A stretch of 31,318 nucleotides of DNA from a virus, in the IMG/VR virus record IMGVR_UViG_3300032047_000075, positions 1-31,318 of that record; one strand, given 5' to 3'. Numbering within the stretch: the stretch's first letter is position 1; the number at the start of each line of letters is the position of its first letter. Under the pieces are notes generated by a model. That model searched no databases. It worked only from the letters and a program-made list of their open reading frames with translations, and was not told the origin of the DNA. Shown piece by piece: positions 1 through 31,318 of the stretch. Position numbers and translations under genes: made by a program.

Positions 1-1782
1 ATCATCTGCTTGTACTATATAAGCGTCACCTTTAGTGTTGCCTGAAGAAGGAAGATTGCTTGTTTGAGCAACTTGTCCTTCCATAGTAATACCAGTACCT
101 GTACTACCTGTAGGTCCTTGTGAACCTGTTGCACCTTTAGAACCTTGTGGGCCAGTAGGTCCTGTACCCCCCGTAGCTCCTACTTCTCCTTTTTGACCTT
201 TGGCTCCTGCAGAACCTGTTGAACCGCCTGCTCCAGTCGCTCCTTTATCCCCTTGTGGGCCGGTTGGGCCGGTTGGGCCTGTACCACCTGTAGGTCCAGT
301 TCCCCCAGTTGCGCCTTTTGCACCCGTAGAACCTGTGTTACCTACTTCTCCTTTTTGGCCTTTAGCTCCTGCGCTACCTGTAGAGCCACCTGCTCCAGTT
401 GCACCTTTGTCACCTTGTGGGCCTGTAGGTCCAGTTCCGCCTGTTGCGCCTTTATCACCTTGTGGGCCTGTAGGTCCAGTTCCGCCTGTAGCACCTTTAG
501 CTCCAGCAGCTCCGTCATCTCCATCTCCACCCGCTGGGCCTGTTGGTCCGGTTGGGCCTGTTCCGCCTGTAGCCCCTTTAGCTCCACCAACACCTACTTC
601 ACCTTTAGCACCTGTTGGGCCTGTTGGCCCCGTAGCTCCTATTTCGCCTTTTTGTCCTGTTCCGCCAGTTGGACCCGTAGGTCCAGTTCCGCCTGTAGGG
701 CCTTGTGCGCCTGTAGCTCCTTTTGCTCCATCTGCGCCATCATCTCCATCCCCACCTGCTGCACCGGTTGCACCTTTTGCACCTTGTGAACCTGTTGAAC
801 CTGTCGGTCCGGTTGGACCTGTTCCGCCTGTAGGGCCTTGAGCACCAGTGGCACCTTTATCTCCATTACTACCATTTGAACCAGCTGCGCCGGTTGCACC
901 TTTAGCTCCACCAACACCTACTTCGCCTTTTGCACCTGTTGGGCCTGTAGGTCCTGTTGGGCCGTCTGGTCCTTCTGCACCTTGGGCACCAGTCGCTCCT
1001 TTTGTTCCTTGTGGGCCTGTTGGACCTGTCGGTCCGGTTGGACCTGTTCCGCCTGTAGCTCCTTTGGCTCCTTGTGAGCCTGTTGGACCCGTTCCGCCTG
1101 TTGGGCCTGTTCCGCCTGTAGCTCCTTTGGCTCCTTGTGAACCTGTTGGTCCGGTTGGTCCATCTGGTCCGGTTGGACCTGTTGATCCAGTTACACCTTT
1201 TGCTCCTTGAGGGCCATTCGGTCCAGTTGGTCCATCTGATCCAGTAGGACCTGTGGGCCCTGTACTACCAGTTGGGCCTTGAGCACCGGTTGCGCCTTTG
1301 TCACCTGTAACTCCTACTTCGCCTTTTGCCCCTTGTGGGCCAGTACTACCTGTAGGACCTTGAGCACCAGTTGCTCCTTTTATACCCCCTGCAGGTCCTT
1401 GCCATTCTCCAGAGCTATCAATTACTTCAGAACCAGCAATTTTTACACCAGTTACGTCTAATACTCCTGTTTGGGAGTTTCCGTTAAGTTGTGGGAAGGC
1501 TTCTAGAACTGCTGCTGTAAGACGTAAATCTACAGCATCATTTTGGGAGAATGCACGTGCGGAAGTCCCGTCCTGAGCACGTACGACGGTAATCGTGTTA
1601 CTGCTTATACCAGTAACCTTTACGATTTCTTTATTTGTTCCGTCGTCAAACGTAACAAAAAACGACTCTCCGCTATTTAATGATGGGAAAACTGAACCAT
1701 CTGTGACACCTATACTTGTGGCACTATTGGTTATGTTACCCGATAGGGTTGTAGTCGCATTGTTCTTAAAAACAATAGCCAA
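1..1782 (-). CDS. Collagen-like tail fibre protein, C-terminus cut by window edge
   Basis: The frame is open from a TTG start at 1782 to the window edge (594 codons, no stop). TTG was chosen because an AGGAG ribosome-binding site (1790-1794) lies 7 nt upstream and no ATG is better placed. Residues 1-128 form a globular, non-repetitive head of the type found at the start of phage tail-fibre proteins. About residues 129-568 are uninterrupted Gly-X-Y triplets (many [12 protein letters not shown]), expected to fold as a collagen-like triple-helical shaft. The last visible residues ([19 protein letters not shown]) match a motif common in phage fibre C-terminal domains. Its place at the end of the late gene run suggests an adhesion fibre or tail needle. 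The exact attachment point is unknown. Confidence 0.85.
76..1398 (-). repeat. Gly-X-Y coding repeat tract with near-identical 27-54 bp subrepeats
   Basis: About 1.3 kb of imperfect 9-bp periodicity encodes the collagen-like shaft. Larger blocks recur almost exactly; for example the stretch near 1055-1095 is repeated near 1109-1149, and 412-450 is echoed at 457-495. The high similarity of blocks suggests expansion by slippage or recombination, so shaft length may vary between relatives. Confidence 0.8.
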
Positions 1783-1800
1783 CTTACATCTCCTTTATAA

Positions 1801-2226
1801 TTATGAAACAGTTACCGTCCAGGTAATTGTCATAGCGTCGTTAGCCCCTTTGTTAACTACTGAAAAAACGGTTCTACATAACATAGTTCCACCAGAAGAA
1901 GCATTTAAAATAGCTGCTTCTTTGACGGCACCAGTACCAGTACCAGCTGCGAAAGTGTCAACATAAACAATATCAGCACCTGATACAGTTGTTGATGTTA
2001 ACGCAGTTCTAGCTAACTCAGTACCTAAAGCAGTTTGACCTGCTGCAGCCGCTGTGTCACCAGAACCTATCGCCATGTGTGACATTGCAGTAGCTGAAGC
2101 ATCCTTCATTCTACTAGCAACGTAACCTTTTCCTGCAGTAACAACTAAGTTAGGAACTTCTTGAACGATCTCGTCATTGAGGGCAATGGTTAATTTACCT
2201 GTTAATTTTAAGCCGTCATTTAACAT
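1801..2226 (-). CDS. Small tail/fibre-associated structural protein, unknown family
   Basis: This 141-aa protein is rich in Ala, Thr, Val and Gly, with alternating beta-prone stretches and no signal peptide or membrane segment. The central part (SHMAIGSGDTAAAAGQTALGTE) resembles a repeated theme in phage tail-fibre and baseplate-associated proteins: a conserved 'HMAIG.G.TA' segment followed by strands. It lies 18 nt upstream of the collagen-like fibre gene and just downstream of a repeat-rich structural gene, so a role in fibre or tail-tip assembly is inferred from context. No enzymatic motif is visible. It could instead be a fibre chaperone. Confidence 0.6.
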   Translation of the reverse strand: MLNDGLKLTGKLTIALNDEIVQEVPNLVVTAGKGYVASRMKDASATAMSHMAIGSGDTAAAAGQTALGTELARTALTSTTVSGADIVYVDTFAAGTGTGAVKEAAILNASSGGTMLCRTVFSVVNKGANDAMTITWTVTVS

Positions 2227-2234
2227 AATTTCTC

Positions 2235-3317
2235 CTAGTTAAGTGTATTACTATTTAAAGCCGATGCATTCAAAGCGCTTTGTCTATTAGCGTTCAGTAT
2301 ACTTATCGACTCACTTATTGTAGCACTATCTTGTGCTGATTTACCAAGACTAAATGAATGAGTTTCGGTAATATTTAAGCTATCTGCTTTAGCTACAGCG
2401 TTACTAAACGTTTGCACGTCAGTAAAACTAAAGCTATCAGACTTACTTAAACTGGTAGATAACGTTTCGTTATCTGTAAAACTAAAGCTATCTGACTTAC
2501 CTAAAGCAGTAGATAGTGTCTCACTATCTGCAAAGCTAAAGCTATCAGATTTACTTAAACTTGTATCTATTGTTTCATTATCTGTAAAACTAAATGAATC
2601 TGTAAAACCCCCTGGAGTAAAGTCTATAGCATGACTTTCTACCATACTAAACGTGTCAATTCTGGTTTTAGCCCAATCGTACGTAAGCACATCTGCCATA
2701 GAGACTACGTTAGTTTTATTACTTGTTACATCCGTAGCTAATGGATCTGATAAAGAAGTTCTATCATCTAAAGATATAGTGTCAGCAAAAGAACGTTCAA
2801 ACGTTACTACCCTGGAAAGTACTTCTGACATAGACACACTATCTGTTTTACCTAGACTAGGCTCTAAAACTTGGCTATCTGACATAGTAGTTGTATCAGA
2901 TAAAGCTTTACCCATAGCGTAATTTAATATTTCTGCTACGGACACGGTCTCGTTATGTGCCCCGGAGAATGACACGACAGCTGCGTCAGACATAGTAGGC
3001 GTATCTGTAAAACTTAAACCTAAAGTTCTTAATATGTCTACGTTTTCAGTAAATCCTACAGAGTCTGCAAAAGGTTTAGATAATTCAAATACGTGAAACT
3101 CTGATAGGTATGCAGCGTCATCTGCACGTTTATCTATGTCATAGCTAAGTACATCTGTATGGCTAAAGGTATCGGTAAAGATTCTATCTAATGTATCTGG
3201 ATTTAGATATAGGTCAGTAAGTTGTAGATTAACGTGTGTTACTTGGCCTTTAAGATCAACATGCGCAATGCTACCTTTTAGGTCTACAAAAGAAGTAACA
3301 CTTTTTAACTTAGACAT
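2235..3317 (-). CDS. Repeat-containing virion structural protein (SDSFSFTD repeats)
   Basis: This 360-aa acidic protein is dominated by imperfect repeats of roughly 18 residues built around D-S-[FV]-S-[FM]-[TA]-[DE]. The N-terminal third holds degenerate versions. Four nearly identical units start with S/T-DSFSF around residues 239-310. The first 50 residues are non-repetitive and hydrophobic-polar (SFVDLKGSIAHVDLKG), perhaps an anchoring domain. The ATG overlaps the stop of the preceding 124-aa gene in a TAATG junction, implying translational coupling. Such serine/aspartate repeats are typical of extended surface or fibre proteins. Its function is inferred only from repeat type and from neighbouring tail genes. 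Confidence 0.65.
   Translation of the reverse strand: MSKLKSVTSFVDLKGSIAHVDLKGQVTHVNLQLTDLYLNPDTLDRIFTDTFSHTDVLSYDIDKRADDAAYLSEFHVFELSKPFADSVGFTENVDILRTLGLSFTDTPTMSDAAVVSFSGAHNETVSVAEILNYAMGKALSDTTTMSDSQVLEPSLGKTDSVSMSEVLSRVVTFERSFADTISLDDRTSLSDPLATDVTSNKTNVVSMADVLTYDWAKTRIDTFSMVESHAIDFTPGGFTDSFSFTDNETIDTSLSKSDSFSFADSETLSTALGKSDSFSFTDNETLSTSLSKSDSFSFTDVQTFSNAVAKADSLNITETHSFSLGKSAQDSATISESISILNANRQSALNASALNSNTLN
2390..2605 (-). repeat. Four tandem 54-bp coding repeats
   Basis: Four consecutive 54-bp units, each encoding 18 aa of the SDSFSFTD type, are close to identical at the DNA level; the six-codon core (ctaaagctatcagac on the + strand) recurs with few changes. Older degenerate copies extend toward 3200. 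Confidence 0.75.
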
Positions 3318-3691
3318 TAGTCAAAGTCATCGCGGACTTTAAATTTAATTAAGTCCTGAACAGTATGTATTCCTCCTCCTGAAGAAGTAAATTCTATCTC
3401 GCCTTCAAACGTTCCTGCTGTAGTCCAAGTTCCACTTGGTATAGTAAAGTTGACTCTACCATTAGAAGCGTCTGCGATCGCGCCGGTTATAGTTTTTATA
3501 AGTGTTGTTTGTCCGACTTCTCTTATTCTTAGTTTTACAGAGCCACTAGATAAACTTAGAGCTGCCCAAGTATCTGAGTTTTCTGTATCTAACGTCTTCC
3601 CACTTGCAGCGGTATTACTGTCTTTTAATGTTGTTTCTAAAACCGGTAGTGTGTCTCCCACTACAAATTTTATTGTGTCTGAATATGCCAT
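3317..3691 (-). CDS. Baseplate/tail protein, BppU-like beta-sandwich candidate
   Basis: This 124-aa protein opens with DTIKFVVGDTLPVLETTLKDS. A near-identical phrase (a 'GDT.P.l..tl.d..g' strand followed by an Ig-like fold) is common to small phage baseplate-upper and tail proteins. The rest is beta-rich: alternating strands such as SVKLRIREVG and EGEIEFTSSGG, with a final VQDLIKFKVRDDFD. There is no signal peptide and no cysteine. It sits between the giant internal virion gene and the repeat protein, with a TAATG overlap into the latter. Assignment to the BppU-like group is a pattern judgement, not a demonstrated homology. Confidence 0.55.
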   Translation of the reverse strand: MAYSDTIKFVVGDTLPVLETTLKDSNTAASGKTLDTENSDTWAALSLSSGSVKLRIREVGQTTLIKTITGAIADASNGRVNFTIPSGTWTTAGTFEGEIEFTSSGGGIHTVQDLIKFKVRDDFD

Positions 3692-3699
3692 AATTAATT

Positions 3700-6600
3700 T
3701 TACCTCTCTAATGCCCTAGTGTCGAGTTGGCTATATATAGGAGCATAATCAAGTGGTGATGCTTCTCCTGAGATTGCATCATATACTCTTTCTGCTCCGG
3801 GCCCTAATATAGGAATAAGAGGCCCTTTGCCATATTGTTTATCTTCCATAATTAAGGGTAAAGCTAAAGCTGGTGCCCCCATCATACCGCTTCTGTCCAG
3901 CACCTCAAACCAATACTTACCACCAGACATATCTTTAGAAGCTCTATAATTTACTCCAGGGTCATTAGGACTAACTCCTGGTAGTGCGTAAGATAGCCCT
4001 ATTTTAAACCTTTCCCTTATATCCCATCCTATCATTGTTAGAGGCATTAAAAGTGCTGCTCCAAAGAACAAAGGCATTAAAGCTGGAGTTATGTTGCCTG
4101 TTTCTTTATACCTAGTATTTCCTTCTCTGAATAAGCCCCCCATTATATTTTTACCATATGCGTAGTAGAAAGATTTAAGTTGCCAAACAATTGCCCAATG
4201 TGGGTCAGAAGCCCATATAGGTCTTTCTGCTGCATTTGGTCTTACAATAGACTCATCTACAAACCTACCCAAAGCTGCTGCTACTTCTGGGTGTGCTTCT
4301 ATATTACTACCACCATTTTTATATGCGTTTATCTGTTGGCCGGTTACACCCAAGTCTGCTAAATATCTTTCTGATAAAAGTACATCAGCGTCTCCTTCAT
4401 AGCCTTTGTCTACTATTTCTGCATGTTTTAACAAGAAATCTCTAGCCATACCTGCAGCAAATTTTCTAGTAAACACTGTCCATCTTTCTAGTTGTGTAAA
4501 TCTAAACCAGCTATTTGTAGCTTTTCTAGCCCACAAAGCTGAACCATCCAGTTCACCTGCATATAAAATTGTATGTGCCATAGCTTCTCTACCATTAGAA
4601 CCTATGTCTCTAGCAAGTTTTTCTCCCTCACCTTTGCCCATAGCAGCAGTTATATTATTAACAATTGATTTTAAATCTAAAGCCCTGCTTCTTAAGATGG
4701 GTCCTGCTGAATCTGGTACAGAAGCAAACACTGCCATACCCAAAAGAGTAATTACGTTTAAAGTAAGCATGCCATCATTAATATGCCTCCAAGCAGTATG
4801 TCGTATAGGATCTATCCTACCAAGCATTGCATTTACTGCATCTCTAGCATGTCCTTGCTCTTCTTCTGGCAGCATGTCTATTAGTTGTTTAATTCTTCTA
4901 CTACCTCCTCTTTTCTGTAGTTCTACTTGTCTTGTTATATCTCTTAAATATTCTATTATTGCAACTTCGCCCGGAGCGGCTAGTCCTTCTTTAACTAACG
5001 TAGGTGTATCTAGTCCTTCCCACAATATGGCTCTTTCTTCCGGCATACCTAGTCCATACCCAGAGTCTTTATCTAAGTTGCTAGCAGTGTCTACATTTTT
5101 TTCATTGTTTGTAATAATTGCTTCTACAGCTTTTGCAACATCTGCGGGTTTACTAGTTGGGTTTGCTTCTAGAAGAAGTTCTATAAGTTTTGCTTTTAAC
5201 TTAGGGTTAGCGGCAATATCTGCTACTAAAATAATACGAGGAAAATAATTTGCTCTTCTTTTAATGTCACTTTTATAGAACTGTCCAGTTTTTGGATCAC
5301 GTTTAAATATTTCATATTGTTCTAATTCTAAAATATCGTACACATCAAATAAGAACTTACGTACAACTTGTGCTTTTGGCGATAGAGCCTCTGTTACTAT
5401 TTTTTCGTCCTGCGCTTCTCTAAATGCATCTATTTCTTCTTGGGTAAAGGCGTTGTCATTTATCCCAGTAACAGCTTGTTTGATTGCATCAAAACCCTCT
5501 ACATCTTTACCGTCCATGTCTAATCGGTTTACAAGATCGTTAACTAGCTGGTTTAATTTTCTGTTTGATTCATTTATAAGCCCAGGTGTTCCTTTTTCTC
5601 CGCTAACTTTGTGAAACATTTGACCTAGTTCTTTACCTGTTTCTTGGTCTTTGCCCAAAGTATCTAAGAAACCACGAGCAGTAAAGAAAAACTTAGTAAG
5701 CCACATAGGTACTTTGCCAGTTTTTATCATTCTATCTGCGTCTTTATTTATCCTACGTAAAAACTTAGTGCTCATTTTACTGCCGAAGAGGTCATCTATA
5801 AGTTGCTCAGCGTGAGCCCTATCTTGGAAATTTAAGTCTGTTCTTTCTTCAATGATTCCTGCTATACCTTTCATAAAGTCGCCGACAGTTTCATCGTATG
5901 TGAACCTTCCTTGCATGTAAGGCGCTACCATGTTTTTCCCGGGTATAATTTTGCTTTGTGTATCAGCTTTAGCAATATAAAAAGCAAGTAAACTGTCAAC
6001 CATTGTATTAATATAGTTATCAGTTAAGTTTTTAGAATTAGGAATAGTTCCTTTTTCCAGATCAAATAAACCAGCTGAAACTTTATCAACAAACCATTCT
6101 TCAAAACCATTTTCTTCAAAGTATTGGCCGCCTGCAAAACCTTCTTTAATTTGTTGTTCTTTAGCTTTTTCAAACTCTTTCATAAACATATTTCGTATCA
6201 CGGGATTTTTTAGGATTTTAACCATTTGTTCCTTAAAAAAGCTATGTCCTAATTCATGCCCCAGGACAAGGTGTAATAATCCAAAATCAAAATCACTCAT
6301 ATCAGTTGGTGTTTTTAACACGATAATATCAAACTGTTTTCCTATTCCCTGCATATACCCAGCAATACCACTAATATCATCCATTGCTTCAGTTTTTACA
6401 TTATTTAACGTGTTGTCTATATCTTTTAATCCTGCTTCAAAATTACCGTCGCCGTGGTCTGTGATTATTTTTTTAATACGAGGTAATACCTTTGCAGCTC
6501 CTCTTACCGTAAGCTTTTCCTGTGATGTATATAACAAAATAGGTCTTTTAAGGTTTAAATGTTTTTTAGCCAGCTTTGCTATATCTCTCATATAGGATTT

Positions 6601-9600
6601 AACATCAAGGTCTGTAGACTTCTCCAGCTCCTCACTTAGTATGATAGCCTCTGTTTCTTTAGGCATCTTAGGTTCTTCTTCTGGTTTTGTTTCTTTTTTA
6701 GAATTTATCTTACTTCTAGTAAAACCTTGTTTTTGATAATGCTCAAATTGCTCGTCCCAATATTCGTTTGTAGAATCTTGATTCTGAAAATCTCCTCCAT
6801 CATCTACAGTAATATCTTCTATATCAGCTCTTGGGTCTAAACTAGTGCTACCACCTGCTGTTTCTGCTTCCCTTAAGCTTTGTTCTAAATCATTACGTTG
6901 GATGTATAAATTAGCAGCAGTATTTCTTTTTTCTCCTTTTTTAGGACCATATAAAGATTCAACTAACTCCATAAAAGCGTTGTACTGTTCATTATTAAAT
7001 TTACCTTGTTGATCTCTTATAGTTTGCATTTCTTTTATCTGTTCTTCTAAAGAGTCTATTTGGGTACTAATATCTTTAATTTTCTTTTCTATGTTTAGGA
7101 CAGTGTTTGGAGCTTGTTGGTCACTTATTCCTAAAGATTCTTCAGCACCCCTAGCTACTAAATCAGCAAAAGAAAATTCACGTTTTCCTTTATCCTCGGT
7201 GTAAACTACAAAATCGGGATCATTAAAACTTTGATCTGTTATAGGTTCACCCTTAAATGTTAGTTGGTAATCTGGATCATCTACTAAACTGCCGTATACA
7301 CTAGTAAAGGTATCTGCTAGGCTTTGATAATATTGCTCATTAGGTAATGCAGCCATCCTACCTAATATTTTTCTATAACCATTAACTAAGGTAGGCATGT
7401 CTATTGTTTGTGGTAGTGTAAAGTTACCATCAGGATCCCTACTAGTAAGCTCAAAAGGACTATTCATAAATACTTCTTTTTCACTGCCGTCGCTAAATAC
7501 TTTGTTTCTTTTTTTCCTACCCTTACTCTTAGCCTCTACGATGATACGGTCAAACTCAGGTTTTGCTTGTTCGTACGATTGTAATTTTTCTAAGGGTTTG
7601 TCATATTTATTAATAACAAAACCGTCTGCTTGTTCATCTATTTTATAAACCAGTTCTGTGTTGTTATCTGTGTCTACTGCTCCGAATTTGTTTACCTGCT
7701 CTATAAACTTTTTCAAAAGCAACCTAGAGTACTTATTTTCTTTTATAGCGTTATCAAATTCTTGACGAAATTTAGGGTGGGTAAGAAGCCTGGCATTCTT
7801 AACTTGTTCATCGTTTGGCACTTGGTCATCTCTGAATTGCAAATTAGGCGCTCTCCAGGGGTTTCCATTTCTATCTACAATAGGTTTACTACCTTCTTGT
7901 AGAGTAGGTGTAACATCTACTCCATCTTCTGCCACATCTGCAACTTGTGCATATTTACCAGTCTCATCCCTAAGACCTGTCATACCTTCAGGGTCTGCAG
8001 TACTTGTTCTTCCCATAATTTCATCAGCCTGTTCTTGAGTAAGAATGCTTATGTTTTTTGCTGTAATGTTATCTAAATCAACACCAGGGGTTTCTACAAG
8101 TGATGCTCTTTCATCTAAATGAGTTTCAGCGTCTACTATTTCGTAGCTATATTTGTCAGAGTTTGGGAACATTTTTTTAACAGCCTCAAAGTGTACGCCG
8201 CCGTCTTCTTTTGGGTCTCCTGTTTGATGGTAATGAACTAATGCACCCGTGTCTTTGTCTCTAACTTGAGCTACCCATGCATCTGAATTTTGTCTAGTTC
8301 TTGGGTATTTTAAAATTCTAGCTAACTCGTTATCTAATAGATTAGTGCTAGGCATGTTATTTTCCATGACCTGTTTAAAACCTTCTATGATTTGTGAGTC
8401 CGTAGAAAACAAAATACCACCTAGCTGCGTTTTGGTGTCTGACATATCATAACTAAACATTGAATTTGCAACGCCCGGGTATTCTTTTTTATACTTTTCA
8501 AGCTCCTCTAAGCTATTTACATCTACCCAGACAGCATCTTTATCTGCTTCTGGATCAAACATGGCATTAAACTGGCCCCTAATCCATTCTTTAGGTTCTA
8601 TCTGTACTCCTTGTCCACCTGGTCCATACTTCTTCTGTATCATGCCGGCCATTGCATCTCGCTGTTGGTAATCCCTCAGTAAATTTTGAGCGCCTGTTAC
8701 AGCTCCAGTAGAAATACCACCACCTAAACCAAAAGTTAAACCAGCAAGGGCCCCAGATGCTGCAGCTAATTGAGCGTCAAGCCTTGCTTGTTGCGCAGTA
8801 TATTTTTCGTTTAGTTGACCTTCTATACGCGGGTCAAGCATTCCAAACTGTTGTAAAGAGTCTACTCCTTGTTGCAATGCTTCTGTGCCAGCCTCAGCCA
8901 CGGTGCTGATTCCTATTGTTTTAGATATATCTCCATAAGGTATAGATCCTGGCTTATTAGGGTTATCTAGCCTACCTGGACGGGTTATACCCGATTTAAA
9001 ACCAGTAGCTTTTGTAAAAGCGCCAAATAACTTATTAAAAACGAGTGCTTCAGTAAAACCTCCGATTGCAGCAGTAGCAGTACCTTGCCCAAAAGATAAA
9101 GCTGCAGAAATAGGATCGTACATACCTTGATCTGCATAATTACTAAAAGCTTGTCCTGTTTGTCGTGGGAATTCAGACGCTGTTACCCCTGCCCCACTTC
9201 CTATAAATCTTCGTTTAGCTAAAACTTTTTTTTGATATTGCCCGTAAACAGCCCTCATTACATCTTTTTGTTCGTTAGTAAGAGTCTTTTTTAAAGCTGC
9301 TCTTTGGACAGCATCAGAGATAATATCTTTTGTAAAATGTGTAAAAGCGAGTTTTTCAGTAATGTCTTTTAGTTTCTTTTTACCGGCTGCTCCAGCCAAA
9401 ACTGCAGCAGTACCTGTAGGAACTGATACAGGTGCTGACAGTCCAGCTAATCCTACTCCAAGAAGCGCACCTGTAATAGAAGTAAGAGCAGAAAGACCTG
9501 TCTCTCCGACAACAGCTGGGGCCCATTGCATAAAACCTTCAAAATCTGGTTCGTCTAAAAACTCTTCCCAAGCTTCCGCTGAATCTATAGCTCCAACTTG

Positions 9601-9936
9601 TTTAGACGCTTCATCTGCTTCTTTTACCCCTGCCATAACAGCGTTGTAAGCACCTTCTTCATTTCCAAATAAAGCTAAAGTAGCGCCTTTCATATATTCC
9701 ATGTCAGCAGCAAAAGTTTTTAAGCTTTTTCTGTAACTCTGACGTATAGAATCAGCAGCATTAGCTGGTCTTATATTCTCAAATTCGTTTGCAAATTCAG
9801 GGCCACCAGGCATGGTGTCTGCGCCAGAAACCTTATCTAGCATATCTCTATAACCTATGATGGGGTCGTACGGCTCTTTTTGTCGCTCTCTTTCTTCGTT
9901 CTTAGATTTTATAAAGTCAAGGACTGGGTCTGACAT
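3700..9936 (-). CDS. Giant virion/ejection protein with zincin-like metallopeptidase motif and polyvalent-type C-terminus
   Basis: This 2078-aa protein is the largest gene in the window. A classical zinc-peptidase helix GHELGHSF (HExxH at residues 1227-1231) is followed downstream by an acidic segment (EENGFEEWFVDKVSAG) that could supply the third ligand. Hydrophobic Gly/Ala-rich stretches occur near residues 146-182, 388-420 and 1715-1735, with a probable membrane segment near 1945-1970. Residues around 1885-1930 (FVDESIVRPNAAERP...WQLKSFYYAYGKNIM) resemble the C-terminal LPD38-type domain of phage polyvalent proteins. A long coiled-coil region lies near 960-1010 (KIKDISTQIDSLEEQIKEM). Position after the head-tail genes suggests an internal protein ejected into the host to span the envelope. 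No T7-like or N4-like RNA polymerase motif could be found. Confidence 0.75.
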   Translation of the reverse strand: MSDPVLDFIKSKNEERERQKEPYDPIIGYRDMLDKVSGADTMPGGPEFANEFENIRPANAADSIRQSYRKSLKTFAADMEYMKGATLALFGNEEGAYNAVMAGVKEADEASKQVGAIDSAEAWEEFLDEPDFEGFMQWAPAVVGETGLSALTSITGALLGVGLAGLSAPVSVPTGTAAVLAGAAGKKKLKDITEKLAFTHFTKDIISDAVQRAALKKTLTNEQKDVMRAVYGQYQKKVLAKRRFIGSGAGVTASEFPRQTGQAFSNYADQGMYDPISAALSFGQGTATAAIGGFTEALVFNKLFGAFTKATGFKSGITRPGRLDNPNKPGSIPYGDISKTIGISTVAEAGTEALQQGVDSLQQFGMLDPRIEGQLNEKYTAQQARLDAQLAAASGALAGLTFGLGGGISTGAVTGAQNLLRDYQQRDAMAGMIQKKYGPGGQGVQIEPKEWIRGQFNAMFDPEADKDAVWVDVNSLEELEKYKKEYPGVANSMFSYDMSDTKTQLGGILFSTDSQIIEGFKQVMENNMPSTNLLDNELARILKYPRTRQNSDAWVAQVRDKDTGALVHYHQTGDPKEDGGVHFEAVKKMFPNSDKYSYEIVDAETHLDERASLVETPGVDLDNITAKNISILTQEQADEIMGRTSTADPEGMTGLRDETGKYAQVADVAEDGVDVTPTLQEGSKPIVDRNGNPWRAPNLQFRDDQVPNDEQVKNARLLTHPKFRQEFDNAIKENKYSRLLLKKFIEQVNKFGAVDTDNNTELVYKIDEQADGFVINKYDKPLEKLQSYEQAKPEFDRIIVEAKSKGRKKRNKVFSDGSEKEVFMNSPFELTSRDPDGNFTLPQTIDMPTLVNGYRKILGRMAALPNEQYYQSLADTFTSVYGSLVDDPDYQLTFKGEPITDQSFNDPDFVVYTEDKGKREFSFADLVARGAEESLGISDQQAPNTVLNIEKKIKDISTQIDSLEEQIKEMQTIRDQQGKFNNEQYNAFMELVESLYGPKKGEKRNTAANLYIQRNDLEQSLREAETAGGSTSLDPRADIEDITVDDGGDFQNQDSTNEYWDEQFEHYQKQGFTRSKINSKKETKPEEEPKMPKETEAIILSEELEKSTDLDVKSYMRDIAKLAKKHLNLKRPILLYTSQEKLTVRGAAKVLPRIKKIITDHGDGNFEAGLKDIDNTLNNVKTEAMDDISGIAGYMQGIGKQFDIIVLKTPTDMSDFDFGLLHLVLGHELGHSFFKEQMVKILKNPVIRNMFMKEFEKAKEQQIKEGFAGGQYFEENGFEEWFVDKVSAGLFDLEKGTIPNSKNLTDNYINTMVDSLLAFYIAKADTQSKIIPGKNMVAPYMQGRFTYDETVGDFMKGIAGIIEERTDLNFQDRAHAEQLIDDLFGSKMSTKFLRRINKDADRMIKTGKVPMWLTKFFFTARGFLDTLGKDQETGKELGQMFHKVSGEKGTPGLINESNRKLNQLVNDLVNRLDMDGKDVEGFDAIKQAVTGINDNAFTQEEIDAFREAQDEKIVTEALSPKAQVVRKFLFDVYDILELEQYEIFKRDPKTGQFYKSDIKRRANYFPRIILVADIAANPKLKAKLIELLLEANPTSKPADVAKAVEAIITNNEKNVDTASNLDKDSGYGLGMPEERAILWEGLDTPTLVKEGLAAPGEVAIIEYLRDITRQVELQKRGGSRRIKQLIDMLPEEEQGHARDAVNAMLGRIDPIRHTAWRHINDGMLTLNVITLLGMAVFASVPDSAGPILRSRALDLKSIVNNITAAMGKGEGEKLARDIGSNGREAMAHTILYAGELDGSALWARKATNSWFRFTQLERWTVFTRKFAAGMARDFLLKHAEIVDKGYEGDADVLLSERYLADLGVTGQQINAYKNGGSNIEAHPEVAAALGRFVDESIVRPNAAERPIWASDPHWAIVWQLKSFYYAYGKNIMGGLFREGNTRYKETGNITPALMPLFFGAALLMPLTMIGWDIRERFKIGLSYALPGVSPNDPGVNYRASKDMSGGKYWFEVLDRSGMMGAPALALPLIMEDKQYGKGPLIPILGPGAERVYDAISGEASPLDYAPIYSQLDTRALER

Positions 9937-9939
9937 AAA

Positions 9940-12363
9940 CTACACACCTGATCCCGCCGGTAAATTACTTAAGTTAGGAACTATTGGAAATGTTGATGAT
10001 AGTGGTTCTTTACTTTTTGAGTCTTTCTTTGTGTCTGGCTCTTCTTTTTTGTCTTTTTTAGGTTTGCCCTCTGTATCACCAATTGCTGTTAAGTTCTCTA
10101 GCATCCAATTATACTCAAGACCGCTTATTGCTTGTCCACGCACTAGTTCTGTTAGTGGGAGAGAGTCTTCTAGTTCTGCTCCGTCAGGGCCTATAGCAAC
10201 AATCTTTACTGGATTTCCGCCTTCATAAACTAGAGCTAAAGTATCTTTTATACCATTAAGTAAACCAGCACCTTGCAGATCATTTCTACCAATATCTGCT
10301 ATGTATTCGCCAGGAGCTTGTCCACTAATAAGCTTTCCAGTCCAACCAGTTAGAGTAGTCCACATTGACTCAGGGTTTTGTAAAGACATCATTATTTTCT
10401 GGCCAATAGCTTCTTCTTGCATAAACTTATGTTCTGTAAACCCACCTGCTTGTGCAAAGTTGTACACATAAATATTATGCCCATCTTGGTCCCACATTTT
10501 TTGTAAGCTTTCTCTCAACTCTTCGTTATCCCCAGCAGCAGCCATGTGTGCTTCATACGCTGCGTTTACATGTTGGCTACCTACCTTGCCTTTTCGATCG
10601 TTATTAAAATAGTCTTTAGTAATTGACTCTAATTTATTCTGGAATATACGTACTTTTTCAGTCTGTTCTAAGTCATCAGCCATACTAGAACTAGTTCGGA
10701 AAAGTCCTAATGGGAAACCAGGGTTAGAAACATCCCCTTTAGTTGCGTACTCTCTTAGAATTTTTGTAATTTCTGGGAAACTTTCTGCCAATTCTTGGGT
10801 AGCAGTTTTAAACTCAAGGTCGTTAGCTATTTTAACATCTTGGTCGGCTTTAGCTGCTTTTGCAATTGTTTCTGAGCGATATTTGCTTTCTTCAAATATT
10901 TGTTTTCTCCAAGCTAATAAGTCTGCGTTTTGGTTTTTTAACCTTTCTGTCATTGCAGTATAGTATGTTCGTTTTTCTGTTAGCGCCGCAGTATCTGCTG
11001 TTTGGTCAGCTCTGATACTTGTTCTTCTAGCGTTTTGAGCAGTTGCTAGGTCATTAAGTGTTGCCCCTGGTGCGCCTGTGTAAAACTCATTAAACATAGA
11101 ATCGGCAGCTTCTTTTGGTGTTCTGCCATCTGGTAAAACCAACTTACCATCTGCATCTGTCCTAGCAGCTACAGTATTTAGCAATAATATTTCTTTATAT
11201 TGCTCTTGCGCACTAACTTTTTGTTCTTTACGTTTTGCCATTAAATCAGGAATTGAGCCAATACCTTGTTCTTCTAAATCTGTAAATATTTGTTCTTTTT
11301 GTTGGTCACCGAAGTTATCTAACTCTCCTGAGTCTTTTAGGTTTTGTAGTTCGGTAGCTAAACGTTCTCCATCTAAGCCTTGTAAACTTGGATAAGCCTG
11401 TTCAAATGTTTTAGCTACACCTTGGGTGTTAACCATTACATCTTCTTTACTATCTACTTCAATACTAGGGTCTGTTTGAGAGGCTGGTTGGGATGCAACT
11501 GTATATTTAGGATTAGCAGCATACAGTGATTGTAAGTTTTTAAGGAAAGCATTTGTAGAACCTCTTCCAACATTTTCATCAAATACGCCATTAACAAGCT
11601 CAATCATGCTTTGATCAGAACCGCCGCCTATATTAGATAGCTCTATGGCGCTTTGGCTTTCTGCAAGATTTATAGCCCGGTCTCTCTTTGGCATCAATGC
11701 GCGCGCATCTGCATTAAGTTTATCTGCTCTAGCTTGTAGACCTGTTAGTATTTCTTCTCTCGTAGCAACCTGTGGTTGGTCATCTGCTTTGTCTGAACCA
11801 AATACATTTAGTAAAGAAAGTAAACCTTCTTGGTTTAGAGCAGGGGTAACGTAACCACGTAGGGTACCGTTTTCATATTGTTTTTTTAGTGCAATAGAAT
11901 CAACATTACCTGCAGCTGCTGCTTGTTCAACTGAATAAGGAACTACTCCTTCTTTTGCTAGAATAGGAGCAAAAACTTGTTGATTTCTTTTCTTCTCAAG
12001 TTGCCCGTCTGGGGTTTCAGCATGGTATGTTCCCATCATATCATTCATCAATAACGCATTAGAATATTGTTCTCGATTTCCATCGCTAAGCGCTTCTAGT
12101 TTTTTCATTGCATCTGGAGCTAAAACAATAGTCCCATCAGATTCTTGAACAAACATTCCTCCTGTTACCTCTTTGCCCTCTTCATTTGTATGGGTTATAT
12201 CCCCTAACAAAACTTGTAAATTTGAATCGTAGGTGCTTTTAGCGGCGTTACTCTGCAAGGTTTCTCTTGCCGCTTTATTTGCTGCGCTCTTGGTAAGATT
12301 CGCTTGGATAGTTGATGGTGCAGATAGACCTCTAGCAAATGCGTTTGCATATTCATTACTCAT
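9940..12363 (-). CDS. Large internal virion protein, unknown family
   Basis: This 807-aa protein is soluble in appearance, Gln/Asn/Ala/Lys-rich and mostly helical, with no signal peptide or clear membrane segment. The N-terminus (residues 1-50) is an Ala/Ser/Asn-rich amphipathic stretch. A helical region with coiled-coil character covers about residues 395-540. The C-terminus ends in a charged linker (KPKKDKKEEPDTKKDSKSKE). It lies 1 nt after the 185-aa gene and 3 nt before the giant 2078-aa gene, in the place where podoviruses encode ejected core proteins (compare T7 gp15). The role as internal core/ejection protein is inferred from order, size and composition. No catalytic motif was seen. 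Confidence 0.6.
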   Translation of the reverse strand: MSNEYANAFARGLSAPSTIQANLTKSAANKAARETLQSNAAKSTYDSNLQVLLGDITHTNEEGKEVTGGMFVQESDGTIVLAPDAMKKLEALSDGNREQYSNALLMNDMMGTYHAETPDGQLEKKRNQQVFAPILAKEGVVPYSVEQAAAAGNVDSIALKKQYENGTLRGYVTPALNQEGLLSLLNVFGSDKADDQPQVATREEILTGLQARADKLNADARALMPKRDRAINLAESQSAIELSNIGGGSDQSMIELVNGVFDENVGRGSTNAFLKNLQSLYAANPKYTVASQPASQTDPSIEVDSKEDVMVNTQGVAKTFEQAYPSLQGLDGERLATELQNLKDSGELDNFGDQQKEQIFTDLEEQGIGSIPDLMAKRKEQKVSAQEQYKEILLLNTVAARTDADGKLVLPDGRTPKEAADSMFNEFYTGAPGATLNDLATAQNARRTSIRADQTADTAALTEKRTYYTAMTERLKNQNADLLAWRKQIFEESKYRSETIAKAAKADQDVKIANDLEFKTATQELAESFPEITKILREYATKGDVSNPGFPLGLFRTSSSMADDLEQTEKVRIFQNKLESITKDYFNNDRKGKVGSQHVNAAYEAHMAAAGDNEELRESLQKMWDQDGHNIYVYNFAQAGGFTEHKFMQEEAIGQKIMMSLQNPESMWTTLTGWTGKLISGQAPGEYIADIGRNDLQGAGLLNGIKDTLALVYEGGNPVKIVAIGPDGAELEDSLPLTELVRGQAISGLEYNWMLENLTAIGDTEGKPKKDKKEEPDTKKDSKSKEPLSSTFPIVPNLSNLPAGSGV

Positions 12364-12364
12364 A

Positions 12365-12922
12365 TTAAATCAAGAATGCTGCAAGTAATGCAGATCCCAC
12401 TTGGCCTCCCATACCTATCATATTAGCACTATGTTGTGCTTTTGCATTTTTATATGCATTATATCTTTGACTTTGCATTTGAGCTGCTTCGTTCATTTGC
12501 CCTAATGCGTTTCTATTTACACCTTGTCCTATATTTATAAGATCAGAAAGCGTAGCTTGGTTAATTTCCCTTTGCGCAAGCCTTGCGTTGTTTATACTAC
12601 CGGCACTTGCTAAAGCGCTTGATCTTTGTACGGTTCTTTCTTGTTGTTGTCTTTGTGCATTAGACATGCCCGCACCGCCGTAACGTTCTCTGTTTCGTGC
12701 GGCTATTTCTCTATTTAGTTTTGTATTGGTTTCTGAGTCTTTTCTGGCTCTATCAATCAAAGATGTGTCATTACGAGCTTTTAAAAGTTGTTCTTCAAAC
12801 CCTCTAAAATCAGCAATATAGTTATCGTAGTCATCTCTAGCCATTTGAGCATAAATGCTTTGTGGATCACTCACGTCCCCTAAAGTATCTATCATCCCGC
12901 TCATTAATCTTGAAACTGCCAT
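12365..12922 (-). CDS. Small internal virion protein (gp14-like by composition)
   Basis: This 185-aa protein is rich in Asn, Gln, Ala and Arg. The centre (about residues 75-165: NARLAQREINQATL, QMNEAAQMQSQRYNAYKNAK) is a long amphipathic helical region. It ends with a short hydrophobic tail (GMGGQVGSALLAAFLI) that could insert into a membrane. This resembles small ejection proteins such as T7 gp14, an outer-membrane pore component. It forms a block with the 199-aa, 807-aa and 2078-aa genes, which suggests one ejected core complex. Similarity is compositional; homology is not demonstrated. Confidence 0.55.
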   Translation of the reverse strand: MAVSRLMSGMIDTLGDVSDPQSIYAQMARDDYDNYIADFRGFEEQLLKARNDTSLIDRARKDSETNTKLNREIAARNRERYGGAGMSNAQRQQQERTVQRSSALASAGSINNARLAQREINQATLSDLINIGQGVNRNALGQMNEAAQMQSQRYNAYKNAKAQHSANMIGMGGQVGSALLAAFLI

Positions 12923-12927
12923 AATTT

Positions 12928-13527
12928 TTAACCGTAGCTCCCTAATGATAAACCTTCAACAAAACGCATACCGGCTCCTTCTGTTCTAGACTTACCGGGA
13001 TCAAAGAACCCGTCGCCGGTAGACGCGTTTTCAATACCTTGGGCCAACATAGTTCCACCCATTTGGAATCCTGCTTTTAAATTTGCAGTTCTTACTGTTT
13101 GTTTTCTTTGGGCAGACTGTAAACTATCAGAAGCAGCTATACGTGCAGCCCCTGCTAACCCAGTAGTAGCATCTGCTTGTTGTCCTCTTGCAGTTGCTAA
13201 AACACCAATTTGCCTTTGTCTTTTACCAGCTAGTCCTGACGACTGTGCTTTACCTTGCATTTCTATAGACGCAGATAACCTATCAGCAGAAGAATCAACT
13301 GACTTAGTAGCCATAAGAGAAGGCTTATCTAAAGTTTGAGCTACGTCTGCGCCTGCTCTACCCGCAACATAATCGCCGTAGTTTTCTTTTAAAGCTAGAT
13401 CGCGTTGTTCTCTTAATAAAGGGCTATACGCTTGGTTAAAATAATCTTTTTCAGCTTTTGCTACTTTAGCTTGTACTTTTTCAGCTTCTGTTGCTTGATA
13501 TTCTGATTTTTTAGGTCCTTTACTCAT
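12928..13527 (-). CDS. Internal virion protein candidate, Ala/Gln/Lys-rich
   Basis: This 199-aa protein begins with a strongly charged helical segment (residues 1-45, EAEKVQAKVAKAEKDYFNQ). A low-complexity Ala/Gln/Ser/Arg region (about 85-150) follows, then a Gly-rich end (MGGTMLAQGIENASTGDGFF). Its start overlaps the stop of the GNAT-like gene by 4 nt (ATGA type), indicating coupled translation. There is no membrane segment or enzyme motif. Position between the GNAT-like gene and the 185-aa protein fits a head-core or ejection-complex protein. That role is inferred from context. Confidence 0.5.
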   Translation of the reverse strand: MSKGPKKSEYQATEAEKVQAKVAKAEKDYFNQAYSPLLREQRDLALKENYGDYVAGRAGADVAQTLDKPSLMATKSVDSSADRLSASIEMQGKAQSSGLAGKRQRQIGVLATARGQQADATTGLAGAARIAASDSLQSAQRKQTVRTANLKAGFQMGGTMLAQGIENASTGDGFFDPGKSRTEGAGMRFVEGLSLGSYG

Positions 13528-13955
13528 TTAACTTTTTTCCTATAAACTTTTTCTGTACTCCAACCATCTGCAACAGCGTAAGGTTCTAATTCTGGTATAT
13601 GAGACCTTGCTTCTATATACCTACATCCAGCTTCTGATGCTAGGTGGTTAAACCACTCTTCATGGGCCATCCAATTGTGGCCTCCTTTCTCATAAGTATA
13701 CGCTAACCACATATACAATGTCTTGTCTTTTGTAAACTGATCTATTTCGACAGCCAGTATCAAAAAACCTACAGAAGAAGTGTAAAGAAAAGCCCTTTCA
13801 TTCACACACTCGCTGTAAACATCTTCAGGAATAAAAGTAATAAAAGGATCTTCTTCTATTATCTCAACTATGCCTGGTTTTACCTTGTCCCAACACTGAC
13901 GTATATCAGTATAGACAGGCTCCTCAATAGTCGATTTCCTTTCCGTACTTTCCAT
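13524..13955 (-). CDS. GNAT-fold-like phage protein (possible T7 gp13-type)
   Basis: This 143-aa protein has the layout of a compact acetyltransferase fold. It has an N-terminal helix, central strands SVGFLILAVEIDQF and KTLYMWLAYTYEKGGHNWMAHEEWFNHLASEAGCRYIEARSHIPELEPY, and a typical C-terminal 'GWSTEKVYRKKVK' ending. A clear acetyl-CoA P-loop (Q/RxxGxG/A) is missing, so it may be catalytically inactive, like the GNAT-related T7 internal protein gp13. The ATG has an AAGGAG site 5 nt upstream, inside the preceding gene, so the 32-nt overlap is real. Location between adaptor/tail genes and internal proteins supports a morphogenetic role. Confidence 0.5.
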   Translation of the reverse strand: MESTERKSTIEEPVYTDIRQCWDKVKPGIVEIIEEDPFITFIPEDVYSECVNERAFLYTSSVGFLILAVEIDQFTKDKTLYMWLAYTYEKGGHNWMAHEEWFNHLASEAGCRYIEARSHIPELEPYAVADGWSTEKVYRKKVK

Positions 13956-14598
13956 ACCGTCTCCTTGGCATACCTATTCCTTTGTACTTAACAGTTCTCT
14001 TTACCCCAAGGTCTCCACCTCGGGCCCTTAATTCTGCTTGTTTTAATTCTTGGTTAAACTGAAATGAGTACTCTTGGGCAGCCCCTATGTCAGTCCATTC
14101 TCTGTTTGGCATCCTAAGTAATCTATATAAGGTGCCATATATAATTGCATCTCTATATTGATTAGAAATTACAGTATCTATGTTGTTTGAAGTTCTACTT
14201 GGTTTTAAAGCTACGCTCGCTATAACTTCTTTTGACCCACTCGGTACTGGAACTATCCAAAAAGTAGAGGGTGTTTTTTGTAAATAGACGTGGGGATTGC
14301 CTGTTCTGTTCCTCCAATCTGGATAATTTAACTCCAGGCTACGTGGGCTTATGGGGTCCATGTCGTTCCCATCATGTGTCATTAGTAATACTTGATGCAC
14401 TTCTGTACCTGTGGGTATATCAAAATCATATTCATAAACCCCAGAAATTGTATTAAAAGGGTCTATATCAAGAATGTATGCTTTTGATCTTTCACAAAAC
14501 TCTATTGTTGCAGAACGTAAATTCTGTTCTACCAAAGAGTCTGGACACAAAGGTACGTAAGGTAGAACTTCTTTAACTAAAGAAGAGTAGGCTGCCAC
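13924..14598 (-). CDS. Head-tail adaptor/tail-tube-type structural protein
   Basis: This 224-aa protein starts with a helical segment containing LVKEVLPYVPLCPDSLVEQNLRSA and FCERSKAY. Such 'helix plus AxxEFCxxS' starts are seen in phage adaptor (gp4/SU10-adaptor-like or gp11-like) proteins. A beta-rich middle follows (YEYDFDIPTGTEVHQVLLMTHDG), and then a helical AIIYGTLYRLLRMPNREWTDIGAAQEYSFQFNQELKQAELRA. The C-terminal 25 residues are very basic (MPRRRYGKYGK). It sits directly after the DUF6682-like gene (2-nt gap), making the pair a likely connector module. The family name is a recognition-level guess; structural function is fairly safe from context. Confidence 0.55.
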   Translation of the reverse strand: MAAYSSLVKEVLPYVPLCPDSLVEQNLRSATIEFCERSKAYILDIDPFNTISGVYEYDFDIPTGTEVHQVLLMTHDGNDMDPISPRSLELNYPDWRNRTGNPHVYLQKTPSTFWIVPVPSGSKEVIASVALKPSRTSNNIDTVISNQYRDAIIYGTLYRLLRMPNREWTDIGAAQEYSFQFNQELKQAELRARGGDLGVKRTVKYKGIGMPRRRYGKYGKEIDY

Positions 14599-14600
14599 AT

Positions 14601-15326
14601 TTACCTACCTTGCTGTTGCATTACCTTAGGAACAGCGCCTATGTTAGAAACTGGATCGTTGTTTGGATCTAACAACATTTGAGCTTGGTTGCCCTGCCCA
14701 ATACTAGCTGTAAATAATTGGTAATGGTTTTGTGCTCTTTGTGCATTTCCTGCGTACTCTGCATCTTTCATATATGATCTGTATAGCACAAAATCAATAA
14801 TCGCATTTGCATATATGTCATCTACACTAATAGTTGCAGAACCGTTTGCTAAATCTGTTGGTGAATTAGAAAATACAATCTCTACATACGCGTTACCAGA
14901 TACTCCTGGATATACATAATAGTTTCTTGGGTCATCTTCATCAAACATATAATGTTTAACTATTGTTCCGTGTGCTGCATCCCCAGATACAGTTGGATCG
15001 TTCCAATCTGGTTCTTGTGTGTTTAAAATATCAGCATTTACTATTCTAATAGCTCTTTTACCAGTAGCACTACTACTTGTACCATTCATGTTTCTAGTTA
15101 GTTTAATCAACCTTAATCCACCAGATGGTAAAGCCTGTTTAGTGCCCGCAACCAGCTGTACGTTAGAAGTTGTTGCTGATGACTCAGGTCTGAAATTTAC
15201 AATTTCTCTCTGAGCGTCGTTTATATACCTAATTAACTCAGCTTCTGGCCACCTAACACTTGTAGTGTCTTGTAAGGTGTCCTGAATTCTAGCTAGTAAA
15301 TTAGCGCCTGTAAGTGTCCCTGCCAT
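14601..15326 (-). CDS. DUF6682-like phage structural protein (connector/tail)
   Basis: This 241-aa protein opens with NLLARIQDTLQDTTSVRWPEAELIRYINDAQREIVNFRPES, the characteristic 'R..D.L.D....RWs..EL..y.NdAq..iv...P' start of DUF6682-type phage proteins found beside capsid genes. A beta-rich centre follows (VQLVAGTKQALPSGGLRLIKLTRNM), then a helical C-terminal region (DDIYANAIIDFVLYRSYMKDAEYAGNAQRAQNHYQLFTA) that would pack as in head-completion adaptors. There is no membrane or signal sequence. Location between the capsid-linked acidic protein and the 224-aa adaptor supports a role at the portal-tail junction. Confidence 0.65.
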   Translation of the reverse strand: MAGTLTGANLLARIQDTLQDTTSVRWPEAELIRYINDAQREIVNFRPESSATTSNVQLVAGTKQALPSGGLRLIKLTRNMNGTSSSATGKRAIRIVNADILNTQEPDWNDPTVSGDAAHGTIVKHYMFDEDDPRNYYVYPGVSGNAYVEIVFSNSPTDLANGSATISVDDIYANAIIDFVLYRSYMKDAEYAGNAQRAQNHYQLFTASIGQGNQAQMLLDPNNDPVSNIGAVPKVMQQQGR

Positions 15327-15332
15327 AATATA

Positions 15333-15680
15333 TTACTCCGCTGCTTTGATTTCCTCTATTAAATCTGATTTCTTTTTGCGTCTATCGAGTTCGATACCTA
15401 TAGTACGACCGTGAGCTTCTAGTTCAACTTTTGTCATAGACTCTAAATCTATTGACTCTTCTTCAACTACAACTTCTTCTTCGACTACAACTTCTTCTTC
15501 GACGACTAGTTCTTTAGCGACCGGAGCTTCCTTTGCTCCTTCTTTTACTTCTTCACAACCTGCTTGTAAACAAAGTAGTCCTAAATCATGACCTACTTGT
15601 TTTGGCTCGTGTGCTACTAGATGCACGCTTGCACCCCAAGTAGAGGCCACCGTTATGTCTTCTTTTGATTTTATCCACAT
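15333..15680 (-). CDS. Acidic capsid-adjacent protein with C-terminal HeH/SAP-like domain
   Basis: This 115-aa protein has three parts. Residues 1-42 form a small, partly beta N-terminal domain. A very acidic Val/Glu linker, with VVEEE repeated, spans about 57-75. The C-terminal 38 residues (LESMTKVELEAHGRTIGIELDRRKKKSDLIEEI) match the helix-extended-helix pattern of SAP/HeH/Rho-N-like nucleic-acid-binding motifs. It has a good AAGGAG site and lies just after the capsid gene, separated by a strong hairpin. Phages often carry such a small acidic protein beside the major capsid gene. A head-decoration or DNA-contact role is plausible but unproven. Confidence 0.55.
   Translation of the reverse strand: MWIKSKEDITVASTWGASVHLVAHEPKQVGHDLGLLCLQAGCEEVKEGAKEAPVAKELVVEEEVVVEEEVVVEEESIDLESMTKVELEAHGRTIGIELDRRKKKSDLIEEIKAAE
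15465..15500 (-). repeat. Two tandem 18-bp repeats in the acidic linker
   Basis: Two adjacent 18-bp units differing at one base (15465-15482 and 15483-15500) encode the repeated VVVEEE blocks of the 115-aa acidic protein. This is a likely slippage site that would vary linker length. Confidence 0.7.
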
Positions 15681-15697
15681 AATTTTACTCCTTAAAT

Positions 15698-15723
15698 ATG
15701 GGTGACTTTAGTAAGCCACCCAT
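15698..15723 (-). terminator. Strong hairpin directly downstream of the major capsid gene
   Basis: Arms 15698-15708 and 15713-15723 pair over 11 bp (one G-U pair) around a 4-nt loop, in the short gap between the capsid stop (15738) and the ribosome-binding site of the next gene. There is no U-run on the minus-strand transcript side, so it is better read as a 3'-end stabiliser or a weak/partial terminator than as a full intrinsic terminator. Confidence 0.55.
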
Positions 15724-15737
15724 AAAATATACCACAA

Positions 15738-16883
15738 TTAGTATGCGACATCTAATCTAACAACACCGAAGTCTTCAGATTGTCCTGTGACATCTGAATG
15801 ATACTTAGGCTTCTTAAGACCAAATATTTTACCAATTGAAATACCGTTCTGGTTCCCGTAGTCGAATGTATCTTCTACTATCTCTGGAGCACCAATATCA
15901 GCCATAGCTAATGCTTGAGCACCACAGAATAAACATGAAGATCCATTTACGTCAGCATCTGCACCCCACTTATAACCAGCAGAACCAGCATTACTTGAAG
16001 TACCTGATGTTGCGCCAGTAGTGTTGAACACATGTCTGAACTCGTGAACCATAATTCCGTCTACCATTAGACTTGAAGAACCTGAGAATAAGCTTGAACC
16101 TGGTCCTCTTACTCCAGCTTGTCTTACGTTAGCAAGGAAGTCTGAATCAAGTTTTAGGTCAGCCATTACTTGAGGTGTCACAAATAAATGATATGTTTCA
16201 TCATTACCTGCGCCTCTTAGTCCTCTGATGTACTGATCTTTAGCATAAGCTTTTAGATCAACAATGGCGCTATAGCTTAGTTTGTCAGCTGCAGCAACTG
16301 CAGTAACATCACCAGCTACGATACCATTAGTAGCATCAAATCTTCTATGTCTATTAGAAGTTGGGGCGGTTACGTCTGAACCAAACACTAAGTCGTTTAG
16401 ATTTTGACCTGAATTCATTTGCGGTCTTAAAGCACCGTTATTTTTCAAGTTATATCCAATACCACTTAAAGTAAGGAACGCTAATTGGTCCATTCTGTCA
16501 GCCATTGCATAAGCAAGAGCGTCTCTTGAATGTTCCCTAAAGTTCACAACTGATTTTTGATCAGCCAGTCTACCAGACAGTCTGTTCGCAAATCTTAGTT
16601 GGTCGAGTCCTACGACTATGTCGAAAGCTCTTAGTGCCTCTTCATTCCCTTCGAGAGTGTTGTCTCCAACAATACCATCACCAGTCATATCGGCTAAAAG
16701 TGTTAATACAGCTCTAGCTCCTTTTTCTGATTGAGTAAGTTCAGATATAGTCTGAACCATTGCGTTAGATCCGCTACCCGCGAATTGGTTAATGAAAGAC
16801 ATATTTCTAGCTACACGCCAGAAATCACGAGACCAGATCGTTAATTGTTCACTGGTCAACGCAGCAAAGTTTGTATTTGCCAT
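15738..16883 (-). CDS. Major capsid protein, N4-gp56 family
   Basis: This 381-aa protein makes the icosahedral shell. Recognition rests on the N-terminal half: LTSEQLTIWSRDFWRVARNMSFI, then GDNTLEGNEEALRAFDIVVGLDQLRFANRLSGRLADQKSVVNFREHSRDALAYAMADRMDQLAF. That order (LeGnEeal, the dq.R.a..l.g segment, then a long helix ending D.l.f..L.G) is the signature of the N4-gp56/DUF4043 major capsid family. Length is typical. It lies immediately after the scaffold gene and its long structured leader, and before the acidic 115-aa protein. Its GGAG ribosome-binding site lies in the loop of a perfect 6-bp hairpin, and translation may be tuned through it. Confidence 0.9.
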   Translation of the reverse strand: MANTNFAALTSEQLTIWSRDFWRVARNMSFINQFAGSGSNAMVQTISELTQSEKGARAVLTLLADMTGDGIVGDNTLEGNEEALRAFDIVVGLDQLRFANRLSGRLADQKSVVNFREHSRDALAYAMADRMDQLAFLTLSGIGYNLKNNGALRPQMNSGQNLNDLVFGSDVTAPTSNRHRRFDATNGIVAGDVTAVAAADKLSYSAIVDLKAYAKDQYIRGLRGAGNDETYHLFVTPQVMADLKLDSDFLANVRQAGVRGPGSSLFSGSSSLMVDGIMVHEFRHVFNTTGATSGTSSNAGSAGYKWGADADVNGSSCLFCGAQALAMADIGAPEIVEDTFDYGNQNGISIGKIFGLKKPKYHSDVTGQSEDFGVVRLDVAY

Positions 16884-16900
16884 GATAAGTCTCCTATCAT
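16882..16900 (-). promoter_or_regulatory. Ribosome-binding-site hairpin of the major capsid gene
   Basis: Reading the minus strand, ATGATA and TATCAT pair perfectly (6 bp) around the 7-nt loop GGAGACT. The loop exposes the Shine-Dalgarno GGAG (16891-16894), and the A and U of the start codon are the last two bases of the stem. Such a structure could present the site to ribosomes or couple initiation to stem opening. Confidence 0.6.
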
Positions 16901-16915
16901 TAAAGTTTATTAACC

Positions 16916-17069
16916 AGTCGACTTATTGGAGCGACTATTTATCCGTATACCCACTATCGTAGGGGAAACGCTCTCGTTGTTTGCGGGCACGACCCCGACC
17001 AGCTTAACGCCTTGATGGGCGAATAACGTATGTTTTACAGGAACGACCCTGGTAAGATATCGCTCTTAC
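16916..17069 (-). promoter_or_regulatory. Structured 5' leader of capsid mRNA: series of short hairpins
   Basis: In the 215-bp gene-free gap between scaffold and capsid, six consecutive inverted repeats were found: 17052-17057/17064-17069 (6 bp), 17038-17041/17048-17051 (4 bp), 17008-17011/17018-17021 (4 bp), 16984-16987/16994-16997 (4 bp), 16950-16956/16960-16965 (6 bp with one bulge) and 16916-16920/16932-16936 (5 bp). Two hairpins have nearly the same loop on the transcript (GUCGUU and GUCGUG), and two other hairpin loops contain CGA, which could pair with them. No ORF with a ribosome-binding site lies here. A cis-acting RNA controlling capsid expression is the simplest reading; a phage ncRNA is possible. 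Confidence 0.5.
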
Positions 17070-17105
17070 GTGCGAACTTATTTTCAATATACCACTATTT
17101 ATCCG
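16934..17105 (-). repeat. 12-bp direct repeat flanking the capsid leader element
   Basis: The 12-mer actatttatccg occurs at 16934-16945 and 17094-17105, exactly 160 bp apart, bracketing most of the structured leader. The outer copy overlaps the last codons and stop of the scaffold gene. On the transcript strand it reads CGGATAAATAGT. It may be a duplicated regulatory box (its ATAAATA resembles T4-type late promoter cores) or a footprint of a small inserted element. Confidence 0.6.
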
Positions 17106-18139
17106 AAATCACCACGCATTCTACGTAAAGTTTCTGCTGGTAACGCATCAAATTCATCAACGGATAAAGTGTTGATATCTAATTTTTTCTCTATTTTAGT
17201 TTTACCTTTCATAGAAGGCGGTTGAGATTCAGCAGCTTCCATTTTCTTTTGTGTGTTTGCTACTTTCTTTTTCTCTACTATTTTTTGTTGTACTGTATTA
17301 ACTTTTGGTGCTGGTGCAGGAGTGCCCACTATGTATTTTGCAGCTTTATCTAAAGCATCCGCTGCACTAAAACCTTGGACTACAAACGCATCTCTTAAAT
17401 CTAAAACTTCTTGTGTTTTAACTTCGTCAAAGTCAGCATGTGTTTCATTTAAAATAGGGAAACTTTCAGCTAGCTGTGCAGCTTTAGCCTGTAGTGCAGA
17501 TAACTCTGTACTTTGTTCAACTGTTTTACCCATTCTATTTTGAACTTCAAACATCATAGATTGACGTTCTGCATTTCTAATTTCTGCGCGCAATTTTGAA
17601 GCGTCTGTAGTTCTACCATTTAAAACATATTCTTGATACTCAGCTTCTTTTCCATCAAAGTCATATTCAGGTTCTCCTTCTATGGGCTCTATAGGATTAG
17701 TAGCTTCTTCTAATTTTTTAGCTAGTGCTTTTTGTTTTGCTAGGACTTCATCAAACCTAGACTTAGGAATCATTGGCTCTTTTGGCTCAGCAACTGCTTC
17801 CGGTACTGTTCCTTCAGATTGTTGTGTATCTGCGCCATCTTCTGCCAATACTGTTTCTTCTCCTGAATCTTCTGCACTTTCATCTGCAGCTTCAAGGACT
17901 TCCTCTTCTGCTTCCTCTTCAAGCTCTTCAACTGGTTCTTCTTCAGCCTTAAGTTCTTCGACTTCTTCAATTTCGTCCTCCTTGGGAAATTCTACTTCTT
18001 CGTCAGGGGTATCGAAGTTCATATCAACTTCAAATCCTTTTGCATCTTCTTCAGTTTTTGCATCTGCACCTGGCATAGCGTCAAACAGTACTTTGTCATC
18101 TACTACTTCCGGGGTTTCAGTTTTTTTATTTTTGGCCAT
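17099..18139 (-). CDS. Capsid scaffolding protein
   Basis: This 346-aa protein has an extremely acidic first 130 residues (long Glu runs: EEEPVEELEEEAEEE). They are followed by a PMIPKSRFDEVLAKQKALAKKLEEA helix, which is a common scaffold core start. A helical middle comes next (KLRAEIRNAERQSMM, SALQAKAAQLAESF), and the C-terminal tail is basic (KKLDINTLSVDEF...RRMRGDFG) and suited to coat binding. There is no enzyme motif. It lies between portal (14-nt overlap) and major capsid protein, exactly where podovirus scaffold genes sit. The stop codon overlaps the outer 12-bp direct repeat. Confidence 0.8.
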   Translation of the reverse strand: MAKNKKTETPEVVDDKVLFDAMPGADAKTEEDAKGFEVDMNFDTPDEEVEFPKEDEIEEVEELKAEEEPVEELEEEAEEEVLEAADESAEDSGEETVLAEDGADTQQSEGTVPEAVAEPKEPMIPKSRFDEVLAKQKALAKKLEEATNPIEPIEGEPEYDFDGKEAEYQEYVLNGRTTDASKLRAEIRNAERQSMMFEVQNRMGKTVEQSTELSALQAKAAQLAESFPILNETHADFDEVKTQEVLDLRDAFVVQGFSAADALDKAAKYIVGTPAPAPKVNTVQQKIVEKKKVANTQKKMEAAESQPPSMKGKTKIEKKLDINTLSVDEFDALPAETLRRMRGDFG

Positions 18140-20243
18140 TATTACCTCCTTGTGGTTTTACGGCAGCAGCAGCCATTTTAACTGCGGCTTGTGTATCGCT
18201 TTGCACCATACGCATGTCGTTTGTCATCCTCGACAACTTCTCACGTAGTTCTAGCTCTTCACGTTTTGCTTGTAGTTTACTTTGTAATTCAGCAACCTTC
18301 AACTGTGGATCAGCTTCAGCTTGTTCTACTTTCGCTACATTCAGAGCAGACTCAGTTTGCAGTCTAGTTACTTCTGCTTCTAGTTTTGCAATCTCAAGCT
18401 GCGTACTTCTGATTTGTGATTCCATTTGGAATTGTTGTAATTGTATTTGCTCTTCTGTTGGCGGTGCAGTTCCTTCTTGCTGTCTAATTCTTTCTGCAAT
18501 ATCAGCCTTACGCGCAAGGTGTGAATACTCTACTATCATATCGTTTGGTATAGGCACTCCAACATTTCTAAGTTCAATTGCTTCAGCAAACTGCATTTCA
18601 TCAAAGTTATCTCTAGCAGGAGCAGTACCAACAATTACATCATATTCTCCTATAGTAAGATCATTTATGATCTGACCTTCTGGAGTCATTTGATTAACTG
18701 ATACTTTGTTTCTTGGTTTAAAAGGGTCTTGCTCGTCAGTTACTTGGATAATTCTTTCTTCTGTGTAATAAGTTTGTACCATTTGTAAAACTTTCTCAGC
18801 TAGATATTGTCTTGTCTTTGTAAGATTATCTAAAGGCACTTGTAACAACATAGAACCTCTATTTTGTTTTGCTTGAATAGCAACACCAGAAACTTCTGGA
18901 CTATCCATACCGAGCATGGCTTCTGTAATACCACTAATTTGTTTTATATTAGCTGCTGCTTTTTGTCCTATTCTATCTAAACCTGTAGGTATTTGGTTTG
19001 GTGGTATTTTTCCAGGAGGAGTAGAACCACGGTTAAATTCTAATACTAAACCAGTTTCTGCGCCGTGTTCTTCTAGGTCATCGGCTGTCATGCCAGATAA
19101 AGAACCAGACTCTACAATCCATCCACTATTAGCAGTTGTGTTTACTATATGTAGTTCTTGAGAAGTAATTTTGTTTAATTGTTCTTGAGGTGACAATAAA
19201 TTTCGGACCATACCGAACGGTTTTCCTCTACGAAAGTATGGAAAATAAGGCACGATTGTAAAATGGTCATAAGGTGAAAAATCATCGAATAACACTACGG
19301 TATCCGCGGACACGGTCCAACGGACTCGTCGCATTTTTTTGGTCATAATAGATAAAGCAAACTGATCTGCAAAAGCTTCTCTTTTCTTTTTACCCCAAGA
19401 ATTCGGTACTTTTCGTTTGTCGCCCGTAACGGGGTCTACATAATAAGTACAATCGTCTAATTTATAATACTGTCTTTCTATTACCCTAATTGATCTAAGC
19501 ATTCGTGCGTTCTCTGGATCTCCAGGATATTGTTGTCCGTAATTATATTCGTTAGTATCTCCGTACCTTTCTTCCTCATACTCCATAGAATCAGCACCTA
19601 ACGTTGTGCCTGTTTCTGCTAAAAACCTAAGTTTGTCTGCTTTGGCTTGACCATAAACTTCTTCTATCTCATCTATGCTCATCCATTTAGTTTCAAATAT
19701 TTCATTCCAAGTTCGTGGGTCATATTGTTTAGCATCTGGGTCAATTAAAATATCAAGAGGGTCTTTGGCCGTAACTCTAATCTCTCCTTGTATATGATCT
19801 TCATAATCAATACGAACATCAAAATAGCCACGGTCTTGTATAAGGCCATCAGAAAAAACTTGTTGTTCTACCCAATCTAATTTGTTGTTATCTGATATCT
19901 GCGCATAAACTTGGGTAAGAACATCTGCAATATCTTGATTGCCTCCACCCCTGGGCTTAAATTGTATGTCTGCTTTTTTTGTACTTTGTTCTGCTAGTAC
20001 TGCATTTACGGTAGGTAATATTGTATTTATAGTCAGAGCAGGTCGGCCTTGGTCATCTAGAGACTGCATATCAAAATCGTCCCACTGATCGCCTCTATAA
20101 TAAGCGTCGCATTTTTTTGCTATCTGAATGTACTCGTCATGTCCATGATCTCGCGCACGTGTGTACGCATCCCATTGACTTTTTGCTAGCTCTAGTTCGG
20201 CTGCGTCTTTTATCTTTTTACTTGGTTTTTTACTGTATGCCAT
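18126..20243 (-). CDS. Portal protein, P22-type
   Basis: This 705-aa protein forms the dodecameric DNA entry ring at one capsid vertex. The N-terminal region has the usual P22-portal order: WDAYTRARDHGHDEYIQIAKKCDAYYRGDQWD, then RPALTINTILPTVNAVLAEQSTKKADIQFKPRGG, and DWVEQQVFSDGLIQDRGYFDVRIDYEDHIQGEIRVTAKDPLDILIDPDAKQYDP, followed by a clip/wing part. From about residue 590 a long Gln/Glu-rich coiled coil runs almost to the end (QIRSTQLEIAKLEAEVTRLQTESALN), like the barrel of long portals. It lies directly after the large terminase gene and overlaps scaffold, as expected of a packaging-assembly cassette. Confidence 0.92.
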   Translation of the reverse strand: MAYSKKPSKKIKDAAELELAKSQWDAYTRARDHGHDEYIQIAKKCDAYYRGDQWDDFDMQSLDDQGRPALTINTILPTVNAVLAEQSTKKADIQFKPRGGGNQDIADVLTQVYAQISDNNKLDWVEQQVFSDGLIQDRGYFDVRIDYEDHIQGEIRVTAKDPLDILIDPDAKQYDPRTWNEIFETKWMSIDEIEEVYGQAKADKLRFLAETGTTLGADSMEYEEERYGDTNEYNYGQQYPGDPENARMLRSIRVIERQYYKLDDCTYYVDPVTGDKRKVPNSWGKKKREAFADQFALSIMTKKMRRVRWTVSADTVVLFDDFSPYDHFTIVPYFPYFRRGKPFGMVRNLLSPQEQLNKITSQELHIVNTTANSGWIVESGSLSGMTADDLEEHGAETGLVLEFNRGSTPPGKIPPNQIPTGLDRIGQKAAANIKQISGITEAMLGMDSPEVSGVAIQAKQNRGSMLLQVPLDNLTKTRQYLAEKVLQMVQTYYTEERIIQVTDEQDPFKPRNKVSVNQMTPEGQIINDLTIGEYDVIVGTAPARDNFDEMQFAEAIELRNVGVPIPNDMIVEYSHLARKADIAERIRQQEGTAPPTEEQIQLQQFQMESQIRSTQLEIAKLEAEVTRLQTESALNVAKVEQAEADPQLKVAELQSKLQAKREELELREKLSRMTNDMRMVQSDTQAAVKMAAAAVKPQGGNNGQK

Positions 20244-20244
20244 A

Positions 20245-21885
20245 TTATGCGCTCATTGCCGATTTCTTTTTCGGTCCTTTTGCCATCAATTCTAACCTAT
20301 CTCGCCAAGAAGGTATATGTTCTGGTGCTTCATAAAAACTTGCGTATTCTGTCATCATCAAACCAACCCAGGCCAAAGCATCAACCTGGTCATCATGCAC
20401 GCCGTTAGGAAAACGCAAAAGTTCAGCCACCAAAGGCCCGGTCCAAACTGCGTCCTGTGGTACAAAAACCCTACCTTGTTGCATCCTACCTTGAATAGCT
20501 CTAGCTCTAGCTTCTTTATCACGTCGTCCTACTTTTAAATCTTTAAAATATGCAGAATGTAATTTACGTTCTGCTACACGTTTTTGTAGAAAGGGGCCAA
20601 TAGCCATTTCTATATGGCCACGTTCTATTCCTACTATACCAGGTCTCCACATTTCATAGAAATCTAATATTTTTTCCACTAACTCAAATCCGTCGTATTT
20701 ACCGCGGATCATATCAACTACGTACATATTATCATACTCATCAATCCCAACCATAATACCTACAGAATAATCATTTCTATCTCTTTGTCCTATGGCCAAA
20801 TCCCACGCGCAGTAGTAACGCATTTTGTCGTAATCGATTTCGTCAGGTTCATAATACTGAATCATCTCTCTGGTAAAATAATCACCGTCATCTGATACGG
20901 GGTTTTGTTGGTACAACGCGGTCCAGTCCCTGGGCCCAATGGCTCGTTGGATCATTTCTAAAGATTCTACGTTATACCGTTCAGGATGCAGGGGTTCGCC
21001 TGTTTTTCTAAATTCTTCATCTTCTTCTGCTATTGCTGGATATTTAACTACTTCCCATTCGTCTGCGCCACCTTCGGTTGCTTGCAACAGCCTGCCTGCT
21101 AGATCATCATCGTGCCATCTAGTTAAAATAACTAATATGCCTCCACCAGGGGAAAGCCTTGTATAAGCAGTAGAGGTATACCAGTCCCAGGTTGCCTCTC
21201 TGTTATTTTCAGACTCTGCATCTTCTCTGTTCTTTACCGGGTCATCGATTAATAGTACGTGCGCACCTTTACCAGTAATACCACCGCCAACACCAGCTGC
21301 TACATAACCACCGCCTTGGGTTGTTTGCCAGGATTCTACAGACTGTGAATCTTTGTCTAGTCTTGCATCTTCAAAAACTTTCTTATAATTTGGTTCTCTT
21401 AATACTTGTCGTACCTTTCGAGAAAAACTCATCGCCAAAGAGCCAGAATAGGAACAACTAATAAATTCGTGCCCTGGGTTACGCCCGAGATGCCAAGCAG
21501 GAAAAGCAATACTAGCCAAGGTCGATTTGCCGTGACGAGGAGGCATAAACAGCATAAGCCTTGGGGATTTCTTATCTGCTACGTCTTGACTAAACTTTTC
21601 TAGCCTTTGACAGATGTCTTTATGCACCCAACCTGCTTGGTAATCAGGATTAAACTTCTCAACGAACGGCAACATGCGTTTTCTAGACAAAATACGTCTT
21701 GCAAGCTCTTGTTCCGCACGAATTTGAGCATTTTGCTCTTTTTTTGACTCTTTTTGTTGTTTTTGAGGCTCAGGAAGTTGGTCTGCCTCATCTGCAGCAC
21801 AATACACGCACAAACCTTTAGGTAATACGAGGTTTTCTGCTAAAAGCTTCTTACACTTGTAGCATTCTATCTTTTCCAGAGCCAC
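20245..21885 (-). CDS. terL: Terminase large subunit with N-terminal zinc ribbon
   Basis: This 546-aa packaging motor has the Walker A-type loop PPRHGKST (residues 115-122), Walker B LLIDDP (211-216) and a coupling motif VILTRWHDDDLAGRLL. The RNase H-like nuclease follows: YYCAWDLAIGQRDRNDYSVG near residue 360, GIERGH in the middle and VHDDQVDALAW near the end, giving the acidic metal ligands. Unusually, residues 8-29 form CxxC-x14-CxxC (CYKC...CVYC), a zinc-ribbon pattern, followed by a charged Gln/Lys linker before the ATPase. The GTG start (21885) overlaps the TAG of another frame, and no Shine-Dalgarno is visible. It starts 3 nt after the 85-aa basic membrane protein, so coupling is likely. 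Confidence 0.93.
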   Translation of the reverse strand: MALEKIECYKCKKLLAENLVLPKGLCVYCAADEADQLPEPQKQQKESKKEQNAQIRAEQELARRILSRKRMLPFVEKFNPDYQAGWVHKDICQRLEKFSQDVADKKSPRLMLFMPPRHGKSTLASIAFPAWHLGRNPGHEFISCSYSGSLAMSFSRKVRQVLREPNYKKVFEDARLDKDSQSVESWQTTQGGGYVAAGVGGGITGKGAHVLLIDDPVKNREDAESENNREATWDWYTSTAYTRLSPGGGILVILTRWHDDDLAGRLLQATEGGADEWEVVKYPAIAEEDEEFRKTGEPLHPERYNVESLEMIQRAIGPRDWTALYQQNPVSDDGDYFTREMIQYYEPDEIDYDKMRYYCAWDLAIGQRDRNDYSVGIMVGIDEYDNMYVVDMIRGKYDGFELVEKILDFYEMWRPGIVGIERGHIEMAIGPFLQKRVAERKLHSAYFKDLKVGRRDKEARARAIQGRMQQGRVFVPQDAVWTGPLVAELLRFPNGVHDDQVDALAWVGLMMTEYASFYEAPEHIPSWRDRLELMAKGPKKKSAMSA

Positions 21886-21888
21886 TAT

Positions 21889-22146
21889 TTAGTACTTTTT
21901 GGTTTTTTTTGTCTTTTTTGCCGGTTTTTTGGCCACTTTAGCCTTTTTTGCCGGTTTTTTAGAATATCCTTTACCGTATCCCATTTCTTTCTCCTTTTTT
22001 TGCCAAAACATTGGTAGTTGCTTGCCTGCTTTACGCTCAGATACCAAATGTGATGACATATAAGCAAAAAGCCCCATAATTATAATAAAAAGTGCCCCTA
22101 AAGTAGGTTCTATCCACGCGGGCCACTCTACATACATATCTAACAT
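21889..22146 (-). CDS. Small membrane protein with Lys-rich tail; possible nested short product
   Basis: This 85-aa protein is read from the second ATG (22146), which has AGGAGG 8 nt upstream; the first ATG (22152) is only 2 nt from it. Residues about 12-30 (PTLGALFIIIMGLFAYMSS) form one transmembrane helix. The tail is almost pure Lys/Ala/Pro (KKPAKKAKVAKKPAKKTKK). An in-frame ATG at 21984, with AAGGAG 6 nt upstream, would give a separate 31-aa basic peptide starting MGYGKGYSKKP. An exact 18-bp repeat (21913-21930 and 21943-21960) encodes part of the tail. Function is unknown; it precedes the large terminase gene by 3 nt. Confidence 0.6.
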   Translation of the reverse strand: MLDMYVEWPAWIEPTLGALFIIIMGLFAYMSSHLVSERKAGKQLPMFWQKKEKEMGYGKGYSKKPAKKAKVAKKPAKKTKKTKKY

Positions 22147-22436
22147 TTCCATCTCCTCCTAGCTTGCCTAATTCTTGAATTTGGGTCGTTTCTTGTCTTA
22201 GCGGAGCTTCTTTTTAACTGTCCTGCACTTCTAGCGCAATAAGATTTACGTCTTTTTGCCGCTTTTGAACCTTTTTTAACCTTTCCGGTTACTGCTGTTT
22301 TTAATTTAGACCCAGGGTTTGCTTTTCTATACGCAGCAACCCCTTTTTTAGTCATTCCTGCCCCAGATTTAGTTTTTCTATAATTTCCACCCTTGCCAGT
22401 GGTCTTTCTTATAGGTTTTTCTTTTTTCCTAGGCAT
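22140..22436 (-). CDS. DUF6321-like basic phage protein
   Basis: This 98-aa, strongly basic protein contains the conserved order TKSGAGMTKKGVAAYRKANPGSKLKTAV, then KRRKSYCARSAGQLKRSSAKTRNDPNSRIRQARRRWKC. This matches DUF6321-type proteins seen in many aquatic phages, with the 'R..SfCaR..G' and 'nDP.SRI..ar..W.C' motifs. It is predicted to bind nucleic acid because of its charge, but no function is established. Its ATG overlaps the stop of the 56-aa gene (TAATG) and its stop overlaps the next gene by 7 nt. It is part of a run of five tiny basic genes upstream of the large terminase. Confidence 0.7.
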   Translation of the reverse strand: MPRKKEKPIRKTTGKGGNYRKTKSGAGMTKKGVAAYRKANPGSKLKTAVTGKVKKGSKAAKRRKSYCARSAGQLKRSSAKTRNDPNSRIRQARRRWKC

Positions 22437-22606
22437 TATCTTGGTTTTCTCTTTTTTGTTGGTTTTTTCTTTTTTGGAACTCTTGGTTTTAATTTAGCTT
22501 GCACTTTGGCTTTATTTTTTTCCCAAGCACTCCATTTATTTGTTTTAGCCGTAGCGTTTATATATATCACCATAGGCTGATTCTTTTTAGGTTTGTTTTT
22601 TACCAT
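22436..22606 (-). CDS. 56-aa basic protein
   Basis: The peptide begins MVKNKPKKNQPMVIYINATA, continues with KTNKWSAWEKNKAKVQAKLK, and ends in a Lys/Pro tail (KKKKPTKKRKPR). It is coupled at both ends by TAATG overlaps (stop and start share a base at 22606 and at 22436), which is why it is called real despite its length. The only recognisable element is the amphipathic W-x-x-W helix. Likely nucleic-acid contact, inferred from charge only. Confidence 0.55.
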   Translation of the reverse strand: MVKNKPKKNQPMVIYINATAKTNKWSAWEKNKAKVQAKLKPRVPKKKKPTKKRKPR

Positions 22607-22770
22607 TATTTTTTCTTCGCTGGTCTTTTCTTCGCGGTCTTCGCGGATTTTTTGAATGCTTTAGATGTAGGTGCGCCTTTTGCGCCTTTTTTCCGCATAG
22701 TTTCACCTGAGCCGGCTTTTATTCTTTTACGTTTTGCGTGTATGTTTGCGTATAGTCCTCGTTTAGCCAT
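22606..22770 (-). CDS. 54-aa basic phage protein (MAKRGLYANIHAKRKRIKAG type)
   Basis: The peptide starts MAKRGLYANIHAKRKRIKAG and goes on with SGETMRKKGAKGAPTSKAFKKSAKT. This start is a recognisable small-phage-protein signature of unknown function. The ATG has a good AAGGAGG ribosome-binding site (11 nt spacing), and the gene overlaps the 35-aa gene by 8 nt and the 56-aa gene by one base. About 35 percent of residues are Lys/Arg. It is probably a nucleic-acid-associated virion or packaging accessory protein; the inference rests on charge and location. Confidence 0.65.
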   Translation of the reverse strand: MAKRGLYANIHAKRKRIKAGSGETMRKKGAKGAPTSKAFKKSAKTAKKRPAKKK

Positions 22771-22870
22771 ATTTCTTCTTTCCTCCTTTGTACGACTTCT
22801 TAGTTGTACCTTTATTCTTCTTGCCCTTCTTCATGGACATTTTTTTTGGTTTCTGATTAATACAATGCAT
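22763..22870 (-). CDS. 35-aa basic peptide
   Basis: It starts MHCINQKPKKMSMKKGKKNK and ends YKGGKKKYG. The start shares its A with the stop of the epimerase gene (TAATG at 22870) and is preceded by GAGG. The stop overlaps the following gene by 8 nt. Very short, but held in the same coupled chain as its neighbours. Function unknown. Confidence 0.45.
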   Translation of the reverse strand: MHCINQKPKKMSMKKGKKNKGTTKKSYKGGKKKYG

Positions 22871-23646
22871 TAGATCCTCACTATGTCATAAATTGTTTTC
22901 GTAGGGACCATAAACCGTGAGACAAATGGTACCTCCGACTTTTCATTATCGCCTGGACGTCTTTCGCCAAACTCTATATTAAATAGTTTACCATTAGTTA
23001 GTAGCCAGGCGTCAACATATTCTTTAACTGTATAAGAGTTACCGGACCCAATCGGCTCGATAGTTTTGGACCCTGGTTGACCAACCGCGGACACGAGCGC
23101 CGCGCACAGATCTTGCACGTGCACATAATCACGGACACAGGTCCCGTCTGCCGTATCATAGTCATCTCCAAAAATGGTAAATGAACCGTGGTCCACGGCC
23201 CGTTGTGTTGCGGCATATAATCCTTCAGGGTTTGTAGGTGTACCACCGCCAACATTAAAAAATCTAAATATCGTGTAGTCGGGACAGAGCTCCTGGACTA
23301 TTTGTTCGGCAGCTATTTTAGAAAGCGCATAAGGTGAGGTCGGATCATAAGCAGCGCCTGTAGATGCAAAAATCATTTTTGCGTTTGGAAAAGCATCAAT
23401 AACATTTTTAGTGCCAACTACATTTGTGTAGTAGTAGGCCGTAGGCCGCGCGACACTTTCGCTAACTTTTACTAGACCAGCTAAATGTATGACAACACTT
23501 ACTTGAGGATTGCATATAGATAAGGGCGCTCGGATATCCCAATCTTCTATATCTAAAGCTAAAATTTCTATGCCTTCTTTTTTAGAAAGCTGTTTTATAA
23601 CTTCTTGGCCAATATAACCATTGGCACCAGTTACGGCTACAATCAC
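22870..23646 (-). CDS. NAD-dependent sugar epimerase/dehydratase, GalE-like
   Basis: This 258-aa short-chain (extended SDR) enzyme has the Rossmann GxxGxxG motif GANGYIG (7-13), the HLAG segment (54-57), a GalE-like SESVARPTAYYYTNVVGT block, catalytic S95/T96 with Y106xxxK110 (SPYALSK) and the RDYVHVQDL motif (172-180) typical of UDP-glucose 4-epimerases. It is shorter than bacterial GalE (about 330-340 aa), mostly by a reduced C-terminal substrate domain, so the exact sugar is uncertain. It starts with GTG, overlapping the 45-aa gene by 4 nt. Likely an auxiliary metabolic gene that alters nucleotide sugars for host surface glycan or for modifying phage components. Confidence 0.85.
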   Translation of the reverse strand: MIVAVTGANGYIGQEVIKQLSKKEGIEILALDIEDWDIRAPLSICNPQVSVVIHLAGLVKVSESVARPTAYYYTNVVGTKNVIDAFPNAKMIFASTGAAYDPTSPYALSKIAAEQIVQELCPDYTIFRFFNVGGGTPTNPEGLYAATQRAVDHGSFTIFGDDYDTADGTCVRDYVHVQDLCAALVSAVGQPGSKTIEPIGSGNSYTVKEYVDAWLLTNGKLFNIEFGERRPGDNEKSEVPFVSRFMVPTKTIYDIVRI

Positions 23647-23780
23647 TTCTTCTTTTTATTCTTAATAGCAGTAATTATATCGCCCCTTGTTACTTTGTTT
23701 TTATCTCCATACAAAGATGCAAGTTTTGAAACTTTACGTTTCTTTTTAGTAGCTTTCGCTTGTTGCGCGTATTTAGTCAT
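23643..23780 (-). CDS. 45-aa basic peptide
   Basis: The peptide begins MTKYAQQAKATKKKRKVSKL and ends DIITAIKNKKKK, with a central SLYGDKNKVTRGDI. ATG is at 23780 with a nearby GGAGG. It overlaps the small terminase stop by 8 nt and the GTG of the epimerase by 4 nt (GTGA), so translation is coupled. Small proteins with a 'K.TRGDIITA' motif are seen beside phage packaging genes. Its role is unknown. Confidence 0.5.
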   Translation of the reverse strand: MTKYAQQAKATKKKRKVSKLASLYGDKNKVTRGDIITAIKNKKKK

Positions 23781-24291
23781 TAGTACCTCCTTGGGGTTCT
23801 AAATATCTTGTGTCTACTCCAGCTAGTTTTAGTAGCTCGGAATCTGGTAGTCTTTCTAGTTGTTGAATTTTATCTACATTAATATTAACTTGTGTTGCAT
23901 TCTCTGGTGCAAATAGACCGTGGAGCTTGCACAACGAATCTACGACATTTTTTTCTTCGGTCGCGGTTGCTGATTTACGATGCGCTTCTAAATATAATTG
24001 TGTTGCAGTATTCTTGTCGAACTTAACTTCTTCACGCATTTCCTCGCGCAAGTATTCGATGGCCAAGTTGATTTTTGGTTTCTTAAAGATGTCGTACACG
24101 GAATCTTGGTTCTTGTACCCCGCTGCACGGCCCGCGGCCGCTTTACTCATCCCACGTAGAAAATACAAAATCAATCTTTCTTCCTGAACCGAAAGCTCGG
24201 ATAGTTTTACTCCTGCATATGGGTAATGTGACTGAAGCTCCATCCTATCTTCGTCGGAAACTTTAACTGTGTGATCTGCGACTAGGCTCAT
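23773..24291 (-). CDS. terS: Terminase small subunit
   Basis: This 172-aa protein recognises packaging sites and feeds DNA to the large subunit. A helix-turn-helix lies at about residues 36-72 (ERLILYFLRGMSKAAAGRAAGYKNQDSVYDIFKKP), followed by a helical oligomerisation region (EYLREEMREEVKFDKNTATQLYLEAHRKSATATEEKNVVDSLCKLHGLF), which is the usual layout of terminase small subunits. It is the first gene of the leftward late run. The start codon lies 24 nt from an AT-rich leader, and its ribosome-binding site (AGGA, 2 nt away) is weak. The DNA-binding site cannot be judged here; the divergent repeats nearby are not necessarily its target. Confidence 0.8.
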   Translation of the reverse strand: MSLVADHTVKVSDEDRMELQSHYPYAGVKLSELSVQEERLILYFLRGMSKAAAGRAAGYKNQDSVYDIFKKPKINLAIEYLREEMREEVKFDKNTATQLYLEAHRKSATATEEKNVVDSLCKLHGLFAPENATQVNINVDKIQQLERLPDSELLKLAGVDTRYLEPQGGTND

Positions 24292-24360
24292 GTTCCTAAA
24301 TATACCTTATAACGTTTTATATTGGAAATTTATAATAAAAAAAAATATTTGAAAAATATG
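24292..24360 (-). promoter_or_regulatory. AT-rich leader, candidate promoter for leftward late genes
   Basis: Directly upstream of the small terminase gene, this 69-bp stretch is almost entirely A/T, with TATAAG- and TATATT-like boxes on the minus strand, a nine-A run (24338-24346 region) and TTATAATA on the plus strand. No consensus -35 box is obvious. Late transcription should start here or further right, because everything to the left is one gene run. Confidence 0.35.
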
Positions 24361-24542
24361 AAATATATCGCTGAGACATCTTCTCCTACTATCACCACAG
24401 ACCCCACTCCGACCCGATCCCATTCTACTATCACCTTTCTCCGTTTCAACTTTTGGAACCTTGTTTTGGTTTTTACCCGCCGACCTCGTACCTCGGCCCA
24501 CGCTTCTCTGTCTCTTGTTATTAACTTTATATGGAGCATACT

Positions 24543-24731
24543 ATGTCTACATTCTTCTCTTACTCTAAGACTTTTATCTTTGGATTCTTCCAAGGTCTGT
24601 CATCTTTATTCTTTATCCTATTGGCCATCGTCCTTTTCCTATGGCACTACCTACTTCCTTTATTCAAGGACCCCCTTGTAGCTCGCATCATGTGCGTTGT
24701 ATTCTTCTTAGCCCTCTTAGGCATCATCTAA
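24543..24731 (+). CDS. Small two-helix membrane protein (62 aa)
   Basis: The ATG at 24543 is chosen over 24531 because GGAG lies 6 nt upstream. Two hydrophobic segments, about residues 11-37 (FIFGFFQGLSSLFFILLAIVLFLWHY) and 45-62 (DPLVARIMCVVFFLALLGII), would span the membrane with a short KD-containing turn. No signal peptide or known motif. Holin-like size and topology are suggestive, but the gene is the first after the divergent region and the strand is unusually pyrimidine-rich, so a coding role is not certain. Confidence 0.4.
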   Translation: MSTFFSYSKTFIFGFFQGLSSLFFILLAIVLFLWHYLLPLFKDPLVARIMCVVFFLALLGII

Positions 24732-24788
24732 CTACTATCATCAAGCTAGGGAGCAAGTGCAATCATCTTGTTCCCTCACGCTTGAGAA

Positions 24789-24884
24789 TGTTCCGTTGGT
24801 TCCACGGCTCTAACCCAATGTGGAACCATGTCGTGGAACCACGACTATCGTGCATGCCTACTGGATTTGCATACCAACGGAACA
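24789..24884. repeat. 12-bp inverted repeat with short palindrome downstream
   Basis: Arms TGTTCCGTTGGT (24789-24800) and ACCAACGGAACA (24873-24884) are exact inverted copies around a 72-bp spacer that carries two of the TGGAACCA boxes. A second small palindrome, CAAAGC/GCTTTG with a 2-nt centre (24912-24925), follows. Together they resemble the repeat content of phage replication origins or repressor-binding clusters. Confidence 0.6.
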
Positions 24885-25073
24885 GAGTTGGTTCCGCGGT
24901 TCCGCGTGAAACAAAGCCTGCTTTGCTAACGGACAACGAACCACGGTTATTGGATATAGATTCTCTTAACCTATAACTAAGTGGAACCAGTGGAACCACA
25001 CCTATAACCACGCATCGTTACAAGGTTTATCGTGTTCCATGATATTTGGAACCAAGTGGAACCAGTGGAACCA
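24797..25073. repeat. Array of TGGAACCA/TGGTTCCA 8-mers (origin or operator candidate)
   Basis: Exact copies occur at 24797-24804 (inverted), 24821-24828, 24834-24841, 24982-24989, 24991-24998, 25047-25054, 25057-25064 and 25066-25073, with a near copy at 24888-24895 (TGGTTCCG). The last groups have 9-10 bp spacing, so the same face of the helix is offered, as in iterons or tandem operators. The palindromic core TGG-NN-CCA is dyad-like. The array fills the 411-bp gap between plus ORFs and ends 3 bp before a hairpin. No ORF of credible composition lies in this gap. Confidence 0.75.
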
Positions 25074-25076
25074 CAA

Positions 25077-25102
25077 CAGTCAGCCGTGTCCCACGGTGAC
25101 TG
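25077..25102 (+). promoter_or_regulatory. TCC-triloop hairpin 1, upstream of the first plus-strand gene
   Basis: Lower stem CAGTCA (25077-25082) with TGACTG (25097-25102), single G bulge at 25083, upper stem CCGTG/CACGG, and loop TCC (25089-25091). It sits 40 bp before the ATG of the 131-aa gene and directly after the repeat array. It shares its geometry and triloop with hairpins at 25522, 26421 and 27210. The template-strand loop would read GGA. Confidence 0.7.
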
Positions 25103-25142
25103 CTATTACATTAGGTATATTAACTAGTACAAGGAGTACATT

Positions 25143-25538
25143 ATGAAATACGTAGTATCAACACAATACATAGAGAACTATGGAGCTCATTCAGAGCGTG
25201 GCACTTATGCGCACAACCAACATTGTTGGAAGTTCAAAGGTGGCACTGACTATGTTGTTACTGGTCTGGATAGAGTAGAAGACGCAGTTGCATTTGTTCA
25301 AGCATATCTTGCAGTCGGCAAGAGAGGCAACAACATCATGGTCAAAGAGTTTCCAACTGAATGGCAGTCTTATGCCGATTGGAGAGACTCTATGTATGAT
25401 CTTCAGTCTGATCATCTTAACCACGTTCTTGAGTCAACAGTTCATATTGACCCACGGGGCGAAGATGTGGCTGATCTGTTAAAGGCTCGCGGAGCTCAGA
25501 CTCAGCCTATCGGAGACGAAGCAGATACCTCATCCTGA
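25143..25538 (+). CDS. Unknown early protein, 131 aa
   Basis: ATG with AAGGAG six nt upstream. The N-terminus (MKYVVSTQYIENYGAHSERG) and following HNQHCWKFKGGTDYVVTGLDRVEDAVAFVQAYL look like a small mixed alpha/beta domain repeatedly found in phage and prophage early genes, but without known function. There is no signal peptide, membrane segment or cofactor motif. The gene is the first of the rightward run, behind a TCC-triloop hairpin, and its stop codon (TGA, 25536-25538) lies inside the next such hairpin. Host-takeover or regulatory roles are possible, but nothing in the sequence identifies one. Confidence 0.7.
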   Translation: MKYVVSTQYIENYGAHSERGTYAHNQHCWKFKGGTDYVVTGLDRVEDAVAFVQAYLAVGKRGNNIMVKEFPTEWQSYADWRDSMYDLQSDHLNHVLESTVHIDPRGEDVADLLKARGAQTQPIGDEADTSS

Positions 25539-25546
25539 GGTGTCTG
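25522..25546 (+). promoter_or_regulatory. TCC-triloop hairpin 2, overlapping a stop codon
   Basis: Arms 25522-25532 and 25536-25546 pair over 11 bp (one G-U pair) around loop TCC at 25533-25535. The stop codon of the 131-aa gene is the first three bases of the 3' arm, so the last four coding codons are fixed by the structure. The next gene starts 36 bp further right, and TTATATTAA lies between them. Confidence 0.65.
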
Positions 25547-25582
25547 TTGTTTAGTAAGTTATATTAATTAAAGGAGTATGTT

Positions 25583-25756
25583 ATGAGTATCGTAAATAGT
25601 GAATGTGAATGTTGTGGTAAGAAAGCAATATTGGAAGAGTTTAGTGAAGATTGGGAAGTTTATGGTCAAGCTTCTATTTATTCTTTTATGTTCTGTGCTG
25701 AGTGTATGGAAGATAAAGAAGATATGTTTAGGGAGTTGATGAGTGATTATGACTAA
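25583..25756 (+). CDS. 57-aa zinc-ribbon-like protein
   Basis: ATG with AAGGAG six nt upstream. Residues 8-11 are CECC and 38-41 CAEC, giving the CxxC...CxxC arrangement of a small zinc ribbon, with an acidic C-terminus (MEDKEDMFRELMSDYD). There is no other motif. Such mini zinc proteins are frequent among phage early genes and often bind host proteins or DNA. Its target is unknown. It overlaps the next gene by 14 nt (GTG start) or 8 nt (ATG start), which suggests coupled translation. Confidence 0.6.
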   Translation: MSIVNSECECCGKKAILEEFSEDWEVYGQASIYSFMFCAECMEDKEDMFRELMSDYD

Positions 25757-25958
25757 GAAGAAAGAAACTATTATGGATAAGTATGGAAGGTCTGGTCCTT
25801 CCATATCCGTAACGTGGAAAGATGACGCTCTATTAGAGAACTTAAGAAAGCTGTTAGGTCTTAAGACCAAACCAGCAGTAATACGGTTTCTTGTAGAGAG
25901 ATTTAGAAGTGATTTAAATGAAGTATCAGATTTGTTAAAAGATATATTGGAGAAATAA
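25743..25958 (+). CDS. Ribbon-helix-helix-like small protein
   Basis: The GTG start at 25743 is chosen because GGGAG lies 7 nt upstream; the ATG at 25749 would remove two residues. The pattern SISVTWKDDALLENLRKLLGLKTKPAVIRFLVERF (strand, helix, turn, helix) is what one expects from an RHH (Arc/MetJ-type) DNA-binding dimer, with a short polar strand and two helices. It might be a repressor acting on the TGGAACCA array or on promoters in this early region. Family assignment is by pattern only. Confidence 0.45.
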   Translation: MIMTKKKETIMDKYGRSGPSISVTWKDDALLENLRKLLGLKTKPAVIRFLVERFRSDLNEVSDLLKDILEK

Positions 25959-25960
25959 CT

Positions 25961-26380
25961 ATGAAAGAAGTAAATGTATGGTATGGGACTGATGAAAACG
26001 CTTGGCTAAGTAATTTAGCTGAGCGTAGGTTTACCCTGAAAGATGGAAGAGAGTATGTAAGCGTTGAACATGCTTACCAGACTTGGAAAAGCGGAGAGTT
26101 TTGTCCAATTATTTATAGAAAGCCTTGGGAGGCTGGAAAGAAATATGTGGGTAACTACCCTAAGACTGCTAATAACTGGAATATTAAGTTAATGGAAAGT
26201 CTTATTATGGATAGCTTTTCCCAGAACCCTGGGTTATGGGGTGCACTCTGTCTTATTGAAGGAGAGTTTACCCATAACCAAGACCGAGGAATCTGGAAGC
26301 ATGAGTTTCCTAGAATTCTTGATGAAGTTCGTGATATGGGGATTCATCTCCATCGTGAAAGATCAGTTGCTTGGATTTAA
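25961..26380 (+). CDS. NADAR-domain protein (ADP-ribose hydrolase-type)
   Basis: This 139-aa protein fits the NADAR (YbiA-like) fold: VWYGTDENAWLSNLAERRFTL at the start (LSNL corresponds to the FSNF core), then YVSVEHAYQTWKSGEF (SEHYFQ-type motif with its Glu-His), NNWNIKLMESLIMDSFSQNPGLWGALC and a C-terminal EGEFTHNQDRGIWKHEFPRILDEVRDMG that matches the D..W....iL.evR ending. NADAR enzymes are known to act on ADP-ribose adducts and some reverse DNA ADP-ribosylation by DarT-type toxins. In an early phage region, a counter-defence role is a reasonable inference but untested. Confidence 0.75.
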   Translation: MKEVNVWYGTDENAWLSNLAERRFTLKDGREYVSVEHAYQTWKSGEFCPIIYRKPWEAGKKYVGNYPKTANNWNIKLMESLIMDSFSQNPGLWGALCLIEGEFTHNQDRGIWKHEFPRILDEVRDMGIHLHRERSVAWI

Positions 26381-26390
26381 TGCCAAGCCA

Positions 26391-26417
26391 CTCGCTCGGG
26401 CCTTTGGCCCTCGCTCG
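26391..26417. repeat. GC-rich palindrome bounded by CTCGCTCG repeats
   Basis: The octamer CTCGCTCG is present at 26391-26398 and 26410-26417, flanking a GGGCC-TTT-GGCCC hairpin (26398-26410). It lies between the NADAR gene and TCC-triloop hairpin 3 and is much more GC-rich than its surroundings. There is no U-run, so a terminator is unlikely. Confidence 0.45.
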
Positions 26418-26420
26418 TCG

Positions 26421-26448
26421 ACAGTTGTCCACGTCCCGTGGCAACTGT
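26421..26448 (+). promoter_or_regulatory. TCC-triloop hairpin 3
   Basis: Lower stem ACAGTTG (26421-26427) with CAACTGT (26442-26448), T bulge at 26428, upper stem CCACG/CGTGG and loop TCC (26434-26436). It has the same architecture as hairpin 1 with different but still complementary arm bases. It precedes the 67-aa gene by 67 bp. Confidence 0.7.
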
Positions 26449-26515
26449 TAGTGAGTATTGTATGTTAGTTACAGGTGTAGCTAGCAAGTTAATTATATAT
26501 ACCTAGGAGGTAATT

Positions 26516-26719
26516 ATGTTGTATTCATTATACATATTAAAAGACGGCAAAGACGGCAAATCTAGATCTAGAGAAGTCGGCATAGCAACTACTAACAAAG
26601 ACGGTAGCTTAACACTACACTTTGACGTAGCTATCCCATTGACTGCTGACAATCAGCAAGCAAAGGTCTTTATGCGTGTCATTGAGATGAAAGAACAGCC
26701 AGCAACAGCAGTAGCTTAG
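26516..26719 (+). CDS. Unknown 67-aa early protein
   Basis: AGGAGG lies 5 nt upstream of the ATG. The protein is beta-strand-prone (YSLYILKDGKDGKSRSREVGIATTNKDGSLTLHFDVAIPL), like a small OB/beta-barrel-type fold. There are no cysteines and no membrane segment, and it ends in an Ala/Thr-rich tail. It stands alone between two leader hairpins. Its function is not recognisable. Confidence 0.6.
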   Translation: MLYSLYILKDGKDGKSRSREVGIATTNKDGSLTLHFDVAIPLTADNQQAKVFMRVIEMKEQPATAVA

Positions 26720-26804
26720 TTGGTTGTGTCTGTATCTGGTAGAACGTAGGTTCTTTAAATCCAAAGTGGCCAGACTAAGTAACGTAGCTTGCAAGACAAA
26801 GCAG

Positions 26805-26846
26805 ACAACGACATCCCGAGGTCGTACAAAAGCTCGGGACGGTTGT
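26805..26846 (+). promoter_or_regulatory. Larger leader hairpin before the 76-aa gene
   Basis: Stem ACAAC (26805-26809)/GTTGT (26842-26846), internal loop, then TCCCGAG (26814-26820)/CTCGGGA (26833-26839) around a 12-nt loop. A competing small hairpin ACGAC/GTCGT (26808-26825) holds ATCCCGAG in its loop. It occupies the place where other plus-strand genes have the TCC-triloop hairpin, but does not fit that consensus. The 193-bp gap around it holds no credible ORF. Confidence 0.5.
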
Positions 26847-26912
26847 TACGGAAAGCACATGCTCAGATGAGAAGCTGGGCGTTATATTAACCATTATTAC
26901 TTAGGAGGTAAT

Positions 26913-27143
26913 ATGAATATAGTAAAAACTACTGCCAGTATATTTGGCAAAGCAACGAAACTTGTTGTGTCTCTTACAGGTAACTCTTTCAATAGCATGA
27001 AAGCAGGTTTCGCTGAAGGGTACACGGGTATCAACGCCACTCCAGAAGTAGAAGCACCAGTTTCACCTGTTGCTCCTACGGTACAGAGACAACCTGTACA
27101 ACAGGAGTTTAATTTTACTCAGCCAACACCAACGGCTGAGTAA
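26913..27143 (+). CDS. Unknown 76-aa protein
   Basis: ATG after TAGGAGG (4 nt spacing). The N-terminal half is helical (MNIVKTTASIFGKATKLVVSL), possibly an amphipathic membrane-touching helix, followed by FNSMKAGFAEGYTG. The C-terminal half is a disordered Pro/Gln/Val linker ending EFNFTQPTPTAE. It is the last gene before an intrinsic terminator at 27146. Its role is not recognisable. Confidence 0.55.
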   Translation: MNIVKTTASIFGKATKLVVSLTGNSFNSMKAGFAEGYTGINATPEVEAPVSPVAPTVQRQPVQQEFNFTQPTPTAE

Positions 27144-27145
27144 GT

Positions 27146-27174
27146 AAAAAAGGGAGCTTCGGTTCCCTTTTTTT
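27146..27174 (+). terminator. Intrinsic terminator with UUCG tetraloop
   Basis: GGGAGC (27152-27157), UUCG loop (27158-27161), GUUCCC (27162-27167) and a T-run of seven (27168-27174), with an A-run of six on the 5' side. This is a classic Rho-independent terminator. It should stop transcripts leaving the 76-aa gene, so genes to the right need their own promoter. Confidence 0.9.
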
Positions 27175-27209
27175 ATACTGTAAGAATACCCGCAAGTGCT
27201 TGTATATGC

Positions 27210-27234
27210 CAACTGCCACATCCTGTGTCAGTTG
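27210..27234 (+). promoter_or_regulatory. TCC-triloop hairpin 4, downstream of the terminator
   Basis: Lower stem CAACTG (27210-27215)/CAGTTG (27229-27234), C-T mismatch, upper stem CACA/TGTG and loop TCC (27221-27223). An outer 6-bp pair CGCAAG (27191-27196)/CTTGCG (27245-27250) encloses it. It lies 36 bp beyond the intrinsic terminator and 44 bp before the next start codon, the position expected of a promoter that restarts transcription. Confidence 0.7.
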
Positions 27235-27278
27235 CTCAAGTTGTCTTGCGTAAGTTAATCCAAAACAAGGAGGTTTGT

Positions 27279-27437
27279 ATGGATGAAGTACATGTACCCA
27301 ACGAGGTGCTACAAAAGGCTGAAGCTAGCGAAATACAATCGCAAGCTGATTATGTAAATGCTGGTGAGTTGCTTAAGCAATTTATCAGACGTGTAGAATT
27401 GTCATCACAAGGAGGAAATTATGGCGACACATTTTGA
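27279..27437 (+). CDS. Unknown 52-aa helical protein
   Basis: The ATG at 27279 has AAGGAGG upstream (5 nt). An earlier GTG (27225) would overlap hairpin 4 and lacks a ribosome-binding site. The protein is acidic then helical (NEVLQKAEASEIQSQADYVNAGELLKQFIRRVEL), with no cysteine or membrane segment. Its stop lies inside the next gene (17-nt overlap), and the end of its reading frame supplies that gene's AAGGAGG, so the pair is translationally linked. Function unknown. Confidence 0.6.
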   Translation: MDEVHVPNEVLQKAEASEIQSQADYVNAGELLKQFIRRVELSSQGGNYGDTF

Positions 27438-28200
27438 CCCAGACGATCTGGGACCACAAGTAGTAGACATGGCTAACGGTGAGACAGGAGAACTCCTGCC
27501 TGACCAGAAGACACCAGAGTCTGCTTGGAAACCAGATACTATTGGCGATCCAATAGGTTCAGAAATCAGAGCATCACAGGACCCTGTCCATTTGCCTGAT
27601 TTTTACTACAGAAAGTATTCTATCGACGGCGAAGGTAAAGCTATTGCCCAGCCATCAAGAGTGCAAGGTATCATGGATGTATTCAAATCCAAACGTGATA
27701 CGGTAATGGTATTCAACAACGCAGACGAAGCATTGCGTAAGAAAGAAGAAGATTATTTTCTTCAACAAGTTCAGCAGATTGCTGACGGTCTCTTACCACT
27801 GTGCGAGACTGACCCACAATCCACGGGTATCAACTTTTTACAGTTGACAACTAGGACATGGGCAGAGTTTGCATCTATTGCATACGAATACAAAGAAGAA
27901 ACAGCATCTGCTAATCCAAACGATGACTTACCAGTATGGTTAGTCGAGCGTGAAGACAAGATGTTTGGTCTTGGCCGTAAGGCTCGTATGTTATCAGCTG
28001 TCGTCGGCTTAGTCGGTGACTCGTTCGGCTTACACGATCTTGCGTTAAAAGACGCTCGTGTCAGGAATGAGATCGAGAGGCGACAACAGCGACTAGCGGA
28101 GTGGAACTTCAAGAATCACGCTGATTCCTCTGTCAAAGTTTCAACAGCGCTAAACAATGCAACCGTTGAGCACACTAAATCCGTGTTTGACAATGCATAA
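27421..28200 (+). CDS. Unknown 259-aa phage protein
   Basis: ATG behind AAGGAGG. The N-terminal 60 residues are acidic and Pro/Asp-rich (probably flexible). From about residue 75 the protein becomes helical with several charged helices (EEDYFLQQVQQIADGLLPL, WAEFASIAYEYKEE), ending in LKDARVRNEIERRQQRLAEWNFKNHADSSVK. No catalytic or binding motif is recognised. Position between small early genes and the AAA+/metallopeptidase cluster suggests a replication or takeover accessory role, but that is guesswork. Confidence 0.65.
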   Translation: MATHFDPDDLGPQVVDMANGETGELLPDQKTPESAWKPDTIGDPIGSEIRASQDPVHLPDFYYRKYSIDGEGKAIAQPSRVQGIMDVFKSKRDTVMVFNNADEALRKKEEDYFLQQVQQIADGLLPLCETDPQSTGINFLQLTTRTWAEFASIAYEYKEETASANPNDDLPVWLVEREDKMFGLGRKARMLSAVVGLVGDSFGLHDLALKDARVRNEIERRQQRLAEWNFKNHADSSVKVSTALNNATVEHTKSVFDNA

Positions 28201-28206
28201 CCCAAC

Positions 28207-28224
28207 GGGGGCTTCACGGCCCCC
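28207..28224 (+). terminator. GC-rich hairpin between genes (weak terminator or attenuator)
   Basis: GGGGGC (28207-28212) pairs fully with GCCCCC (28219-28224) around a 6-nt loop, immediately after the 259-aa gene. No U-run follows, so it probably slows or protects transcripts rather than ending them, and the downstream genes likely continue on the same RNA. Confidence 0.45.
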
Positions 28225-28245
28225 ACTTTACCATAGGAGGAAATT

Positions 28246-28677
28246 ATGGGACTAGATATGTACGCAGGATGGTTACATCCTAAACCAGAGCAACCAGATA
28301 ACGTGGTTGATATAAAAGATAATATAGGCGAACGCATGGAATCTGTGTATGAATGGCGTAAACATGCCAGGCTACAACAGTTCATGATGATGTTACATGA
28401 TTCTAAGAACAACGGACCTGGACAGGGAGAACGTAATGGAATGATGGATTCGTTTAACAGTGGAGAAGTGCTCATGCTTACAAAAGATGATGTGCTTATG
28501 CTAAAAGAACGTGTAGAGAAAGAAGACTTACCTTTTTGTCCAGACGGTTTTTTCTGGGGACATCAGTTCCAAGAAGAGTCGGTCAAAGAGTACAAAGAAC
28601 AAGACCTTAAGTTTTGTGAAGATGCACTCAAGTGGCTCGATGAAGGTAAAGAAATATGGTACGAGTGTTCGTGGTAA
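28246..28677 (+). CDS. Unknown phage protein with MGLDMY start, 143 aa
   Basis: ATG behind AGGAGG. The MGLDMYAGW start and the later YEWRKHARLQQFM...FCPDGFFWGHQF...LKWLDEGKEIWYECSW recall a family of small phage proteins that begin MGLDMY and carry a WRK helix; no function is known for them. Tryptophans and cysteines are numerous. It is followed 17 nt later by the AAA+ ATPase gene and is likely on the same message. Confidence 0.65.
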   Translation: MGLDMYAGWLHPKPEQPDNVVDIKDNIGERMESVYEWRKHARLQQFMMMLHDSKNNGPGQGERNGMMDSFNSGEVLMLTKDDVLMLKERVEKEDLPFCPDGFFWGHQFQEESVKEYKEQDLKFCEDALKWLDEGKEIWYECSW

Positions 28678-28694
28678 ATTACTAGGAGGTAATA

Positions 28695-29711
28695 ATGCAT
28701 ACAATTAATCCAATCAAACTCAAAGACGAGTTAAAAGACTGTATCCATGCTGGCTATCCAGCAATGATATGGGGTGGGCCAGGCATTGGCAAATCAGATA
28801 TACCTGCACAGGTTGCACAAGAACTCAATATTAAGCTTATTGATTTTCGTGCTAACTTGTTCGACCCTGTCGATGTGCGTGGTATTCCATATATTAAACA
28901 GTTGAAAGAAACTGGCAAACGCTTCACTTCGTGGGCTATACCAGATGTGTTTCCAATTGCTGAACGTGACGGAGACCGTGGCTTGTTGTTTATCGACGAG
29001 TTACCAACTGCACCACCAGCAACGCAAAATGCTTTTCTACAACTGTTGCTCAACAGAGCCATCGGTGAATACGTATTGCCTGCTGGCTGGCAAATCATTT
29101 GTGCTGGCAACAGACTGACTGACGCAGCATCTGTTTATCAAATGCCAAGTCCAGTTCGTAACAGGCTTGCTCACTATGAGCTCGAGCCAACGTTGGACGA
29201 CTGGGTACAATGGGCCTACCAAAACAACATCGATGCAGATGTTATCTCGTTTATACAATACAGACCTAACTTGTTGTCTGCATTCAACGCAGATGAATAC
29301 GCTTTTCCAACGCCACGTGCGTGGTCGATGGTAAGCAAAAAAATGTCAAGAGCTAACACTGATCCAGAACGTTTGTTCTTCGGTGTGTCATCACTAGTCG
29401 GTGATGGTCCAGCTGGCGAGTTTGTTGCATTCAAAGAAATTGCTAACAAGCTACCTGACATTGACGTGTTGCTCAAAGATCCATCTACGTACAAGAAAGA
29501 CGACAACCCAGCGTTGTTGTACGCCTTGGCTACTGCGGTTGCTACTAGAGCACAAGACGACAGGATGGAAAATATTATGAAGCTAAACAACAAGTTACCA
29601 GTAGAGTTTCAGGTTGTATTAGTCAAAGGTTGTTTGGCCAAAGACAGACAACTCAAGTCACACAACGATGTGCGTAAGTGGATCGTTGACAATGCTAATG
29701 TTGTTTTATAG
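28695..29711 (+). CDS. MoxR-family AAA+ ATPase
   Basis: This 338-aa ATPase has Walker A GPGIGKS (residues 28-34), Walker B LLFIDE (97-102), sensor 1 in IICAGNRLTD (N139) and an RNR arginine-finger region (about 155-157). The helical lid follows (LEPTLDDWVQWAYQNN). This is the MoxR/RavA clade, chaperone-type ATPases that normally work with a VWA-domain partner. That partner, a metallopeptidase/VWA gene, is two genes downstream, as in phage N4 gene pairs and in many other phages. Likely substrate: a phage or host protein complex to be remodelled; not identified. Confidence 0.88.
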   Translation: MHTINPIKLKDELKDCIHAGYPAMIWGGPGIGKSDIPAQVAQELNIKLIDFRANLFDPVDVRGIPYIKQLKETGKRFTSWAIPDVFPIAERDGDRGLLFIDELPTAPPATQNAFLQLLLNRAIGEYVLPAGWQIICAGNRLTDAASVYQMPSPVRNRLAHYELEPTLDDWVQWAYQNNIDADVISFIQYRPNLLSAFNADEYAFPTPRAWSMVSKKMSRANTDPERLFFGVSSLVGDGPAGEFVAFKEIANKLPDIDVLLKDPSTYKKDDNPALLYALATAVATRAQDDRMENIMKLNNKLPVEFQVVLVKGCLAKDRQLKSHNDVRKWIVDNANVVL

Positions 29712-29719
29712 GAGGTTAT

Positions 29720-30376
29720 ATGAAAACAGTTAGACTATCTAGAAATTTGCAGGACGACATCAGACGTTCTGCAGAAGCTAAGTATAAAAATGCCAATCCA
29801 GAAAAAGAGTATCCGCAAGACGGGTACTCTGTAATGCAAAGACTTGGCGTTATTGACAAAACCCAACGTACTAAAAAGATGTTTGCAGACATATGGGACA
29901 GAACTCTGCCTATGCAAAATGTAGACAACATACAGCTACGTTCAGAAGCTGTTGAAGATGACGACGACGGTGAAGGTAATCCTTACACACGTAATTTATC
30001 CTACACATTGCGTTGTCCACCAACAGACGTGCCTAAGTTTCTATGTTATTACGACGAGTTAAGACTTGACGTACCATGTGATGACCCAACAATTGTTGAG
30101 TGCATGGCCATAGAAAATTACAACAGCGATCTTAGACAAAAGAAACGTAACTATGTTAGACAGCTAGAAGATGTCATGTACAAATTTAGTACGCTAAATC
30201 AGTTACTTAAGGCCGCTCCGTACATCAAAGACCTGGTCCCTCAAGACAAAGTCACGAAAATGTATGAGAAAGACGACAGATCAGGCAGGCGCGCAGAGCT
30301 TGCAGAAGTTGCAGACTCTGAATTGCAAGAGTTACGTGAAGTATTATTAGAAGACGCATTATTAGGAGATGACTAA
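29720..30376 (+). CDS. Unknown 218-aa protein between AAA+ ATPase and VWA gene
   Basis: ATG behind AGGAGG. Residues 1-30 (MKTVRLSRNLQDDIRRSAEAKYKNANPEK) and the later VMYKFSTLNQLLKAAPYIKDLVP resemble the start and the 'f.t...Ll...P....lvp' segment of an Nmad5-type phage protein group, but the match is weak. The middle is acidic (EDDDDGEGN), and the C-terminal helix is strongly charged. It is invariably useful to note its place between the ATPase and its presumed partner: it may be an adaptor or an independent early gene. Its stop shares a base with a 16-codon ORF. Confidence 0.6.
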   Translation: MKTVRLSRNLQDDIRRSAEAKYKNANPEKEYPQDGYSVMQRLGVIDKTQRTKKMFADIWDRTLPMQNVDNIQLRSEAVEDDDDGEGNPYTRNLSYTLRCPPTDVPKFLCYYDELRLDVPCDDPTIVECMAIENYNSDLRQKKRNYVRQLEDVMYKFSTLNQLLKAAPYIKDLVPQDKVTKMYEKDDRSGRRAELAEVADSELQELREVLLEDALLGDD

Positions 30377-30426
30377 TGGACTATGACCCAGATTATGACA
30401 TATCAATCGATGAGGAGATGACATGA
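30376..30426 (+). CDS. 16-aa micro-ORF coupling two genes
   Basis: The peptide is MDYDPDYDISIDEEMT. Its ATG overlaps the upstream stop (TAATG at 30374-30378) and its TGA overlaps the next gene's ATG (ATGA at 30423-30426). GGAG before the start and GAGGAGATG near the end provide ribosome sites. It may serve mainly to pass ribosomes onto the metallopeptidase gene rather than to make a functional product. Confidence 0.3.
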   Translation: MDYDPDYDISIDEEMT

Positions 30427-31318
30427 ATCCAGCATTTACAAAAGCTAGGTCAAGACTTATTCTTGACAACCCATTCTTCGGCACGTTGTGTCTCAGGCAA
30501 ACGCCTACTGAGTGGGACGAGCCAACTGGCGCAGTAGACGGTAAACATTTGTTTTACAACGTCAAATGGTTCGAGAAACTAACAGAAATGGAACGTGTAG
30601 GTTTCCTGGCGCACGAAGTTATGCACCTAGTTCTTATGCATCACACACGTAGACAAGAACGCAACGGTCACAAATGGAACGTTGCAGCTGACTACGCAAT
30701 TAACAATCATTTGATTGCAGAAGGTTTTATTCTGCCGAAAGGCGGTCTGGTGGATGACCAGTACACAGACATGACCACAGAAGCTATCTACAACATGCTA
30801 CCTGAACCTCCTCAGGGCTGGGACGCAGTGTACAAAGATAGCGGTGGTTGTGGTGGCGTGCTGGATCATCCCGATTCTGACGGTACGAACGGTACAAAAA
30901 GTGCTATCGAAGCTGACTTGCAAGTTGCAGTCAACCAAGCAGCAGAAGCTGCCAAAGCACAAGGTAAACTGTCTGGCAACATGCAATCTTTAGTATCAGA
31001 TATTACAGAACCAAAAGTCGACTGGAAACAAGTGTTAGCTAGATTCTTACGTGCTAACAACAAATCTGACTTTACATGGACTCGTCCTAATAGACGATTT
31101 ATTGGTCAAGGTATGTATTTACCTAGTCTACACAATCCGTGTCTCGAAGAAATTGCAATTGCAGTAGACACATCTGGTTCTATATCAGATGACGAGCTAA
31201 CGCAATTTACCAGCGAAGCTTCGTACATACTGCACGAGCTCAATCCTGAGCGAGTACAGTTCATACAATGTGACACTAAAGTACAAGACGCATGTGAGTA
31301 TACGCGTGAGTCGCTACC
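30423..31318 (+). CDS. VWA-like metallopeptidase, partner of the AAA+ ATPase (right end cut off)
   Basis: The frame opens with ATG at 30423 and is still open at the edge (298 codons seen). Residues 64-68 HEVMH, extended to HLVLMHH, form the zinc helix. ADYAINNHL (about 89-97) supplies another ligand, as in DUF2201 metallopeptidase domains. Residues 248-252 DTSGS, inside EIAIAVDTSGSIS, are the metal-ion-dependent adhesion site of a VWA-like domain. This domain order (peptidase-like, then VWA-like) is that of DUF2201 proteins encoded next to MoxR-type ATPases in phages and bacteria. Whether the peptidase is active is unknown. Confidence 0.9.
   Translation, partial: MNPAFTKARSRLILDNPFFGTLCLRQTPTEWDEPTGAVDGKHLFYNVKWFEKLTEMERVGFLAHEVMHLVLMHHTRRQERNGHKWNVAADYAINNHLIAEGFILPKGGLVDDQYTDMTTEAIYNMLPEPPQGWDAVYKDSGGCGGVLDHPDSDGTNGTKSAIEADLQVAVNQAAEAAKAQGKLSGNMQSLVSDITEPKVDWKQVLARFLRANNKSDFTWTRPNRRFIGQGMYLPSLHNPCLEEIAIAVDTSGSISDDELTQFTSEASYILHELNPERVQFIQCDTKVQDACEYTRESL

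What the first reader, a model, noticed from the sequence alone, without database searches (positions are those of the whole stretch)
24789..25102. Dense TGGAACCA array in the divergent region: candidate replication origin or operator cluster
At least eight exact 8-mers (plus a near copy) in 277 bp, several at 9-10 bp spacing, combine with a 12-bp inverted repeat, a palindrome at 24912-24925, and a hairpin at the edge. The gap separates leftward late from rightward early genes, where phage origins and repressor sites usually lie.
Basis: partly seen in the sequence, partly recalled or inferred. Interest (0 to 1): 0.7.

Follow-up and report, generated by a model that had tools for sequence, protein, structure and literature searches.

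The report
Phage replication origin: twelve-site initiator array
A 285-bp stretch of non-coding DNA in a marine phage carries twelve copies of a short protein-binding word in a fixed layout that dozens of related phages keep even when they change the word, which marks it as a very likely origin of DNA replication.

Summary
The array is real. TGGAACCA occurs 8 times in 277 bp and nowhere else in the record. The true unit is an asymmetric site, RTGGAACM(A). Twelve copies (5 reverse, 7 forward) lie at 24790-25071, at offsets 0-, 9-, 32+, 45+, 101-, 109-, 193+, 202+, 244-, 258+, 268+, 277+.

In 22 aligned relatives, 93% of site-core columns are invariant, against 12% of the columns between sites. 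Of 61 distinct arrays scored, 57 match all 12 sites (null maximum 5). The word drifts in concert in distant relatives (GGAACA, GGTACAC) while the layout stays. The cultured Pseudomonas phage KPP25 (31% identical replication protein) has two comparable arrays of TGTTACG. In the ten elements checked, the most A+T-rich tract lies between site pairs 3 and 4.

Best reading: the phage replication origin, bound by a phage initiator, most likely its primase/SF3-helicase protein; that gene lies outside this 31-kb fragment. That the array is a specific binding platform is well supported. That it is an origin, and which protein binds, is inferred. ParABS, RNA, CsrA-sponge and terminase-site readings fit worse. 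An operator cluster remains the main rival.

The parts
24789..25074 (.). Whole conserved element: twelve GGAAC-core sites in fixed order and spacing (proposed replication origin)
   Evidence: Alignment of 22 relatives; site-core columns 93% invariant versus 11.5% between sites and 0% in flanks; 57 of 61 distinct arrays match all 12 sites, null maximum 5
24790..24803 (-). Site pair 1, reverse sites with cores at 24790 and 24799 (9 bp apart)
24822..24839 (+). Site pair 2, forward sites with cores at 24822 and 24835 (13 bp apart)
24891..24903 (-). Site pair 3, reverse sites with cores at 24891 and 24899 (8 bp apart); left border of the proposed melting region. In several relatives the second site is part of TGTTCCACGTGGAACA
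24912..24925 (.). Short dyad (CAAAGCCTGCTTTG) kept in several relatives with compensating base changes (CAAAAC..GTTTTG, CAAAC..GTTTG)
24931..24942 (+). Degenerate pair GGACA..GAACC (GGACCGTGGACC in many relatives), at the edge of the A+T-richer tract
   Evidence: counterpart GACCGTCGACCG in group B
24945..24979 (.). A+T-richest part of the element (71% here, 73% mean of 22 relatives): proposed unwinding region
   Evidence: the A+T-richest 40 bp begins in the same inter-site gap in all ten elements compared; not unusually A+T-rich for this 59% A+T record
24983..24996 (+). Site pair 4, forward sites with cores at 24983 and 24992 (9 bp apart); right border of the proposed melting region
25034..25038 (-). 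Site 9, single reverse site (GTGTTCCA), within 8 columns invariant in all 22 relatives
25048..25071 (+). Sites 10-12, three forward sites with cores at 25048, 25058 and 25067 (10 and 9 bp apart)
24732..24788 (.). Left edge: CTACTATCATCA followed by an imperfect inverted repeat; relatives keep the word and show inverted repeats of other sequence. Role unknown, possibly a border or terminator
   Evidence: by eye for the hairpin

Best explanation
The element is the phage's origin of DNA replication. A phage-encoded initiator binds the twelve asymmetric RTGGAACM sites as a multi-subunit complex, and oppositely oriented site pairs 3 (reverse) and 4 (forward) flank an A+T-richer tract that is melted first. 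The most likely initiator is the phage's own primase plus superfamily-3 (SF3) helicase protein (829 aa in relatives; PrimPol-type N-terminus suspected, DUF5906/SF3 helicase in the middle, possible winged-helix C-terminus). It would load in opposite orientations on the two halves and hand over to the phage family-A DNA polymerase, in the manner of T-antigen/E1 or P4 alpha origins. Shown: a conserved, specific, fixed-geometry array whose word changes in concert between lineages, and an A+T-richer middle. Inferred: that a protein binds it, that it fires replication, and which protein binds.
For: Array far above chance. Geometry kept to within a few bp in groups A, B and L221. Cores invariant while the sequence between them varies. 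The word drifts in concert: GTGGAACCA (A), TGGAACA (B), GGTACAC (L221 and L092/G010), which points to a lineage-specific trans-acting binder. The neighbouring GGAACCTTGT element does not drift, not even in L092. The cultured phage KPP25 has two arrays of TGTTACG/CGTRACA, each around a tract of 90% A+T or more in a 60% G+C genome. The A+T-richest 40 bp begins between pairs 3 and 4 in 10 of 10 elements. One cluster per genome in the marine relatives. The early genes shared by the array-bearing genomes, KPP25 included, are replication genes: PolA, the SF3 primase-helicase, a SNF2-type helicase and a RecB-like nuclease. The SF3 protein matches the NrS-1 primase-helicase structures.
Against: No replication or binding data. 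The window itself lacks the replication genes (fragment). The tract in the window is not unusually A+T-rich for the record (0.72 against a median best of 0.75). No DnaA box in the array. The motif change could not be tied to one protein, because gene phylogenies are broadly congruent; only 9 residues of the primase-helicase are shared by L221 and G010 and absent from A and B, against 26 in a comparison pair. The predicted C-terminal domain is low confidence. For the closest studied AEP-SF3 replicons the published proposal is a stem-loop origin, not iterons (PMC4234260).
Confidence: 0.66

Rival explanations
1. Operator or enhancer cluster: a phage or host transcription regulator binds the twelve sites to control the early operon (and perhaps the leftward late genes).
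For: In the marine phages the array lies just upstream of the first early ORFs. Arrays of asymmetric sites are also used by regulators.
Against: No conserved regulator gene beside it: the nearest candidate, the RHH-like protein, is in 4 of 40 loci and the first downstream gene (ORF 25143) in 5 of 40. No sigma-70-like promoter at the array. In KPP25 one copy lies inside the early region and a second in the late region between same-strand genes. An A+T-richer tract between inverted pairs is not needed for an operator.
Confidence: 0.17
2. Packaging site bound by the small terminase (TerS), whose gene is nearby.
For: The array lies 0.3-1.2 kb upstream of terS in most marine relatives.
Against: The helix-turn-helix region of TerS is nearly unchanged between genomes whose word differs (A, B, L221, G010). 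KPP25 arrays lie about 4.4 kb and 36 kb from terL.
Confidence: 0.07
3. Partition centromere (ParABS-like) of a plasmid-like phage; in several relatives site 6 reads TGTTCCACGTGGAACA, which resembles a pseudomonad parS (from memory).
For: The palindrome is present in L093, L095, L101 and L104.
Against: No ParB_N in 9 records and no AAA_31 ParA in 10 records, while both searches ring in control genomes. The palindrome is absent from other relatives and the other sites are single half-sites.
Confidence: 0.03
4. A structured RNA, for example a CsrB-like sponge with GGA motifs for the phage's CsrA-like protein.
For: A CsrA homologue (PF02599, E 4.7e-13) is encoded next to the primase-helicase in relatives; the sites contain GGA.
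Against: Sites occur on both strands. In L221 all sites read GGTAC, which removes GGA, with the same layout, while its CsrA-like gene is kept. No Rfam match and negligible covariation (inverted identical sites make this test weak).
Confidence: 0.03

Closest known systems
Bacteriophage P4 ori and alpha protein (primase-helicase binding iterons through a winged-helix domain; described in PMC4234260)
   Same: Array of short binding sites and a single phage protein combining primase and SF3-type helicase
   Different: P4 alpha has a bacterial-type (Toprim) primase and a different word; binding here is not shown, and the layout (twelve sites around an inner A+T-richer tract) is not known to match
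SV40 T-antigen / papillomavirus E1 origins (SF3 helicases assembling at inverted short sites beside an A+T-rich tract; general knowledge)
   Same: Short core sites in opposite orientation flank the region expected to melt; SF3 helicase
   Different: Unrelated virus; double-hexamer loading here is an inference from site orientation only
Nitratiruptor phage NrS-1 primase-polymerase (PMC7102993)
   Same: The helicase part of the candidate initiator matches it by sequence (E 1.3e-32)
   Different: NrS-1 depends on an 8-nt recognition word with only two genomic copies and is its only DNA polymerase; here there are twelve sites in one cluster and a separate PolA
pRN1 / phage BIP-1 replicons (AEP primase, SF3 helicase, winged helix; PMC4234260)
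   Same: Same general protein plan is suspected
   Different: Their proposed origin is a large stem-loop without iterons
Pseudomonas phage KPP25 (Kochitakasuvirus) intergenic arrays at about 26.38-26.83 kb and 58.25-58.55 kb
   Same: Pairs of 8-9-bp-spaced sites in both orientations around an A+T-rich tract; homologous SF3 protein (31%) and PolA
   Different: Different word (TGTTACG), somewhat different spacing, two copies; no origin was mentioned in the one KPP25-relative paper checked

Membership tests
Iteron-type replication origin | Multiple short repeated sites in one non-coding cluster | tested here: met
   12 sites in 285 bp, one cluster per genome in the marine relatives
Iteron-type replication origin | A+T-rich unwinding region next to the sites | tested here: inconclusive
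   Position constant in ten elements and strong in KPP25 (90-93% A+T), but the window's tract is not exceptional
Iteron-type replication origin | Sites bound by a cognate initiator encoded by the same replicon | not testable with these tools
   Needs binding assay; concerted word drift is indirect support
Iteron-type replication origin | Supports autonomous replication / replication starts there | not testable with these tools
   Needs plasmid or read-depth experiment
P4-alpha-like initiator system | Primase and SF3 helicase in one phage protein | tested here: met
   PHROG DNA primase matches and Pfam DUF5906; NrS-1 primase-helicase structures; gene is in relatives, outside the window
P4-alpha-like initiator system | C-terminal winged-helix origin-binding domain | tested here: inconclusive
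   Predicted order of elements fits, but mean pLDDT is 60 and the best Z is 3.8
ParABS centromere | ParA and ParB encoded by the replicon | tested here: not met
   No PF02195 and no PF13614; fragments limit this for some records
CsrB-like sponge RNA | Repeated GGA motifs in one RNA strand | tested here: not met
   Sites on both strands; GGA lost in L221 with layout kept
   4 of 40 array-bearing loci

The most novel reading that the evidence does not exclude
A previously undescribed class of phage replication origin, shared by a widespread group of about 60-kb marine phages and Kochitakasuvirus: a twelve-site platform in which oppositely oriented site pairs load two SF3 primase-helicase rings on either side of a melted tract, with the binding word and its initiator co-evolving while the layout is frozen.
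Probability: 0.4. Interest if true: 0.7.

Novelty: new variant of a known kind. Interest (0 to 1): 0.55.

Why it matters
Origins of most phages with fused primase/SF3-helicase proteins are unknown, and for related AEP-SF3 replicons the published proposal is a stem-loop origin (PMC4234260). An array with frozen geometry and a drifting word gives a natural set of matched and mismatched site/initiator pairs, so initiator specificity can be tested directly, and KPP25 offers a cultured phage in which to do it. It also gives a sequence signature for finding origins in uncultured marine phages.

Tried and rejected
RHH-like protein 25743 as binder: 4 of 40 loci. ORF 27421 (259 aa) as binder: no match in several array-bearing loci (L181, L192, L195, L196, L210, L211). 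ParABS: no ParB_N or AAA_31. Small terminase: recognition region unchanged where the word changes. Known RNA: no Rfam match; RNAalifold covariation term -0.3. CsrA sponge: GGA lost in L221 with layout kept. DnaA boxes: chance level in the record, none in the array. GC skew: confounded with the strand switch. Linking the word change to residues of the primase-helicase: 9 residues shared only by L221 and G010, not more than expected from background. AlphaFold of the whole protein was poor (mean pLDDT 47.9) and of its C-terminal part weak (60.1); no Foldseek match with E <= 0.001, VIA-align best Z 3.8. DNA search of the region against phage records: no match. Aeromonas phage phiA008 has the homologous protein, but no clear array was seen in the gaps inspected.

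Full report
OBSERVATION. The window is a 31,318-base linear virus record. TGGAACCA occurs exactly eight times, all between 24797 and 25073, and not elsewhere. Dinucleotide shuffles of 24789-25102 give a mean of 0.03 copies and a maximum of 2; the most frequent 8-mer of any kind in 1,000 shuffles reached 4. The 8-mer is not the real unit, though. Aligning 22 relatives shows twelve GGAAC cores, seven forward and five reverse, and the information profile over 264 instances is R-T-G-G-A-A-C-M-(A), asymmetric, with five core positions near 2 bits. In this alignment 93% of the 60 core columns are invariant, against 11.5% of the 226 columns between cores and none of 125 flanking columns.

GEOMETRY. 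Taking the first core as zero, the window has sites at 0-, 9-, 32+, 45+, 101-, 109-, 193+, 202+, 244-, 258+, 268+ and 277+. Other members of group A, a group B genome and L221 keep this within a few bases. Scanning every fetched locus with this template (each site allowed 7 bp either way) gave 61 distinct arrays, of which 57 matched all twelve sites, three matched eleven and one nine; reversed sequences never exceeded five. These arrays are not phylogenetically independent.

DRIFT OF THE WORD. Loci brought in through terS and through the primase-helicase include lineages in which the word differs throughout the array while the layout stays: TGGAACA in group B (L075, L076, L078, L083, L090; also G017 and G020), and GGTACAC in L221. 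L092/G010 has GGTACAC with a related but not identical layout. A separate conserved element 162-165 bp upstream of terS in group A, and about 590-640 bp in groups B and C, GGAACCTTGT, is present in 49 of 49 loci tested and does not drift, even in L092. A general mutational bias is therefore an unlikely cause; a lineage-specific binding protein is the simplest one. This is inference.

CULTURED RELATIVES. The SF3 protein of these phages has full-length homologues in the Pseudomonas phages KPP25 and phiR18 and in Aeromonas phage phiA008 (about 30% identity). KPP25 has the same general plan, leftward packaging genes and rightward early genes, and two non-coding arrays of TGTTACG/CGTRACA, at about record 26.38-26.83 kb and 58.25-58.55 kb. 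Each has a reverse pair 8 bp apart, then a tract of 90% A+T or more in a 60% G+C genome, then forward sites 9 bp apart. The two copies are about 32 kb apart, about half the 64-kb genome. In phiA008 no clear array was seen in the gaps inspected.

THE MIDDLE TRACT. In ten elements compared, the A+T-richest 40 bp begins in the gap between the third (reverse) and fourth (forward) pairs. In the window it is 71% A+T over 24945-24979, which is not unusual for this record; the argument rests on position and on KPP25, not on the value here.

WHICH PROTEIN. The window ends before the replication genes. In the 58.4-kb relative G002 the early operon encodes a family-A DNA polymerase, an 829-aa primase/SF3-helicase (DUF5906), a SNF2-type helicase, a RecB-like nuclease and a CsrA-like protein. 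Array-bearing relatives with usable sequence, KPP25 included, share the polymerase, the SF3 protein, the helicase and the nuclease (some records are fragments). The SF3 protein matches the NrS-1 primase-helicase structures by sequence. It is the best candidate because SF3 helicases of this kind act as initiators elsewhere (general knowledge; PMC4234260, PMC7102993). Direct support is lacking: the residues shared by the two GGTAC lineages are few and not above background, and the predicted C-terminal domain is compatible with a winged helix but weak. My confidence that this protein is the binder is about one half.

ALTERNATIVES. The RHH-like protein is in 4 of 40 array-bearing loci. ParB_N and AAA_31 are absent from the records searched. 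The terminase small subunit keeps its helix-turn-helix region where the word changes, and the KPP25 arrays are far from terL. A CsrA sponge is disfavoured because L221 lost every GGA while keeping the layout and its csrA-like gene. No Rfam family matches and covariation is negligible, with the caution that inverted identical sites pair trivially. An operator cluster is the main rival: no promoter-like site was found at the array, downstream genes differ between relatives and KPP25 has a copy in the late region, but none of this excludes it.

COMPARISON AND NOVELTY. It works most like an iteron origin served by a fused primase/SF3-helicase, as in phage P4. It is not filed as a P4-type origin: the initiator-binding and replication criteria could not be tested and the winged-helix criterion is inconclusive. 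For AEP-SF3 replicons related in plan, a stem-loop origin without iterons has been proposed (PMC4234260), and NrS-1 has only two copies of its recognition word (PMC7102993). I found no description of this array in the papers searched, but the library holds only open-licence papers and the search was limited. I rate it a new variant of a known kind, interest 0.55.

LIMITS. All evidence is comparative sequence evidence. Many relatives are fragments. Host and lifestyle are unknown; one relative sits in a Neomarinimicrobiota MAG, which may be a binning accident.

Noticed in passing
window 24455-24464 (and 49 terS loci): GGAACCTTGT lies 162-165 bp upstream of terS in group A and about 590-640 bp upstream in groups B/C, once or twice in 49 of 49 loci, and does not change where the array's word changes. 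A separate cis element, perhaps linked to late transcription.
   Followed up: partly
L234:43750-44046 (KPP25 record about 58249-58545): Second copy of the KPP25 array, about half a genome from the first, between two same-strand late genes.
   Followed up: partly
L137:13621-13806 (G002 52121-52306): 61-aa CsrA homologue (PF02599, E 4.7e-13) encoded between the DNA polymerase and the primase-helicase in relatives.
   Followed up: partly
window 24732-24788 and 25075-25102: Both edges of the array carry inverted repeats whose sequence differs between relatives; the left one follows a conserved CTACTATCATCA.
   Followed up: no
window 200-1210 (minus strand): Low-complexity repeats (GP-rich and QA-rich in alternative frames), collagen-like on the minus strand, probably a tail fibre or spike gene.
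   Followed up: no
L240 (PBPT01000002.1): A 60.8-kb contig in a Neomarinimicrobiota MAG encodes the same SF3 protein (77%) and a 9-of-12-site array; possible host hint or binning accident.
   Followed up: partly

Follow-up and report, generated by a model that had tools for sequence, protein, structure and literature searches.

Covarying hairpins ahead of the early genes of a phage with an N4-gp56-like capsid, and their joint switching with the ejection cassette

Four hairpins and the early genes behind them

The window analysed here, a stretch of 31,318 nucleotides, is a 31-kb fragment of a phage whose capsid protein is N4-gp56-like; by this protein its nearest cultured relatives belong to the KPP25 group of Pseudomonas phages (54% identity). 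All four of the TCC-looped hairpins that the earlier note had reported are present in it, all on the plus strand and all of the kind that we call type A below. H1 (25077-25102) carries a G bulge and lies upstream of gene A (131 aa, 25143-25538, plus strand), which occurs in type A genomes only; H2 (25522-25546) has 11 bp, pairs throughout with one T.G pair and no bulge or mismatch, and precedes a 57-aa gene at 25583; H3 (26421-26448) carries a T bulge and precedes gene B (67 aa, 26516-26719, plus strand), which is present in all three hairpin types; and H4 (27210-27234) has a C/T mismatch and precedes gene D (52 aa, 27279-27437, plus strand). Gene C (76 aa, 26913-27143, plus strand), which is the first early gene in several relatives, is separated from H4 by an intrinsic-terminator-like hairpin with a U tract (27145-27180, plus strand), seen in the sequence and in the hairpin listing, so H4 lies behind a terminator.

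The architecture described before was confirmed: a 4-5 bp upper stem is followed by an irregular site, which is a 5'-side bulge in H1 and H3 and the C/T mismatch in H4, and then by a 6-bp lower stem beginning CAG or CAA. Start codons follow at 36-68 nt past H1-H4. The hairpins do stand before plus-strand genes as claimed, with the correction that H2 overlaps the 3' end and stop codon of gene A. None of H1-H4 is followed by a run of T, and the combination of GC-rich stem and T run that marks an intrinsic terminator is not seen at any of them.

Alignment on the hairpin end revealed a conserved sequence, TTGTTTAGTAAGTTATATTA, directly after H2 (25547-25566, plus strand). The family pattern, approximately TTNTTTAGTNAGTTRTATT, stands at a fixed distance from the hairpin, recurs after H1 and H3 and weakly after H4, and is sharper if aligned on the end of the hairpin than on the Shine-Dalgarno sequence, the distance to which ranges from 22 to 86 nt. 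Ahead of the first plus-strand gene lies a conserved block, TTGGAACCTTGTTTTGGTTTTT, and after it a degenerate TAC hairpin, GCCGACCTCGTACCTCGGCC (together 24453-24498, plus strand); in relatives the block has behind it an intact hairpin, of the type proper to that genome. The hairpins mark first genes only, the very first included.

The early region yielded no plus-strand site when scanned for sigma-70 patterns, nor did any appear at the window hairpins in a 10-of-12 scan of whole records. The gap between a terminator U tract and the hairpin is just about 17 nt in a relative, L006, which leaves little room for an ordinary promoter. We take this spacing, and the sparse promoter-like sequence upstream, to favour a start downstream of the hairpin. 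The layout of the region is also leader-like, which favours RNA. A -10-like hexamer about 13 nt past the hairpin is real as composition but was not adopted as a promoter element, because the start that it implies would land inside the Shine-Dalgarno sequence in many copies. In this respect the region differs from T4 middle promoters, where a MotA box replaces the -35 and a phage factor directs the host polymerase; these too have an AT-rich hexamer at a fixed distance downstream, but the upstream element here is a covarying hairpin and not a fixed sequence.

Conservation, covariance and three hairpin types

Related contigs, mostly fragments, were collected with the AAA+ protein as query (39 contigs), and the set was later enlarged with other queries. 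The same kind of hairpin was found ahead of early plus-strand genes in many of them. The claim that arm bases vary while pairing is kept was borne out in 27 distinct copies from relatives, in which 98.3% of arm cells are paired compared to a mean of 60.8% and a maximum of 66.9% in shuffles. In a gap-free set (n=15) 92.7% are paired, against 62.5% in shuffles, with both-side changes in 10 of 11 pairs; both-side-changed cells number 53, a value reached by 0 of 500 shuffles, compared to 16 in shuffles, and pairing is lost when the arms are slid by one base.

A covariance model, which the earlier note had proposed to run over related phage genomes, was built on the gap-free 15-copy set and used to scan 1.14 Mb on both strands. 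Matches at E<0.05 were confined to the early plus-strand region, in a single orientation, and no match was obtained in structural modules, N4 or KPP25; the hairpin listing likewise gave no hairpin of this kind in KPP25. The model also recovers bulged copies absent from its building set. In the window H2 scored 48.5 bits, H3 32.5 bits, H4 28.7 bits and H1, which was not in the building set, 32 bits. The four hairpins are therefore confirmed as real and conserved. Our literature searches found no description of them, and no relevant match was found among the Rfam covariance models (4227 families).

The TCC triloop, previously called invariant, is so within the window only, and type A loops in relatives read TCC, TTC, TAC, ACC or CCC, with the 4-nt forms AACC, ACCC and ATCC in a few copies. 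The loop-closing pair is purine-pyrimidine (G-C or A-T) in 25 of the 27 copies and the fixed-height mismatches are mostly pyrimidine-pyrimidine. Among stem departures there are six G.T and three A.C, small counts in which both kinds occur.

Close relatives carry three types of hairpin (A, B and C), with the same genes in the same places and different hairpins before them. In type B the upper stem is 4 bp (C...G), the loop ends in A and the C/T mismatch recurs; type C has a conserved apex, GTCGCTNCGCTTKG, atop a covarying outer stem. Genomes of types B and C gave no match to the type A model at E<5. Types were assigned to 20 genomes, none of which mixes them within its early region, by patterns that are loose, give scattered chance matches elsewhere and were defined after the sequences had been viewed. 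AAA+ proteins 96-98% identical to that of the window occur in genomes of all three types.

Joint switching of hairpin type and ejection cassette

The similarity of 30 shared gene families within and between types was compared, and the comparison was repeated by unbiased clustering of called genes; the scan over all gene families put the same genes first. Hairpin type follows an ejection cassette on the minus strand, 12-20 kb from the hairpins. The best match to hairpin type was given by a giant ejection-type virion protein of 2078 aa with a HELGH metallopeptidase motif (3700-9936), and a 185-aa protein (12365-12922) correlated perfectly; together with a 107-aa membrane protein outside the cassette (TM107) they were the only proteins to separate the types nearly perfectly. 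Less strict followers were scaffold, portal (p=0.008) and a 199-aa cassette protein (12928-13527, p=0.003). The remaining cassette member, of 807 aa (9940-12363), has no recognisable cross-type counterpart in this comparison, its place in type B and C genomes being taken by unrelated-looking replacements.

Trees gave the same result. Two type changes, the minimum, were needed on the trees of the giant (n=11, p=0.001), the 185-aa protein (n=12, p=0.0012) and TM107 (n=15, p<0.001), these permutation p values treating genomes as exchangeable and the first resting on 11 giants and three types. The TerL, AAA+, TerS, B, D and E trees required 8-9 changes (4-6 on the giant-bearing genomes), no fewer than with shuffled labels (p 0.46-0.88). 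Since TerS, B and D, which adjoin the hairpins, do not follow type, physical linkage fails to explain the association. Tail proteins of 141, 124 and 360 aa do not follow type either (AUC 0.40-0.42). The sequence of gene C does correlate with it (AUC 0.90).

The giant has homologues in which HExGH is invariant (13 of 13) and it matches virion PHROGs; its nearest viral fold matches in BFVD are “large polyvalent protein associated domain” proteins. It looks like a metallopeptidase polyvalent protein of the injected kind. Proteins of this kind, as described in passages of Iyer et al. 2017 (PMC5512222), are likewise very large, encoded in virion modules and equipped with a HEXXH metallopeptidase, but those passages connect none of them with hairpins that the same phage carries ahead of its early genes. 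No known DNA-binding, RNA-binding or polymerase domain was found in the ejection cassette. AlphaFold models of the 807-aa protein and of the N-terminal half of the giant were poor (pLDDT 56 and 60) and gave no PDB match, at this low confidence. The giant is a candidate reader of the hairpins.

Possible readers of the hairpins

The textbook example of an ejected polymerase that reads hairpin promoters comes from phage N4, where transcription starts about 11 nt from the loop centre. On the gene strand its hairpins (NC_008720) read GTTGC-TTC-GCAAC and AAGAAGC-TCC-GCTTCTT. According to two published accounts, they are read by a giant virion protein that is itself ejected, and stem bases can be swapped if pairing is kept (PMC4496689, PMC5512222); the N4 vRNAP is a polyvalent protein fused to a HEXXH metallopeptidase (PMC5512222). 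The proposal of the earlier note, that the window hairpins are N4-type promoters, gains from several likenesses: the triloops TTC and TCC of N4 P1 and P2 (Schitoviridae) both occur here, on the non-template strand in both systems; a hairpin with a 3-nt loop stands just ahead of early genes, with pairing kept over sequence; and hairpin specificity is matched to an ejected protein, here by correlation only, as the type travels with the ejected giant. It loses on others. Stems here are 10-12 bp with a mismatch or bulge, longer than the 5-7 bp of N4 as had been noted before, and the closing pair is G-C or A-T, reversed with respect to the C-G of N4; several hairpins occur per genome, with three types across close relatives, and types B and C have no GNA-type template loop.

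Above all, no RNA polymerase domain was found. A search with PF00940 for a T7-like RNA polymerase gave no match, but its control was also silent and it was replaced by two profiles for which N4 served as a positive control: phrog_2206 (N4 vRNAP) had no match in 18 related records and phrog_414 (T7-like RNA polymerase) none in 14. The records searched include the complete relative G004 (99-base ends identical, unit 60.9 kb), whose large genes with PHROG matches comprise an ejection protein, replication proteins, an internal virion protein and others. Among type A genomes the 41-kb G009, together with G015 (whose giant is 100% identical to that of the window) and G017, spans the remaining compartments. 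Large ORFs held nothing convincing by way of DPBB or single-subunit RNA polymerase motifs, hhalign of the giant and the 807-aa protein against vRNAP cores gave no significant match, and phmmer with N4 gp1 found no significant relative; the C-terminal region of the N4 vRNAP does align to the giant at HExxH, without significance. The earlier note had looked to an N4-vRNAP-like gene to support its proposal and to the lack of any comparable RNA polymerase to overturn it, and the latter is largely what the searched records gave. These searches therefore do not bear out an identity of the hairpins as N4-vRNAP promoters, though an N4-like logic gains support, and it now seems very improbable that a true N4-type virion RNA polymerase uses them as promoters, in spite of the loops, the early location and the giant with its metallopeptidase. 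The giant is comparable in kind to the N4 vRNAP, with no detectable polymerase domain; the system is N4-like in logic and departs from N4 in polymerase, stem and closing pair.

Our tentative reading is that the hairpins are control elements of early genes, the apex being recognised by an ejected protein which switches on the gene behind. The giant polyvalent protein, or a partner from its cassette, would enter the cell with the phage DNA and may directly recognise the apical part of the hairpin, so that the gene behind it would be switched on at the start of infection. The hairpin would most likely be a promoter-type DNA hairpin with the start just downstream, and the polymerase could be that of the host, brought in by the ejected factor, or one that has escaped recognition; hairpin design and ejection cassette would be matched lineage by lineage. 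Ejected proteins are in the cell before phage gene expression begins, and the hairpins stand ahead of the first genes only. We infer that recognition by such a protein is the simplest cause of the joint switching. Since TM107 tracks type just as closely, the correlation could also stem from a common cause, for instance host range.

The host itself might be that common cause: type and cassette would both reflect it, and the hairpin would be read by a host factor varying from one host to the next. Ejection proteins are often host-specific, and the tracking of type by TM107 and portal is what such a cause would give, but AAA+ proteins 96-98% identical are found across the three types, orthologous factors in related hosts would hardly need three hairpins and the tail proteins do not follow type, so that we consider a host reader unlikely. 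A hairpin acting as RNA in the mRNA leader, bound by a phage protein (ejected, or early such as that of gene C) or a host protein and controlling stability, translation or antitermination, is possible though rather doubtful. Hairpin, fixed downstream sequence and Shine-Dalgarno sequence do resemble a leader, some stems (as in H2) hold G.T pairs, the leader of gene B has a second hairpin with G.U-type pairs, and gene C tracks type; the variable Shine-Dalgarno distance, however, does not fit simple occlusion, G.T has no clear excess over A.C, no plus-strand sigma-70 site was found upstream, and the first gene in line carries a hairpin too, for which a reader produced only once early expression is under way would come too late. 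Known phage pairs of RNA hairpin and protein, the MS2/Qbeta coat operator and lambda N-boxB, share the short stem, small loop, fixed-height bulge and lineage-specific loops, but here several copies stand before many genes at variable distances from the Shine-Dalgarno sequence, and no candidate binding protein from those families was identified. The intergenic positions and palindromic arms would also fit RNase III or other processing sites, terminators or palindromic protein operators, of which the earlier note had listed RNase III sites and operators as alternatives. These are disfavoured, and we give the group little credence: there is no U tract to make a terminator, an operator would not vary in its arms, the conserved loop and downstream sequence speak against RNase III, and the first gene has its hairpin with no gene upstream.

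A wider form of the ejected-reader proposal, which we put forward as a conjecture with some chance of being right, is that a polymerase-free ejected polyvalent protein reads lineage-specific hairpins, that each phage would activate only DNA bearing its own code, and that cassette, hairpin and an exclusion-like membrane tail are exchanged together. If so, N4 would be joined by another hairpin system, apparently polymerase-free and with several interchangeable codes, ejected proteins could act as specificity factors for early genes more widely than in N4, and there would be a handle on what many podophages use their very large ejected proteins for; the code could be tested by swapping hairpins or proteins in reporters. 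In TM107 the membrane part is constant and the tail is type-specific, which would suit an exclusion protein directed against ejected proteins, and the joint switching of hairpins, ejection proteins and this membrane protein hints at self/non-self recognition between phages.

A possible structured RNA between genes B and C

Between the early plus-strand genes B and C lies a noncoding stretch (window 26808-26880) containing a pseudoknot, CGAC[TCCCGAG]GTCG ... CTCGGGA, which is conserved and covarying (relatives carry CCCCGAG/CTCGGGG or CCATGTG/CACATGG, with differing stems), together with a second hairpin, GCTCAG-ATGAGAAG-CTGGGC. In all, 19 distinct versions of this stretch were observed and a comparison with Rfam gave no relevant match; it is possibly a new structured RNA.

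Further hairpins and repeats

The leader of gene B holds a second conserved hairpin (window 26463-26512; TGTTAGTTACAGGTGTAGCTAGCA, with AGTTTGATACGGGTGTATCGAGCC in relatives), and the Shine-Dalgarno sequence of this gene sits within the self-complementary TACCTAGGAGGTA. Shortly before gene E, inside the coding sequence of gene D, most relatives keep a hairpin-forming stretch (window 27358-27392; TCTGGTGAG...TTCATCAGA in relatives), conservation for which either coding or structure could account. On the minus strand, a 12-bp hairpin, TATGGGTGGCTTACTAAAGTCACCCATA, separates the major capsid gene from the gene that follows (window 15692-15719), and G009, a 41-kb type A relative, has a similar one.

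Clusters of GTGGAACCA / GGTTCC repeats precede hairpin H1 (window 24770-25075), and in several type A and type B relatives a tandem GTGGAACCAGTGGAACCA adjoins the region's first hairpin.

A complete relative and two small proteins

The 61,031-base contig comprising L045-L048 is a complete relative, its ends being identical over 99 bases (unit 60.9 kb), and no RNA polymerase gene was found in it.

A 107-amino-acid membrane protein (L050 8441-8764, equivalent to G009 28441-28764) has an almost invariant N-terminal membrane part and a C-terminal tail specific to the hairpin/ejection type, and is a candidate superinfection-exclusion protein. Gene C (window 26913-27143) belongs to a family of 63-87 amino acids which is frequently the first early gene and whose sequence correlates with hairpin type; its members often end in Q-x-E-F-D-F or Q-x-E-[ML]-[DK]-I, motifs that appear, by eye, reminiscent of sliding-clamp-binding motifs.
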